A stretch of DNA of 64,000 bases from Rhodospirillaceae bacterium (GTDB taxonomy: Bacteria; Pseudomonadota; Alphaproteobacteria; SHVP01), in NCBI GenBank assembly GCA_002722055.1, contig PBKD01000002.1:139756-203755 (forward strand). The letters run 5' to 3'. Below are positions 1-64,000 of the stretch, piece by piece. Numbering within the stretch: the first letter of the stretch is position 1; each line of letters begins with the position of its first letter. Below the pieces are notes generated by a model. The model had not been told where the DNA came from, searched no databases, and was given only the letters and a program-made list of their open reading frames with translations. Position numbers and translations under genes: made by a program.

Positions 1-1
1 T

Positions 2-391
2 ATAAGTGTGATATTAATTTCTTTTAGTATTGGTAATATATCCTGGATTTATATTGCAATTCTAACTGCATTATCTGGAAGCGGTATTGGTTTGTGTATG
101 GGACACCTTGTTAATTGGACAATGGTTCTATCACAGAAGGGAGAAGAGTCAGTTACAGCTTCATCAATTCATACAGTTAGATCTCTTGGTATTTCTTTAG
201 GAGCAGCTGGATCAGGCCTTATAGCTAATATGTCAGGACTTAAAGATAAAATTGACCCATCTATTGTAATAAAGTCAGTTCATTATGTTGAGCTTTTTGC
301 TGCATTAGCTCCCGCAATTGCTGTTATGCTTGGTTACATACTAATATATCATCGAAATAAAATAGAAAAAACTTCTTATAAATTTATATAA
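2..391 (+). CDS. MFS transporter, C-terminal fragment (5' end outside window)
   Basis: Open frame from the window edge; hydrophobic helices and a GSGIGLCMGHLVNW / SLGISLGAAGSGLIAN-type MFS pattern. Confidence 0.6.
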   Translation: MSVILISFSIGNISWIYIAILTALSGSGIGLCMGHLVNWTMVLSQKGEESVTASSIHTVRSLGISLGAAGSGLIANMSGLKDKIDPSIVIKSVHYVELFAALAPAIAVMLGYILIYHRNKIEKTSYKFI

Positions 392-687
392 TAATAATAT
401 TAATATTACCTTCCGATTAATACTCCTATTTTTTTGATGCAGACTTGTCTATAACTTTTAATTTATTTTTGATTTTCTTTTCAAGTATATATATTTTCAA
501 TTTATATAATATTAAACTTATCAATAAATACCTACCTTTCATTTAAAACATTAATATCAAGATAACAAAAATAATGTATTTATATTTTAAACAAAAAAAA
601 TTGAGGTATATAATGATTTATAGTTAGGTTGTGATAGCAATCACTTTCAGTCTAATTAATCATAAATTAAAAAAAAATTAACTTTTA

Positions 688-1275
688 TCAACTAAAGTAA
701 GTTACAATATCTGAGAGATTTGCCCTCTTTCTCTCCTTTGGAGTTTCTGAGGAGGTGCCAATATATATAAAGCCTAGAATTTTTGTAACCTCTCTATACC
801 CTAAGAATTTTTTAACTTCAGTATTGTAAGCGGGCCATTCAGTTAACCATTGCGCAGAAAAACCTAATGCATGTGAAGCATTTAATATATTTTGACAAAA
901 TGCCCCACAAGATAGTTTTTGTTCTATTAAGGGAATTTTTGATAAATTATCTTCCTTGGGATTAAATGAAATAACTAATAAACAGGGAGCCGATTGAGGT
1001 CTATTGTACCAATAATCAATTTGCTCTTTTTTTTCAAATTGATTATTTTTTTCAAAAATTTCTGATAAAAATTTGCCTAATTTTTTTTGACCTTCTTTAG
1101 AAATGATTTTTACATTCCAAGGAGAACATCTACCGTGATCTGGAACTCTTATTCCAGCAGTTATAATATCATCTAATTGTTGTTTACTTGGCCCAGGATC
1201 ATTTAATTTTGCAGCTAACATCGACCTTCTTTTTTTTAAAAATGACATTATTATTTCACTTTTACTTTTTTCCAT
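688..1275 (-). CDS. Nitroreductase family protein
   Basis: RRS...D...P..QQLDDIITAGIRVPDHGRCSPWNVKII and GAFCQNILNASHALGFSAQWLT are typical of the nitroreductase/YdjA fold. Confidence 0.85.
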   Translation of the reverse strand: MEKSKSEIIMSFLKKRRSMLAAKLNDPGPSKQQLDDIITAGIRVPDHGRCSPWNVKIISKEGQKKLGKFLSEIFEKNNQFEKKEQIDYWYNRPQSAPCLLVISFNPKEDNLSKIPLIEQKLSCGAFCQNILNASHALGFSAQWLTEWPAYNTEVKKFLGYREVTKILGFIYIGTSSETPKERKRANLSDIVTYFS

Positions 1276-1349
1276 TTTTTGTCCTTAAATTTACTAAATA
1301 AGTAGTATACTATATATAATTTATTCAATTTAAAATTAAAAGGTATGTT

Positions 1350-1727
1350 ATGATGACCAATATATATAGAAATCCAGAAAATAGTTATTCATATAGAAGT
1401 GTAGAAGTTCCTGCAAACTCAAGAATGCTATTTATAAGCGGACAGACCGCAACTGATAAAAATGGAATTACTCCATCCGACCCAGATATTCAAGCAGATA
1501 TTGTATATAAAAAAATTATTGATTCTCTGGAACAAGCAGGCATGTCAAAAGAAGATCTTGTAAAAACAAACGTGTATATTACTGATCCAAAATACACTTC
1601 ATCTGTTTACAAAGCAGGACAAAAGTATAACCCTAATTCAAAGCAGGCTGGAACCCTTGTGTATGTAAAAGCTCTTGCAAGCCCTGAAGTTTTTATAGAA
1701 ATAGAGGCAATAGCAGCAAAAAAATAA
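1350..1727 (+). CDS. RidA/YjgF family protein
   Basis: LFISGQTATDKNG..., IDSLEQAGMSKEDLVKTNVYITD, VFIEIEAIA motifs. Confidence 0.85.
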   Translation: MMTNIYRNPENSYSYRSVEVPANSRMLFISGQTATDKNGITPSDPDIQADIVYKKIIDSLEQAGMSKEDLVKTNVYITDPKYTSSVYKAGQKYNPNSKQAGTLVYVKALASPEVFIEIEAIAAKK

Positions 1728-1729
1728 AC

Positions 1730-2245
1730 CTAAAATTGCATTAAAGAATATACGTTAATACCTTTTTCCTTTAATAAACGTGAACCATTTAAATCAGGTA
1801 AATCAATAATAAAACTTGCGCCAAGGACCTTTTTATTCTTAAATTTAGATACTAGCTCTATTGCAGCTAGAGCGGTGCCTCCAGTTGCTAACAAGTCGTC
1901 TATTATAACTACATTAGTTAATCCATCTAAGGCATCTTTATGAATATGCATTTCTGTTGATCCATACTCTAATTCATAAGAAACAGAGTATGTTTCACGA
2001 GGCAGTTTATTTGGTTTTCTCAGGGGGATAAATGCGGATGAAAGCTTATATGCAATAGCACCTGCCATAATAAAACCTCTTGATTCGATACTTAACACTG
2101 CATCAACACTTTTTCCTATCCAGGGGTCAGTCATTTTATCTATTATTTCTTTATATACAGAACTATTTGATAATAATGGTGCTATATCCCTAAAAATTAT
2201 TCCTTTCTTAGGGTAATCAGGAACTGCTCTAACCAAATCTTTCAT
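1730..2245 (-). CDS. apt: Adenine phosphoribosyltransferase
   Basis: VPDYPKKGIIFRDIAPLL, ESRGFIMAGAIAYKL, VVIIDDLLATGGTALAA (PRPP-binding) motifs. Confidence 0.93.
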   Translation of the reverse strand: MKDLVRAVPDYPKKGIIFRDIAPLLSNSSVYKEIIDKMTDPWIGKSVDAVLSIESRGFIMAGAIAYKLSSAFIPLRKPNKLPRETYSVSYELEYGSTEMHIHKDALDGLTNVVIIDDLLATGGTALAAIELVSKFKNKKVLGASFIIDLPDLNGSRLLKEKGINVYSLMQF

Positions 2246-2276
2246 ATTTAAACTTTCTCCATTGACTTATTATTGA

Positions 2277-3023
2277 TTATTTCTTCATAAAAAGTATTTT
2301 CATTCTAAATATTGAATGTAACATAAATAATAAAGGAAACAAAAGTCCAAGTTTGTAAAACATACTTATCTTACCTGGCCAAAATCTAAAAAAATCACGA
2401 TCTATAAAGTAAGCTTCTGAAAAGTGTTTTTTACAGTGTTTCAATATTTGTTTACCAGTTAAATAATTACATCCATTCTGCAGTTTTTCTTGATGGTGAA
2501 CAGCTAATTCTAAATTACTTAATTTATTAAACGATTCTCCATTATATTTAAACTTTCTTGAATACCATATCCAAGATTTTATATAAGATATACTTTGAAA
2601 TATCGTAGCACCTGGAATCATAACATGTGGTTCGATCAACCTATACCTTGAAGGAAAAAAATGTATAGAGATACCATTATTTTTTGTTACCCTACTCAAT
2701 TCATATAGAGTTCTTTCATAATCCATTACATGTTCAAAAACATTATTAGAAACAGATATATCGAAGAATTCTGATTCAAATGGGATTGTATACGGGATAT
2801 TATTATTTATATCTATAGTGATACTGGAACAGTAACTAGGAATAACTTTACCTTCTCTATAAAAATCCACACCATAGGCATCAATACCCTTTTGACGGAG
2901 AATGTCAGTTAGCTTTCCACTTCCTGAGCCAAAGTCTAAAATTATTTTATTATCAATATTTCCATAATTATTAAAATCACAAAATTTTTTTATAAATAAA
3001 AAGAATTTTTCTTTCTGATTCAT
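2277..3023 (-). CDS. Class I SAM-dependent methyltransferase
   Basis: ILDFGSGSGKLTDILRQKGIDAYGVD SAM-binding motif; ISVSNNVFEHV. Confidence 0.8.
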   Translation of the reverse strand: MNQKEKFFLFIKKFCDFNNYGNIDNKIILDFGSGSGKLTDILRQKGIDAYGVDFYREGKVIPSYCSSITIDINNNIPYTIPFESEFFDISVSNNVFEHVMDYERTLYELSRVTKNNGISIHFFPSRYRLIEPHVMIPGATIFQSISYIKSWIWYSRKFKYNGESFNKLSNLELAVHHQEKLQNGCNYLTGKQILKHCKKHFSEAYFIDRDFFRFWPGKISMFYKLGLLFPLLFMLHSIFRMKILFMKK

Positions 3024-3053
3024 TTCTTAATCCATATAATAAATTGCAAAAAA

Positions 3054-4727
3054 TTAATTTAAAAACTTATCAATAATACTAATTAAATTCCTCTCACTAT
3101 TATAATTTTTAATTATAATATTTTTTTTAGTATTATTTATATTTAAATTTTTGTCCACAGATAACTTAACATTAATACTATCTTTAATAATTAGAATATT
3201 TTTATTTAGGTTTTTAATAAATAACCTTGGATCATAAATTATAATTTTACTAAAAATAAGTAAATAGTTCTTAGGATTATTAAAAATACCAATAAAAACT
3301 CTATGAATATCATTGGGATTAAAATCTTTTTCTTTATGAGAAAGAATCATCCCTCTCTTGTTATACCAGGGAAAATAAATTTTACTACTTACAATCATCT
3401 TCCATGTATTGATTAAGTGAGATCCATCATTTTTAATATTTAAATTATATTGATTGAATTTAATTAAATAATTTTTCTCTTTTTTTGTAAGAACTTTTAC
3501 TCTATCAAGAATTATTTTTTCTGGTTTTATTTCTGCTTTATCACTCAAATATAATGATAGGTAACCTCCAAAACCCTGAGCGTAAATATCATATCTTTTT
3601 ATTTTTAAACTATCGATTAATTTATTATATATTTTCACAACAGAATCCATATTAAAAGACTTTGGTATATTCATAAATGAGTTACCTATACCAGGTATAT
3701 CAAAACTAATCACAGTTCTCTTTAGTGAAAGTTTTTTCATTATTTGATATAATTCATCTGATATTCCTGGTAAATCGTGTATAAGAATTAGTATGGGTTT
3801 TGTACTGGTCTCATTTTTTAAAATTTGATAAAAAATTTGCCCATTATTTATGTCTATAAATTTTTTTGTTGAGTGGTTTTCATATTCTCTATTTCTCTCA
3901 TATTTTTTTATAAAAGACTTAATCGAGTAATTAATTACTTTTTGTCGTTCAGTAAAATTATTAACTATAACCAATTCTTGATTTTTTTTTAATCTTGGTA
4001 ACCTTTCTGAATGGGAATAAAGAATATCTGATTTAATTGAAATAAACTTAGAGGGAGCTTTCAATTTTTTAACCGATAGAAAACTATTATATCTAAATGC
4101 TGCAGAATATGCATTTCTGTATGAGTCTCCTGATCTTAAATAATCCATAACATAATCATGAATATCATCTGGCTTTGAATATACCCAATGATGCATTTTT
4201 TTATCATTTCTATGATACCAAGGAAACCAAATATTTTGATCTTCTACTTTTGCCCAAATTGACACCAAATGGCTTCCGTCTCTTCTAATATTTATAGGTG
4301 AAAAAAATTTCTTAATTATTGGTTCAATTTCATTTTTATTAAAAATTGGTAAGGATTCTAAAACTAAACCACTAATTTTATTAGGAAATAATTTACCATA
4401 CTCAAGCGCGATACTAGCACCAGTATGATTCCCATATAAAACAAATTTATCTATTTTCATATTTAAAATAATTTGGTTTAATAATTTAGCAAAATCTGTA
4501 ATTTTCCCATTACTTTTATTAATAGGATCAGAAAATCCATATCCAGGAGTATCTAAAGCAAAAACCTTATATTTCTTTGATAAATAATTTATCAATGATC
4601 TATGTGCAAATGATGATTTAGGAGATTCATGAAGTAAAATAATAGGAAAACCACTCCCACACTCTAAATAGTGAAAAAAACTATTTTTTACTTTTATAAA
4701 TCTTCTTCTAATCACATCTCTGCTCAA
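3054..4727 (-). CDS. Tandem (two-domain) alpha/beta-hydrolase-fold protein
   Basis: Two hydrolase-like halves, each with a DGSHL..W...FPWY...DIH block; oxyanion-type ILLHE / ILIHD in each half. Confidence 0.75.
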   Translation of the reverse strand: MSRDVIRRRFIKVKNSFFHYLECGSGFPIILLHESPKSSFAHRSLINYLSKKYKVFALDTPGYGFSDPINKSNGKITDFAKLLNQIILNMKIDKFVLYGNHTGASIALEYGKLFPNKISGLVLESLPIFNKNEIEPIIKKFFSPINIRRDGSHLVSIWAKVEDQNIWFPWYHRNDKKMHHWVYSKPDDIHDYVMDYLRSGDSYRNAYSAAFRYNSFLSVKKLKAPSKFISIKSDILYSHSERLPRLKKNQELVIVNNFTERQKVINYSIKSFIKKYERNREYENHSTKKFIDINNGQIFYQILKNETSTKPILILIHDLPGISDELYQIMKKLSLKRTVISFDIPGIGNSFMNIPKSFNMDSVVKIYNKLIDSLKIKRYDIYAQGFGGYLSLYLSDKAEIKPEKIILDRVKVLTKKEKNYLIKFNQYNLNIKNDGSHLINTWKMIVSSKIYFPWYNKRGMILSHKEKDFNPNDIHRVFIGIFNNPKNYLLIFSKIIIYDPRLFIKNLNKNILIIKDSINVKLSVDKNLNINNTKKNIIIKNYNSERNLISIIDKFLN

Positions 4728-4740
4728 TTAGACACCTATA

Positions 4741-5754
4741 TCATGTGTTAGGGAGTAGGATTATTTTACCATCTCTTTCTGATCCGCTACTACTTGCATG
4801 CACTAATGCTTCTTTAATTTTTGTTAAGGGATAAGTTTTAGCTATTTTAGAAGGCATATCACCTTTTCCAATAATTTCTCCTAACTCTGCAATTAATGCT
4901 TTTTTTCCTTCTAGAGATTTTTCTAATAATTGAGTTCCCGCAAAAAATCCTTGCAGACGAATATCTCTATTCAACATTAGCCAAGTTGGCATTTGACAAG
5001 GTTTCTTTGAAACAAGACCATAATTAAATACAACTCCTCCATAAACTAAGCATTTAGCTAACCTTACAGGAGCATCTCCAGCTAATGCATCTAAAGCAAA
5101 TCTAATCTTTGAACCATTCGTTGCTTCATTTACTTTTTCATCCAAATTATCACCATCTAAAACAACCTCATCCGCTCCTAAATCTTTTAATTCGCTAATT
5201 AATTCTTTTCTTCTAACAACATTGATGGTTTTACATCCATACCTGTTAGCCATCTTGATTATGTATCTTCCAACATTAGAATTTGCTGCATTTTGAATTA
5301 TCCACTCGTCTTTTTCTGGCCTAACTAAATCATACAGAAAAACATAGGCTGTTGCTGGATTTACAATATTTGCAAACTGCGTTGGATCTCCTTCCGGACA
5401 AGGTATTAATATCTCAGAAGGTAATCTAATTTGGTCTCTCCATGTTCCTTGCTGATTACTTATATAACCTTCTACATGCGCGCTACTTAAAAAAAGGACT
5501 CGATCATTTTTCTTAAAATTTTTTATTGATTTCCCTAATTTAATTATTCTACCGACACCCTCAATTCCTGGCACCATTGGAAGAGAAAACTTAAATCCAT
5601 CTAAACCCTCCATATTATATAAATCTCCCAAATGTATTGGAGTAGCTTCAACAGAAACAATTACTTCATTTGAATTTGGTTCCTGTTCTTTTTCTTCAAC
5701 AAGCTCTATAACTTCAGCAGGGTTCCCATTTTCTCTATATATAGCTGCTTTCAT
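4741..5754 (-). CDS. Zinc-binding (MDR) dehydrogenase, quinone/enoyl reductase-like
   Basis: PMVPGIEGVGRI, IIQNAANSNVGRYIIKMA, ALDALAGDAPVRLAKCL motifs. Confidence 0.85.
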   Translation of the reverse strand: MKAAIYRENGNPAEVIELVEEKEQEPNSNEVIVSVEATPIHLGDLYNMEGLDGFKFSLPMVPGIEGVGRIIKLGKSIKNFKKNDRVLFLSSAHVEGYISNQQGTWRDQIRLPSEILIPCPEGDPTQFANIVNPATAYVFLYDLVRPEKDEWIIQNAANSNVGRYIIKMANRYGCKTINVVRRKELISELKDLGADEVVLDGDNLDEKVNEATNGSKIRFALDALAGDAPVRLAKCLVYGGVVFNYGLVSKKPCQMPTWLMLNRDIRLQGFFAGTQLLEKSLEGKKALIAELGEIIGKGDMPSKIAKTYPLTKIKEALVHASSSGSERDGKIILLPNT

Positions 5755-5853
5755 TTTTTTTCCTTAAATATAAAAAAATAATTCCCGGAAAACGATCATG
5801 GGTGTAAAGTATACAAGTATTGTTATTTTTTTAAATAACTAAAAGAGATATAA

Positions 5854-6831
5854 ATGAATACAAACCAAAAAATACCACTTGTTACCAAAATGAATGGAGT
5901 AACAATTGCATGCCCAAACCCAAGAGAATTTAAAGACTTTCTAATTGAAATATTTCAATGGGAATTATTTAAGCAAGGGAAGATTACCAATAAACTGGAA
6001 AACCATTGGGGAATAGATTTTGGTTCTGCTGGAAAGGATTGGTACTTATTAAGATCACCTAAATCTGATCTTGGTATGATTAGAATCATAAAAGGTATAG
6101 ATAGAGAGAGAACTCGACCTCTAGGAACTCGTTGGTCAGGTGTAGAAATTGTAGTTAAGTCAGGAATTGATGAGCTATTTAAAAAAATAACAAAAAACTC
6201 TTCGTTTGAGGTTTTGAGCAAACCAACAACATTCGATTTTTCTGATGTAGGAGCAAACATACATAGAGGTTTTCACGGAAAAGGGCCAGGTAAAACGCAT
6301 TTAATGTTTACTATGGAAGTAACTAAACCTACAGCAGGATATGATTTTCCATCTTCTTATGCCCAAGTAGGTCACATATTTTCTGTCCCGCTTGTTGCTT
6401 TTAATTATAGTGATAGCCTTTCATTTTATATAAATGAAATCGGAATGATACCGGTTCTAACAGACCACCTAGAGGAAGGCTTATGGCATAAAACATGGAA
6501 AATACCAAATGGGTCTCCAGTTGATATATCAATTTTGAAAGGAAATGCCTCAGGTTTTGGCCTAGGTGGAATTGAACTTCAAGGCTACGACAATAGTTAT
6601 GTAGACCCTATAAAATCAAAAGATAATCTATTTGATGGAGGAGTATGTTTAATTACATATACTTCTGATCAAATAGAATTACTTTACAAAGTTATTGAAA
6701 GTTCTTTATATGCAAAAAAAATATCAAACCTTACTGAATTGGACGCTTCTCCTTATGGATCAAATAAAGCTTTTTGCTTTCGTGGTCTATCTGGTGAAAA
6801 AGTCGAAGTTATTGAAAAAAGTTGGAATTAA
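5854..6831 (+). CDS. VOC (glyoxalase/dioxygenase-fold) family protein
   Basis: Two related halves with NGVTIACPNPREFKDFLIEIFQW and YSDSLSFYINEIGMIP patterns. Confidence 0.65.
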   Translation: MNTNQKIPLVTKMNGVTIACPNPREFKDFLIEIFQWELFKQGKITNKLENHWGIDFGSAGKDWYLLRSPKSDLGMIRIIKGIDRERTRPLGTRWSGVEIVVKSGIDELFKKITKNSSFEVLSKPTTFDFSDVGANIHRGFHGKGPGKTHLMFTMEVTKPTAGYDFPSSYAQVGHIFSVPLVAFNYSDSLSFYINEIGMIPVLTDHLEEGLWHKTWKIPNGSPVDISILKGNASGFGLGGIELQGYDNSYVDPIKSKDNLFDGGVCLITYTSDQIELLYKVIESSLYAKKISNLTELDASPYGSNKAFCFRGLSGEKVEVIEKSWN

Positions 6832-6928
6832 TTAAATAAAAAGATAAATTTTTGTTTGTTTTGTAATTTTTTTTTATTACCTTGAATTAAAAATGCTATA
6901 ATTGTTTTAGTTTATCTGGGAGGATCAA

Positions 6929-7975
6929 ATGACTGAATATGGAATTTTTCTACCTAATGGAAGCAATGGATATGTTATCTCAGAGGGAGTAAAACCTTAC
7001 CCTCCGACTTTTGAACACCATAAGCAAATTGTTGAAGAAGCTGAAAAGAATCATTTTTCATATGCACTACCAATGATAAAATTCAAAGGATTTGGTGGAA
7101 AGACTGGATTCTGGGATGAATGTCTTGACCCTTTTACACTAACTGGAGCATTAGCAGCCATAACTACAAAGCTTAGATTTATTCCAACAGTAGGTCTTCT
7201 TGCATTGCATCCGGCTTATACAGCAAGGATGACCGCTACTTTGGCTAATCTAAGTAAGGGAAGAGTAGGTTTGAATATAGTAACGGGTTGGAATAAAAAA
7301 GAATATAGCTCAATGGATTTATGGCCAGGACAGGATCATTACCAAGATCGTTATGATTTTGCTGGAGAATATGTATCAATACTTAAGGAGCTATGGCAAA
7401 CAGGAAAGTGTAATAGAAAAAGTAAATATTGGAATTTAGAAGAATGTAGTTGTCTTCCAACTCCTAAATACGATATTCCGATAATTAGTGCGGGACAATC
7501 ACCAGCAGGAATAGAATTTTGTGATAAATTTGCAAATCAAAGATTTATGTTTGGGCACCCCAAAGTAATTAATTACCTTGAAGAAAATAAAAATAATAAA
7601 AAAAAATTTGGATCTTACCTTTATGCACACATCATAACCGCTAAAACTGATAGTGAAGCCAAGACTATTGGACAAAATATTATTGATAAAGCTGACAAAG
7701 AAGCAATCGAAACTATGATCACTAGCTCAATGCTTGACACAAATAAAGGGGGTGGAAGTGAAGCCATGCAAGCCGCATTAAATCAACCTCTTGAAGATGG
7801 TAATATGGCTTTTACATCAGCACCAGTAATTTATGGAAGCCCAAAAACAGTAGCAGAGAAATTGGATAATATTATTGAAAGAACAAATACTGATGGCTTT
7901 ATGTTTTCTTGGAATGATTATGTTTCTGGTATAAAAGTATTTGGTGAAGAAATAAGACCACATTTAAAGAACTGA
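6929..7975 (+). CDS. LLM-class flavin-dependent monooxygenase (RutA/alkanesulfonate monooxygenase-like)
   Basis: GRVGLNIVTGWNKKEY, DRYDFAGEYVSILKELW, PIISAGQSPAGIEF motifs; SD-like GGAGG upstream. Confidence 0.88.
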   Translation: MTEYGIFLPNGSNGYVISEGVKPYPPTFEHHKQIVEEAEKNHFSYALPMIKFKGFGGKTGFWDECLDPFTLTGALAAITTKLRFIPTVGLLALHPAYTARMTATLANLSKGRVGLNIVTGWNKKEYSSMDLWPGQDHYQDRYDFAGEYVSILKELWQTGKCNRKSKYWNLEECSCLPTPKYDIPIISAGQSPAGIEFCDKFANQRFMFGHPKVINYLEENKNNKKKFGSYLYAHIITAKTDSEAKTIGQNIIDKADKEAIETMITSSMLDTNKGGGSEAMQAALNQPLEDGNMAFTSAPVIYGSPKTVAEKLDNIIERTNTDGFMFSWNDYVSGIKVFGEEIRPHLKN

Positions 7976-8344
7976 TCTACAATTTAAATATTTAAATAAA
8001 AGTTCATCTTGTTTCTCAATAAGTTCATTTTTTTTTAGATTATAACTATAGCTAAATTTCTTACTGTATTTCCATTTAATAATATCATTTTCTGTATTTG
8101 AGTAAGCCCAAGAGTACCATTTATTTTGATATTTTACTCTTGATCTATACAAATCAAAATCTATCTGAATTATCATTTCTCGATAAATAGGGTTCTGTGG
8201 TTTTTCCCATTTTTCTGAATACTCACCCCATTTAAGATAACTTGGCACCCCACAATTAATATTAAGAGTTTCAGCATGGACCAGAGAACTTCCATAAATT
8301 ACTAGTATCATAATTATTTCAGTAATATACTTTAAAAAATACAT
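7964..8344 (-). CDS. Hypothetical exported protein
   Basis: ORF with N-terminal signal peptide (MYFLKYITEIIMILVIYGSSLVHA). Confidence 0.5.
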   Translation of the reverse strand: MYFLKYITEIIMILVIYGSSLVHAETLNINCGVPSYLKWGEYSEKWEKPQNPIYREMIIQIDFDLYRSRVKYQNKWYSWAYSNTENDIIKWKYSKKFSYSYNLKKNELIEKQDELLFKYLNCRSVL

Positions 8345-8386
8345 TTGAAAAATTTAAAACCTTAGTTATTGCAGGTACTGCTAATT

Positions 8387-8998
8387 ATGAAAACAAAAAA
8401 AATATTATTTTATACTATCATTATATTCTGTATTCCTTTTTTTTCAAATAAAGCTATTTCCTCTGATAAATCTAAAGGTTAGCACTTAATCTATAATTGT
8501 GGTCGTAATTTCATGGAGAGTTGGATTCTTGACTTATCACATGAAAATGATGATCAAACTAAATGGAATATTTCTGGATCTAGGCTAAAATTTAAAGGGG
8601 GTAATTATATAACTGATAAAAATCTAGCAATGATACACGGCCTTTTTAATTCATTTAAACCTAGCAAAAATAGTGACGAGGCAAAATTAGTTGTTGATAA
8701 ATCAAAAATTATATCTTTCTTAAATGAAATGAAGCTTAAAACAACTCTTTTAGGTGATGCAACATTGTACTCCGGAGGCAATATGATTACTGGAATGTCT
8801 TGGATCAAAATAAATAAGAAAATTAAACAAAAGACAATTTTTGGTGATGATGAGTTGATTGAATTTATTGTTAAAATTAGCTCAGAAGGTTTTAAGGCAA
8901 CGCAAAGAACAAGATACTCTAAAAAATATAACAGAATAATTCAATTTACTGGCACAAACCCACTAAAATATAAATGTATCCTTGAAAAAATCAAATAA
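8387..8998 (+). pseudogene. Exported hypothetical protein interrupted by an in-frame TAG (codon at 8480-8482)
   Basis: ATG at 8387 encodes the signal peptide MKTKKILFYTIIIFCIPFFSNKAISSDKSKG, then TAG, then the same frame continues HLIYNCGRNFMESWILDL... into the 8513-8998 ORF. Confidence 0.6.
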
Positions 8999-9009
8999 AG
9001 CTTGATTTA

Positions 9010-9807
9010 TTATGAACATGCGACCAAACCTCCATCGCAAACTATTGTTTCTCCAACTACATATGAACCTGCCCTTGAACATAGATATATTGTAGTTCCT
9101 ACTATATCTTCAATAGATCCAATCCTTGATCTTGGAACTTTTTTGCTAACAATAGACCAGTCAACACCTTTAACTTTCCCTTTCATACCTACGCCAGTAG
9201 ATAGCATCCAGGACGGAAAAGGGCCGGGAGCAATTCCATTAACATTTATATTTTTGTGTACTAATGATTTAGCAAGTATCTTTGTCAAATGATGAACACC
9301 AGCCTTAGAAACGCTGTAAGAAATATTCTCGAATTGTGAATTAATTATTCCATCTATAGAACCTATATTTATTACCCTTGAAGGTTCATTATTTGAGGCA
9401 TTAATTTTTAATATTGGAATAAATTTTTGCGTTATAAAGAACATAGATTTTAGGTTTAAATCCATAACTTTATTCCATCCAAATTCAGTAAACTCTTCAA
9501 CTGGTGACCCCCAGGATGCACCCGCATTATTAATTAAAAAGTCTAGGTGACTCTCTTTGGATAAAAATTTATTTACTACAAATTCAATTTCTTCAAGTTT
9601 AGATAAATCTGCTATAATTGGATAGCATTCTCCTTCTGACTTATTAGCTATATCTTTAGCTGCACTAATACAATCCTCTTTTTTTCTAGATACAATAAAT
9701 ACTTTTACTCCGTTTAAAGTTAAACCTTCTGCTATCATTCTACCAATACCTCTAGAACCACCAGTTACTAAAGCTATTTTTCCCTTAACCGAAAAAAGAT
9801 TTTCCAT
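9010..9807 (-). CDS. SDR family oxidoreductase (gluconate 5-dehydrogenase-like)
   Basis: ALVTGGSRGIGRMIAEGL, LINNAGA, SVSKAGVHHLTK motifs. Confidence 0.9.
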   Translation of the reverse strand: MENLFSVKGKIALVTGGSRGIGRMIAEGLTLNGVKVFIVSRKKEDCISAAKDIANKSEGECYPIIADLSKLEEIEFVVNKFLSKESHLDFLINNAGASWGSPVEEFTEFGWNKVMDLNLKSMFFITQKFIPILKINASNNEPSRVINIGSIDGIINSQFENISYSVSKAGVHHLTKILAKSLVHKNINVNGIAPGPFPSWMLSTGVGMKGKVKGVDWSIVSKKVPRSRIGSIEDIVGTTIYLCSRAGSYVVGETIVCDGGLVACS

Positions 9808-9914
9808 GTATCCTCCACAATTATATTTTAAATTATTTGCAAACTATTAAGTAGTTAACTAATTTCAAATTAAATAATTAAATAAATTATTAAAAACTTA
9901 ATTGATCGTTCTTC

Positions 9915-10379
9915 TTAATAATTGAGCAATAATAATATTAGCCACTCTGCAAAAAGAACTGGTTTCTGATCATTTTCTAATTCAACATTTACTCCATATG
10001 TAACTAATATTTCGTCTTTTTTACGTTTAGAAAAATTTAATAGAGAAAATTTAGCTCTAATTTTTTCACCTGATCTAACTGGTTGAATAAATCTAATTTT
10101 ATTAAAACCATAGTTTATGACAATTTTAGTATTTTCAATTGAAAAATTTGATTCATTTGCAAATTTTGTTAATAAAGATAATGATAAAAAGCCATGTGCT
10201 ATAGTTCCTCCATAAGGACTCTCTAATTTTGACCTTTCTTCGTCTATATGAATAAACTGTTCATCATTAGTACACTTTGCAAAATTATTTATTAGACTTT
10301 GATCGACCTGATACCAATCAGAGAAACCTAAATCTTTACCAATTACTTGTTCAAGCTGTTCTGGTTTTATTTTATTCAT
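9915..10379 (-). CDS. MaoC family dehydratase
   Basis: D..FAKCTNDEQFIHIDEERSKLESPYGGTIAHGFLSLSLL hot-dog hydratase motif. Confidence 0.88.
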   Translation of the reverse strand: MNKIKPEQLEQVIGKDLGFSDWYQVDQSLINNFAKCTNDEQFIHIDEERSKLESPYGGTIAHGFLSLSLLTKFANESNFSIENTKIVINYGFNKIRFIQPVRSGEKIRAKFSLLNFSKRKKDEILVTYGVNVELENDQKPVLFAEWLILLLLNY

Positions 10380-10497
10380 TAATCTTTCCCAATATCAAAA
10401 AATCTACTTATTTTATTATAAAATTTGCTTTAAAATAAATCTTAACTTATTATATATTTTATTGCAGTTCATACAAATAAATTCAGGGGATGAATCA

Positions 10498-10938
10498 ATG
10501 AAAAAAATATTTCAACTTTTTGGTTTAGTAACATTTTTTGCTTTATTTTTCGGGTTAAATGCAAATGCAGATAGCGATATTTTAGGTAAATGGATACCAG
10601 AAGAAAGAGATGCTGTTTATGAATTTTACAAATGTGGTGATGCAATTTGTGCAAAAGTTTTCTCTTTAAAGGAACCTATAGATCCTGAAACTGGGAAACC
10701 AAAATTAGACAAAATAAATGAAAACGAAAGTTTAAGAACTAGGCCAATACTTGGAATGCAATTTCTTGATGGTTTAAAAAAGAAAGGAAAAGGTAAGTGG
10801 GGTGACGGAACGGTATATAATGGTAGGGATGGTAAGACATACACAGCCCTGATGAAATTAAAAAATGGAAGATTAGAAGTAAGAGGATACGTTGGAATGC
10901 CAATGCTGGGTAAATCTACATTTTTTACAAGGGATTAA
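10498..10938 (+). CDS. DUF2147 family exported protein
   Basis: Signal peptide, then GKWIPEERDAVYEFYKCGDAICAKVFSL...PILGMQFLDGLKK...DGTVYNGRDGKTYTALMKL; likely start is ATG 10498 rather than 10462. Confidence 0.8.
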   Translation: MKKIFQLFGLVTFFALFFGLNANADSDILGKWIPEERDAVYEFYKCGDAICAKVFSLKEPIDPETGKPKLDKINENESLRTRPILGMQFLDGLKKKGKGKWGDGTVYNGRDGKTYTALMKLKNGRLEVRGYVGMPMLGKSTFFTRD

Positions 10939-10971
10939 TTTATTAAATATTTTAATTTATAGAGTAAATTC

Positions 10972-11772
10972 ATGGAAATTAACTTTGAAGACAAGTCTGT
11001 TGTAGTAATTGGCGGAACAAGTGGTATTAATTTAGGAATAGCCGAAAAGTTTGCCCAATCAGGAGCAAAACTTGCAGTTGCAAGTCGTTCAGAAAAAAAA
11101 GTTGATGATGCTGTAAACCTTCTATCAAAACATAAACACAATGCCATAGGACATGCTGGTGATGTTAGAGATTATAAAGTTGTTGAAGAAATATTTAAAA
11201 AATTTAATGAACAACATGGTGAGATTGATGTCCTTATATCAGGTGCAGCAGGAAATTTTCCAGCCCCAGCTATGGGTATAAGTTCTAATGGTTTTAAAGC
11301 AGTTGTTGATATTGACCTGTTAGGCACATTCCATGTTATGCGTTCCGCATATCCTTATTTAAAAAAACCAGGGGCATCTGTAATTAATATTTCTGCTCCT
11401 CAAGCATATATCCCTCTTGAGTTTCAAATACATGTTTGTGCCGCAAAATCTGGTGTTGATATGGTAACAAAGGTTTTAGCCATGGAATGGGGAAAAGAAG
11501 GTATAAGGGTTAATTCTATATCACCTGGGCCTATCTTGGATACTGAAGGTATGAAAAGACTTGCACCAACTGAAGAAATTTTAAATGCTACGACTGAGTC
11601 TGTTCCACTTAAGAGGATTGGAACAAAAATTGATATTGCTAATACTGCGATGTTTCTTAGCTCTGAACATGCTAGTTTTATTTCTGGTACAGTAATACCA
11701 GTTGATGGTGGATGGTCCTTAGGAGGAGCTAGTTCTCTCACTTCAGAAATGAAAAAGTTATTTCAAATTTGA
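10972..11772 (+). CDS. SDR family oxidoreductase (2,4-dienoyl-CoA reductase-like)
   Basis: VVIGGTSGINLGIAEKFAQSGAKL, ISGAAGNFPAPA, INISAPQAYIPLEFQIHVCAAKSGVDMVTKVLAMEWG. Confidence 0.88.
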   Translation: MEINFEDKSVVVIGGTSGINLGIAEKFAQSGAKLAVASRSEKKVDDAVNLLSKHKHNAIGHAGDVRDYKVVEEIFKKFNEQHGEIDVLISGAAGNFPAPAMGISSNGFKAVVDIDLLGTFHVMRSAYPYLKKPGASVINISAPQAYIPLEFQIHVCAAKSGVDMVTKVLAMEWGKEGIRVNSISPGPILDTEGMKRLAPTEEILNATTESVPLKRIGTKIDIANTAMFLSSEHASFISGTVIPVDGGWSLGGASSLTSEMKKLFQI

Positions 11773-11859
11773 AAAAAATTTTTAAATAATTGATAAAATT
11801 TATTAAATTCCCATTTGATTGCAAACATCAGTTTAATTTAAAAAGTTATGTAAACAATC

Positions 11860-12378
11860 TTAATAATTTGCTAATTCATCTATACTGAAACCCTTTTTTG
11901 GGATAAGAAAAGTCCTTTCATAAGTCATAAAAACTTTTCCATCATCTTTTTTTCCAATAGTTTTTATACTTATAATACCCTGACCTTTTCTAGAATTAGA
12001 CTCTCTTTTTGACAAGACCTCACTCTCAGCATAAAGAGTATCACCAACAAAAACTGGGGCAACTAATTTAATATTATTCCATCCTAAATTAGCTATAGCT
12101 TTTTGACTTGTATCACTTACACTCATACCTGCGACCATTGATAAAGTTAAAGCTGAATTTACAAGAGGCTTTTTAAACTCACTTTTTTTTGCGTATGCTA
12201 CATCGAAATGTATAGGATGAGTATTCATAGTTAAATTAGTGAACCAAATATTATCAGTTTCTGTTATTGTTCTTCCAGGCCTATGTTCAAAGATATGTCC
12301 TACTTCAAAGTCTTCATAAAACCTTCCAATTGATTCTCTAAACCTGTTCGGCCCAATCTCTTTAGATCCATATGACAT
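11860..12378 (-). CDS. MaoC family dehydratase
   Basis: YEDFEVGHIFEHRPGRTITETDNIWFTNLTMNTHPIHFD. Confidence 0.88.
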   Translation of the reverse strand: MSYGSKEIGPNRFRESIGRFYEDFEVGHIFEHRPGRTITETDNIWFTNLTMNTHPIHFDVAYAKKSEFKKPLVNSALTLSMVAGMSVSDTSQKAIANLGWNNIKLVAPVFVGDTLYAESEVLSKRESNSRKGQGIISIKTIGKKDDGKVFMTYERTFLIPKKGFSIDELANY

Positions 12379-12400
12379 GATTAAAACCCCATACTTTAAG

Positions 12401-13246
12401 TTATTCTCTTTCAGATAATGATAAAACTCTTCTGGCAGAAATTACAAGCGGCTCATCAATCATTTTTCCTCTTACTGATATAACCCCGCCCTTTGCTGCT
12501 TCATAGGCATCAATCACCTCTTTAGCAAAATTTACATCTTCTTGATTTGGAGAAAAAGCTTGATGAATTCCTGGTATTTGTTTTGGGTGGATAGCTATCT
12601 TACCTTTAAATCCTATATCAACAATTTTTTTTGTTTCATTCAAAAGTCCTTCCTCATCATTTATATCTGGCCACACACCATCAACAGCAGTAATTCCAGC
12701 TATACCAGCTGCATTAATTATTTTACTTCTTGCGTAAAGAAGGGAATTCCAAGATAAACTTGATCCAGTTTGGGAGGTAAAATCAGCAGATCCAAAACCA
12801 ATAATTTCAACATTACTAGTTGCACTAGCTATCGATATTACGTTTGAAAGTCCTTTCGGTGTCTCAATTACAACAAAAATTGAAATATCTGGTTTGTATT
12901 TTTTTATAATTTCATCTAACAATATAACTTCTTCAGCAGAATCAACCATTGGTAAAACAATTCCATCTGGCAAACACCCATTATCAATAAAAGCTGTAAC
13001 GTCTTTAAGCCCAAAATAGGTTTTTATTGAATTAACTCTTACAAAAGATCTTACTTCTCCTTTATTTAATTTAGAAAAATAATCTATAACAATTTCTCTT
13101 GCTAAATCTTTTTTATTTGTTGACACAGCATCTTCTAAGTCAATAATAATAGCATCACAACCACTATTTTTTGCTTTATCAAATCTTTCGGGCCTATCAC
13201 CAGGAACAAATAAAAAACTTCTATTCAAATGTATAAACTCACTCAT
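12401..13246 (-). CDS. HpcH/HpaI aldolase / citrate lyase (CitE-like) CoA ester lyase
   Basis: RSFLFVPGDRPERFDKAKNSGCDAIIIDLEDAV...VRVNS...IETPKGL...GFGSADF...AIHPKQI. Confidence 0.92.
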   Translation of the reverse strand: MSEFIHLNRSFLFVPGDRPERFDKAKNSGCDAIIIDLEDAVSTNKKDLAREIVIDYFSKLNKGEVRSFVRVNSIKTYFGLKDVTAFIDNGCLPDGIVLPMVDSAEEVILLDEIIKKYKPDISIFVVIETPKGLSNVISIASATSNVEIIGFGSADFTSQTGSSLSWNSLLYARSKIINAAGIAGITAVDGVWPDINDEEGLLNETKKIVDIGFKGKIAIHPKQIPGIHQAFSPNQEDVNFAKEVIDAYEAAKGGVISVRGKMIDEPLVISARRVLSLSERE

Positions 13247-13257
13247 ACCTAATCCTT

Positions 13258-13698
13258 TTAATTTTTCTCTTTAGGTTTAAATTTTAATTTAATTATTTTA
13301 AACACTCCAGTCCCAAAAAGTATAGCTTTTTTATTACACATAACCTCAACCTCTAAAAAAATAAACTTATTATCCTTTTTTATTAATTTACTTTTTCCAG
13401 TAATCCACTCATCTTTTCTAGCTAAAGAAATGAAATCAACACTCATATTAATTGTCACAGTTAAGTAATCATAATTTCTGTTGGCAAATTGCCCCATGAC
13501 TATATCAGCAAAAGAGGATAACATTCCACCATGGACATACCCACCAATATTTATGTGTTTTTGTTGAGCTCTAAATCCAAAAATTTCAGTATTATCCAAT
13601 TTTTTATAATAAATAGGTCCAATAAGATTTCCGAAATCGGATCTATTTTCAATTAGTTTAAACCCTTTAGGAGGATTCATAATAAAATCACTGTTCAT
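13258..13698 (-). CDS. PaaI family thioesterase
   Basis: NIGGYVHGGMLSSFADIVMGQ hot-dog thioesterase motif. Confidence 0.8.
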   Translation of the reverse strand: MNSDFIMNPPKGFKLIENRSDFGNLIGPIYYKKLDNTEIFGFRAQQKHINIGGYVHGGMLSSFADIVMGQFANRNYDYLTVTINMSVDFISLARKDEWITGKSKLIKKDNKFIFLEVEVMCNKKAILFGTGVFKIIKLKFKPKEKN

Positions 13699-13706
13699 TA
13701 AATTTA

Positions 13707-14210
13707 TTATTCTTCATCGAAAAATTTATATACCACCTTATCACCTATATTTATATTAAACTTTTCTATTAAACCTGCATTTATTTCTAAAACACGTATA
13801 ATTAAATATTCGGAATCAATTGATTTAGTAGAATGTGGTGTCGCATTCTCATACGTTTTAACTATATACCCCCTTTGGTCAATAAATATTATGTCTAATG
13901 GTATGTATGTATTCTTCATCCAAAAAGAAACTCTTTTATTTTTTTTAAACTCAAACAACATTCCAGCCTCAATATTTAGAGATCTCCTAAACATTAAACC
14001 TCTTTGTCTTTTTTTCTTGTTATCTGCGACCTCAACGGTAAATTCTACAAGTTTACCATTATCATTAAATATAATTACCCTACCTTTATCAAAATATATT
14101 GATTTTTGATCTTCTACTTCTTGGGAAGATGAAGTTTTTGCATTTATTACAAATGTAAAAAATAAGAGTAATATCAGAGATATAATAAAAAATAGATTTT
14201 TTTTTGTCAT
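13707..14210 (-). CDS. DUF192 family exported protein
   Basis: VEVADNKKKRQRGLMFRRSL...GMLFEFKKNKRVSFWMKNTYIPLDIIFID. Confidence 0.85.
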   Translation of the reverse strand: MTKKNLFFIISLILLLFFTFVINAKTSSSQEVEDQKSIYFDKGRVIIFNDNGKLVEFTVEVADNKKKRQRGLMFRRSLNIEAGMLFEFKKNKRVSFWMKNTYIPLDIIFIDQRGYIVKTYENATPHSTKSIDSEYLIIRVLEINAGLIEKFNINIGDKVVYKFFDEE

Positions 14211-14265
14211 AACTATAATTCTTATATTGCAAAATAGATTAAAACAACTCTATATTTATATTTTT

Positions 14266-14346
14266 GCGGGAGGAGCTTAAGTGCTGAGAGGTTTCCTTGA
14301 AACGACTCCTATACCTGATCCGGTTAATGCCGGCGGAGGAACGCTT
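14266..14346 (+). promoter_or_regulatory. TPP (thiamine pyrophosphate) riboswitch, THI element
   Basis: gcgggaggagcttaagtGCTGAGAggtttccttgaaacgactccTATACCTGATCCGGTTAATGCCGGCGGAGGAacgc matches the conserved THI-box core; precedes a thiamine-precursor ABC transporter. Confidence 0.93.
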
Positions 14347-14348
14347 AT

Positions 14349-15101
14349 ATGGAAAAAGTATATAAAAAAAACAATGAATATATCTCACCATTAGGTATCT
14401 CAATTGATAAAATTGATTTCAAATATGATGATAATATATTATTCAGAGATTTCTCGGTAAAGTTTCCTCCAAAAAATAATACTTCAATTCTAGGAAATAA
14501 TGGAATAGGTAAAAGCACATTAATCAAATTGATATCTGGAATTAAAGAACCAAACCTTGGTAGTATTGTTGATTATAATAACAATAGTATACATAACTCG
14601 ATAACCTATATGGATCAATTTGATCAACTATTACCTTGGTTAAAGATAAAAAATAATATAACACTAGGATTTAAGCTTAGACAAGAAAATTATTCATCTG
14701 AAAAATTTAGCTATTTAACAAACATTCTAGGTCTAAATGAATTCTTGAATAGTTTTCCTAATCAAGTATCAGGTGGCACGAAACAGAGAACAGCCCTTGC
14801 TAGAACTTTTATTGAAGATAGACCTCTAGTGATTATGGATGAACCATTTAGTTCTCTTGATACAAATACAAAAAATAAGCTCATTAAATTAACTAAACAC
14901 CTTGTTAAAGATAAAACACTAATTCTTGTTACACATGATATAATGGAGGCAATTGAGTTATCAGACCAAATATTAATTCTCAAAGGCAGCCCTGCAAAAA
15001 TTTTTAAAATATTTAGTTCTGAAGAAATATTATATTACAAAAAAAAGGATAAGATGATAATAGATCTTTATAATAAAATTTTAAGTATATTGGATCTTTA
15101 A
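14349..15101 (+). CDS. thiZ: ABC transporter ATP-binding protein, ThiZ-like
   Basis: Walker A GNNGIGKST, signature VSGGTKQRTALARTF, Walker B VIMDEPFSSLD; follows TPP riboswitch. Confidence 0.85.
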   Translation: MEKVYKKNNEYISPLGISIDKIDFKYDDNILFRDFSVKFPPKNNTSILGNNGIGKSTLIKLISGIKEPNLGSIVDYNNNSIHNSITYMDQFDQLLPWLKIKNNITLGFKLRQENYSSEKFSYLTNILGLNEFLNSFPNQVSGGTKQRTALARTFIEDRPLVIMDEPFSSLDTNTKNKLIKLTKHLVKDKTLILVTHDIMEAIELSDQILILKGSPAKIFKIFSSEEILYYKKKDKMIIDLYNKILSILDL

Positions 15102-15108
15102 TATTAAT

Positions 15109-15882
15109 ATGATAAATAAAATATCAAAAAATAAAATTTTTAATTTACTGGTATCTTTTTTAATTATATTTTGCACTTTAATTTTTATTTGGCAAATAGT
15201 AATAATATTTACAGGTGTACCAAAATATATTTTGCCAGCTCCTTTAGAAGTTTTTCTAGAGATGAAGTCAAAATATCAAATTTTATTTTATCACTTTAAA
15301 ATAACTTTATTAGAAATAATTCTCGGTATTATATTAGGAACATTATTGGGCATCATAGGCGCTCTCACAATATTTTTGTTCAAACCGGCGAGAATATGGC
15401 TTTTACCCCTTTTGGTTGCAAGCCAAGCAATTCCTGTTTTTGCGATAGCTCCATTACTAGTTCTTTGGCTTGGTTATGGAATATCATCTAAAGTTGCTAT
15501 GGCTATATTAATTATATTCTTCCCAATTACTGCTAATTTTCTTGATGGTCTTAAAAACACAAGAAAAGACTGGATACAACTGGCAAATATTATGTCTAAT
15601 AAAACACAATTGTCTAAATATCTAATATTGAGGCACATACATATACCTGCAGCCTTACCTAGTTTTGGATCAGGTTTAAGGGTAGCAGCTGCTGTTGCAC
15701 CAATAGGTGCAATAGTTGGGGAATGGGTTGGTTCAGGATCCGGCTTAGGTTACCTTATGCTACAATCTAACGCAAAATTTCAAATTAACTTAATGTTTGC
15801 TTCTTTGATTGTAATAATTTTCACGTCTTTAATAATTTATTTTTCAATAGATCAAATTATTAAAATTTTAATTAGATGGTAA
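15109..15882 (+). CDS. thiX: ABC transporter permease, ThiX-like
   Basis: BPD_transp_1-type helices; PALPSFGSGLRVAAAVAPIGAIVGEWVGS. Confidence 0.85.
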   Translation: MINKISKNKIFNLLVSFLIIFCTLIFIWQIVIIFTGVPKYILPAPLEVFLEMKSKYQILFYHFKITLLEIILGIILGTLLGIIGALTIFLFKPARIWLLPLLVASQAIPVFAIAPLLVLWLGYGISSKVAMAILIIFFPITANFLDGLKNTRKDWIQLANIMSNKTQLSKYLILRHIHIPAALPSFGSGLRVAAAVAPIGAIVGEWVGSGSGLGYLMLQSNAKFQINLMFASLIVIIFTSLIIYFSIDQIIKILIRW

Positions 15883-15898
15883 AAAAAGGATAAAAATA

Positions 15899-16843
15899 AT
15901 GAATTTTAAATTAAAATATATAATAATTTTATTTTATTTTGTTTTTTGCAGTTCATCCAAAGCAAATAATGAAATTACAGTAATGCTAGATTGGTTTATA
16001 AATCCAGATCATGCTCCCCTTTATATTGCCCTTGAGAAAGGCTACTTTGACGATGAAAATATAAAAGTAAATTTAATAGTTCCTGCAGATCCCAATGATC
16101 CACCTAAACTTGCCGCAGCAAAGAAAATTGACCTTGCTATTTCATATCAACCTCAGTTACATATGCAGGTTGATCAAGGCCTTCCTCTAATTCGTGTTGG
16201 AACACTTGTTGCAACACCTTTAAATTGTTTGCTAGTCCTTAAAGATGGGAATATTAAAAATATTTCAGATCTCAAAGGAAAAAAAGTTGGATATTCTGTA
16301 GGTGGTTTTGAAGATACCCTTTTAAAAACTATGCTAAGATCTCAAGGTCTTCATTTAAGTGACGTTGAACTTATAAATGTTAACTTTAGTTTATCGCCTG
16401 CTTTGATTAGCAAAAAGGTTGATGCAGTAATTGGAGCATTCAGAAATTTTGAACTTAACCAATTAGATTTACTTAATAAAACTGGTAAAGCGTTTTTTGT
16501 AGAGGAACATGGCGTTCCACCTTATGATGAATTAATTTTTGTAACCCACAAAGATAATTTAAATGATAATAATAAAATTCAACGCTTTTTAAGAGCAACT
16601 GAAAAAGGAATCCATTACTTAATAAATCATCCTAATGAAAGCTGGAGTCTATTTATCAAAGATAGACCTGAGCTAAATGATAAGCTAAACAGAAAAGCAT
16701 GGTTTGATACCATTCCCAGATTTGCTCTAAGGCCAGCAGCAATGAATCAAAAAAGGTATGAAAGATTTGCAAAATATCTTCAAGAAGAAAAAAGTATTAA
16801 TAAAGCTCTAAATTGGCAACGTTATGGGGTTGAATTGGAATAG
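15899..16843 (+). CDS. thiY: ABC transporter substrate-binding protein, ThiY/NMT1-like
   Basis: Signal peptide; VMLDWFINPDHAPLYIALEKGYFDDENIKV is the ThiY/THI5 signature. Confidence 0.88.
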   Translation: MNFKLKYIIILFYFVFCSSSKANNEITVMLDWFINPDHAPLYIALEKGYFDDENIKVNLIVPADPNDPPKLAAAKKIDLAISYQPQLHMQVDQGLPLIRVGTLVATPLNCLLVLKDGNIKNISDLKGKKVGYSVGGFEDTLLKTMLRSQGLHLSDVELINVNFSLSPALISKKVDAVIGAFRNFELNQLDLLNKTGKAFFVEEHGVPPYDELIFVTHKDNLNDNNKIQRFLRATEKGIHYLINHPNESWSLFIKDRPELNDKLNRKAWFDTIPRFALRPAAMNQKRYERFAKYLQEEKSINKALNWQRYGVELE

Positions 16844-16852
16844 TAAATTTAT

Positions 16853-17386
16853 TTAATCTTCTAATTCAATTATTGCTACCTGAGGGCCTTTAGGACCTGT
16901 TCCAACTCTAATTCTTACGGTCTGTCCTGGAATCAGAACCTTTATTTGAGCTCTCCTAAGAGTTTTAACATGCACAAAAACATCTGGATCATTTGAACCT
17001 TTAGTTATGAAACCGTAACCTTTATCTGGGTTAAACCACTTAACTGTTGCTTGCTCAAAATCACTCTCTGGCTCTATAATTTCTTCATCATCTTCATCTA
17101 ATTCAATAATGCCATCAGAAGCAGTTGATTTGTCTACACTAATAATTTCAATAGCTTGCAAACCTTTCGGGCCTTCAACAACCTTACACGTGAGAGTTGC
17201 TCCCTCTACTATTGATTGATGACCAGCTTGCCTTAAAGCTGAAAGATGAACAAAGATATCCCCTTCATCTCCATCAGTAGATAAAAAACCAAAACCTTTT
17301 GCCGTATTGAACCACTTGACCCTACCACTAATCTCTTTAGCTTCCTTATAGGGATCCAAGGAGTCTTCAGGCTGCTCCTCCACCAT
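16853..17386 (-). CDS. Twin cold-shock-domain protein
   Basis: Two CSDs (GRVKWFNTAKGFGFLSTDG..DIFVHLSAL and ATVKWFNPDKGYGFITKG..DVFVHVKTL) joined by an acidic linker. Confidence 0.92.
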   Translation of the reverse strand: MVEEQPEDSLDPYKEAKEISGRVKWFNTAKGFGFLSTDGDEGDIFVHLSALRQAGHQSIVEGATLTCKVVEGPKGLQAIEIISVDKSTASDGIIELDEDDEEIIEPESDFEQATVKWFNPDKGYGFITKGSNDPDVFVHVKTLRRAQIKVLIPGQTVRIRVGTGPKGPQVAIIELED

Positions 17387-17647
17387 AGCCTGCCTGCCAA
17401 ACCTCTAGTTACAATTAACCAACTTAATAAATTAATTATATTACTTAAATCTGCAATTTGTCTATTGAGTTGGGTGTTATGAAAGCAAATTATATTAATT
17501 TTTTGTTTATTTTCAGTTATTTAAATGAAAAATTAAATTATTAAACAAATATATTTATTTGTTACATTATTTTTGTATGGAAATTGGATATAGTTTATGG
17601 TTTGTTGATATTTATAAGGAAATTTCTTAGTTTTTGGAGGATATTTA

Positions 17648-18127
17648 TTGCTTAAACCTAGAGCTCTAAGCTTATTTATTTTTTTATCAATAATTTGGTT
17701 ACTATTGTCCGGACACTACAATCCGTTAATGTTGTTTTTTGGGTTAATATCTGTTTTATTTACAACTTATATTGCAACAAGAATGGACCTAGTGGACAAA
17801 GAAGGTCACCCTGTCCATTTAACTTGGAAAATTCCTATTTATTGGTTATGGCTATTGTTGCAAATAATTAAATCAAATATTCAAGTATCGATCCGAATAC
17901 TATCACCAAAAATTAATATCAACCCGGAAATGATAATGATTCCAATGAATCAAAAAAGTGACTTAGATAGAACAAACTATGCTAACTCAATCACTTTAAC
18001 GCCAGGAACAGTATCTGTAAGGTTGGATGAGAGTGGAGATATACTAGTTCATTCACTTGATAATATTTTTGCTAAAGAATTAAAGGCAGGATTAATGGAA
18101 AAAAAAATAAAGAACTTGGGTAATTAA
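17648..18127 (+). CDS. mnhE: Na+/H+ antiporter subunit E (MrpE/MnhE)
   Basis: IKSNIQVSIRILSP...NSITLTPGTVSVRLD...VHSLD. Confidence 0.9.
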   Translation: MLKPRALSLFIFLSIIWLLLSGHYNPLMLFFGLISVLFTTYIATRMDLVDKEGHPVHLTWKIPIYWLWLLLQIIKSNIQVSIRILSPKININPEMIMIPMNQKSDLDRTNYANSITLTPGTVSVRLDESGDILVHSLDNIFAKELKAGLMEKKIKNLGN

Positions 18128-18420
18128 TGTTTTTATTATCAACCATAGCCATACTTACTACCATTGGACTTGCACTAATAAGAGCAATTAATGGGCCCTC
18201 TACCTATGATAGAATACTTGCATTAAATATGGTCGGAACAAAAACAACTATACTTATTGTCGCGATTGGTTTTCTAACAAACCGACCAGACTTTGTTGAT
18301 ATAGCAATGGTTTATGCACTTATTAATTTTATAGGGGTAATAGCAATGTTAAAATATACTAGATATGGACAGTTTGCTAACTCGTTAGATCCAAACAAAA
18401 CTGAAAGTGAAAATAATTAA
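18127..18420 (+). CDS. mnhF: Antiporter subunit F (MrpF/MnhF)
   Basis: INGPSTYDRILALNMVGTKT; overlaps the preceding stop. Confidence 0.88.
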   Translation: MFLLSTIAILTTIGLALIRAINGPSTYDRILALNMVGTKTTILIVAIGFLTNRPDFVDIAMVYALINFIGVIAMLKYTRYGQFANSLDPNKTESENN

Positions 18421-18422
18421 TT

Positions 18423-18728
18423 ATGAGTTATGTGTTAGATATATTAAGTTGGTTATTAATAATTATTGGCAGCTACTTTAGTATTGTAGGAGCAATTGGA
18501 GTTCTTCGATTTCCGGATTTTTTTACAAGACTTCACGCGGCAGGACTAACGGACACTCTTGGAGCCTGGTCTATTCTTTGCGGTCTAATGCTACAATGTG
18601 ATTCTTTTTTAACAATAATAAAGTTAATTTTAGTTTTAATTTTTATATTTTTTACCAGCCCAACTGGTACTCATGCTCTTGCGAGAGCAGGTTTAGCAAG
18701 TAATTTAAAACCCTGGAAAAAACAATAG
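18423..18728 (+). CDS. mnhG: Antiporter subunit G (MrpG/MnhG)
   Basis: IGVLRFPDFFTRLHAAGLTDTLG. Confidence 0.9.
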   Translation: MSYVLDILSWLLIIIGSYFSIVGAIGVLRFPDFFTRLHAAGLTDTLGAWSILCGLMLQCDSFLTIIKLILVLIFIFFTSPTGTHALARAGLASNLKPWKKQ

Positions 18729-18742
18729 GATTAATTTGAATT

Positions 18743-19315
18743 ATGAGTATTGAGATATATATTGATTTAATACTTGTTATATTTCTTGCAATTACAGCCT
18801 TAGCAGTAATTTATGTAAGGAATCTATTTGCTGTTGCTATGCTGAGTGGTATTTATAGCTTATTAATGGCTAGTATTTTTGTTGTTTTAGATGCTGTTGA
18901 TGTTGCTTTTACAGAAGCATCCGTAGGTGCAGGAATTTCAACTGTTTTAATGCTTGGTGTTTTAGCAATTACAGGAAACAGAGAAAAAATCTCATATAAA
19001 AGTTCTCTTTTACCTTTATTAATTGTAATTGGAACTGGTTCACTTTTGGTTTATGGAACTTGGGATCTTCCAATGTTTGGAGACCCTTATGCACCTGTTC
19101 ATATGCATGTAGCACCTGAATATATTTCAAATACATATAAACATACTGGTATGCCTAATATAGTTACTGCGGTTCTAGCAAGCTATAGAGGATATGACAC
19201 TCTGGGTGAAGTAGGGGTAATCTTTACAGCTGGTGTTGGAGTTCTTTTACTCTTGTCTAGAAAAAAAATGAACAAACACACAAATGCAAAAAATAAGTTA
19301 GAAGATAAATCATGA
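18743..19315 (+). CDS. DUF4040 (MbhD) plus MbhE-like antiporter subunit, equivalent to the MrpA C-terminus
   Basis: YSLLMASIFVVLDAVDVAFTEASVGAGISTVL and NIVTAVLASYRGYDTLGEVGVIFTAGVGV. Confidence 0.82.
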   Translation: MSIEIYIDLILVIFLAITALAVIYVRNLFAVAMLSGIYSLLMASIFVVLDAVDVAFTEASVGAGISTVLMLGVLAITGNREKISYKSSLLPLLIVIGTGSLLVYGTWDLPMFGDPYAPVHMHVAPEYISNTYKHTGMPNIVTAVLASYRGYDTLGEVGVIFTAGVGVLLLLSRKKMNKHTNAKNKLEDKS

Positions 19316-19728
19316 AGCATCATACAATCCCAAGAGTAATAGCTAAATTAGCCATTCCAGGTATCATACTGTTTGGTCTATATGTTCAGTTTCATGGAGA
19401 CTATGGACCTGGAGGAGGTTTTCAGGCTGGGGTAATTATTGGAGCAGCAATGATTTTATATGGGTTAATATTTGGCCTTGATGCTCTTAAGAGTGTAGCC
19501 CCTCAAAAAATAGTAACATCCCTAATTGCTTTAGGTTTTCTTCTATATGCTGGTGTTGGTATTGTTACCCAACTATTAGGTGCAAATTTTTTAGAGTATG
19601 GAGTATTAGCTCATTCTCCAAAAGAAGGCCAACATATTGGAATTATTCTTGTTGAAATTGGAGTAGGAATCACTGTTGCTGCTGTAATGATAATTATTTT
19701 TTACATGTTTGCTGGAAGAAAGCAGTAG
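19312..19728 (+). CDS. mnhB: Antiporter subunit B (MrpB/MnhB)
   Basis: FGLYVQFHGDYGPGGGFQAGVIIGAAMILYGL. Confidence 0.92.
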   Translation: MKHHTIPRVIAKLAIPGIILFGLYVQFHGDYGPGGGFQAGVIIGAAMILYGLIFGLDALKSVAPQKIVTSLIALGFLLYAGVGIVTQLLGANFLEYGVLAHSPKEGQHIGIILVEIGVGITVAAVMIIIFYMFAGRKQ

Positions 19729-19731
19729 TTC

Positions 19732-20094
19732 ATGGAATTAGTTATAAGTCATATAAATTACTGGGTCGCTATTCTTTTAATGATGATTGGTTTTTACGCT
19801 CTTATAGCTAGAGGAAACTTAGTTAAAACAATAGTAGGGCTAAATATATTTCAAGCCTCAGTATTTCTTTTGTATATAACTTTCGGTAAAGTTAGTGGAG
19901 GGACTGCACCAATTTTACAAAAAAATACTGAATTATATTCAAATCCTCTTCCTCATGTTTTAATTCTAACTGCTATTGTTGTGGGTGTTGCAACTACCTC
20001 ACTTGGACTTGCTTTAGTGGTAAGAATTTACGAAAGCTATGGCACTATTGAAGAAGATGAAATAGCTGAATTAGACTCTAAGGAAGAAGACTAG
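19732..20094 (+). CDS. mnhC: Antiporter subunit C (MrpC/MnhC, NuoK-like)
   Basis: GLNIFQASVFLLYI...LPHVLILTAIVVGVATTSLGLALVVRI. Confidence 0.92.
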   Translation: MELVISHINYWVAILLMMIGFYALIARGNLVKTIVGLNIFQASVFLLYITFGKVSGGTAPILQKNTELYSNPLPHVLILTAIVVGVATTSLGLALVVRIYESYGTIEEDEIAELDSKEED

Positions 20095-20095
20095 A

Positions 20096-21571
20096 ATGTT
20101 ATCTCAATTACCAGCTTTACAAGTTGTAATCCCTTTAATTGCTGCACCTTTATGTGTTGTCCTTAGAAATAAAGAGATAGCATGCTTGGTTAGTCAGGTA
20201 GTAAGTATTTTATCTTTTCTTATTTCTTTAATTCTTTTACAACAAGTTTTACAGGAAGGCATAATAAGCTATGCCTTAGGAGGATGGTTAGCTCCAGTAG
20301 GCATTGAGTATAGACTTGATATTTTGAATTCATTTATATTGGTAATTATTTCAGGTATTAGCTCAATAGTAACACTTTACTCAAAGAAAAGTGTTAATTT
20401 TGAAATTGAGTCAGAAAAAATTTATCTGTTCTATACTGGATACCTTTTGATGTTTTCAGGTCTTCTAGGTATGACTATCACAGGAGATGCATTTAATGTT
20501 TTTGTTTTCATAGAAATTTCCTCTCTATCGTCTTACGCAATGATAGCAATGGGGAAAGATAGAAGAGCTGTTTCGGCCGCATTTACATATTTAGTAATGG
20601 GAACAGTTGGTGCAACCTTTTTCCTCATTGGTGTAGGGTTAATGTATTCAATGACTGGAACTTTAAATATGGCTGACCTAGCAGAGAGGCTTCCTAAAGT
20701 TTATGACACAAAAGCTATCCTAGTTTCTTTTGCTTTTATTTCCATAGGTATTTTATTAAAACTTGCACTATTTCCTCTTCATCTATGGCTTCCTAATGCT
20801 TACACATATGCACCTTCTGTTGTCTCAGCTTTCCTATCAGCAACCGCGACCAAAGTAGCAATTTATATTCTTATAAGATTTGGATACAGTGTTTTTGGGT
20901 CAGATTTTGTTTTTTCTAAATATCCAACAGCAGAAATACTTGCATCTCTATCAATAATTGCAATTGTTGTTTGTTCAATAGTTGCTATATTTCAAACGAA
21001 TATAAAAAGACTCTTAGCATTCTCTAGTTTAGCACAAGTTGGCTATATAGTACTAGGAATTAGCTTTAATAATATAAATGGTTTGACCGCAGCAATTGTT
21101 CATATATTTAATCATGCACTGAGTAAAGGTGCTCTTTTCTTAGCGATGGGTTGTGTAGCTATTGTTATAGGTTCAGTTAAGATTAAAGATATAAACGGAT
21201 TGGGTAAAAAAATGCCATTTACAGCTTTTGCGATAGTAATAAGCGGGCTAAGTTTAATCGGTGTTCCACTTACAGCTGGATTTATAAGTAAATGGTATTT
21301 GGTACTAGGAGCAATTGATAAAGGTTGGTGGCCTTTAGCAATTATATTATTATTAACTTCACTTTTAGCATTGGTATATGTATGGAGAGTAGTGGAGGTA
21401 ATGTATTTTCGTTCTGACCCAAATTCACCAGAAGTTAAAGAAGCACCTTTATCAATGGTAATTCCACTATATATTCTGGTTGCAATGACAATTTATTTTG
21501 GAATAGAAACATCTTTTTCAGCAGGTCTAGCTAATGAAGCTGCAGAGTACATATTAGGAATTTCTGAATAA
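20096..21571 (+). CDS. mnhD: Antiporter subunit D (MrpD, NuoN/M-like), copy 1
   Basis: GDAFNVFVFIEISSLSSYAMIAMG, KLALFPLHLWLPNAYTYAPS, KRLLAFSSLAQVGYIVLG. Confidence 0.92.
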   Translation: MLSQLPALQVVIPLIAAPLCVVLRNKEIACLVSQVVSILSFLISLILLQQVLQEGIISYALGGWLAPVGIEYRLDILNSFILVIISGISSIVTLYSKKSVNFEIESEKIYLFYTGYLLMFSGLLGMTITGDAFNVFVFIEISSLSSYAMIAMGKDRRAVSAAFTYLVMGTVGATFFLIGVGLMYSMTGTLNMADLAERLPKVYDTKAILVSFAFISIGILLKLALFPLHLWLPNAYTYAPSVVSAFLSATATKVAIYILIRFGYSVFGSDFVFSKYPTAEILASLSIIAIVVCSIVAIFQTNIKRLLAFSSLAQVGYIVLGISFNNINGLTAAIVHIFNHALSKGALFLAMGCVAIVIGSVKIKDINGLGKKMPFTAFAIVISGLSLIGVPLTAGFISKWYLVLGAIDKGWWPLAIILLLTSLLALVYVWRVVEVMYFRSDPNSPEVKEAPLSMVIPLYILVAMTIYFGIETSFSAGLANEAAEYILGISE

Positions 21572-23025
21572 TGAGTAATAATATTCTCTTAATACTAACA
21601 CTAACTATTCCATTGGCAGGTATAATATTAATTTTGCTTTCTAGAAAAAACCCCAATATAAGAGATTCAGTAACAATCCTTACAGCATCAACTTTATTTA
21701 TAGCCAATATATTCTTAACAATTAATGCTATTAACATTCCAAAAGGTACAAGTTTTGTTTTAATAAATTTTTTCCCAGGCGGGTCAATACAATTTTCCCC
21801 GGAACCTCTTGGTTTAATCTTTGGTTTAATTGCAAGTGGTTTATGGATAGTTACATCAATTTATTCCATAGGTTACATGCGAGGGAAAAAAGAACAAAAT
21901 CAAACTAGGTTTTACTCTTTCTTTGCTTTAGCAATAGCAGCAACAATGGGTGTGGCATATGCTGGTAACCTTATTACATTATTCATATTTTACGAAGCAC
22001 TATCATTATCTACATACCCTTTAGTTACTCATCACCAGACTGCAAATGCTAAAAAAGGCGGAAGAACTTACCTAGGTATACTTTTAACAACATCTGTAGT
22101 TTTTTTCTTGTTTGCTATAATTTGGGTATGGTCAATAACTGGTACCACGGAATTTACTCCTGGCGGTATTTTAGATGGAAAATTATCACCATTTATGACT
22201 GGTTTAATTCTTTTATTATTTATTTTTGGAATAGGAAAAGCCGGTGTTATGCCTTTTCATAGATGGCTCCCCGCAGCAATGGTAGCGCCAACACCGGTAA
22301 GTGCATTGTTACACGCAGTAGCAGTAGTAAAAGCGGGTGTTTTCTCTGTTTTAAAAGTGACTGTGTTTACTTTTGGTGTAGAAAATTTATTTTCTAATGG
22401 AGCAAGCCAATTTGCCATGTATATTGCAGCAATAACCATTGTAGTAGCCTCAATTGTTGCTTTGAAACAGGATAATATAAAAAGAATGCTTGCTTATTCC
22501 ACAGTTAGTCAGCTTTCATATATAGTTCTTGCTGCTATGATTGTAAATACAACCAGCATAATTGGAAGCACAATGCATATTGCCTCTCATGCTTTCGGAA
22601 AAATTACGTTGTTTTTCTGTGCTGGAGCGATTTACGTTGCATCAGGCAAAACTGAAATAAGTCAAATCAAGGGTATTGGAAAAGTTATGCCTTGGACTAT
22701 GGCAGCTTTCACAATCGGATCACTTTCAATAATAGGTCTACCGCCAACTGGAGGTTTTATTAGTAAATGGTACATTCTGCTCGCAGCTATCCAAAACGAA
22801 GAATTTATAATCCTATTGGTTTTAATAATTAGCACTCTTCTCTCTGCAGCTTATTTACTCCCAGTAATTTATGCAGCTTTCTTTCAAACTTCTGTTTCTA
22901 AGTTTGAGCATTCCGAGGCCCCTATTGCTATTTTAATTGCTTTAGGAGTATCTGTATCTTTAATATTTTTATTATTTTTATTTCCAAACCCAATTTATGA
23001 AATTGCAAAATTAATAGGAACATAA
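21571..23025 (+). CDS. MrpD/NuoM-like proton-translocating subunit, copy 2
   Basis: GNLITLFIFYEALSLSTYPLVTH, KAGVMPFHRWLPAAMVAPTPVSALLHAVAVVKAGVF, KRMLAYSTVSQLSYIVL. Confidence 0.92.
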   Translation: MSNNILLILTLTIPLAGIILILLSRKNPNIRDSVTILTASTLFIANIFLTINAINIPKGTSFVLINFFPGGSIQFSPEPLGLIFGLIASGLWIVTSIYSIGYMRGKKEQNQTRFYSFFALAIAATMGVAYAGNLITLFIFYEALSLSTYPLVTHHQTANAKKGGRTYLGILLTTSVVFFLFAIIWVWSITGTTEFTPGGILDGKLSPFMTGLILLLFIFGIGKAGVMPFHRWLPAAMVAPTPVSALLHAVAVVKAGVFSVLKVTVFTFGVENLFSNGASQFAMYIAAITIVVASIVALKQDNIKRMLAYSTVSQLSYIVLAAMIVNTTSIIGSTMHIASHAFGKITLFFCAGAIYVASGKTEISQIKGIGKVMPWTMAAFTIGSLSIIGLPPTGGFISKWYILLAAIQNEEFIILLVLIISTLLSAAYLLPVIYAAFFQTSVSKFEHSEAPIAILIALGVSVSLIFLLFLFPNPIYEIAKLIGT

Positions 23026-23028
23026 TTC

Positions 23029-23286
23029 ATGAAATCAAAAGAAAGTAAAAATATTCACTGGTTAGTAAGATCATCAACAATAAAATTATTATGGATACTT
23101 ATGTTTTTAATTCTTGGTATTGTTGTACTTCTTCAGTTTTTTGGACATATACATGGCCACTTTATCATCGATGAAACATTTGGTTTCAATGCATGGTATG
23201 GTTTCATAGCTTGTGTAATAATGGTTTTTATTTCAAAATTTTTAGCTTTATTTGTTAAAAGAAAAGATAATTATTACGATGATTAA
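23029..23286 (+). CDS. Small two-TM membrane protein within the antiporter operon
   Basis: 85 aa, two hydrophobic segments, tightly packed between two MrpD-like genes; overlaps the next start. Confidence 0.7.
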   Translation: MKSKESKNIHWLVRSSTIKLLWILMFLILGIVVLLQFFGHIHGHFIIDETFGFNAWYGFIACVIMVFISKFLALFVKRKDNYYDD

Positions 23287-24964
23287 TTTTATTCCTCCAG
23301 GCATAATACTAATAATCGCCGGATTTCTTCTTCTAATAGTTCCAAAACAACTATTCAGGATTATTGCTTTTGTAGCTCCAATTATTACCATATTTATTGT
23401 CTTACAAATCCCAGATGGTGTTTCGCTTAAGGGGAATTTTTTAGATTATTCTATTGAAATTATAGAAGGAGACAAACTTAGCAGACTTTTTGGTCTTATA
23501 TTTTCTATAATGGCTCTTGGGGGGACTATATTTTCAATAAACAACATTAAAAATAAAGAGCTTGGTTTTGCCTTTATTTATGCTGGTAGTGCTATTGGTG
23601 TAACTTTTTCTGGTGATTTAATTTCCATGTTTGTCTTTTGGGAAATAATGGCTATTGGATCAACAATGGTTATCTGGAATGGTCTAGAGTTAACCTCCCA
23701 TAAGGCAGGTCTAAGATATGCATTAGTTCATTTTCTTGGTGGCGTTATTCTAATGATCGGTATCATCGGAAATATCAACCAAACTGGCAGTTCAAACTTT
23801 ACTGCTGTAAGTCTTGATTCGTGGGCGCAATGGCTAATGCTTATTGGAATACTTATAAATGCTGGGGCTTGGCCTATATCTTCATGGATAGGCGATGCTT
23901 ACCCTGAGGCTTCTGCAGGAGGAATGGTTTTTCTATCAGCTTTTACAACAAAAACAGCTGTCTTTGTTTTAATTAAAACTTTTCCTGGTACAGAAATACT
24001 AGTTTATATTGGTCTTATAATGATTTTTTATGGAATAATCTATGCACTTTTAGAAAATGATATGAGAAGAATACTTGCTTATTCTATAGTTAACCAAGTT
24101 GGGTTTATGGTAACTGGGATTGGAATTGGAACTGAAATGGCAATAAATGGTGCGGCTTCTCATGCTTTTGCTCATATTATATACAAAGCACTATTATTAA
24201 TGTCAGCTGGTTCTGTGCTATATATGACAGGCAAAAGGAAATGCACTGATTTAGGCGGTTTATACAGAACAATGCCAATAACAACAATTTGTGGTATTAT
24301 TGGAGCCTTGGCTATCTCATCCTTTCCTTTAACATCTGGCTTCATATCTAAATCAATGATCAGTCAAAGTGCCGCAGATCTACATTTAACATATGTTTGG
24401 TTTTTACTAACTGCAGCATCTGCTGGAGTATTTTTACATGCAGGTATAAAATTTCCTTGGTTTGTTTTTTTTCAGAAAGACTCAGGCTTAAGGCCAAAAG
24501 ATCCACCATTTAATATGAAAATTTCTATGATTATATTTTCAGCGATATGTATTTTAATTGGAATATTTCCCTCTGTTTTATACTCTCTACTTCCATTTGA
24601 AGTAGATTATGTTCCTTATACATTTGGTCATGTTATTGCTTATCTTCAACTTCTTTTATTCGCTGGTTTAGCATTCTTTATTTTACTTCCTCAAATGAAA
24701 AGAACTTTAACTATTAGTCTTGATACAGACTGGCTTTTTAGAGTTGTAAGTTTAAGGATAATTAACTTCTTTTCGAAAGAGCTTAAAATCCTCTCTGATG
24801 GTATTAAAGGAGGCACCCCTGAACAAATCAGTTCATTTATTGATCATTTAATAAAGTACCATGGGCCTTCAGGTATTCTTGCCAAAACACTCCCTACTGG
24901 GAGAACAATTTTCTGGGTAATTGTTATCTTTGTCTTATTTTTAATATTAACTTTTCTAAGTTGA
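23279..24964 (+). CDS. MrpD/NuoN-like proton-translocating subunit, copy 3
   Basis: SGDLISMFVFWEIMAIGSTMVIW, ISSWIGDAYPEASAGGMVFLSAFTTKTAVFVL, RRILAYSIVNQVGFMVTG; start taken as ATG 23279 overlapping the upstream stop. Confidence 0.9.
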   Translation: MINFIPPGIILIIAGFLLLIVPKQLFRIIAFVAPIITIFIVLQIPDGVSLKGNFLDYSIEIIEGDKLSRLFGLIFSIMALGGTIFSINNIKNKELGFAFIYAGSAIGVTFSGDLISMFVFWEIMAIGSTMVIWNGLELTSHKAGLRYALVHFLGGVILMIGIIGNINQTGSSNFTAVSLDSWAQWLMLIGILINAGAWPISSWIGDAYPEASAGGMVFLSAFTTKTAVFVLIKTFPGTEILVYIGLIMIFYGIIYALLENDMRRILAYSIVNQVGFMVTGIGIGTEMAINGAASHAFAHIIYKALLLMSAGSVLYMTGKRKCTDLGGLYRTMPITTICGIIGALAISSFPLTSGFISKSMISQSAADLHLTYVWFLLTAASAGVFLHAGIKFPWFVFFQKDSGLRPKDPPFNMKISMIIFSAICILIGIFPSVLYSLLPFEVDYVPYTFGHVIAYLQLLLFAGLAFFILLPQMKRTLTISLDTDWLFRVVSLRIINFFSKELKILSDGIKGGTPEQISSFIDHLIKYHGPSGILAKTLPTGRTIFWVIVIFVLFLILTFLS

Positions 24965-24967
24965 AAA

Positions 24968-25837
24968 TTATAGAGCAATAAATTCATTTAATTCATTTAA
25001 TTCATTTTGTTCATCTGAAAAATTTTCTAGAATTTCAAAAAAACTATTAATTTCTTTTAGAGAGTCAGTTCCAGAAATAGTTTCCATATTACAATAAGAA
25101 AAACTAGTATAAATAATTTCTTTATTTATACCTAATAAATCCTCACCTTTTAAGGAAGAGGCATGCATATCTTCATAAATTTTTATAGTTGATAATTTTA
25201 ATACTTCATAAAATATTTTGTATTCTTCTTCACTTATTCTATTATTAATTACACTACAGGCTTGAGGGTAGCGAGGTTTTGATTGGAAACTTTTTCCCCA
25301 TTCGTTTTGTAAATTTAGAACTCTATTGGCACCTCTAAGCTCAATATCACTAGCGTAGGGTTCTGGTAATACAGCAAACTCTATTTCTCCTTTAACTAAT
25401 TTTTCGTAGGCACTCTGATAACTATCACAATATTTAACCTCACAATTTTCAAATATCTTCAAATTATTTTTATTAGTTAAAACTTTAAATATTGTATCAG
25501 GCATATTTCCTTTCATTGGAATTGCAATTGATTTACCTAACATATCATTCCAAGATATTTCCTTAAAACTCATGGACATTACGTGTAAAATTCCCCATAT
25601 ATTAACACATAAAAGTTTTAAGGGGGATCCATTTTTAAATAGCTTATATGATAAGTTAAGAGGAATAATACATAAATCAATATCGAAATTTTTTAATTCC
25701 TCTTCCTGTTGATCCTTGTTTTCCCATATTTCAAATGATATGTCATAGTTATTTTTAATTCTTTCATCATCACAAAAATTTGATAAAATGATCGATGGAG
25801 GAACTTTAAGCCCTCTTATTTTTAAATTCTTTTTCAT
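24968..25837 (-). CDS. NMT1/NrtA-like solute-binding-fold protein lacking an obvious signal peptide
   Basis: DIDLCIIPLNLSYKLFKNGSPLKLLCVN, GKSIAIPMKGNMPDTIFKVL, AVLPEPYASDIELRG; ATG at 25837 lies 5 nt past the upstream stop. Confidence 0.65.
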   Translation of the reverse strand: MKKNLKIRGLKVPPSIILSNFCDDERIKNNYDISFEIWENKDQQEEELKNFDIDLCIIPLNLSYKLFKNGSPLKLLCVNIWGILHVMSMSFKEISWNDMLGKSIAIPMKGNMPDTIFKVLTNKNNLKIFENCEVKYCDSYQSAYEKLVKGEIEFAVLPEPYASDIELRGANRVLNLQNEWGKSFQSKPRYPQACSVINNRISEEEYKIFYEVLKLSTIKIYEDMHASSLKGEDLLGINKEIIYTSFSYCNMETISGTDSLKEINSFFEILENFSDEQNELNELNEFIAL

Positions 25838-25841
25838 AATT

Positions 25842-26390
25842 CTATTTATTTTTTTTTGATAAACCAGGTATCCATCTTTCTGCTTTTTTACCACTCAAAG
25901 TCCAATACTCTTTATCATTATCTACTATATTAGTATAAGTATTATTATTGATATCTGAAGAACTTACAAAAGATTTAATAATTAGATTTTCAGATATTTC
26001 ACTTCCAATTGGTTGTAATAATATTTCTTTCCATATGCTATTTTCAATTATTATTTTTTCAAGTGATTCCACATCATAGATTTCATATTTCTTCCAAACT
26101 TTAAGAAGGTAATCCTCAATATTTTCTGGTATACTACTACCTATTTCTTCCAAATTAATTTTGTTGTACAAAAGATAAATATTTGGTTCAAGTGGTCCAA
26201 TTTTACTTAATACAAATGTTGAAGGGAATAGTTTGCTTTGAAATTCAATATTAAAATAATTTCCAAAAAATAGGTAGATTAAATACTGTAACCTTCTATG
26301 GGTTATTTCTTTGCCTGCTGACTGACCTCTGGTTATAAGCCAAGACGCAATATCTATAGAAGTTCTTACTTTAGGCAAGCGTATTTTCAT
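25842..26390 (-). CDS. Panacea/DUF4065 (SocA-like)-type protein, tentative
   Basis: SIDIASWLITRGQSAGKEITHRRLQYLIYLFFG...LFPSTFVLSKIGPLEPNIYLLYNK resembles the Panacea domain pattern. Confidence 0.5.
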   Translation of the reverse strand: MKIRLPKVRTSIDIASWLITRGQSAGKEITHRRLQYLIYLFFGNYFNIEFQSKLFPSTFVLSKIGPLEPNIYLLYNKINLEEIGSSIPENIEDYLLKVWKKYEIYDVESLEKIIIENSIWKEILLQPIGSEISENLIIKSFVSSSDINNNTYTNIVDNDKEYWTLSGKKAERWIPGLSKKNK

Positions 26391-26519
26391 TATTTTTGAC
26401 TTCCTTTATAAAATAATACTATAAACTATTAAATTTCATAAATTTATTTATATTTATTTAATTATAAATTATAACATCTAGAATATTTAAATATTCCAAT
26501 AACAGATAGGGTATTACCA

Positions 26520-27107
26520 ATGGAAATGAGCGGAGAACACAAAATAAAGGCCAGCAAACAAGAAGTTTGGAATAATCTCAATGACCCGGAAGTACTAAAA
26601 GAAGCAATACCAGGATGTGAGTCTATAGAAAAAACTTCTGAAAATGAGTTAATCGCCACGGTAAAAGCTAAAGTTGGACCAGTAAGTGCTAAATTTAATG
26701 GCAAAGTCACTTTATCAAATATAAACCCTCCAAGTAGTTATACTATTTCAGGTGAAGGCCAAGGCGGACCAGCAGGCTTTGGAAAAGGTAGCGCTAATGT
26801 ATCTCTTGAAGAAGAAGATGAAAATACCACTATTTTGAGGTTTTCTGCTACAGCTCAAGTTGGTGGAAAATTGGCGCAAATTGGAACAAGACTTGTAGAC
26901 GGGGCTGCTAAAAAAATTGCAGGACAATTTTTTGAGAATTTTGCTAAAATTTTAGAGTCAGATAACACTGCTGAAAAAGAAGATATATTACCTAATGACA
27001 AAGAAGCTGATACAAGCAACAAGAGAAATAATCTGAAAATTAGCCCTTTTATGTGGGTATCAGGACTAATAATTGTAATTCTAGCTCTAATTTTGGTTTT
27101 TAATTAA
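26520..27107 (+). CDS. coxG: CoxG-like SRPBCC protein with C-terminal membrane anchor
   Basis: MSGEHKIKASKQEVWNNLNDPEVLKEAIPGCESIEK...VGGKLAQIGTRLVDGAAKKIAGQFFENFA, then a hydrophobic tail. Confidence 0.9.
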   Translation: MEMSGEHKIKASKQEVWNNLNDPEVLKEAIPGCESIEKTSENELIATVKAKVGPVSAKFNGKVTLSNINPPSSYTISGEGQGGPAGFGKGSANVSLEEEDENTTILRFSATAQVGGKLAQIGTRLVDGAAKKIAGQFFENFAKILESDNTAEKEDILPNDKEADTSNKRNNLKISPFMWVSGLIIVILALILVFN

Positions 27108-27196
27108 ATAAATTAAAAATATATATAACCAAACCCTTGACCAAAGGACAGCTCTTATAGAAACTAAAAACATATAATTTTAACACTCTTATATCC

Positions 27197-27670
27197 TTGC
27201 GGGAGATATTTATGAAGATTAATGTTAATGTTAATGTAAATGGACAAGATGTGTCAGAAGAGGTAGAGCCAAGAACACTATTAGTTGACTTTATTAGGGA
27301 GAAAATGAAACTAACTGGCACACACGTAGGATGCGATACAACGCAATGCGGTGCATGTACAATACATTTGGATGGAGTAGCTATAAAATCATGTACTATA
27401 CTAGCTGTTCAAGCTCATAATAGAAGTATTACTACTATTGAAGGTATTTCTAAAAATGATGAATTACACCCTATGCAAATATCTTTCAAAGAAAATCACG
27501 GACTGCAATGTGGATTTTGTACTCCAGGAATGGTAATGGCAGGTATAGATATTAGAAGAAGAAAGCCTACCATTGAAGAAGATGAATTACGTTTAGAGTT
27601 AGAGGGAAATATATGCCGTTGTACCGGGTACCACAATATAGTTAAATCTATACTAAACGCAAAAATGTAA
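27197..27670 (+). CDS. coxS: Molybdenum hydroxylase [2Fe-2S] small subunit (CoxS-like)
   Basis: [16 protein letters not shown] and [13 protein letters not shown]...[14 protein letters not shown] cysteine motifs. Confidence 0.93.
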
Positions 27671-27671
27671 G

Positions 27672-27690
27672 GATTTGTAATTTACAAATC
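27672..27690. repeat. Inverted repeat GATTTGTAA-T-TTACAAATC in the coxS-coxM gap
   Basis: Perfect 9-bp arms with a 1-nt centre, read directly. Confidence 0.85.
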
Positions 27691-27703
27691 TCGGGAGATT
27701 AAA

Positions 27704-28498
27704 ATGTATGAATTTCAATATCATAAAGCTTCTTCAATTAATGAAGTAAAAGAAAAAATATCCTCCTTAAATGATCCAAAAATTATGGCAGGTGGAATGA
27801 CATTAATTCCTACAATGAAACAACGGCTTGCTGCTCCTTCAGACATAATTGACTTAAGCAATATCAATGAACTTAAAGGCATTTCTAAAGAAAAAGGTTT
27901 CATAATCATTGGTGCTATGACTACACACTTTGAAGTTCATACATCTGAACTAGTAAAAAAAGAAATTCCCTCCTTAGCATTTTTAGCAGGACTTATTGGT
28001 GATCCAATGGTTCGCCATAGAGGAACAATTGGAGGATCAGTCGCTAATTCAGATCCATCTGCTGATTACCCGTCAAGTGTTATAAGTTTGGGGGCTAAAA
28101 TAATTACTGACAAAAGAGAAATAGAATCAGATGAATTTTTTATTGATTTATTTGAAACAGCATTAGATGATGACGAAATTATATTATCTTTAAAATTTCC
28201 TATTCCAAATAAATCAGCATATATGAAATTTCCTCAACCTGCTTCAAGGTATGCCCTAGTCGGTGTTTTTATTTCGGATACAAAAGAAGGAATAAGAGTA
28301 GGTATAACTGGAGCAGGGCCATGTGCATTTAGATCTAAAGAAATAGAAAAGGCACTATCAAAGAACTTTACTGAGAGTGCTATTGAAAATGTAAATATTC
28401 CAAGTGAAAACTTAAACTCTGATATCCATGCTAGCGCTGAATATAGGGCACATTTAGTTAAGGTAATGGCTAAAAGAGCAATAAAAAAATTAAGTTAA
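27704..28498 (+). CDS. coxM: Molybdenum hydroxylase FAD-binding medium subunit (CoxM-like)
   Basis: KIMAGGMTLIPTMKQRLAAPSDIIDLSNI, RHRGTIGGSVANSDPSADYP. Confidence 0.92.
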   Translation: MYEFQYHKASSINEVKEKISSLNDPKIMAGGMTLIPTMKQRLAAPSDIIDLSNINELKGISKEKGFIIIGAMTTHFEVHTSELVKKEIPSLAFLAGLIGDPMVRHRGTIGGSVANSDPSADYPSSVISLGAKIITDKREIESDEFFIDLFETALDDDEIILSLKFPIPNKSAYMKFPQPASRYALVGVFISDTKEGIRVGITGAGPCAFRSKEIEKALSKNFTESAIENVNIPSENLNSDIHASAEYRAHLVKVMAKRAIKKLS

Positions 28499-28546
28499 TA
28501 TATAACAATTTAAATTATTTTTTATTTTTCAGACTATAGTAAGTTT

Positions 28547-29428
28547 ATGATTTTACCAGAAACAATCGAAGAAACTGAAAAACTATTATTATCAGGTAAC
28601 TATGTATCTGATAGGTCTCTCTCAACAAGTATTTTTTTAAGTTTAAAGCTTAATAAACCTCTTTTTTTGGAAGGAGAGGCTGGAGTTGGTAAAACTGAAT
28701 TAGCATACGTACTATCTAAAACACTAAATAAAAAGCTTATAAGATTACAGTGTTATGAAGGTCTTGATATTTCTTCAGCCGCTTACGAATGGAACTACCC
28801 AGCACAAATGATAGAAATCAGACTTTCAGAAAATATTTCTAAAAAAGAAGAAATATTACAAAATATTTACTCTGAAAAATTTCTTACAAAAAGACCTTTA
28901 CTTCAGGCTTTAGATAATAATGAAGAATCTCCTATACTTTTAATTGATGAGCTCGATAGGACAGATGCTCCATTTGAAGCTTTTTTATTAGAAATCCTAT
29001 CTGATTTTCAATTATCTATTCCTGAATATAAAACATTTAAAGCAAAAACTCCTCCTTTAATTATTCTTACATCAAATAGAACCAGAGAAATTCATGATGC
29101 TATTAAAAGGAGATGTTTTTATCATTGGATTGATTACCCCAGCTATGAAAAAGAGCTTAATATTCTTAAAATTCAATTACCAAAAATTTCTAATGACTTA
29201 AACAATAAAATTGTAAAATTTGTACAAGAATTAAGAAAACAAGACTTATATAAATTACCTGGGGTTTCAGAAACAATTGATTGGGCTTCAGCCATTACTA
29301 ATTTAAATAATAACTCTCTAGAAAAAGAAATTGTAGAGAACACTCTCGGAGCACTTCTAAAGTACCAGGATGATATAGTTCGAATTAAAGGCAAAGAAGT
29401 AGATAATATTCTAAATAAAATAAAATGA
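28547..29428 (+). CDS. coxD: CoxD-like MoxR-family AAA+ ATPase
   Basis: FLEGEAGVGKTELAYVLSK Walker A, ILLIDELDRTDAPFEAFLLEIL, LTSNRTREIHDAIKRRC. Confidence 0.92.
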   Translation: MILPETIEETEKLLLSGNYVSDRSLSTSIFLSLKLNKPLFLEGEAGVGKTELAYVLSKTLNKKLIRLQCYEGLDISSAAYEWNYPAQMIEIRLSENISKKEEILQNIYSEKFLTKRPLLQALDNNEESPILLIDELDRTDAPFEAFLLEILSDFQLSIPEYKTFKAKTPPLIILTSNRTREIHDAIKRRCFYHWIDYPSYEKELNILKIQLPKISNDLNNKIVKFVQELRKQDLYKLPGVSETIDWASAITNLNNNSLEKEIVENTLGALLKYQDDIVRIKGKEVDNILNKIK

Positions 29429-30621
29429 ATACTGCTAATTCTTTAAATAATAATAGTAAATTTTTAGATAATATACTTTTTTTTTCAAGAATTTTAAGAT
29501 TAACTGGGATACCTATAAGTACAAGCCAGGTTATTAATGCTTTAAATGCTATTAATGTTATTGGAGTTAGAAATAGGATTGATTTATATTACACCTTAAA
29601 AATCTGTCTTATTAATGATAATTCTAATTTTTATATATTTGACCAAACCTTCAATCTTTTATTTAAACAAAATAGAAAAATAAATAAATTGGAAAATCAA
29701 TTACCAGAAAAATTTGGAAGCTCTAATAATGAAGGTATTAAGGAAGAAAAAAATATAAGTAATAGAATTTTAGAGTCTATTTTTCCTAACATTAATAATA
29801 AAAATAATGATAATATTTTTTCTGAAAATGACATATCTACAAATCTAAAGCTAAGTTATTCATCCAATGAAAAATTCAATCAATTAGATTTTGAATCTAT
29901 GAGTAACTCAGAAATCCTAAGTGCTAAAATTGCGATATCAAAGTTTACTATACAATCAAAAAAAATTAAATCTAGGAGATTAGTTTCTAAAAGTTCTGGT
30001 AAATATATTGATCCAAGAAATTCTTTTATTGCTAGTATTAAAAATGGAAGTTCATCAATTCTTCTTAAATATAAAACAAATAAAACTGAATTATCTCCTT
30101 TAATTATTTTATGCGATATTTCTGGTTCAATGAGTAGTTATTCAAGAATGTTTTTACATTTTATACATGCTCTAACAGATAAAAGAAAAAAAGTATCAAC
30201 TTTTTTATTTGGAACAAGATTAACCAATATTTCAAAGTACTTAAAATACTATGATATAGATGTTGCCCTAGATAATGTAAGTAAAAAAGTAATAGATTGG
30301 TCTGGTGGGACTAGAATAGGAGAATGCATCAGAGATTATAATAAAAATTGGTCTAAAAGAGTAGAAAGTGGAAATAGTATTATTCTTATAATAAGTGATG
30401 GTCTGGATAGAGGATCAAGCATAAAATTAGAAAAAGAAATGCAAAGGTTAAAAAAAACATGTTATAAAATAATTTGGCTTAACCCACTCCTTAGATATGA
30501 AAAATACGAAGCTTTGGCAAGTGGAGCTGCTGCTATGCTCCCATATGTCGATGAAATGAGGAAAATACATAATCTTAGTAGTATGGAAGAATTTACAAAA
30601 AGTTTAAATGAAAGAATCTAG
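29425..30621 (+). CDS. coxE: CoxE-like VWA domain protein
   Basis: LIILCDISGSMSSYSRMFLHFIHAL (MIDAS DxSxS); WSGGTRIGECI; ATGA overlap with coxD. Confidence 0.9.
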   Translation: MNTANSLNNNSKFLDNILFFSRILRLTGIPISTSQVINALNAINVIGVRNRIDLYYTLKICLINDNSNFYIFDQTFNLLFKQNRKINKLENQLPEKFGSSNNEGIKEEKNISNRILESIFPNINNKNNDNIFSENDISTNLKLSYSSNEKFNQLDFESMSNSEILSAKIAISKFTIQSKKIKSRRLVSKSSGKYIDPRNSFIASIKNGSSSILLKYKTNKTELSPLIILCDISGSMSSYSRMFLHFIHALTDKRKKVSTFLFGTRLTNISKYLKYYDIDVALDNVSKKVIDWSGGTRIGECIRDYNKNWSKRVESGNSIILIISDGLDRGSSIKLEKEMQRLKKTCYKIIWLNPLLRYEKYEALASGAAAMLPYVDEMRKIHNLSSMEEFTKSLNERI

Positions 30622-30961
30622 AATATTTATTAATATGAGTAAAAAAGAAGATAATAATATACTATATAAAGCAAAAGAAATCATTCAAAATGGTTCAACA
30701 GTAGCCCTAGCAACTGTTATATCTACCTGGGGATCATCTCCTCGGCCTGTAGGTAGTGTTATGTTAATTGAACAAAACGGTAAATTTTATGGATCTGTCT
30801 CGGGAGGATGTATAGAAGCAGAAGTAATAGAAAGTGCTTTAAAAACTATTGAAGATAAAAAAATAAGAAAATTAGATTTTGGTGTATCCAATGATAAGGC
30901 TTGGGAGGTTGGCCTTGCTTGCGGAGGAAAAATATCTGTACTAATAGAGAATTTAGAATGA
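30608..30961 (+). CDS. XdhC/CoxI family protein, N-terminal-domain-only
   Basis: ALATVISTWGSSPRPVGSVMLIEQNGKFYGSVSGGCIEAEVI. Confidence 0.88.
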   Translation: MKESRIFINMSKKEDNNILYKAKEIIQNGSTVALATVISTWGSSPRPVGSVMLIEQNGKFYGSVSGGCIEAEVIESALKTIEDKKIRKLDFGVSNDKAWEVGLACGGKISVLIENLE

Positions 30962-31647
30962 GACTAAATACTTTAAATAAAATTTTATCTTTTAAAAAAG
31001 AAAATAAATCATTTGTAGTGATCAGGGATTTTAAATCTAATAAAGATTTCTTTTATTTTGATAATAATTTCGATAAAGAAAATGAGTTTGATATTAAATT
31101 TAAACTTCAATGTAGTAATGCTTTAAAAAAAGATAAAAGTTCATTGATAAGCTATAATAATAAGGAATATTTTTTATATGTTTTTAATTCTCCTTTAAAA
31201 TTAATTATTATTGGCGCAGTACATATTGCTAGTTCTTTAATTGAAATTGCCCAAATATTAGATTACAAAATAATTTTAATTGACCCTCGTGAAAGCTTTC
31301 TTAATTCACAACAATTCTTAAATATCGAAACTATTTCTAAATGGCCTGATGAGGCTTTAAAAGAAATCTATATAGATAATAGAACTGCAATAGTAACACT
31401 TTCACATGATCCAAAACTAGATGAACCAGCACTAATTGAAGCATTAAAATCTAAAGCATTTTATATAGGTGCACTTGGAAGCAAAAAAACTCATGAAAAA
31501 AGAGTAATCAGATTATTATCATTAGGACTAAATGAAGATGATATAAATAAAATTAACGCCCCAATAGGATTGCCTATTGGTTCAGTATCTACTAAAGAAA
31601 TTTCAATTTCTATACTTGCTGAAATAACACAAAAACTACGAGCATAA
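30958..31647 (+). CDS. XdhC family protein, Rossmann-domain-only
   Basis: LIIIGAVHIASSLIEIAQILDYKIILIDPRESF, YIGALGSKKTHEKR, INAPIGLPIGSVSTKEISISILAEI; ATG 30958 overlaps the previous TGA (ATGA). Confidence 0.88.
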   Translation: MRLNTLNKILSFKKENKSFVVIRDFKSNKDFFYFDNNFDKENEFDIKFKLQCSNALKKDKSSLISYNNKEYFLYVFNSPLKLIIIGAVHIASSLIEIAQILDYKIILIDPRESFLNSQQFLNIETISKWPDEALKEIYIDNRTAIVTLSHDPKLDEPALIEALKSKAFYIGALGSKKTHEKRVIRLLSLGLNEDDINKINAPIGLPIGSVSTKEISISILAEITQKLRA

Positions 31648-31648
31648 A

Positions 31649-32656
31649 ATGATATTTAAAAGAACTAATATAGTTAATTCATTAGGATGTGTTTTAGCTC
31701 ATTCAATTAACTTAAGAAATAGCATATTGAAAAAGGGTGTGATTTTAACAAAAAAAGACATTGCAAATCTAAAAAACTCTAAAATTAATGAAATTCTAGT
31801 TGGTATAATTGAAAATGATGATGTACCTGAAAATATAGCTGCAAACAAAATTGCCTCAATAATAAATGGTAAAAATATGTATAAAAAACAACCATTTACC
31901 GGAAGAAGTAATTTATATTCTAAATATGATGGCATTTTAGAAATTCCAGAAAGAAAAATAAATCAAATAAATTATATAAATGAATCAATCACAATTGCTA
32001 CATTACCTAATTGGTCATTAGTTAAAAGCAAACAGATGATAGCGACAATAAAGGTAATTCCTTTTGTTACTAAAGAAAAATATTTAAATAAAGTAGAAAA
32101 AATAATAACTTCTGAAAATGACAAAATAAATTTACATAAATTACATAAAAATAACGTTGGTATAATTTATACCCAACTTATAAACTATAAAAATAAAAGT
32201 TTAGAAAAAACAAAAAAAGTATTAAATTCAAGGCTTACCTATCTTGGGAGTGTTATAAAAAAGGAAATACTCACTGATCATAATGAAAAATCGATAGCAA
32301 AATCAATAAATGAATTAATTAGAGATAATTGCAATCTAATTCTAATTTATGGTGCCTCAGCAATAATAGATAGAATGGATGTTGTACCTATGGGAATAAA
32401 GATTTCAGGTGGTAAAGTAGATCATTTTGGTATGCCCGTTGACCCTGGAAATCTAATTTTAATAGGAAGAAATAATAAAACTAAAATAATTGGGGTACCA
32501 AGCTGTGCTAAATCACCTAAATTAAATGGTTTCGACTGGGTTCTCTGGAGAATTTTATCTGGTCTAGATATTAACTCAAAAGATATTCAAAAGCTAGGAG
32601 TGGGAGGTTTACTTAAAGAAATTTATTCCAGGCCTCAACCTAGAGATGGAGATTGA
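31649..32656 (+). CDS. Molybdopterin-binding (MoeA/CinA-like) protein
   Basis: LILIYGASAIIDRMDVVPMGIKISGGKVDHFGMPVDPGNLILIG...GVPSCAKSPKLNGFDWVLWRIL; same frame continues after the TGA into the NTP-transferase. Confidence 0.8.
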   Translation: MIFKRTNIVNSLGCVLAHSINLRNSILKKGVILTKKDIANLKNSKINEILVGIIENDDVPENIAANKIASIINGKNMYKKQPFTGRSNLYSKYDGILEIPERKINQINYINESITIATLPNWSLVKSKQMIATIKVIPFVTKEKYLNKVEKIITSENDKINLHKLHKNNVGIIYTQLINYKNKSLEKTKKVLNSRLTYLGSVIKKEILTDHNEKSIAKSINELIRDNCNLILIYGASAIIDRMDVVPMGIKISGGKVDHFGMPVDPGNLILIGRNNKTKIIGVPSCAKSPKLNGFDWVLWRILSGLDINSKDIQKLGVGGLLKEIYSRPQPRDGD

Positions 32657-33277
32657 ATAATCAGTAAAAATAAAAAATATATATCAGCAATTATTTTAGC
32701 AGCAGGCACTTCCTCTAGAATGGGAGAGAAAAATAAACTTCTACAAAAAATTGATGAAGAAGTCATGATTAGAACTGTTACTAAGGAAGCTTTAAAAAGT
32801 AAAGCTGATGATGTAATTATAATTACTGGTCATGACCAAAAAAATATAATTAAATCTCTAGAAAATTTACCTATTAAATTTGTAAATAATTCAAATTATA
32901 TTAATGGTATTGGAAACTCTATTAGCTCCGGAGTCTATTCATTATCAATAAAAACTGACGGAGTTATAATACTATTGGGAGATATGCCTAGAATAAAGTA
33001 CCAACATATAGATATTCTAATTGACTCTTTTATACCCACTGACAATAAAGCTATTTGTGCCCTAGAATCCGATGGCAAACAAGGCAACCCAATTCTATTT
33101 GGAAAATTTTTCTTTGACCAATTAAAAGCCTTATCAAATGACTATGGTGGTAAAGATATAATTCAAAATAATTTAGATTACCTAATCATAAATTCAATTG
33201 ATGATAATTCTATTTTTTTTGATATAGATACACCTATAGAAATTGATAATTTAATAAGAAATAAATCAAAAGATTAA
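32657..33277 (+). CDS. MobA-like NTP transferase, same frame as the upstream gene, no canonical start ahead of its G-loop
   Basis: IISKNKKYISAIILAAGTSSRMGEKNKLLQ...ILLGDMPRI...GNPILFG; ORF track starts at 32720, after the conserved LAAGxSxRMG motif. Confidence 0.75.
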   Translation: MISKNKKYISAIILAAGTSSRMGEKNKLLQKIDEEVMIRTVTKEALKSKADDVIIITGHDQKNIIKSLENLPIKFVNNSNYINGIGNSISSGVYSLSIKTDGVIILLGDMPRIKYQHIDILIDSFIPTDNKAICALESDGKQGNPILFGKFFFDQLKALSNDYGGKDIIQNNLDYLIINSIDDNSIFFDIDTPIEIDNLIRNKSKD

Positions 33278-33894
33278 TTATTCTTTTTTAAATGATTTTC
33301 AACCTCGAGCCTAGTAACAACATCAGCATAACGCCTACCAACATCTCTTAAATTATCATTATGTGGACCTTCTTCTGCATCTCCAACGCATGATTCTGGT
33401 ACTATAGTTCTATAACCCCATGAAAAACTGTCAATTACACTCGCCCTTACACATCCAGATGTAGTGCAACCAGTAACAATGACCGTATCTATTTGTTGTT
33501 TTGTTAAAAAAGTAACTAGAGGGGTATTAAAAAAAATTGATGGAGCGGGCTTAGAAAAAGCAAAATCATATTTTGGGTTATAAATTCTGCTATCTAGTTC
33601 CATTCCTGGGTGATCTAAAAAAAACTGCTCCCTAACAGCTCCAATTTTCCAGTATGGCATATCTTTATCAGAATCATAACCTGAATAACAACTAGCTACA
33701 GGAATATTTTTACTCCTAGCTACTTCAAGTAACATTGCTGTTTCTTCTACTGCTTTATGAATATGTTCAAACCCACCCAGAGGATATTTTGCCTCCGTAA
33801 ATGCTTTTTGAAAGTCAACTACTACCACAGCTGACCTGTCGCCAAAACCAAAGCCAAAGTCACCATAGGTTGCTGATTGATATGCATCTGACAT
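33274..33894 (-). CDS. Isochorismatase family hydrolase (N-carbamoylsarcosine amidase-like), copy 1
   Basis: AVVVVDFQKAFTE...VIVTGCTTSGCVRASVIDSFSWGYRTIVPESCVGD. Confidence 0.9.
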   Translation of the reverse strand: MSDAYQSATYGDFGFGFGDRSAVVVVDFQKAFTEAKYPLGGFEHIHKAVEETAMLLEVARSKNIPVASCYSGYDSDKDMPYWKIGAVREQFFLDHPGMELDSRIYNPKYDFAFSKPAPSIFFNTPLVTFLTKQQIDTVIVTGCTTSGCVRASVIDSFSWGYRTIVPESCVGDAEEGPHNDNLRDVGRRYADVVTRLEVENHLKKNN

Positions 33895-34079
33895 GGAATT
33901 CCCCTCAAAAATATTTATTAGATATATATTCTATTGCAATGTAAATAAAAAGTGCAAGAATTTGTTATTAAAAATTAAATATATTCAATTTTTTTTGATA
34001 TTTTATTTAATTTTGTTTCCAAAGACATATCTAAATACTAGGATATAAGTAATGTTTTAAAAATAAACTGGAGAATAAA

Positions 34080-35276
34080 ATGAAGGCCCTAGAGGATGTC
34101 GTTATGCTTGACCTCACTCACATGTTATCTGGACCATATGGTGCCATGATATTAACTGATCTAGGTGCAAAATCAATTAAGATTGAACCTCCTGGAAAAG
34201 GTGAAGGCACAAGAGCTTTACAAGCGAAAGATCCCAGAAATTCTTTGCATGGGATGGGATCCTATTATTTGACTCTAAATAGGGGGAAAAAAAGTGTCTG
34301 TATCGACTTAAAAAAAGAGGAAGGTTTAAAGCTTTTTTATCAGATGGTTAAGAAAGCTGATATAGTTTTTAATAATTTTTCTGCTGGGGTTCCTGAAAAA
34401 CTCAAAATTGATTATAAAACTCTTTCAAAGATTAACTCAAGAATCATAACATGCTCAGTCACTGGTTTTGGAGAGACCGGGCCGTATAATAAAAGACCTT
34501 CTTTTGATATGGTCGCACAAGCCACTGGTGGAGGTATGTCAATTACAGGTACGAGAGAAACATCACAATTTAGAGCTGGTATTCCAATAGGTGATTTAGG
34601 TGGAGGGATTTTTGGAGCGATTGGAATTTTAGCTGCACTTCATCAAAGGACTCTAACTAACAGAGGTCAACATGTAGATGTAGCTATGTTAGATGGTCAA
34701 ATATCAATGCTCAATTATATGGCTACCATGTACTTTTTATCTGGAGAGAACCCATATGGTATAGGTAACTCTCATTTTGTACATGTACCTTATAATGTTT
34801 TCGAAACACAAACTCTGTCTGTTGTATTGGCAATAATTACAGATAACTTCTATGAGTCTCTTGCTGATCTTCTTAATGATGACTTTTTGAAACAAGAAAA
34901 ATACAAAACTCAGCCTGGTAGGTTTGTTGATAAGCAAAAAATTGAAGAATGTGTTCAAAATCATTTTAAAAATCAACCAGCTGAATTTTGGCTCGAAAAG
35001 CTTGAAGCTGCAAGAATACCACATGCACCAGTTAACGATTTTGAGCATGCGCTCAAAGATCCACAGGTATTATCTAGAAAAATGGTTGTTGATATTCCTC
35101 ACGTAGATGGGGGATCATTTAAAGCTCCAGGTAACCCTGTTAAACTTGACGACCATTCAGATACCTGGGAGTCTCCACCAAAACTTGGTGAGCATACTGA
35201 TGAAATTTTAAAAGGTTTTTTGGGTAAAACTGACGAAGAAATTAGCAACCTTAGACAAAACAAGATAATTAATTAA
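34080..35276 (+). CDS. CaiB/BaiF (class III) CoA-transferase
   Basis: DLTHMLSGPYGAMILTDLGAKSIKIEPPGKGE..., LNRGKKSVCIDLKKEEG. Confidence 0.93.
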   Translation: MKALEDVVMLDLTHMLSGPYGAMILTDLGAKSIKIEPPGKGEGTRALQAKDPRNSLHGMGSYYLTLNRGKKSVCIDLKKEEGLKLFYQMVKKADIVFNNFSAGVPEKLKIDYKTLSKINSRIITCSVTGFGETGPYNKRPSFDMVAQATGGGMSITGTRETSQFRAGIPIGDLGGGIFGAIGILAALHQRTLTNRGQHVDVAMLDGQISMLNYMATMYFLSGENPYGIGNSHFVHVPYNVFETQTLSVVLAIITDNFYESLADLLNDDFLKQEKYKTQPGRFVDKQKIEECVQNHFKNQPAEFWLEKLEAARIPHAPVNDFEHALKDPQVLSRKMVVDIPHVDGGSFKAPGNPVKLDDHSDTWESPPKLGEHTDEILKGFLGKTDEEISNLRQNKIIN

Positions 35277-35288
35277 AGGGTTAAAGAT

Positions 35289-36221
35289 ATGTCAAAAAGT
35301 ATTTTAATTAATGAAGTTGGACTAAGAGATGGCTTACAAATTCAACCAAAGTTTGTACCTACAAATGGAAAATTGGAAATAGCACTCGGTCTTATTGATG
35401 CTGGTATAAAATCCTTTGAAGCTGCATCATTTGTATCACCAAAAGCTGTACCTCAAATGAGTGATGCTTCTGATCTATTTAAATCACTCCCGAAAAATGA
35501 TAATATATATTACTCTGCACTTTTATTTAATCAAAAAGGATATGAAAGAGCTGTTGAATCAGGAGCTAAAGCAATTGCAATTGCATTAGCTTCTACAGAA
35601 AAAATGAATATGGCAAATATAAGAATGTCATTACCTGATGCTATAAATAACCTTGGTAGATTAATAAAAATGGCTAAGAAAGACGGATTAGATGCAAGAG
35701 CATACATTTCAACAGCACTTGGTTGCCCATATGAAGGTAATGTTCCTACTGAAACAGTTATTAATCTTGCAGATAAGATGTTTGAATTAGGAGCTGATAA
35801 AATTGCTATTGCTGATACTATAGGATCGGGAGGACCGGCACTAGTTGAAGAAGTGGTTGGTAAGGCAGCAAAAAAATTTGGAGCAGAGAATCTAATTGTA
35901 CACTTCCATGATACACGTGCTCTTGGACTAATTAACGCTTGGGTCGCTTTAAAAGTTGGTGTGACTGAATTTGATACATCTCTAGGTGGACTTGGTGGTT
36001 GCCCATTTGCTCCAGGTGCAGCGGGTAATTTAGCTACAGAGGATCTAGCCTTTATGCTTAATGACGCAGGTTACGAAACCGGTATCGATATAGGAAAAAT
36101 ACGAGAAGCAGTTCTAATAGCGGAGCGGTACACCGGACAAAAACTGGGTGGCAGAATTTCTCAATGGTGGATATCACAAGAAAGAAAAAAAGCCGCATCA
36201 GCAGCTTCGGCTGCCGAATAA
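35289..36221 (+). CDS. Hydroxymethylglutaryl-CoA lyase family protein
   Basis: NEVGLRDGLQIQPKFVPTNGKLE, STALGCPYEGNVPTE, FHDTRALGLINAW, GGLGGCPFAPGAAGNLATED. Confidence 0.93.
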   Translation: MSKSILINEVGLRDGLQIQPKFVPTNGKLEIALGLIDAGIKSFEAASFVSPKAVPQMSDASDLFKSLPKNDNIYYSALLFNQKGYERAVESGAKAIAIALASTEKMNMANIRMSLPDAINNLGRLIKMAKKDGLDARAYISTALGCPYEGNVPTETVINLADKMFELGADKIAIADTIGSGGPALVEEVVGKAAKKFGAENLIVHFHDTRALGLINAWVALKVGVTEFDTSLGGLGGCPFAPGAAGNLATEDLAFMLNDAGYETGIDIGKIREAVLIAERYTGQKLGGRISQWWISQERKKAASAASAAE

Positions 36222-36227
36222 AAATAC

Positions 36228-36932
36228 TTATTCGTTATCTTCCCTTAAATCAACTCCAAATTTAGAGAATATTTCTCTAATTTTATCGTAGCATACACCT
36301 ATTCTTATTGTTTCAAAATTACCAAAATCAATAATTGTTGATGATCTTCCCTTATCATTTTCATATTTTGATGTACCACCATCAATAAGAATATCTCCAG
36401 CGTTTAAAACAGGTTTATCTACTTCATCTAATTTATATTTAGAACCTGTCAAAGATGTGTTCGCTGAAGAACCCAAAACTGGCATCTGCATTTGCATTGA
36501 TTGTTTAGTCATTTCATTATGAAACTCACCCGCATTTAGAAGCATATCTAAAGTTCCAATTTTAGTTGAGTTTTTTAGCACCCAGTCATCAACATTTTTA
36601 AACATAGGGTGATCTTTCTTGAAAGGAGCAACAGTTGACATAGGTAGATCATTATCGAAAATCACTGCTTTAATAATATCATGTTTCCATGTATCTATAA
36701 TTTGAATTTCTTTCAAGAGATCATAATTTGAAAACATACCAGATGGCTTTTCAAATGACCTATCTTTACATTTAAATATAGTTTCAATAGATTTTTTTGA
36801 ATTACCGACAATTGCATATGCTACATCCAAAGGGATTATTGCTACACCCTCATTTGCTATAACATCCAGAACTTCTTTTGATTGTTGAACAACATCATCG
36901 GCTACAATTCTAATTTGATTATTTTCACTCAA
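36228..36932 (-). CDS. Sua5/YciO/YrdC (threonylcarbamoyl-AMP synthase)-like protein
   Basis: GVAIIPLDVAYAIVG, FKCKDRSFEKPSGMF, PVLGSSANTSLTG. Confidence 0.75.
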   Translation of the reverse strand: MSENNQIRIVADDVVQQSKEVLDVIANEGVAIIPLDVAYAIVGNSKKSIETIFKCKDRSFEKPSGMFSNYDLLKEIQIIDTWKHDIIKAVIFDNDLPMSTVAPFKKDHPMFKNVDDWVLKNSTKIGTLDMLLNAGEFHNEMTKQSMQMQMPVLGSSANTSLTGSKYKLDEVDKPVLNAGDILIDGGTSKYENDKGRSSTIIDFGNFETIRIGVCYDKIREIFSKFGVDLREDNE

Positions 36933-36949
36933 AATACTAAATCCTTTTT

Positions 36950-37585
36950 TTATTTGTTAAAATTATTCAAGTAATGAATTACTTCTTTTTCACTTACCAC
37001 GTCACCATATTTTGCATTCATATCGAAAAGATTTGCTTTATGAGGTCGCTCGTCTCTATCACCAACGGCTTCTTCGACTATAATTGGCCTAAAACCATAT
37101 GAGACAGTATCAATACATGTCGCTCGAATACAACCAGAAGTTGTTACACCAGTTATTATAAGTGTATCAATATTTGCTGCATTAAGAGAAGAAGCCAAAG
37201 TAGTTCCAAAAAAAGCGCTTGGGTACTGCTTTGATATAACCAACTCATTATCTAATGGTTCTAAGCTCCCACCCCATTTACCAAGATCTCCACCTTCCTC
37301 CATGATATGAAGAGTAGGAACTTTTTCAATAAACATTCCACCATTCCACCCTCCCTTTTGAAAAACAACATTTGTATAGATTATTGGAATATTACTTATT
37401 CTAGCTTGGTCAAGCACTCTAATTGCTGACTCAAGATTTTTCTCTACAGAAGCATAAAGAGGAGATTCAGGATCAAAATATGCTTTGACAAAGTCCACTA
37501 ATATTAACGCTGGATTTTCACCAAATCCTAAACGCTTATTATAGCCCGCACTATCATAATCGTTAGATAAATTATCTTCTTTCAT
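36950..37585 (-). CDS. Isochorismatase family hydrolase (N-carbamoylsarcosine amidase-like), copy 2
   Basis: ALILVDFVKAYFDPESPLY...LIITGVTTSGCIRATCIDTVSYGFRPIIVEEAVGDR. Confidence 0.9.
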   Translation of the reverse strand: MKEDNLSNDYDSAGYNKRLGFGENPALILVDFVKAYFDPESPLYASVEKNLESAIRVLDQARISNIPIIYTNVVFQKGGWNGGMFIEKVPTLHIMEEGGDLGKWGGSLEPLDNELVISKQYPSAFFGTTLASSLNAANIDTLIITGVTTSGCIRATCIDTVSYGFRPIIVEEAVGDRDERPHKANLFDMNAKYGDVVSEKEVIHYLNNFNK

Positions 37586-37624
37586 TTACATTTCCAAGAA
37601 TATTATAATTACACATAAATATAA

Positions 37625-38494
37625 TTATTTCCATTTATTTTCAAAATTCCAAATATCTTCAAAACCCATTAATTTATGCATATCATTACCTTTAAGTAAA
37701 GGAATAGATAATCTAGATGTTGATTTATCATCAAATAATTTTTTATAAACAAATTGCATTGTAGCTGCAGATGCACTGAAAGCAGTTCCAGGAAATATAG
37801 CTAGCGTAAACCCAAGCTCCATTAATTGATTTGAGTCTAGTTTAGGAGTATTACCTGCTTCTGAGAGATTTATCATTATTGGTATATTATTGAAATTTGA
37901 AGTTATCTCTTTCATTTCACTAATTGTTCTATAACCCTCTACAAAGAGCATATCTACACCAGTCTTAATATAAGACTCTGACCTTCTACAAGCATTAGCT
38001 AGCCCTTCCTCAGAAAGACTATCCGTTCGGGCAATTATTAGAAAATTCTCATCTGATCTTGAGTCTAATGCTACTTTAAGCCTACTACACATTTCATCTT
38101 TTGAAACAAGTTGCTTACCTTTTGTGTGACCACACCTTTTTGGATTAACTTGATCCTCAATATGCAAAGCACATGCACCAGATGATTCATAACCCTTAAT
38201 TGTTTGAGCAATATTTATTAAACCACCGTAACCAGTATCTGCATCAGCAATTAGTGGCTTGGATACACCACTAGCGATAACACCAACTCTATTAACCATA
38301 TCTCTATAGGATGCCAAACCTGCATCTGGTAAACCTAGATATGATGCTACGGTTCCATATCCTGTCATATATAAAGCATCAAAATTTAATTTATCTGCTA
38401 TTCTAGCTGAAAGCATATCAAAAACTCCAGGAGCAATGAAGAAATTCTTATCCCGAATTTTTTTTGCTAATTTCTGTCTCTTTAAATTAAACAT
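37625..38494 (-). CDS. Isocitrate lyase / PEP mutase family protein
   Basis: FFIAPGVFDMLSARIADKLNFDALYMTGYG, PLIADADTGYGG, CALHIEDQVNPKRCGHTKGK. Confidence 0.92.
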   Translation of the reverse strand: MFNLKRQKLAKKIRDKNFFIAPGVFDMLSARIADKLNFDALYMTGYGTVASYLGLPDAGLASYRDMVNRVGVIASGVSKPLIADADTGYGGLINIAQTIKGYESSGACALHIEDQVNPKRCGHTKGKQLVSKDEMCSRLKVALDSRSDENFLIIARTDSLSEEGLANACRRSESYIKTGVDMLFVEGYRTISEMKEITSNFNNIPIMINLSEAGNTPKLDSNQLMELGFTLAIFPGTAFSASAATMQFVYKKLFDDKSTSRLSIPLLKGNDMHKLMGFEDIWNFENKWK

Positions 38495-38512
38495 ATATTT
38501 ATCCGAAAAAAA

Positions 38513-38534
38513 ATGGCGCCTGAGATGGCGCCAT
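38513..38534 (-). terminator. Intrinsic terminator, apparently bidirectional, after the hydantoinase B gene
   Basis: ATGGCGCC-TGAGAT-GGCGCCAT 8-bp stem with T tracts on both sides (8 T on the minus strand). Confidence 0.8.
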
Positions 38535-38556
38535 AATTTTTGTTTTTTTAAATAAT

Positions 38557-40464
38557 CTATTCAGCAGCTTCTCTTAATTTCTGAGCCGCAACTTGATGCC
38601 ATTTTTGAAAAACTGGTGCTTTGGGAGGATCAAAACTAGTTTCCTCTTTACACCTAGCTTTTAACTCATCGATTGATGTAAAACCGAAATCAAACAATTT
38701 GACATCACCTCTCTCATCACTGAGTTTTTTTCTAAGCTTTTCAGTTTCATCATTATCTACTGAACCATCCTTATTAAGGACAACACCATATCTTTTAGCA
38801 CCGTCAAATGAAACAAGACCTCTTTCAACGTCTTTTGCAACTTTTTCAGCTGGGCGTTTAAACGGATCACCCCAACCTCCTCCTCCCCAAGTATTGAAGA
38901 AAAGTACATCGTCTTTTTCAACCTTAATATGATCTTTTTTAGCAGGCATTAGTTCTTCAGTTCCATCAGCCCTTCTTAAAATTTTATTACTTCTTCCTCC
39001 AGGGGTACCACCGTTAACTCCCCATGGATATGTCAGCCATCTGTCATCGTGAATTGAAATTTCACCTGGTTCCAAGAAACGATACCCTAGTCTAATTCCG
39101 TTTCCTCCTCTATGAAGGCCAGCACCCCCTGAATCAGCGATAGATTCATATGTATCGATTCTTAAGGGGAAATAAGCTTCAAGAAACTCATTTGGAACAT
39201 TAGTAAAAGATGGCCATAAAGAATGCCCATCTGGTCCATCACCTACAGGTCTACCTGGTATACCACCAAACCCTATTTGATATAATTGAAACCACTCTCC
39301 GTGTTTATCATAACCCGAATACATGAAATGAGGACTATCTGAAAAACCAGCAGCATTAAGTGCATCTGGAGCACCTTGCCCTAACAAACCACCCATTATA
39401 TCAAAAATTCTTCCCAACATATGAGTCCTGGATGATAGTGAAGCAGGCTTCATTGGTTTAAGTATTGTTCCTGCAGGAATTCTTACATCAACCAAGTCAT
39501 AAAAACCATCATTAAACAATATTTGAGGGTCAAAGATATTGATAGTGAATGCACCAAGGAACATCTTAAACATTTCCTCATTTAGCATGAAATTAACTGA
39601 ACTCATAGATTGTGGATCTGTACCTTCAAAATCAAAAACAGCTACTCCATTCTTGTCTCTGTGCAATGTACAAGCGACCTTATAGGGTCCCATACCAATT
39701 CCATCATCACAAATATAATCTTCAAAATAAGCTTTCTTCTCAGGAACAAACATACCAATTATGGCACTCATTGCTCTTTTATTCCTGTCAAGCATCTGCT
39801 CCATTGCTTCAATAAAATAGTCATCTCCAAATCTATCAGCAATTTCGATACACCTTTTTTCAGCAATACGCAAAGCAGCTATTAGAGCATTAAAATCAGC
39901 ACGATTCCATTCAGGTAAACGACAGTTATGAAGAATAAGCTCAAGTATTTCAGAATTTAATTTTCCTTTTTTATAAATCTTAGTAGGAGGAATCATAATT
40001 CCTTCTTCATATATTTGATTTGAATCAACTGGGAGACTTCCAGGTACCTTTCCACCTACATCAGTCATATGACCAAACATAGCAGACCATGCAATTACTC
40101 TATGATCTTTAAATATAGGTTGAAGCACTAGCCAGTCAGGTAAATGACTTATTGCACCTCTGCAGCTGTATGGATCATTAGTTAAGAAAATATCACCTTC
40201 TTCAATGGTACCCTCATAGCCCTCGATAAAACCATAAATAAATGAACCAAACTGTCCAACAACCATTTTTCCATCGTTGTTGGCAATCATCGGGAACTCA
40301 TCGTGTTGCTCTCTTATGCCTGGAGACATAGCAGTTCTGAATAAAACAGCATCCATCTCCCACCTAGCATTTTTTAAAGCATTCTCAATAAGATCAAGAG
40401 TTACTAGGTCTAATTTTACTTTTTTAAACTTTTTGTTATTACCCTGTATAATTTTAGCAGCCAT
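38557..40464 (-). CDS. Hydantoinase B / oxoprolinase family protein
   Basis: MDAVLFRTAMSPGIREQHDEFPMI, GDIFLTNDPYSCRGAISHLPDWLV, ADSGGAGLHRGGNGIRLGYRF. Confidence 0.93.
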   Translation of the reverse strand: MAAKIIQGNNKKFKKVKLDLVTLDLIENALKNARWEMDAVLFRTAMSPGIREQHDEFPMIANNDGKMVVGQFGSFIYGFIEGYEGTIEEGDIFLTNDPYSCRGAISHLPDWLVLQPIFKDHRVIAWSAMFGHMTDVGGKVPGSLPVDSNQIYEEGIMIPPTKIYKKGKLNSEILELILHNCRLPEWNRADFNALIAALRIAEKRCIEIADRFGDDYFIEAMEQMLDRNKRAMSAIIGMFVPEKKAYFEDYICDDGIGMGPYKVACTLHRDKNGVAVFDFEGTDPQSMSSVNFMLNEEMFKMFLGAFTINIFDPQILFNDGFYDLVDVRIPAGTILKPMKPASLSSRTHMLGRIFDIMGGLLGQGAPDALNAAGFSDSPHFMYSGYDKHGEWFQLYQIGFGGIPGRPVGDGPDGHSLWPSFTNVPNEFLEAYFPLRIDTYESIADSGGAGLHRGGNGIRLGYRFLEPGEISIHDDRWLTYPWGVNGGTPGGRSNKILRRADGTEELMPAKKDHIKVEKDDVLFFNTWGGGGWGDPFKRPAEKVAKDVERGLVSFDGAKRYGVVLNKDGSVDNDETEKLRKKLSDERGDVKLFDFGFTSIDELKARCKEETSFDPPKAPVFQKWHQVAAQKLREAAE

Positions 40465-40480
40465 TTATCAATACCCCCAC

Positions 40481-42742
40481 TTATCGCTTACGAGATTTAG
40501 ATTTTTTAGATTTCTTGGACGCAACCTTACGTTTAGGCGCCTTTTTCTTTGCAACTTTCTTCTTTGCAATTTTCTTCTTAGCTACTTTTTTTGCAACCTT
40601 ACGTTTAGGTGCCTTTTTCTTTGCAGCTTTTCTTTTAGATGTTTTACTTTTAGAAGTTCGGCTTGAAGATGTTGATTTACCCGAAGATTTAGAAGGGTTA
40701 ATCAAAATATTACCAAATCCATCAACTTTACCAACATGGTCAGGTAAAATTAATGTTGTAGAATCCATTTCAGTAACAATAGCAGGACCAGGAATAGAAT
40801 GACCAGATTTTAACAATGAACGATCATATATTTTTGCTTTCCTATTTTTTCCATCAACAAATACATTCGTGGATTCAATAACAGCTTCTTTAGGCTCACC
40901 AGAACCTTTGCCAACCCTCTCAGCTTTTACCTTTGTTGGTTTACCTTGCTGAATAGCTCTTAAATTAACTAATTCCTGATCATGATCCAAAGCAAATGTG
41001 TACATTTGCTCATGCATCTTATCAAATTCTTTAGCAACAGCAGATAGACCACCTTTTGCAAATTTCTTTGCATCTGTTTCAATAGTAAGAACTAAGCCTT
41101 GCCCATGATAACGAACATCAATTTCATATGTAGTTGTTTGATCTTTCCTACTAACACCTTCTGCGTCAAGTTCTTTAGCTGAACGTTCCGCTAATTCTTT
41201 AAGAATTTTATTAACTTCTTTATCTGATGTTTGTGGGAAAGTCCTAATAAAAGACCGTGAAGCTTCGTTTCTTACACGAGTAGTAGCATCACCGTATGCA
41301 CACAAAACTCCTGGGCCAGGCGGAATTATCACAGGCCAAGAACCTGTAAGTTTCCCCAACGCATTTGCATGTAAAGGACCAGCACCACCAAAAGCTATAA
41401 GAGCAAAATCCCTAGGGTCATGACCTTGTTCGACTGAAACCAACCTTAAAGCACCAAACATATTTTCATTAACAATATTGTATATACCCTCTGCTGCGTT
41501 CATAACCTTTAGATCCATTGCAGAAGCGATTTTCTCTACTGATTTTTTTGCTAGGTTAGAATCTATAACCATATCACCGCCAAGCTTGGAAGACGATGGA
41601 AGATAACCAAGAGCGACATTAGCGTCAGTCACAGTAGGTTCTTCACCACCTTTAGCATATGCAGCAGGGCCAGGGACAGCTCCAGCAGATTGAGGACCTA
41701 CCCTCAAAGACTTAGTCAACTCTGGTGAGTATGCTATCGATCCACCTCCTGCACCACAGGTTCTAACATCTATTGAGGATGCACGAACAGTCACATCAGC
41801 AACTCTTGTTTCTCTTCTTTTCAAAGGTGAACTATTTTGAACCAAGGCTACATCAGTTGACGTACCACCCATATCAAAGGTAAGAAGGTTTTTATAACCT
41901 GCTTTTTCTGCAATCCAGATAGCGCCAGCAACACCCCCAGCAGGTCCTGACATCAAAAGGTTCACAGGAGCATTTTCTGCAGACTCAACAGAGGAAAGAC
42001 CTCCATCTGACCTTAGAACATGCAACTGAACATCTTTCATCCTTTTCTTTGTTTCTTTATGAAGATTACGCATATATTTTGAAACTACTGGTCTAATATA
42101 GGAATTAACAACTGTAGTTTCGGTTCTCTCATACTCTTGCATTTCAGGAATAACTTCAGAGGAGATAGAGATAGGGATATCAGTAAAAATCTTTTGAGCT
42201 AATTTTCTTGCCTTAACCTCGTGAGCACCATTAGCAAAAGAATTAATAAAAGAAATTGTAAGAGCTTCTATATCATACTTGCCTTTAAGCTTTTTAAGTT
42301 TCTTTTCTAAGTCATCAAGGTCAATAGGAGAGACTATATCTCCTTTAGTTCCTATTCTTTCCTCTGCCTCAATAGTACATTCTAGAGGAGCCAAAGGATC
42401 AGTTTTGTTAAATATAACCCAACCACCAAGACCACCAGGAACAAAAGATCTTGCTATTTGAAGAACCTGACCGAAACCTTTTGTAGTTATAAGTCCAACT
42501 TTTGCACCAGCATTGGTTAAAACAGTATTAGTTGCAACCGTCGTTCCATGCATAACATTTGTAATTTCTTTTGGATCCACACCTGCTTCAGCACAAACTT
42601 TTTCAATTCCATTTAAAACTCCACGCGATGAGTCATCTGGTGTAGAAGGAACTTTAGCAGTTTTGGTTTCACCAGTTTTTTCATCGACTAGAAGTAAGTC
42701 AGTAAAAGTACCCCCGACATCAACCCCTAAACGATAGGACAT
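40481..42742 (-). CDS. Hydantoinase A / oxoprolinase family protein with Lys/Arg-rich C-terminal extension
   Basis: RLGVDVGGTFTDLLLVDEKTGE, HGTTVATNTVLTNAGAKVGLITTKGF, LLTFDMGGTSTDVALV; C-terminal KKKAPKRKVAKK repeats. Confidence 0.93.
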   Translation of the reverse strand: MSYRLGVDVGGTFTDLLLVDEKTGETKTAKVPSTPDDSSRGVLNGIEKVCAEAGVDPKEITNVMHGTTVATNTVLTNAGAKVGLITTKGFGQVLQIARSFVPGGLGGWVIFNKTDPLAPLECTIEAEERIGTKGDIVSPIDLDDLEKKLKKLKGKYDIEALTISFINSFANGAHEVKARKLAQKIFTDIPISISSEVIPEMQEYERTETTVVNSYIRPVVSKYMRNLHKETKKRMKDVQLHVLRSDGGLSSVESAENAPVNLLMSGPAGGVAGAIWIAEKAGYKNLLTFDMGGTSTDVALVQNSSPLKRRETRVADVTVRASSIDVRTCGAGGGSIAYSPELTKSLRVGPQSAGAVPGPAAYAKGGEEPTVTDANVALGYLPSSSKLGGDMVIDSNLAKKSVEKIASAMDLKVMNAAEGIYNIVNENMFGALRLVSVEQGHDPRDFALIAFGGAGPLHANALGKLTGSWPVIIPPGPGVLCAYGDATTRVRNEASRSFIRTFPQTSDKEVNKILKELAERSAKELDAEGVSRKDQTTTYEIDVRYHGQGLVLTIETDAKKFAKGGLSAVAKEFDKMHEQMYTFALDHDQELVNLRAIQQGKPTKVKAERVGKGSGEPKEAVIESTNVFVDGKNRKAKIYDRSLLKSGHSIPGPAIVTEMDSTTLILPDHVGKVDGFGNILINPSKSSGKSTSSSRTSKSKTSKRKAAKKKAPKRKVAKKVAKKKIAKKKVAKKKAPKRKVASKKSKKSKSRKR
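40521..40625. repeat. 33-bp direct repeat pair (72 nt period) encoding the Lys-rich tail
   Basis: gcaaccttacgtttagg(c/t)gcctttttctttgca at 40521-40553 and 40593-40625. Confidence 0.85.
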
Positions 42743-43019
42743 TTAAGATTCTCCCTAGAAAATAATATTTTTAAAAGTATACCACTTGTTAATAGTGGAT
42801 TACCAATTTCATATACTATCCCGTATGATAGAGTTAACTGTCAACAAGAGTCATGACTAAAATTATAGTTTTTTCAATTTTTTTGGAATATTAAAGCTAA
42901 TTTAATGGATTATTCAAAAATCTGCAAGATTTTAGCAACTTTTGAGGGTCAAAATACAGTTACCTAAATCTATTTATTTGAAAAATAAATATTACGAATC
43001 AACAGAAAAAGTCTTTCTG

Positions 43020-43901
43020 CTAATGCATGGATTTAGTATAATTTTCATTTTCGTCAGTTGAAGATCCAGTTGCCGCAGAAAAAATTCCTCGTTTCCTCTC
43101 CAAAATATAAACCACACCAAATGCAAGCACTATAATTAGCAGAGAAAAAATTGTAGTGAGAGTGCCTACTGCATATAAGTCCGGTCGGGCTGCATTTGCA
43201 GTAGCTGAAACCATGTCTACTGGAAGTGTATTAGCATCACCTGCAACAAGACTTGTTCTAGCAAATTCATCATAAGATAATGTAAAACCAAACAGGCCTA
43301 TTGCAATTAAGCCAGGGAGTACAATTGGGAAAATTACAAACCTAAGTCTTTGCCAACTAGTAGCCCCAAGATCTGTAGCTGCTTCCTCAATTGATGGGTC
43401 AAATCTCGCAAAAATTGCCAACATAATTAATACACCAAATGGAAGAGACCAAGTGAGATGGGCACCCAAACCTCCGGAATACCAAGAAGATAGCAACTCT
43501 AAATTTGCAAAACCGAGACCTATCCCAAGACTGATTAGAAAAGGGGGTGCTATTAGACTACCAATTACTCCATAGAAAACTAGATTCGATCCCTTAAAAC
43601 CCCTTCTATATGCAAGACCAGCCATGAACGAAATTATAATTGTAATTATCATTACAATAATCCCTAATATAAATGACCTTAACCAAGGCAATCTAAAGTC
43701 AAATAAATAATCTGGGAGAATAACCTGTTTAAACCAATAAAGGGAAAAGCCTTTCATAGGGAAAGTAAGCCCTCCCTCAGGTCCCTGAAATGCAAGAAAG
43801 CCTATAGTTATAAGTGGACCATATAAAAATATAACAAAGAGCAAAAAAATTGCCCCTCTGATTTTCATGGGTGTAGTACTATTTTGCCAAAAGCTAATCA
43901 T
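43020..43901 (-). CDS. Spermidine/putrescine-type ABC transporter permease (PotC-like)
   Basis: EEAATDLGATSWQRLRFVIFPIVLPGLIAIGLFGFTLSYDEF. Confidence 0.9.
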   Translation of the reverse strand: MISFWQNSTTPMKIRGAIFLLFVIFLYGPLITIGFLAFQGPEGGLTFPMKGFSLYWFKQVILPDYLFDFRLPWLRSFILGIIVMIITIIISFMAGLAYRRGFKGSNLVFYGVIGSLIAPPFLISLGIGLGFANLELLSSWYSGGLGAHLTWSLPFGVLIMLAIFARFDPSIEEAATDLGATSWQRLRFVIFPIVLPGLIAIGLFGFTLSYDEFARTSLVAGDANTLPVDMVSATANAARPDLYAVGTLTTIFSLLIIVLAFGVVYILERKRGIFSAATGSSTDENENYTKSMH

Positions 43902-43922
43902 ATCTTTCTTTCAATTATTCAG

Positions 43923-44822
43923 TTACATTTGTTTTCTTATATCAACAACTCTCATAAGACCGCCTACAAACAGCAATAGTAAAGCCAACAAAATGACTGA
44001 TTGGGCCGCTGCTATGGGATAAAAACCATTGAAAAAAGCCACAGAGACACTATTCGCTAAACTTCCAGATTGAGCTCCACTTAAAATTCTTATAGCTGTA
44101 AAATCTGTTGCAACTAAAGCCACTATAAAAATAGTTCCAATAATTATACCAGGTTTACTCATTGGTATAATAATAAATCTCAAAATTTGAAAACCTGAGG
44201 CTCCCTGATCTTTAGCTGCTTCAATTAAATTTGGATTAATTCTTGCCATAACATTAAATAAAGGCGCAACCATAAAAAGAGTAAACATATGAATATAAGA
44301 TACTATTACTGCAAATTCAGAAAATAGAAAGAATTGGACAGGCTCATCTACAATACCAATGTTAATAAGAAATGAATTGAGGATTCCTTTAGAACCTAAA
44401 AAAGGTATCCAAGATGTCATTCTTACTACACCTGATGTCCAAAAAGGAACAACTGTTAAAAGGAAGAAAAAAACTTTAACTCTGAATGAAATTAAATCAA
44501 AAACAAGAAAATATGATATAATGAAACCTAAAACTAAAGTTATTACCCAAGTAATAATAAATATTCTTGCAGTATGCCAAAGATTTAATAAAGACGACCA
44601 TTCAGAAAAAAAATCAATATAACTTGTAAAGGTAAAACCTGGTCTAGTAACAAAACCATCAAATATAAACACACTATACATAAGTATAATAGCTACAGGA
44701 ACAACTGCAAATATAAATAAAACAATAACTAAAGGTGAGGCCTGAAAATAGGCCGAGTATTTTTTAAAAATCTCGGATATTTTACTAGTTTCAGATTCTT
44801 GATTTTGGGTCTGTATAGACAT
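43923..44822 (-). CDS. Spermidine/putrescine-type ABC transporter permease (PotB-like)
   Basis: EAAKDQGASGFQILRFIIIPMSKPGIIIGTIFIVALVATDFTA. Confidence 0.9.
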   Translation of the reverse strand: MSIQTQNQESETSKISEIFKKYSAYFQASPLVIVLFIFAVVPVAIILMYSVFIFDGFVTRPGFTFTSYIDFFSEWSSLLNLWHTARIFIITWVITLVLGFIISYFLVFDLISFRVKVFFFLLTVVPFWTSGVVRMTSWIPFLGSKGILNSFLINIGIVDEPVQFFLFSEFAVIVSYIHMFTLFMVAPLFNVMARINPNLIEAAKDQGASGFQILRFIIIPMSKPGIIIGTIFIVALVATDFTAIRILSGAQSGSLANSVSVAFFNGFYPIAAAQSVILLALLLLFVGGLMRVVDIRKQM

Positions 44823-44861
44823 AAATCACCATAAATACAAATAAGATATATTACTCATAAA

Positions 44862-44898
44862 CAAAAAAGAGGAGTGTGGCAACACACTCCCCTAATTT
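44862..44898 (-). terminator. Intrinsic terminator between the substrate-binding protein and PotB-like genes
   Basis: Minus strand GGAGTGTG-TTGC-CACACTCC followed by TCTTTTTT; T tract also on the plus side. Confidence 0.8.
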
Positions 44899-44912
44899 TT
44901 TTTACAAAAAAA

Positions 44913-46220
44913 CTAAGCAGCTTGAAATGCAGACCATTTCTTAACAAGATACGCAAATTCATCGTACTCAGAGTTCCAAACAGCAATATTGCCCATTCTG
45001 TTCTTATATGAACCACCGTCACGAACATCACCTGGTTTAGCCAAAGGACCACCAAATGGACTAGTAATACCATCTTTAGTAGGTTTACCGTCAATCCAAT
45101 AAGCATACTCATCAGCTGACATAAACTTTTTAGTACGTTCTGGAGTTGGAGCATAGTAACCTTGTCTTCCAAACAATGCACCAGGAAATCCAGCCCATTG
45201 CCAGTTAAGAAGTTCGTACGCAGCATCCAATTTCTTACCTTTTAGATGACCAGCTAAAACGTTACCAATAGTCCAACCACGATATCCTTCTTTAAGATCA
45301 GCATAGACAACGTCTATCCCTTGTGTTTGAACTAAAGTAACAGCAGGAGACCACATGGATTGAATCACAGCTTCACCATTAGTCATGAAGTTAACTGACT
45401 CCATAAAGGTTGTCCAAAAAGCTCTAAAGTGACCTTGCTTTTTTAGATCATTAAGAATAACAAAAGTTTTATCAATTTCTTCTTTTGTCATATTTCCTTT
45501 ATTGCCGTACTTTATGTCTCCTCTAGCTTCGATAGCCATAGCTAAATCCATCATGCAAATATCAGGGAATGCTTGAAGGCAAACTTTACCTTTCCATTTT
45601 GGATTCAACATTTCAGCCCAAGTTTCTATTTCATAACCAACTAAATCTCTTCTATAACCAAGAGTATCTGCATTATGAACTGTTGGCATAAAAGTCAAAT
45701 AGTCACTACCACCAGCTTTAGCAAACTTATTAGCTTTTTTCTTGCCTGGGTTATAAAGCACCTTAGCTGGATGCTGGCCATCACCTATCTTAGCATCTGA
45801 CCAAGTTTTCATTGAACTTTTGTACATACCAATGCACTCATCCCAATGCTTTAACCTTTTGATTTCAATTGGTTGCAATTTCGCAGCTGGAGAACCCCAA
45901 ATTCTTCTCATTTGGTTTCCAGCAGGCTCAGCAATATCAAAAGACTTTGGTTGAGTTAAGATCTTATTTTGAATTCCATCAAAACCAAGAGCTGTCATCT
46001 CAATTTTTATACCTAAATCTTTTTCAGCTTGCTTTTGCCATGGCTCAATGTGAGAAACACCTGAACCAACGCTTCTTAGAACTACTTTCTCCTGTGCCCA
46101 TAATGTTGGAAAACCAGATATTGCACCTGTACCAACAGCAGCACCTGCAGCCGCTGCAGTGCCTTTTAGCACAGAACGTCGACTGACTTTTGAATTAACT
46201 TTCTTAGTAATTTCACTCAT
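44913..46220 (-). CDS. Spermidine/putrescine-type ABC substrate-binding protein (PotD-like), Tat-type signal
   Basis: SRRSVLKGTAAAAGAAVGTGAISG signal; long periplasmic-binding ORF adjacent to PotBC-like permeases; start taken as ATG 46220. Confidence 0.85.
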   Translation of the reverse strand: MSEITKKVNSKVSRRSVLKGTAAAAGAAVGTGAISGFPTLWAQEKVVLRSVGSGVSHIEPWQKQAEKDLGIKIEMTALGFDGIQNKILTQPKSFDIAEPAGNQMRRIWGSPAAKLQPIEIKRLKHWDECIGMYKSSMKTWSDAKIGDGQHPAKVLYNPGKKKANKFAKAGGSDYLTFMPTVHNADTLGYRRDLVGYEIETWAEMLNPKWKGKVCLQAFPDICMMDLAMAIEARGDIKYGNKGNMTKEEIDKTFVILNDLKKQGHFRAFWTTFMESVNFMTNGEAVIQSMWSPAVTLVQTQGIDVVYADLKEGYRGWTIGNVLAGHLKGKKLDAAYELLNWQWAGFPGALFGRQGYYAPTPERTKKFMSADEYAYWIDGKPTKDGITSPFGGPLAKPGDVRDGGSYKNRMGNIAVWNSEYDEFAYLVKKWSAFQAA

Positions 46221-46299
46221 CCCATAATAACCTTTTCTATAGTTTCTCGAGAAAAACATATCTAAACCATAAGGGCCCTGTGGCCCAGATATGCTGGCC

Positions 46300-46322
46300 T
46301 TCTAAAAACTTGATTTTTAGAA
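46300..46322. repeat. Perfect hairpin TTCTAAAAA-CTTGA-TTTTTAGAA in the divergent intergenic region
   Basis: 9-bp perfect arms, 5-nt loop, read directly. Confidence 0.85.
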
Positions 46323-46380
46323 AATCCAAGGTTTATTGTTAGCATTTATTATGATCATGCAAGATTTATTTACACAAAAA

Positions 46381-47028
46381 ATGATTTTTTTCAGAAAAAA
46401 GTTAGGTTTTTCATCAAAAATAACCTTCATTTTTATATTTTTGATAATCATTTTGCCAAATGTTTGTTTAGGTAAAACCGATAATAATCAAAATAAACCT
46501 ATAAGAATTGAGAGATTTTTAAATATATCTGAAATAATAAACCTTGAAAATATATTCTGGGATATGTCAGTAGATAAAATAATTAAAAATATTAAAAGCT
46601 CAAAATATAATATGTCAGATGGGTTTAAAATTGGCTATTGCTATTTTAGATACTCTATTAATATTAAAATAAAAAATGAACCATGGGAGCTTTGGTTATG
46701 TGAAAATCCAGAAAATGGAAAATTATATGGAATTTCAATAGAAAAAGGATTCAATGGGGTTTTTTTTGAAAAAAATAAAAGCAAATCAAATTTATTTTCA
46801 AATTTTTTAAATAATTTAAAAAATATTTATGGACCTCCAGAAAAGGTTTGGAAAGAATGTCATAATACACGTTGGAATTTTACTGAACAATATAGTTGGT
46901 ACTTTGCTAAAACAACTATATCTTTTGTAATTCGAGATATTCCCTTGAAACAAATGGCAATTCATTACCATAAGCCGACAGGAATAAAGGATTTCGGACC
47001 AGGAATCTGTTCTGCACAACCAGAATAA
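46381..47028 (+). CDS. Hypothetical exported protein
   Basis: Signal-like MIFFRKKLGFSSKITFIFIFLIIILPNVCLG; no recognised family; start uncertain (46336 or 46381). Confidence 0.55.
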   Translation: MIFFRKKLGFSSKITFIFIFLIIILPNVCLGKTDNNQNKPIRIERFLNISEIINLENIFWDMSVDKIIKNIKSSKYNMSDGFKIGYCYFRYSINIKIKNEPWELWLCENPENGKLYGISIEKGFNGVFFEKNKSKSNLFSNFLNNLKNIYGPPEKVWKECHNTRWNFTEQYSWYFAKTTISFVIRDIPLKQMAIHYHKPTGIKDFGPGICSAQPE

Positions 47029-47079
47029 AAATAATATATCAAATTGATTATTTTTAGCCTTAAGATTTGTTAGGAATAT

Positions 47080-48174
47080 TTATTTTTTTAGAAGATGTAA
47101 ATCCTTAGCTTCCCAGCTTGCTAAAATTTTATCACCCATATCAACTGGATCTTTGAAATAATCTTTTTCATCAGAGTTTGCTACAATTAGTTCACCATTT
47201 TCTTTAGCCATAGTTACTTTAACCCAAGTACCCTGATATTCAATAGAGTGTACTATCCCTGATTGATGATTTATTGCATCAGGCTTACCATCATTTCGAG
47301 AAATACTCACTTTATCCCTTCTAACAGAAAAACTAACATTTGAGCCCTCTTGAAGATTATTTGATAGAATTTTATACTTACATCCGTCGCTCCCTGTGAC
47401 CTCAGCATCCTTTTCGGATATTTTATTTATATCACCTTTGAATACATTCCAACCTCCCATAAACTCAGCTACATAAGAGGTCTCAGGTGTTGTATAAATC
47501 TCTTGTGCGGTACCTGCCTGATCAATTACTCCCTGGTCCATTACAACAATCATATCTGCAAGAGCCAATGCCTCTGGTTGAGTGTGAGTAACATGAATAA
47601 ATGTTATTCCAATTTCTTTTTGTAATCTTCGTAATTCTTCACGCATTTGTAGACGTAAATACTCGTCTAGTGCAGATAAAGGTTCATCTAGAAGCAAAAC
47701 TTTAGGATTAGTGATTAAGGACCTAGCTAAGGCAACCCTTTGCTGTTGGCCTCCTGACAATTGGGCAGGTAGCCTGTCAGCAAGGTGAGTCATTTTAACT
47801 GTCTCTAAAACTTCCATAGCACTGTTTCTTCGCTCATCTTTTTCTATACCCTTAACCCTAAGGCTAAAAGCAACATTTTCTGCTACAGTAAGATGAGGAA
47901 AAAGAGCGTAACTTTGAAACATCATAGAAGTGCCTCTTTGCACTGGCTCTAAACCAAAAGTTTGTTCACCACCGATTAAAACCTCACCAGATGTAGGCTC
48001 CTCATGACCAGCAATCATCCTTAGTATTGTAGTTTTTCCGCAACCAGATGGACCAATCATACAACAATAGGCACCGTCAGGGATAGTTAAACTAACATCA
48101 TTTACTGCTTGAGTTTCACCAAATGATTTTACTAGGCTTTTAAGTTCAACTTGTCCATTGCCAGATGTACTCAT
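47080..48174 (-). CDS. Spermidine/putrescine-type ABC transporter ATP-binding protein (PotA-like)
   Basis: GPSGCGKTTILRMIAG, LSGGQQQRVALARSL, LLLDEPLSALD; TOBE-like C-terminus. Confidence 0.92.
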   Translation of the reverse strand: MSTSGNGQVELKSLVKSFGETQAVNDVSLTIPDGAYCCMIGPSGCGKTTILRMIAGHEEPTSGEVLIGGEQTFGLEPVQRGTSMMFQSYALFPHLTVAENVAFSLRVKGIEKDERRNSAMEVLETVKMTHLADRLPAQLSGGQQQRVALARSLITNPKVLLLDEPLSALDEYLRLQMREELRRLQKEIGITFIHVTHTQPEALALADMIVVMDQGVIDQAGTAQEIYTTPETSYVAEFMGGWNVFKGDINKISEKDAEVTGSDGCKYKILSNNLQEGSNVSFSVRRDKVSISRNDGKPDAINHQSGIVHSIEYQGTWVKVTMAKENGELIVANSDEKDYFKDPVDMGDKILASWEAKDLHLLKK

Positions 48175-48384
48175 CTAAATATTCCTTAATTAGAAAAAAT
48201 ATTAAAACCAAAAATTTTTGCCAAACCATAGCATATCTAGAATATGATATTTGAGACAAAAACATATTCATGGCAAATTATTGCCCATCAACCAGTAAGT
48301 CAAGGAAGTTGATAGAAAATATAAAAAAAAAAATACAAAAAATTGAACTTATAGAAATATAAAGCAAGATTATTTAATAAAAAC

Positions 48385-49326
48385 CTACTCTCCGAACAGT
48401 TTATCAGACTCTTTTTTGTGTTTTGCAAGAGCCATAAGTCTTTTATCTCTCCACTTTTGTCTTGAAATATTATCATCTAATGACCTAATTTGCCTTTGTT
48501 CAAACTCAACTTTGTGATAAAAAGATTCATTCCATTCTTTGACCTCGAGTTCAGATGCAACATTTTGGTAAATTGGCCCGTACCTTTTTGCATAATCTGA
48601 AATTCCCCCTGGAGCATTAAGATCAATTGTTTCCATTGGACCCATAAATGACCACCTCAAACCTAGTCCATATTTTACAGTTTTATCTAAATCATATGAA
48701 TCCACATAACCCATAGAAACTAACTTAAAAGCTTCATTCAGAAGTGCTCCTTGAAGACGATTAAGAATAAAACCATCTATTTCTTTTTTAACGACTATTG
48801 GTTTTTGCTCAATTTTATTCATTAATCCTGAGACAAATTCTACTATTTTTTTATCAGTAAATTCAGAAGGTACTATCTCTACTAAAGGAACCAAGCTTGG
48901 AGGGTTAACAGGGTGAACTACTAAAAATCTCTCTGGATGATTTAAACCTTCTGAAAATATAGAAGCCTTTATTCCCGATGTAGATGAACCAATTGCAACA
49001 CTTTTGTCTACTATGCTATCTAACTTCGAAAATATATCTTTTTTTATTTCTAAATTTTCTGGCCCACATTCTTGGATATAATCAACATTTTCAATTGCTT
49101 TTTTTAAATTATTTGTAACTGATATTTTCTTTATAAAAATATTGGGTTCGTCATTTAATAAACCCAGTTTATATAACTCTTGGGTCGTAATTGAAAGTTG
49201 GAGTATTGAATTTTCAATTGCTTTATGATCTGTATCATAAAGCACCACTTGTTTAAATTTCTTAGCAAAGACTATCGCCCATGCCCTTCCAATCATTCCT
49301 GCTCCAATTATTGCTATTTTTTTCAT
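48385..49326 (-). CDS. 3-hydroxyacyl-CoA dehydrogenase family (L-gulonate 3-dehydrogenase-like)
   Basis: IAIIGAGMIGRAWAIVFAKKFKQVVLYD, GFILNRLQGALLNEAFKLV, GLGLRWSFMGPMETIDLNAPGGI. Confidence 0.9.
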   Translation of the reverse strand: MKKIAIIGAGMIGRAWAIVFAKKFKQVVLYDTDHKAIENSILQLSITTQELYKLGLLNDEPNIFIKKISVTNNLKKAIENVDYIQECGPENLEIKKDIFSKLDSIVDKSVAIGSSTSGIKASIFSEGLNHPERFLVVHPVNPPSLVPLVEIVPSEFTDKKIVEFVSGLMNKIEQKPIVVKKEIDGFILNRLQGALLNEAFKLVSMGYVDSYDLDKTVKYGLGLRWSFMGPMETIDLNAPGGISDYAKRYGPIYQNVASELEVKEWNESFYHKVEFEQRQIRSLDDNISRQKWRDKRLMALAKHKKESDKLFGE

Positions 49327-49382
49327 TCTAAGCTCTTAGTTAAAGTATGGTGTAAATATTAAGAGAAAACTATACTATTTGT

Positions 49383-49880
49383 CTAAAAATATATAAAGGT
49401 TAATAGCATCGATATTCCTCCAGCTACCAACGGTAAAGGTATAGAGATAATTATCCTTCTATATGCAAAACCCCAACCTAAAAAAGGAATCTCCCACATC
49501 AACATTCTAGTAATTTGGAAACTAGACCACCCGGTTAAAAAAGCAACTAACTGAGGATAGCCCGCTCCAAGTTTATAGAAGGCAATCGCAACTGGAAAAG
49601 CTACGATTGGACCTGAGGGAACAAAAGCACCTATAATGGCCGCAATAAGCACGCCAATAAACCCTGAGTCACTTCCTATCCAACCTGAAATAATTTGCTC
49701 AGGAAGTAAAACAGTAATAAACCCTGCCGCTAAAAGAGAAAATGGTAGCCGAGGCAAAATAACGATTAACTGATCATAAGATATGCTAAGTGCTTGAGAA
49801 ATATTTTCTTTATTTTTAAAATATACAATAAAAAAAAGTACAAAGGCAATAAACCAAATTAAAAGAGCAGATACTAGCAT
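49383..49880 (-). CDS. Half-size permease (permease/DUF318-like), copy A
   Basis: GAFVPSGPIVAFPVAIAFYKLGAGYPQLVAFLTGWSSFQITRMLMWEIPFLG. Confidence 0.7.
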   Translation of the reverse strand: MLVSALLIWFIAFVLFFIVYFKNKENISQALSISYDQLIVILPRLPFSLLAAGFITVLLPEQIISGWIGSDSGFIGVLIAAIIGAFVPSGPIVAFPVAIAFYKLGAGYPQLVAFLTGWSSFQITRMLMWEIPFLGWGFAYRRIIISIPLPLVAGGISMLLTFIYF

Positions 49881-50441
49881 CTAATTATTTTTTTCCATAG
49901 CGAAATAGTTGTTGAAAAATTTTCTATATAATAGTCCGGCTATAATAGGTAAAATTAATGATGAGAGAAATCTTATTATAGTGAAATCTATACCCATTAA
50001 TGGAATCTCCCATGCAATAGTTCTTGTAAAACTTATTGTTGTCCAGGCAGTAATAAAAGCAATGAGTGATCCAATATCTGCTCCTTTAGATCTAAGAGAT
50101 ATTAACAAAGGAAAAGAAACCATTGGACCACCAGGGGTAACACCTCCAACAAGAGTAGCTATCAATATACCTTTAAAACCACTCTCTTTACCCAACCATT
50201 TCCCAATAAATTTTGAAGGTAATAATATATGCATCGACCCAACCAATAAAATTCCACCTCCTAAGATTGGAAGAATTTTTAATAATAAATTTAGGTCTTC
50301 AACTAAGGATAAATATAATATATCTATACCTTTAATTAAATAAACAGCAATACCTGATATAAGGGTAATAAAAATTAAAACAATAAAAGATGTATCAAAA
50401 AAATTGAAATAATTTTTTCTTATATTTTTAGAATTTTTCAT
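49881..50441 (-). CDS. Half-size permease (permease/DUF318-like), copy B
   Basis: GGVTPGGPMVSFPLLISLRSKGADIGSLIAFITAWTTISFTRTIAWEIPLMG; stop abuts the start of copy A. Confidence 0.7.
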   Translation of the reverse strand: MKNSKNIRKNYFNFFDTSFIVLIFITLISGIAVYLIKGIDILYLSLVEDLNLLLKILPILGGGILLVGSMHILLPSKFIGKWLGKESGFKGILIATLVGGVTPGGPMVSFPLLISLRSKGADIGSLIAFITAWTTISFTRTIAWEIPLMGIDFTIIRFLSSLILPIIAGLLYRKFFNNYFAMEKNN

Positions 50442-50494
50442 AATAATTTTTCTAGAAAATAAGTTTTGATAAATAAAGAACTAAAATCATAAAA

Positions 50495-50893
50495 TTATTT
50501 TTTTAATGCTTTATGTTTCAAGCATATAGAATTAATACAATATCTCAATCCTGTTGGCACAGGACCGTCATCAAAAACATGACCAAGATGAGACCCACAA
50601 TTTTTACAAGAAACCTCTGTTCTAATCATTCCATGGGAAAAGTCAGTTTTAGATACTACTTTATTTTCATTTATCGCTTGAAAAAAACTAGGCCAACCAG
50701 TACCAGAATCGAATTTAGATTCGGAGGAAAATAAATCATTTCCACATGCCGCACAAAGGTATATACCTGGATCTTTATGGTCAAAATACTTTCCTGTAAA
50801 GGGCCTTTCAGTTCCACTATTTCTCAATACCTCAAACTCTTCTGTTGTCAGTTTTTCTTTCCATTGATTATCAGTGAGTTTAAATTTAGTCAT
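50495..50893 (-). CDS. msrB: Peptide-methionine (R)-S-oxide reductase
   Basis: [68 protein letters not shown]. Confidence 0.96.
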
Positions 50894-50951
50894 AAGTATT
50901 TATTAATGTAAAAAAGCACACTAGTAAATATTAAGTTTTATTTTCTTTTGA

Positions 50952-51488
50952 TTAATTAGCTGATGCTGTAGTACTACTTGAACTACTGGAACTACCAGTG
51001 CCACTATCATTATCTCCATAACCACCAATGGAAAGTACAGTGAGAACAGCTGCACCAGTCAATAAGATCAATGATGTTAAACCAATAGTTGCCACACCTG
51101 TGGATAAACCTGCACTAGAAGCAATACTTCCTGATAATTTATTATTAGTAATTCCCTTTACTTCCCTCACTGATTTTCCAGAAGTTGGCTGAGGATTACT
51201 TATTCTATCGAGAGATCTTTGGTTTTTTATGAAGTTTTCTCTTTTACACTCTGGCGCTAAATTATTTTTATTAGGATCACATTTACTTGATATACGCTTT
51301 GTAATTATCCTTCTTTTTGATAAATTTTTGTCACTCAACACTTCTTTTCTTGCTTTTTTTAAAAGTTCTTGAGAAGTATCTGTAAATTTTATAGAAGAGT
51401 CTCCAGTTTGCGCATAGACAAATGGACTTAAAACAGAAAAGTTTAAGATCGCTGTTATAAATATTAATATTTTAATTAATCTATTCAT
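50952..51488 (-). CDS. Hypothetical exported protein with Ser/Thr-rich tail
   Basis: Signal peptide, one C-terminal hydrophobic segment, SGTGSSSSSSSTTASAN end. Confidence 0.5.
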   Translation of the reverse strand: MNRLIKILIFITAILNFSVLSPFVYAQTGDSSIKFTDTSQELLKKARKEVLSDKNLSKRRIITKRISSKCDPNKNNLAPECKRENFIKNQRSLDRISNPQPTSGKSVREVKGITNNKLSGSIASSAGLSTGVATIGLTSLILLTGAAVLTVLSIGGYGDNDSGTGSSSSSSSTTASAN

Positions 51489-51672
51489 TGCAGTGTCAAA
51501 TAAAAAGTTAATTAAATAATAACTTAGTTAATGATTTATTAAATTATATAATAATTTGCTTAAATACCTTATAAAACACAATAAAGTAATAGATTATAGG
51601 GATAAAATACGTATTCTAATAATAATTTATTAATTCTTCACTTTTTTCAATAATCAGAAACAATGATATAAG

Positions 51673-52575
51673 ATGAAATTAGATTATATTTTAAATATCT
51701 TAATTTATTCTTTTGTTGTACTAATTTGGGGCGGATCCTTCCTTGCTATTGAATATCAACTTGGAATTGTTCCTGAGTCTACATCTATATTTTTTAGATA
51801 TGTTGCGGCAAGCACTATACTTTTCTTTATTTGTATAATTGCTAAAAAATCTATGTTTAATTTTCCAATAAAATATCATTTTTTATTCTTTATGGTAGGT
51901 TTATTTTTTTTCTCATTAAATTATCTTTTAATATATAAAGCTCAGAATTACTTGACCAGCGGAACAACAGCTGTAGCCTTTGCAATGTGTTTATTCTTTT
52001 CTCAAATTAACTCTAAGATATTTTTAGGTTTTAAACTTAAAATTAAAACTACTATTGGAGGTATAATTGGTATTTTTGGAATTTTTTTATTATTTAGCAG
52101 CTCAATTTTTTCTGAAAAAAGTGAATATAATGAGTTATTTGGTGTTTCCCTAATCTTAGCAGCATCATACATAGTTTCTTTAGCAACAATAGTAACGGCA
52201 AAAATAAATTTAAACAAAATACCAATCTTACAAGCAAATTCTTGGGCGATGATATATGGTACAATTATTAATTTTATTCTTTTACTTATCACAGGTAGCA
52301 AAATTGCTTTTGACCCCAGAATTAGCTACTGGATAAGTTTTTGCTACTTAGTTATTATATCTAGTATAATAGGATTCATCCTATATTTTTTGTTAGTCAA
52401 GAGAATTGGGCCAGAAAAGTCATCTTACTTTGCAATAATGTCACCCATGGTCGCAGTAATAATATCTGTTTTTGCAGAAAACCTTCAAATAACTATTACG
52501 CTAATTACTGGAGTATTCTTTGTTTTAATAGGTAACTTTATTGCTGTAAAAAGTAAATTTAATTCAAAAAAATAA
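51673..52575 (+). CDS. EamA/DMT family transporter
   Basis: LIWGGSFLAIEYQLGIVPESTSIFFRYVAA; about 10 hydrophobic helices. Confidence 0.85.
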   Translation: MKLDYILNILIYSFVVLIWGGSFLAIEYQLGIVPESTSIFFRYVAASTILFFICIIAKKSMFNFPIKYHFLFFMVGLFFFSLNYLLIYKAQNYLTSGTTAVAFAMCLFFSQINSKIFLGFKLKIKTTIGGIIGIFGIFLLFSSSIFSEKSEYNELFGVSLILAASYIVSLATIVTAKINLNKIPILQANSWAMIYGTIINFILLLITGSKIAFDPRISYWISFCYLVIISSIIGFILYFLLVKRIGPEKSSYFAIMSPMVAVIISVFAENLQITITLITGVFFVLIGNFIAVKSKFNSKK

Positions 52576-52654
52576 TGAATTGATTAATTGATATTTACTT
52601 TATTTTGAATCATTATTAATTTAAAAATAATTTAAAAATTAAAAAAGTTACTTC

Positions 52655-54148
52655 ATGGAAATTAATAATTTATATAATATTTTATTTAGAGAAATTGAAA
52701 AAAATCGTAACAATACTGTTTTTGAAATTCCAGATGAGAAAAAAATAATCTATAAAGATTTTGAAAATATTATTAATACTATTTATATAAATTTGAAAAA
52801 TAAACAAGTCGAACCTGGTGATAGAATCTGCGCTCAAACAAGTAAGTCTATAGAGGTTATCGCCTTGTATTTAGCTTGCTTAAAAATTGGGGCAATATAT
52901 ATTCCTTTAAATTTCGATTATTCTATTGACGAACTAAAATTTTTTATAGAAGATTCAAAACCAAAATTATTTATATTAGATAAAAAAAATAAATATATCA
53001 ACAACGATAATCTGAAAAAAATTATTAAATTAACTTTATTAGAAGAAATATCATCTTCTGATTGTATTAATATAAAAAGTAATATTAAAACAAATACCTT
53101 TAATTCTAATGATAATGATATTGCGGCTATATTATATACAAGTGGCACTACAGGAAAGCCAAAGGGTGCCGCTCTTTCCCATAAAAATCTCTCAAGTAAT
53201 TGTTTGTCTCTCAATAAGATATGGAAGTTTTCCTCTAACGATATTCTTCTACATGCTTTGCCTGTTTACCATGTACATGGATTATTTGTTGCTATAAATT
53301 GTTCTATTCTTAGTGGTTCAAAAATAATATTCCTTCCAAAATTTGATACAGCATCAGTTCTTGAATATATCCCAAAATCAACTGTCATGATGGGTGTTCC
53401 AACTTTTTATAATAGATTAATTGAGCACAAAAAATTAAACTCAAACTTATGTAAAAATATGCGCGTATTCATATCTGGTTCTGCTCCACTAACTATTGAA
53501 ACATGGAATACTTTCTTCAAAAAAACTGGTCACAAGATCCTAGAACGTTATGGAATGACTGAAACAGGAATGATTACCTCTAACCCATATTTGATAGAAA
53601 AAAGAAAAGCAGAATCAGTTGGCTGGCCACTTCCTGAAGTCAAATTAAGAATAAGTAAAGAAAATTTAAACTTGAAAGACCATTTAGGAGAAATCCAAGT
53701 AAAAGGACCCAACGTTTTTAATGGTTATTGGAATAAAAAAAATAAAAATACTGATTTTACGAAAGACGGCTTCTTCAAAACTGGGGATATAGGAAAAATT
53801 GATAATGAAGGAAGAGTTTTTATAGTTGGAAGACAAAAGGATTTAATCATTACTGGGGGCTTAAATGTCTACCCCAAAGAGGTTGAGGACCATTTAAATA
53901 AAATAAATGAAATTAAAGAAAGCGCTGTAATAGGATTACCTGATAAAGATTTTGGAGAAACAGTTGTAGCAGTGGTAGTAATGGAAAAAAATAAAAACTT
54001 AACACCCAAAGAAATACAAAATACTATATTAAATAAATTAGCAAAATTCAAAGTTCCAAAAAAATTTATTTTCATCAGTGAACTGCCTAGAAATATTATG
54101 GGTAAAATTCAAAAAAATATTCTTAGAGATAAATATAAGGATATTTAA
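52655..54148 (+). CDS. AMP-binding acyl-CoA ligase (malonyl-CoA synthetase-like)
   Basis: AAILYTSGTTGKPKGAALSHKNL, LERYGMTETGMITSNP, GFFKTGDIGKID, LPRNIMGKIQKNILR. Confidence 0.9.
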   Translation: MEINNLYNILFREIEKNRNNTVFEIPDEKKIIYKDFENIINTIYINLKNKQVEPGDRICAQTSKSIEVIALYLACLKIGAIYIPLNFDYSIDELKFFIEDSKPKLFILDKKNKYINNDNLKKIIKLTLLEEISSSDCINIKSNIKTNTFNSNDNDIAAILYTSGTTGKPKGAALSHKNLSSNCLSLNKIWKFSSNDILLHALPVYHVHGLFVAINCSILSGSKIIFLPKFDTASVLEYIPKSTVMMGVPTFYNRLIEHKKLNSNLCKNMRVFISGSAPLTIETWNTFFKKTGHKILERYGMTETGMITSNPYLIEKRKAESVGWPLPEVKLRISKENLNLKDHLGEIQVKGPNVFNGYWNKKNKNTDFTKDGFFKTGDIGKIDNEGRVFIVGRQKDLIITGGLNVYPKEVEDHLNKINEIKESAVIGLPDKDFGETVVAVVVMEKNKNLTPKEIQNTILNKLAKFKVPKKFIFISELPRNIMGKIQKNILRDKYKDI

Positions 54149-54161
54149 TTGAAAATTTACT

Positions 54162-54758
54162 TTATTTAAAAGTTTCTATTTTTTCTCTTTTGCTGAGAAA
54201 ACCATCTTTTCTTAGACCAAAACAAGTATCAATAAAGCTACTAGTGAAAGATCTTCTTGATTCATTATCAATCTTACTATCTAGATTTAACCCAAAAACA
54301 CCTTGAAATGCCGTTGTACCAATTTGTTGCAACATTTCAGTAAGGTGAGTGCAACCATAATTCATTGGAATTTTTTCTTTTACTTTCTTTAACCAGCCTG
54401 GGCCAATTTTAATGCCAATAAGATTTTTATATTTTTCTGAAGCTGGATGGCAACTGAAGTGTGCAGGAGTGAGCATTGAAGCCTGGACATCTATTATTTC
54501 AAAATCTTTGTTGATAATAATCTTAAAAACCATATCATGAATTGGCTTATTTGCTTCTCTTATAAAATCATAATTAGTTATTGTGTCAAATGGCTTTGTA
54601 TCGATAATTTTTGCCTCAATTTCAAATAGGCTATCTTCTCTTAAATAACAATTAATATCTAATTTTCTTTCATGAATTTTTTTTCTTTTAATTTTTTGTA
54701 TTTTTTCTTTCTGTGTCATTTCTATCTCAATCAATTTTTTATATACTATTAAAATCAT
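54162..54758 (-). CDS. DUF2889-like protein
   Basis: RKLDINCYLREDSLFEIEAKIIDTKPFD...IHDMVFKIIINKDFEIIDVQASM...GCTHLTEML. Confidence 0.75.
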   Translation of the reverse strand: MILIVYKKLIEIEMTQKEKIQKIKRKKIHERKLDINCYLREDSLFEIEAKIIDTKPFDTITNYDFIREANKPIHDMVFKIIINKDFEIIDVQASMLTPAHFSCHPASEKYKNLIGIKIGPGWLKKVKEKIPMNYGCTHLTEMLQQIGTTAFQGVFGLNLDSKIDNESRRSFTSSFIDTCFGLRKDGFLSKREKIETFK

Positions 54759-54829
54759 TATGTTTAATCGATTATATGGATTATATTAACATATTAAAGT
54801 AAATATAATTTTTACCGGAATATCAATTT

Positions 54830-55513
54830 ATGTTAAAACATAGAGAAATAAAGTATACAATCAATTACTTAGATAATAGTGGGAAAAAACGTGGTGAAGA
54901 ACCATGTTTCGTAACCTTACATTCTGATGGAACAAGAGTAATTAGGGCAACTTCAAAAATATATGATACAGAAATAATTCGAGATGTAGTTTATAATGTT
55001 GATGCTAAATTCAAACCCATTGATTGTTTCATAAAAATCAGAAAAAGTGAACAAATAATTTCAACATCATTTTTCACGTTTACAGATAATAATATATATC
55101 TTAAAGGCATTAACTCAGAAAATAAAATAGTCAATGAAACACTTGAGACAAATAGAGCTGAGTCATTTATATCTCACGCTGTTGCGACAGATGTTTGGCA
55201 TTCAGCAAATATAATTAAAAAAAAATCTAAGGGCATTCAAAAAATTTTTCCTATTTATAGCTCTTCAAATTTACCTAATGGCGCATCAGAATCAAAAATA
55301 CATAGATGGGATCTTAAGGCAAAATTTATAAAGTTTACTGAGATTAGAACACCAGCAGGAATATTTGAGGCTGAACATATTCAGTATTACGAAGAGGATG
55401 ATTCATTATGGTTAGAAATGTGGTGTACTAATGATATAGACAGAATTATGTTAAAAATGTATTACCCTGTATATGATTCTTACTATCTATTAAACAAACT
55501 AGAACGGGTATGA
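54830..55513 (+). CDS. Hypothetical protein
   Basis: 227-aa ORF with no overlapping better candidate. Confidence 0.6.
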   Translation: MLKHREIKYTINYLDNSGKKRGEEPCFVTLHSDGTRVIRATSKIYDTEIIRDVVYNVDAKFKPIDCFIKIRKSEQIISTSFFTFTDNNIYLKGINSENKIVNETLETNRAESFISHAVATDVWHSANIIKKKSKGIQKIFPIYSSSNLPNGASESKIHRWDLKAKFIKFTEIRTPAGIFEAEHIQYYEEDDSLWLEMWCTNDIDRIMLKMYYPVYDSYYLLNKLERV

Positions 55514-55880
55514 TGAACACTTAGATAACACTAAAGGAAAATCTTCCCTTTTATACCTCACTCAAAATATTGAGCAGTTAATTCAGTTATAGGTGAGTCA
55601 CAAGTTCAAATAAACTTATAAAATTTTTATACGGGGCTAGATATTATTTGAACATAAAGTCATGATGAAGTTCATTACTTAAAAAAAAGGAAAAGCAAAA
55701 ATTTTATATATTTTACCACCATTAAAGAAGGGAAAAACTAAGCTTTAGGCTCTGCTGGTTCAATTTATTTTTTACATAAGGGTGCAGGGTTACTTGGAAA
55801 CTTCCTGGAGATGAATTCTTTAGACATTTATATATATGCTTTTCAAATCCTGGGTATCCTTTTCAAAAAACTAAAACTGT

Positions 55881-55914
55881 AAAAAAAAGGGAGAGTAAGT
55901 AAGTATACTCTCCC
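55881..55914 (-). terminator. Intrinsic terminator of the TRAP transporter operon
   Basis: GGGAGAGTA-(8 nt)-TACTCTCCC 9-bp stem; minus strand followed by 8 T. Confidence 0.85.
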
Positions 55915-55936
55915 AAACAATTAAAAATTAATTTTT

Positions 55937-56935
55937 TTAAGATTTTTGTATTTTATCCCATGTGCCAGAACCAAAAACTTCATCAGCCAACGCTTTGTTA
56001 ACCGGTGCCATCTTAGTCTGAGCTGCAGAGGCATCAAGGTTTAAAACAGTACCTGCACCATTAATTTCTTCCCATCTTTTATACTGAGGTTCCATTTCAT
56101 CTATAACCCTTTTAGCATAAACTATAGGCTCAAGTGCCAAGAAACTCTCTTGCACAATTTCTTGATTTCTTTTACTCCAAGAATTCCAAACCCTTGAACT
56201 TACCCAGAATTTATCTAGACCCATACCGAAATCATTTCTAGCTATATATTTACATACTTCATAAAATTTCATAGGTATAGCAAGTGAAGCTAATGTACCA
56301 CATCCGTCGACAATTCCGCTTTTCAATGCACCATAAAGCTCATTAAAAGCTATTGGAACTGGCTCTGCACCAAGATGCTTAAGACCTTTAAGTTGACCTT
56401 CAATTTGAGCAGCCCTAATTTTCCTACCCTTCAGTCCATCAAAAGACTTCAAATCGTCTCTTAAAAATAGATTCCATGGTCCCGCTCTTCCTACACCTAA
56501 AAAGTGACAACTATACTTCTCAGCTAGTGCTTTCCTTGTAGGTTCATATAATGGGCCATTTGCTACTCTAAGAGAATGGGCAGCATCTCTAAAAAAATAT
56601 GGTGAATAAAACAGATCAAACTCTCTAGTACCAGAATAAGCTGTTCCAGCAGCATCAACAGTTCCTAAAGCACAACCTTCAAGTAGATCTTTTTCACCTA
56701 AGCCTAAACTTTTGGCGAAAACTTCAAAATCAATCTCTCCACCTGTTCTTTCTCTTACAACACTCCATAAATCTACAGCAGCTCTCGCTGAGATAGAACT
56801 AGGTGGTGCTGCAGTTCCATATTTAAGTTTTTTTGCACCATATGATATACCCGGAAACCCAGTAGCTGCTCCAATTAAAGCTACACCGGCCACACCTTGG
56901 GTAAAACTTCTTCTAGAAATTTTAGAATTTTTCAT
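55937..56935 (-). CDS. dctP: TRAP transporter substrate-binding protein (DctP-like), Tat-type signal
   Basis: SRRSFTQGVAGVALIGAATG; LKSFDGLKGRKIRAAQIEGQLKGLKHLGAEPVPIAFNELYGALKSGIVDGCG. Confidence 0.92.
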   Translation of the reverse strand: MKNSKISRRSFTQGVAGVALIGAATGFPGISYGAKKLKYGTAAPPSSISARAAVDLWSVVRERTGGEIDFEVFAKSLGLGEKDLLEGCALGTVDAAGTAYSGTREFDLFYSPYFFRDAAHSLRVANGPLYEPTRKALAEKYSCHFLGVGRAGPWNLFLRDDLKSFDGLKGRKIRAAQIEGQLKGLKHLGAEPVPIAFNELYGALKSGIVDGCGTLASLAIPMKFYEVCKYIARNDFGMGLDKFWVSSRVWNSWSKRNQEIVQESFLALEPIVYAKRVIDEMEPQYKRWEEINGAGTVLNLDASAAQTKMAPVNKALADEVFGSGTWDKIQKS

Positions 56936-56989
56936 TGAGTAAACCCCCTAAAAATTAATATATTCTCTATAATCTCATATTTTATTCAT

Positions 56990-58288
56990 TTATTGAACTG
57001 GAATTACGAGATCTGCAAGAAATAATGTAGTTTCAGGCACATAAGTTATCAACATTAATACTAAAATTAGGGCAATAAAGTAAGGTACTGCTGATTTAAA
57101 CATCTCAATAACACCTACTTTAGAAATAGCAGAAAGTACAAATAAATTTAGACCAATAGGAGGTGTAATCATTCCAATCATCAGATTTAAAACCATAACT
57201 ACACCAAGGTGAACATCACTAACACCCATACCTGTAAACAAAGGAAACAAAATTGGAGCTAAAATTAACATTATTGGTAATATTTCCATGAACATACCTA
57301 GAAATAACATTAATATATTGGCCATGAAAAGCATTACGTAAACATTGTCAGATATAGCCAACATAGCAGATGTTAAAATTTCACCCAGATTCTCTGCAAC
57401 AGCTAGAAAAGCAAAAATTTGTGATGTTGCAACTGTTAACATAATAATTGATGAAGCGATTGCTGCTGATCCTGCAGCCTCAATTATGTCTTTTAATGAT
57501 GTATTTCTATAAACAAAAAGCCCAAGAATTAGTGTGTAAAATACAGCTACTGCAGCAGCCTCAGTCGGGGTAGCAATGCCTCCAACTATACTTCCAACAA
57601 CAAATAACGGAGCCAATAAAGCAAGAAAACCATTAAATAATGCGTTTCTTTGATCTTTCAAACTCGATTTTGGCTCTACGGGGTAATTTTTCTTTTTACT
57701 AATCCAATATGTAAGCACAAACATTGTTAAGAACATTATTACCCCTGGGATTACTCCACCCATAAACAACCTACCAACTGAAACTTCAGCAATAGCTCCA
57801 AGAAGTACAAATGAAATTGATGGTGGAACAATTGGACCAACGGTAGCAGCGGAGGCAATTACCGCACTGGAAAAGGATGGAGGAAATCCTCTTTTATTCA
57901 TCTCTGGAACTAAAACTGTTCCAGTTGCTGCCGCATCAGCAAGCGCAGAACCAGATATCCCTGACATAATAAAATTAGCTACCACACCTACATTTGCCAA
58001 ACCGCCATGAATATGACCTACTATTGCTGAAGCTAATGCTACAATTCTATGAGTTACTCCAGATTTATTCATTAATTCACCAGCAAATATGAATAAAGGA
58101 ATAGCTACTAAAATATAACCGTTTAGACCAACAATCATTAGTTGGGAGAAAAGTACCAAAGGTGTTCCAAAAGGCTCAAATTGGGATAAGACTAAGTATC
58201 CAAAAGCAGCGAACCCGATAGCCCATGCTATTTCCATTCCAATTAATGAAAAAATAAACAAAAGTGCGAGCATGCTAACCAGAAGCAT
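56990..58288 (-). CDS. dctM: TRAP transporter large permease (DctM-like)
   Basis: IPLFIFAGELMNKSGVTHRIVALASAIVGHIHGGLANVGVVANFIMSGISGSALADAAATGTVLVPEM. Confidence 0.95.
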   Translation of the reverse strand: MLLVSMLALLFIFSLIGMEIAWAIGFAAFGYLVLSQFEPFGTPLVLFSQLMIVGLNGYILVAIPLFIFAGELMNKSGVTHRIVALASAIVGHIHGGLANVGVVANFIMSGISGSALADAAATGTVLVPEMNKRGFPPSFSSAVIASAATVGPIVPPSISFVLLGAIAEVSVGRLFMGGVIPGVIMFLTMFVLTYWISKKKNYPVEPKSSLKDQRNALFNGFLALLAPLFVVGSIVGGIATPTEAAAVAVFYTLILGLFVYRNTSLKDIIEAAGSAAIASSIIMLTVATSQIFAFLAVAENLGEILTSAMLAISDNVYVMLFMANILMLFLGMFMEILPIMLILAPILFPLFTGMGVSDVHLGVVMVLNLMIGMITPPIGLNLFVLSAISKVGVIEMFKSAVPYFIALILVLMLITYVPETTLFLADLVIPVQ

Positions 58289-58319
58289 AAATAATCCTTA
58301 TTTTCTAATTTGTTTAATT

Positions 58320-58838
58320 TTAAGAGCCATTATTGTTTGTTGAAAACTTAAAGTCGTAAATTGACTTAATCATTATTTTTGTTTGGTAAATGATTATTAA
58401 AAAACAACCAATTGGTAAAGGAAGCCAACTAACTGCATTAGGCCACCCGGTCGATAACATTACAGTTTTAAAATTAAGTGCAACCAGAGGCCATGAATAC
58501 CAAAATAATACCAAGACCATAATTAAAATGCATATGTGCATAAATAAGTCTAAATAGAATCTTGTATTATAAGATAATTTATCAATAAAAAAAGTAACCC
58601 TTATATTCTCACCTCTTCTTGTAGCTACCGCTATACCCAAATAAGTAAGCCACAAAAAGAAAACTCTTGGAGCATCTTCTGCCCAAGCTGGTGATGTGTT
58701 AAAAACATATCTTGTAAAAACTGTATATATAACTGCAAATGATAATATAATTAGAAGAATTGAAGAACAGTAATATAAAAACTTATCTAATAACTCATCT
58801 GCTTTAATTATAAAGTTCCAAGATCTAAGACTGGACAT
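58320..58838 (-). CDS. dctQ: TRAP transporter small permease (DctQ-like)
   Basis: VFTRYVFNTSPAWAEDAPRVFFLWLTYLGIAVATRRGENIRVTFFIDKL. Confidence 0.92.
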   Translation of the reverse strand: MSSLRSWNFIIKADELLDKFLYYCSSILLIILSFAVIYTVFTRYVFNTSPAWAEDAPRVFFLWLTYLGIAVATRRGENIRVTFFIDKLSYNTRFYLDLFMHICILIMVLVLFWYSWPLVALNFKTVMLSTGWPNAVSWLPLPIGCFLIIIYQTKIMIKSIYDFKFSTNNNGS

Positions 58839-58994
58839 ATTTGATAAAACCCGTATTTATATATAAACTAGAATCAATTAACTAATTCACTTAGAATATT
58901 TCTATTATTCAACTATTGCAATAATATATTTCTTAAAAATTGATTTAAATTGTATATAATTAAATTTTATAACTATTTATTCAGGACACAATTT

Positions 58995-59855
58995 TTGATT
59001 AAAATAAATAAACTTTCACAAAATATGGGCGCTGAGATTCATAACATAGATCTATCAAAACCTATCGATTCTAATATATTCAATATGATTAAAGACATTT
59101 TTTTTTCTAATCATTTGTTAGTTTTTAAAAATCAATCTTTAGATGCTAAACAATTAGTTCAATTTAGCCAACTATTTGGAGTTCTTGATATACATGTTAA
59201 AAATGAATTTCATCATACTAATTTCCCTGAAATACTTATTCTATCAAATAAAAAAAATCCAGACGGTTCTCCAATTGGCTTTGAAGATGCAGGAAGGTAC
59301 TGGCATACTGATATGTCTTACACCAAACAACCTCCTATGGCATCAATTTTATTAGCAATTGAAATTCCTAATTCTGGAGGAGATACTTACTTTTGCAATA
59401 TGGAAAAAGCTTATGAAGATTTAAGTGCAGATACAAAAAAATTTTTAAAATCTTTAAAAGGTATTCATTCTTATCAGGCTAGTTTCCAAGGCAAAACTTC
59501 TGCAAATAAAAATCGCGCAAAACTATCAGAAGATCAAAAAAAATTATTAAATGAAGAGATTCATCCTGTTATTAGATCACATGAATATACTAATAAAAAA
59601 TCTATTTATGTGAACCCTGGTTTTACAAAAGCAATTAAAAATAAGAGCCCTGATATAAGCAGACAAATTCTATCGGATATCTATAAACATTGCTTAAGTG
59701 ATAAGTATATTTATGTTTATAAGTGGGAAAAAAACGATTTAGTTGTATGGGATAATTGTTCAGTACTTCACCATGCTACGGAATATAATAAGTCTGAAAC
59801 CAGACACATGCTTAGAACTACAATAAGAGGAAGCGCTCCATTTTACATTGATTAG
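58995..59855 (+). CDS. TauD/TfdA-family Fe(II)/2-oxoglutarate dioxygenase
   Basis: MGAEIHNIDLSKPID, YWHTDMSYTKQPPMASIL (HxD), VVWDNCSVLHHATEY (distal His); start probably TTG 58995. Confidence 0.9.
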   Translation: MIKINKLSQNMGAEIHNIDLSKPIDSNIFNMIKDIFFSNHLLVFKNQSLDAKQLVQFSQLFGVLDIHVKNEFHHTNFPEILILSNKKNPDGSPIGFEDAGRYWHTDMSYTKQPPMASILLAIEIPNSGGDTYFCNMEKAYEDLSADTKKFLKSLKGIHSYQASFQGKTSANKNRAKLSEDQKKLLNEEIHPVIRSHEYTNKKSIYVNPGFTKAIKNKSPDISRQILSDIYKHCLSDKYIYVYKWEKNDLVVWDNCSVLHHATEYNKSETRHMLRTTIRGSAPFYID

Positions 59856-59862
59856 TTATTAT

Positions 59863-60006
59863 TCAAACTATTTTTGATAATTTACTTTTACGCCTGCATC
59901 GCTCAGAACAATAGATCACATTATTCCAATCCTTTCTCCATTTTTTTCTCCATGTGAAATCACGTTTACATACTTTGCAAATTTTAATTAAATTTATTTT
60001 TTTCAT
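59863..60006 (-). CDS. DUF2256-like small Cys-rich protein (47 aa, below ORF-track cutoff)
   Basis: Translated by hand: [47 protein letters not shown]. Confidence 0.8.
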
Positions 60007-60122
60007 ATTTTCAAGGCTTGGATATTTAAATGTTAAATAATGATATATTTTTACCTATTTTATATATATATATAACTAATATATATTTTCAATGTCTGAA
60101 TTTATTTTGAAATAGACAGAAT

Positions 60123-61328
60123 ATGCATAACACTACAAATAATAAATCAAGCCCTCCATCGTTAACATTTCTTTTGATGGCCACAATGGTAGGTATATTT
60201 GCAACAAATTTATATCTTCCTTCATTTTCAAATATTGCATTAGATCTCAATGCTTCTTCACAATCTGTTCAACTTACTTTAACTGTTTTTTTATTCAGCT
60301 TTGGAATTTTTCAACTTTTACATGGTCCTTTATCGGATCAAATAGGTAGAAAAAAAGTTATGATATTTGGACTTTTTATTTTTATAGTTGCTAGCTTTGG
60401 CGCAGCTTTAGCTAATTCTATTAATTTTCTTATAGTAATGAGAGTCCTACAAGCTATAGGTGGGAGCACAGGAATGGTAATAGCAAGAGCAATGGTTCGA
60501 GATGTTTATGAAAGAGATGAAAGCGCTAAAGTTATGGCATATGTTGGGATGGGGTCAGGGGTTTCAGCCGCAGCAGCGCCATTAATAGGTGGGCTTCTTC
60601 AAGATTTAACAGGAGACTGGAGATGGGGCTTTTATTCTCTTGCTATATTTGCGGTAATTCCATTAATAATAATAATTTTTTTAGTTGAGGAAACATTTAC
60701 ACCATTGAAAAAAAATGAAAATAAACTTAATTCTATTACCTATAGTTTCCTAACACTTTTAAAATCAAAAAAATATTTATTATATACTTTAGGTTCTGGA
60801 ACTTTAAATTCTTGTTTCTTTTCTTTTGCAGCAGCAGCACCCTTTATTTTAAATAATTTAATTGACTCTTCAGCAAGTAGAATAGGAATTATTTTGTTAT
60901 ATATCTCAATTGGTTTTCTTATAGGTAACTTATTATCTACGAAATTAAATAAAAGAATAAGTTTAGAAAAAATAGTCCTTGTAGGAATTACTATCTGTTT
61001 TACTGGTATATTTATTTTTTTTATTTTAGCTTTTTTAAATTTATATAATGAGGTAGTAATTTCTATTCCTATGACAGTTTATGGTTTTGGAAGTGGTCTT
61101 GTAATACCCACAGCTGGAGTAATAGCTGTGAGTGTTGATAAAAACATTGTTGGCACAGGTTCAGCCTTATATGGATTTAATATTTTTATAATGGGAGCAA
61201 TAAGCACCTTATTCTCAAGTTTTATAATTCACAAAAACCAAATACCAGTATCGATAATTATGATGGTATTTGTTTCAATTGCTGTAATATGTTTTTATTT
61301 TGGCTACAAAAATAAAAATTATAATTAG
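60123..61328 (+). CDS. MFS transporter, Bcr/CflA drug-resistance family
   Basis: NLYLPSFSNIALDLNASSQSVQLTLTVFLFSFGIFQLLHGPLSDQIGRKKVM. Confidence 0.92.
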   Translation: MHNTTNNKSSPPSLTFLLMATMVGIFATNLYLPSFSNIALDLNASSQSVQLTLTVFLFSFGIFQLLHGPLSDQIGRKKVMIFGLFIFIVASFGAALANSINFLIVMRVLQAIGGSTGMVIARAMVRDVYERDESAKVMAYVGMGSGVSAAAAPLIGGLLQDLTGDWRWGFYSLAIFAVIPLIIIIFLVEETFTPLKKNENKLNSITYSFLTLLKSKKYLLYTLGSGTLNSCFFSFAAAAPFILNNLIDSSASRIGIILLYISIGFLIGNLLSTKLNKRISLEKIVLVGITICFTGIFIFFILAFLNLYNEVVISIPMTVYGFGSGLVIPTAGVIAVSVDKNIVGTGSALYGFNIFIMGAISTLFSSFIIHKNQIPVSIIMMVFVSIAVICFYFGYKNKNYN

Positions 61329-61358
61329 AATAAAAGATAAGGCTTTTGAAAAGTTCTA

Positions 61359-62111
61359 TTAAAAATCTTCCATTAAACTTCCAAAGCCCTTAATTGGGTC
61401 ATTAATATTATTTGATCTTAGGGCAAACCAATATGTTGCAACATTTACAGAAATTACAGGTATTTCTAACCATTGCTCAGCTAAATGTGAAAATTTTGCC
61501 ATTGGTAAATTAGCTCCAAATTGAATTATTGCTTTAGCACCATCTGAAACAAGTTTTTGTAAAGATAACTTGATATCTTTGATAGGTATATGAGCAATTA
61601 AAACGGGGCTTTTACACTCTAAATGAATCATACTACTTACATTATAACCTATATCATCCATATATTTCTTAAGGTGATTTTCTGCTACTGGCATATAAGG
61701 CGTTATTAAGCCTACTTTTCCTTTGACCTTTTTCTTCTCCAATGCAGATTTTAAAGCATCTGCCGCAATCACAACATTTCTGCCATCTGCTATTCTTTTA
61801 ATCCTATCCTTAACTTTAGCAGCAGCATCCATACCCCCGCCCCAAATACTCTCTGCAGAAATGCCTAATATTATACTATCAGGTTTACATGTAATCACCC
61901 TTTCAACTGCACTTTCCAAGGCAGAGTCAATGTCAAAAATAAGTTTTTCAAAATCTGTATCATCATTAATCGGATTATCCGAAATGTGCATTCTTGAAAT
62001 ATGATTCGTTACACCATTAGGCCTCATATCATCATATTCTGGTTGAACAACTGTATTTGTAGAAGGAGTAATAATTCCAAATTTATGACGCCATCCCAGG
62101 GTATCTCGCAT
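61359..62111 (-). CDS. Asp/Glu racemase superfamily (maleate isomerase/arylmalonate decarboxylase-like)
   Basis: FGIITPSTNTVVQPEYDDMRPNGVTNHISRM, SIILGISAESIWGG, GKVGLITPYMPVAENHLKKY, IIQFGANLPM. Confidence 0.85.
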   Translation of the reverse strand: MRDTLGWRHKFGIITPSTNTVVQPEYDDMRPNGVTNHISRMHISDNPINDDTDFEKLIFDIDSALESAVERVITCKPDSIILGISAESIWGGGMDAAAKVKDRIKRIADGRNVVIAADALKSALEKKKVKGKVGLITPYMPVAENHLKKYMDDIGYNVSSMIHLECKSPVLIAHIPIKDIKLSLQKLVSDGAKAIIQFGANLPMAKFSHLAEQWLEIPVISVNVATYWFALRSNNINDPIKGFGSLMEDF

Positions 62112-62169
62112 AATTTTGCTTTTAACCTTTATATATTTTAATGTTTTTAAAATTTATTTTATTAAATTT

Positions 62170-62244
62170 TGGTGACCCCTACGGGACTCGAACCCGTGTT
62201 TACGCCGTGAAAGGGCGTTGTCCTAACCGCTAGACGAAGGGGTC
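62170..62244 (-). tRNA. tRNA-Glu (anticodon TTC), CCA encoded
   Basis: Minus strand GACCCCTTCGTCTAGCGGTTAGGACAACGCCCTTTCACGGCGTAAACACGGGTTCGAGTCCCGTAGGGGTCACCA folds as a cloverleaf. Confidence 0.97.
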
Positions 62245-62249
62245 ATATG

Positions 62250-62618
62250 TTATGGCCTACAATAAAAGCAAATTTTATTTCCATCAAGGTCCCTTATATA
62301 GGATCCATAAAAATTTTCATCCCTTTTTCCTGGATCCCCCTCATTAACTGCTCCAAGATTTAATGATTTTTTATGAAGCCTATCAACTATATCCTTAGAC
62401 TCAGCATAAAGTGCAACCATACTTCCGTTACCTGGTGAAGGATCCTCTTTGTCATAAGGTAGAATAAGACATAAATTGCCACTATCTTTCTTTTTTCCAT
62501 ACATAACAGCTCTATTATTCTTCCACATCATTGTAATTCCTATTTCTGATAAAATTTCGTCATAAAATTTACCAGCCTGTTCTAAACTTTTTACACCAAT
62601 TGTAGCAAAACCTATCAT
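62250..62618 (-). CDS. VOC (glyoxalase-like) family protein
   Basis: MIGFATIGVKSLEQAGKFYDEILSEIGI...SYIRDLDGNKICFYCR. Confidence 0.88.
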   Translation of the reverse strand: MIGFATIGVKSLEQAGKFYDEILSEIGITMMWKNNRAVMYGKKKDSGNLCLILPYDKEDPSPGNGSMVALYAESKDIVDRLHKKSLNLGAVNEGDPGKRDENFYGSYIRDLDGNKICFYCRP

Positions 62619-62634
62619 AAAAGAACCTCATAAA

Positions 62635-62886
62635 TTAGAAAAAAATCACTACTAAACATATACAAAATATCCCAATTGAAAAATGCCCAATAGTTATACC
62701 ATCTGTTTTCTCTCTTAAATTTTCTGATATTTCTTCTAATTGTCTATTTATTTTGATAAGTTCTGAGTTTATTGAGCTGAATTCCTCAACCATACTTTCA
62801 AAATTAAAATCACTATCAACTTTTATGTCTTCAATATCTTCAATAATATTATTTGATTCTGTATCTTCTTCAATCATACTTATCAC
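62635..62886 (-). CDS. Hypothetical tail-anchored coiled-coil protein
   Basis: Acidic/heptad region followed by a C-terminal hydrophobic helix (ITIGHFSIGIFCICLVVIFF). Confidence 0.5.
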   Translation of the reverse strand: MISMIEEDTESNNIIEDIEDIKVDSDFNFESMVEEFSSINSELIKINRQLEEISENLREKTDGITIGHFSIGIFCICLVVIFF

Positions 62887-62893
62887 CGTAAAT

Positions 62894-63229
62894 TTAAAAA
62901 TAAGCCAGTTTTTCCGGAGGAACTGTTATGCTCGGATGATCAGGAACCACTACTCTGGTCATATGCATTTTTCCACCTAAACCCAATTGGTTACAAAAAA
63001 CTCTATACTCCATAGCTTTCTCAGCCTGGTCCGGAGAAAATGTTACTGGTACATTTCCAGCAGGATACTTTGGAAAACCCCATGCATCAAACATAGAATA
63101 CCCGAAATGATTTTTTTTAAGCCAATTTTCGATAGACCTTAATGTTTCAACACCATCCAAGTATTCTTTTGAAAAAGGGTGCTTACCAAAGTAAATATTT
63201 ACAATACAGAGCAGCCATTCTCTTTGCAT
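62894..63229 (-). CDS. Hypothetical protein
   Basis: 111-aa ORF, compact operon-like position upstream of 62635-62886. Confidence 0.5.
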   Translation of the reverse strand: MQREWLLCIVNIYFGKHPFSKEYLDGVETLRSIENWLKKNHFGYSMFDAWGFPKYPAGNVPVTFSPDQAEKAMEYRVFCNQLGLGGKMHMTRVVVPDHPSITVPPEKLAYF

Positions 63230-63282
63230 CTTTAATAACCTAACTTTTTTATTTATACCATAAATTAAATAAATTTATATAA

Positions 63283-64000
63283 CTAAACTAAAACAATATC
63301 CTCGATTGTAAGCTGAGGCTCTACTTTACCATTCCACGTATTATTTCTCAACTGCCCTACCACATGCAAGTATTTACCTTCAGAAGATAACAAAACCCTA
63401 CCTAAATCATCACCTAAAGTTCTAAAGGCAATAGCTTTAAGGGTTTTAGCACCATCACCCTTCAAAATACAACTAACATGATCTTTGCCTACGATAAAAG
63501 CCTTAATAAGTTTTACATTATTTATTAAAAATTTAGGAACTGGGTTACCTGAACCATAGGGGCCAATATTATCAATTAAATTTATTAATTTCTCATTTGC
63601 AGCCTCTAAGTTAACAATACTATCAATGTAAATATGGTTTTTAATCATGCCCATAGACGTATTAATTCTAATAGAGGAAAAAAGAAATTTTTTTAATTCA
63701 AAAACTTTTTCCTTCTTTAATGACAGGCCAGCTGCCATGGAGTGACCACCTCCTGAAATAATTAAATTTTTATTTTTTGCATTTATTATATTTTGTCCTA
63801 TATCATATCCAGATACTGACCTTCCGGATCCTTTCAAAACACCACTTAGATCTGATAAAACTATTGCTGGTTTTTTATATTTTGCTACTAATCTACTTGC
63901 TACTATTCCCAAAACTCCCAAATGCCAATTCTGATTATATACAATAATAATTTCATCAATTAAGTAATTCTGATTTTCAATTATATCAATTGCATCTTTA
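63283..64000 (-). CDS. recJ: Single-stranded-DNA exonuclease RecJ, C-terminal part (5' end outside window)
   Basis: NWHLGVLGIVASRLVAKYKKPAIVLS, SGGGHSMAAGLSLKKEKV, GPYGSGNPVPKFL; frame open to the window end. Confidence 0.9.
   Translation of the reverse strand, partial: KDAIDIIENQNYLIDEIIIVYNQNWHLGVLGIVASRLVAKYKKPAIVLSDLSGVLKGSGRSVSGYDIGQNIINAKNKNLIISGGGHSMAAGLSLKKEKVFELKKFLFSSIRINTSMGMIKNHIYIDSIVNLEAANEKLINLIDNIGPYGSGNPVPKFLINNVKLIKAFIVGKDHVSCILKGDGAKTLKAIAFRTLGDDLGRVLLSSEGKYLHVVGQLRNNTWNGKVEPQLTIEDIVLV

Follow-up and report, generated by a model that had tools for sequence, protein, structure and literature searches.

The hydantoinase A (HyuA) subunit encoded in the window, the 64,000-nucleotide stretch of DNA that was analysed, carries a basic C-terminal tail that may tether the HyuAB enzyme to an intracellular polyanion, with DNA or RNA placed before polyphosphate. 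Both the binding and the choice of polyanion are judged from sequence comparison, and the proposal is regarded as having about an even chance of being correct. The features of the locus are as follows.

40481–42742, minus strand: HyuA open reading frame, 753 aa, with the stop codon at 40481–40483
40688–42742, minus strand: HyuA folded core, residues 1–685, hydantoinase A / oxoprolinase, CapA-like ATP-binding subunit (Pfam, NCBIfam, PDB, Foldseek)
40484–40687, minus strand: basic C-terminal tail, predicted to be disordered, HyuA residues 686–753 (sequence, predicted disorder, congeneric homologues)
40593–40625, minus strand: 33-bp direct repeat, copy 1, coding for around AKKKAPKRKVA
40521–40553, minus strand: 33-bp direct repeat, copy 2, overlapping a gap in the congeneric tails
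40484–40504, minus strand: last seven tail codons, KSKSRKR, base-identical in three congeneric species (alignment)
40465–40480, minus strand: hyuA–hyuB spacer, 16 nt, with a G-rich Shine-Dalgarno-like stretch (sequence)
38557–40464, minus strand: HyuB (hydantoinase B), partner subunit, 635 aa (Pfam PF02538, PDB matches)
40408–40440, minus strand: HyuB N-terminal basic patch NNKKFKKVKLD, residues 9–19

The enzyme core and its locus

The folded core of HyuA was assigned using Pfam, which placed the Hydant_A_N, Hydantoinase_A and Hydant_A_C domains in order across residues 4–669 with scores of 165.5, 297.5 and 58 bits, each above its cut-off. The AlphaFold2 model was mostly confident up to residue 685, and the final strand of the core stopped at residue 683. 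Searches with PDB and Foldseek matched HyuA to subunits of N-methylhydantoinase, caprolactamase and acetone/acetophenone carboxylase, the best solved relatives being 7hk5/9h03, 6yra, 5l9w and 5m45. The best NCBIfam match of HyuA was CapA at 512 bits and HyuB scored 189 bits, both below the cut-off of 1000 that applies to each of the caprolactamase CapAB equivalogs. CapAB, N-methylhydantoinase and 5-oxoprolinase share with the window pair the three HyuA Pfam domains and a HyuB, and hyuB was found 16 nt downstream of hyuA as the partner gene of the family. The pair is predicted to be an ATP-dependent ring-opening enzyme of the lactam/hydantoin type, the enzyme part being unremarkable, and is probably assembled as (AB)2 by homology with caprolactamase, which is an (AB)2 tetramer (PMC8453981).

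The surroundings of hyuAB are operon-like and include genes for a polyamine-type ABC transporter and for PEP-mutase/isocitrate-lyase-like and isochorismatase-like proteins. The region 33274–48174 of the window contains CoA-transferase family III, HMG-CoA-lyase-like and isochorismatase-like genes together with HyuAB, a setting common to the gammaproteobacterial clade described below. The last gene of the run (36228–36932) encodes a Sua5/YrdC-like protein with a score of 37.5 bits, far below the cut-off of 123.2 bits.

Composition of the tail and its internal repeat

The sequence-only reading had described a Lys/Arg-rich tail of about 65 residues behind a complete oxoprolinase domain, and this was confirmed, with 68 residues following the end of the core at residue 685 and the reading frame ending in the sequence that had been quoted. 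The tail is rich in Lys, Arg, Ala and Ser and contains 35 Lys/Arg residues and no Asp or Glu. HyuA was predicted by AlphaFold2 to be disordered only past residue 685, the mean pLDDT of the tail being about 30–34. A valyl-tRNA synthetase model also matched the tail, which was taken as a match of composition. Among 813 open reading frames of at least 150 aa surrounding relatives of the window hyuA, a strongly basic 30-residue end was found in 16, nine of these being HyuA and one HyuB.

The 33-bp direct repeat with a 72-nt period that had been noted is present, the two copies being identical at 32 of 33 bases, a level reached in just 3 of 300 shuffles of the tail's own synonymous codons. Copy 2 seems to have arisen recently and in frame in the window species, because its position falls in a gap of two congeneric tails. 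Recent repeat expansion, which had been offered as an origin for the tail, applies to the second 33-bp copy only and not to the tail itself, which predates the genus and is present in two clades that are not related.

Distribution and origins of the tail

One of the eight HyuA proteins of the window genome has a tail and the seven others are without; the closest paralogue (58%) has no tail, and the N-terminus of its HyuB is acidic. About 80 relatives of HyuA and some further loci were inspected directly. Among about 84 close relatives, and on a tree of 104 HyuA, basic tails occur at two separate places. The first is an alphaproteobacterial clade containing the window protein and those of L040, L042, L041 and L011, with tails of about 40–68 residues, the nearest relatives of which (L060, L043, L084 and L050) are untailed. 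The second is a Steroidobacteraceae-like gammaproteobacterial clade in which 27 of 29 rows are tailed, the tails ranging from 11 to 61 residues and many being short, at 11–17 aa with 5–7 Lys/Arg. Losses of the tail inside this clade are likely. A tree in which all tailed rows were forced into one group was rejected (p-AU 4e-16), and HyuA tails appear to have been gained at least twice.

A second draw of loci by class and phylum, comprising some 36 further relatives, gave no additional tailed HyuA. The sequence-only reading had named two findings that would count against it, an assembly artefact and equivalent tails on most HyuA. The former is excluded because other genomes have independent tails of their own, and the latter does not hold, the seven paralogues, the 36 further relatives and nearly all HyuA that were read being untailed. 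No description of a hydantoinase with such a tail was found in the open-access literature.

In the gammaproteobacterial tailed loci a small protein with no Pfam match carries a Lys/Arg-rich N-terminal tail (L085:1727-2191, L058:2057-2494 and L064:2071-2526), and versions of this protein next to untailed HyuA (L052, L099) are without it. A neighbouring methyltransferase (L085:2204-3427) has a basic C-terminal tail.

Resemblance to H1-like and polyphosphate-binding proteins

Nucleoid and granule proteins are known to carry H1-like tails. In the congeneric genome G001 a 103-residue protein (L164:1324-1635) consists almost wholly of KAAKKKAPKRK-type repeats and has no Pfam match, and contig C7 of the window genome opens with the end of the same H1-like gene (C7:1-138, L121). 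This contig starts inside the gene, where the repeat probably broke the assembly. The 13-residue stretch KRKAAKKKAPKRK is common to the tail and the H1-like protein, compared with a maximum of 11 residues in 5000 shuffles of the tail, and is absent from the tails of other genera. A copying of tail DNA from the H1-like gene was not adopted, the best 33-mers agreeing at 29–30 of 33 bases, roughly the level estimated to follow from a common peptide and codon usage; the shared stretch itself is compatible with copying or convergence alike.

The window tail has the Lys-rich, acid-poor and predicted-disordered character of an H1-like C-terminal region, and the body that carries it is HyuA rather than an AlgP- or phasin-type N-terminal body. 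In AlgP and PhaF of Pseudomonas a C-terminal domain rich in Lys, Ala and Pro is likewise attached to a body of unrelated kind. However, the window tail has 68 residues compared to 154 in AlgP/PhaF, its body is a catabolic enzyme subunit, and neither a KPAA repeat nor a granule link is known for it. The spacing of polyphosphate granules depends on the KPAA tail of AlgP, a fragment of which binds DNA, and the AlgP and PhaF domains have been proposed as connectors between granule and chromosome (PMC9239181). An H1-like C-terminal extension on a protein of other function is also found in mosquito RPS6, where the resemblance to H1 was interpreted as convergence (PMC548281), although RPS6 is a eukaryotic ribosomal protein, unlike HyuA. 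Among the relatives of HyuA, the model of caprolactamase CapA stops at residue 696 with a C-terminal barrel, and a basic tail is not described (PMC8453981).

The EngA and SrmB proteins of P. aeruginosa bind polyphosphate via lysine-rich regions with 9 lysines per 20 residues, including four consecutive, and two proteins with 5 and 7 lysines gave no polyphosphate binding (PMC12077175). The window tail reaches 12 lysines per 20 residues and exceeds the terminal lysine density of EngA and SrmB, two examples of lysine polyphosphate modification (PMC12077175), which are ribosome/RNA proteins unlike HyuA. This density, which passes the level of about 9 per 20, and the polyphosphate kinase 1 encoded by the window organism would be expected if the tail sensed polyphosphate instead of tethering the enzyme to nucleic acid, with polyphosphate binding under starvation moving or regulating the enzyme. 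However, ppk1 was found in 12 of 12 genomes tested, tailed or untailed, and was discarded as a discriminator, most gammaproteobacterial tails have just 1–7 lysines per 20 residues, and the longest lysine run in the window tail is three, leaving the sensor as a possible but unlikely role. No PPK2 was detected in the window genome.

Congeneric tails and selection

Tails of similar length but diverged sequence were found in two congeneric species, represented by L009/L040 (core 95% identical) and by L120. The alignment of the congeneric tails contains in-frame indels of 15 and 24 nt, and the charge is retained. Substitution rates were estimated for the tails and for the end of the core, the dN/dS figures being rough as values of dS near or above 1 are saturated: the window tail compared with L040 gave a dN of 0.18, a dS of 1.09 and a dN/dS of about 0.17, the remaining two tail pairs gave a dN of 0.37 with saturated dS and a dN of 0.22 with a dS of 1.82, and the last 295 core residues compared with L120 gave a dN of 0.04, a dS of 1.4 to 2.1 and a dN/dS of about 0.02–0.03. 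The tail therefore appears to be looser than the core, yet not neutral. Runs of six A were rarer in the tails of three species than genome codon use predicts (P 0.002, 0.001 and 0.02), a deficit that was mostly gone once codons were shuffled within the tail. All comparisons in the analysis are of sequences, largely from metagenome-assembled genomes.

A tolerated and functionless by-product, formed as A-rich lysine codons expanded by slippage or duplication at a permissive C-terminus, would show features that are seen here, including the recent in-frame 33-bp duplication, fast sequence turnover, tail lengths from 11 to 68 residues and untailed closest relatives. It would not readily give a tail dN well below dS, charge that is retained across genera, HyuB ends that are basic in the same lineages or a shortage of A-runs, though the last is mostly lost on shuffling. 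A non-functional tail is accordingly disfavoured and is considered improbable.

The HyuB partner and the probable geometry of the complex

The basic patch of HyuB is a short N-terminal stretch ahead of the first conserved motif. A strongly basic, NKKxFKKxKVD-like N-terminus was found in 32 of 32 tailed loci and in 5 of 51 untailed loci, the N-terminal net charge being +4 to +6 in the tailed loci compared to a mean of -0.7 in the untailed loci. Four of the five untailed loci with a patch are close relatives of the window HyuA and one is a member of the gammaproteobacterial clade. Once descent was corrected for, about three contrasts were informative; they agreed in direction but did not reach significance (p 0.25), and with two lineages carrying the tail the link between HyuA tail and HyuB patch is suggestive, not proven.

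The charge of the middle of HyuB is about equal across the groups and the shift is confined to the ends, the C-terminus being basic too in many members of the gammaproteobacterial clade. In L080, L082 and L086 the partner subunit has a basic extension of its own, HyuB ending in AAKKLAAKKLATKSVATKKKRRKAA-like tails. Both tailed lineages also have a more basic HyuA core, at about -0.3 to +1.2 per 100 residues compared to -3.6. In the alphaproteobacterial tailed group the linked CaiB and isochorismatase have remained acidic; in the gammaproteobacterial clade the neighbouring proteins share part of the charge shift. The difference in whole-protein charge was not accepted as proof, being weakened by these neighbours and by the untailed paralogue of the same genome, the core of which also has a net charge of -1. 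Convergence on basic residues at individual sites of the HyuA core was also set aside: 15 columns were shared (2.6 expected), but control clades overlapped with the tailed ones as well, and among charge-variable columns the excess dropped to 13 compared to 8.4 (P 0.03).

The relative position of the two termini was deduced from a fused N-methylhydantoinase chain, in which residues 3–687 match window HyuA 4–681 and residues 704–1261 match HyuB 22–565. The short linker from 687 to 704 places the C-terminal end of HyuA next to the N-terminal end of HyuB, and by this homology the tail and the patch should emerge side by side. Exposure of the HyuA C-terminus is plausible because the purification of CapA relied on a His tag at its C-terminus (PMC8453981).

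The conserved CoA-transferase family III, HMG-CoA-lyase-like and isochorismatase-like neighbours suggest a multi-enzyme pathway, in which the tail could dock an acidic protein partner or organise the HyuAB assembly or a pathway cluster with no polyanion involved. An acidic partner is disfavoured because HyuB became basic, its ends turning more basic and not acidic; moreover the neighbours included no protein that was both conserved and strongly acidic, and further gammaproteobacterial neighbours gain basic tails instead, making docking very improbable. Translation control as the main function of the conserved tail end, with the last codons and the spacer forming part of the hyuB initiation region, would suit the seven base-identical codons that adjoin the hyuB start and ribosome-binding region, but it accounts for only about 20 of about 200 bases, other tailed genera vary at several bases there, and it is given almost no weight.

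Proposed role of the tail

In the preferred reading, tethering to a polyanion, the disordered 68-residue tail would exit the complex beside the basic N-terminus of HyuB, and each AB unit would bear a concentrated positive cluster, giving two per tetramer. The tail and the HyuB patch would together hold HyuAB on an intracellular polyanion by loose, multivalent binding, as proposed for AlgP, PhaF and H1-like proteins. Nucleoid DNA or RNA would be the first candidate because of the H1-like resemblance, and polyphosphate the second because the lysine density of the tail exceeds that of known polyphosphate binders. The tethering proposal is strengthened by the basic HyuB termini and by the H1-like protein of the genus with its shared motif; the gammaproteobacterial tails of 11–17 aa are short and therefore weak for tethering. 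The sequence-only reading, which had suggested attachment to nucleic acid, polyphosphate or membrane, is partly supported, attachment to nucleic acid or polyphosphate being the best interpretation and the membrane having no specific support.

A broader and more speculative possibility, considered unlikely, is that an H1-like tail and a basic partner terminus, each acquired separately by two lineages of proteobacteria, bring HyuAB to the nucleoid or else to granules of polyphosphate, and that the basic tails of the gammaproteobacterial cluster proteins would reflect a polyanion-scaffolded pathway. The same catabolic enzyme was found to be tailed twice, and in both cases the adjoining end of its partner is altered to match. 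With the natural pairs of tailed and untailed enzymes as controls, this offers a clean way to ask whether metabolic enzymes of bacteria are positioned on DNA, RNA or polyphosphate.
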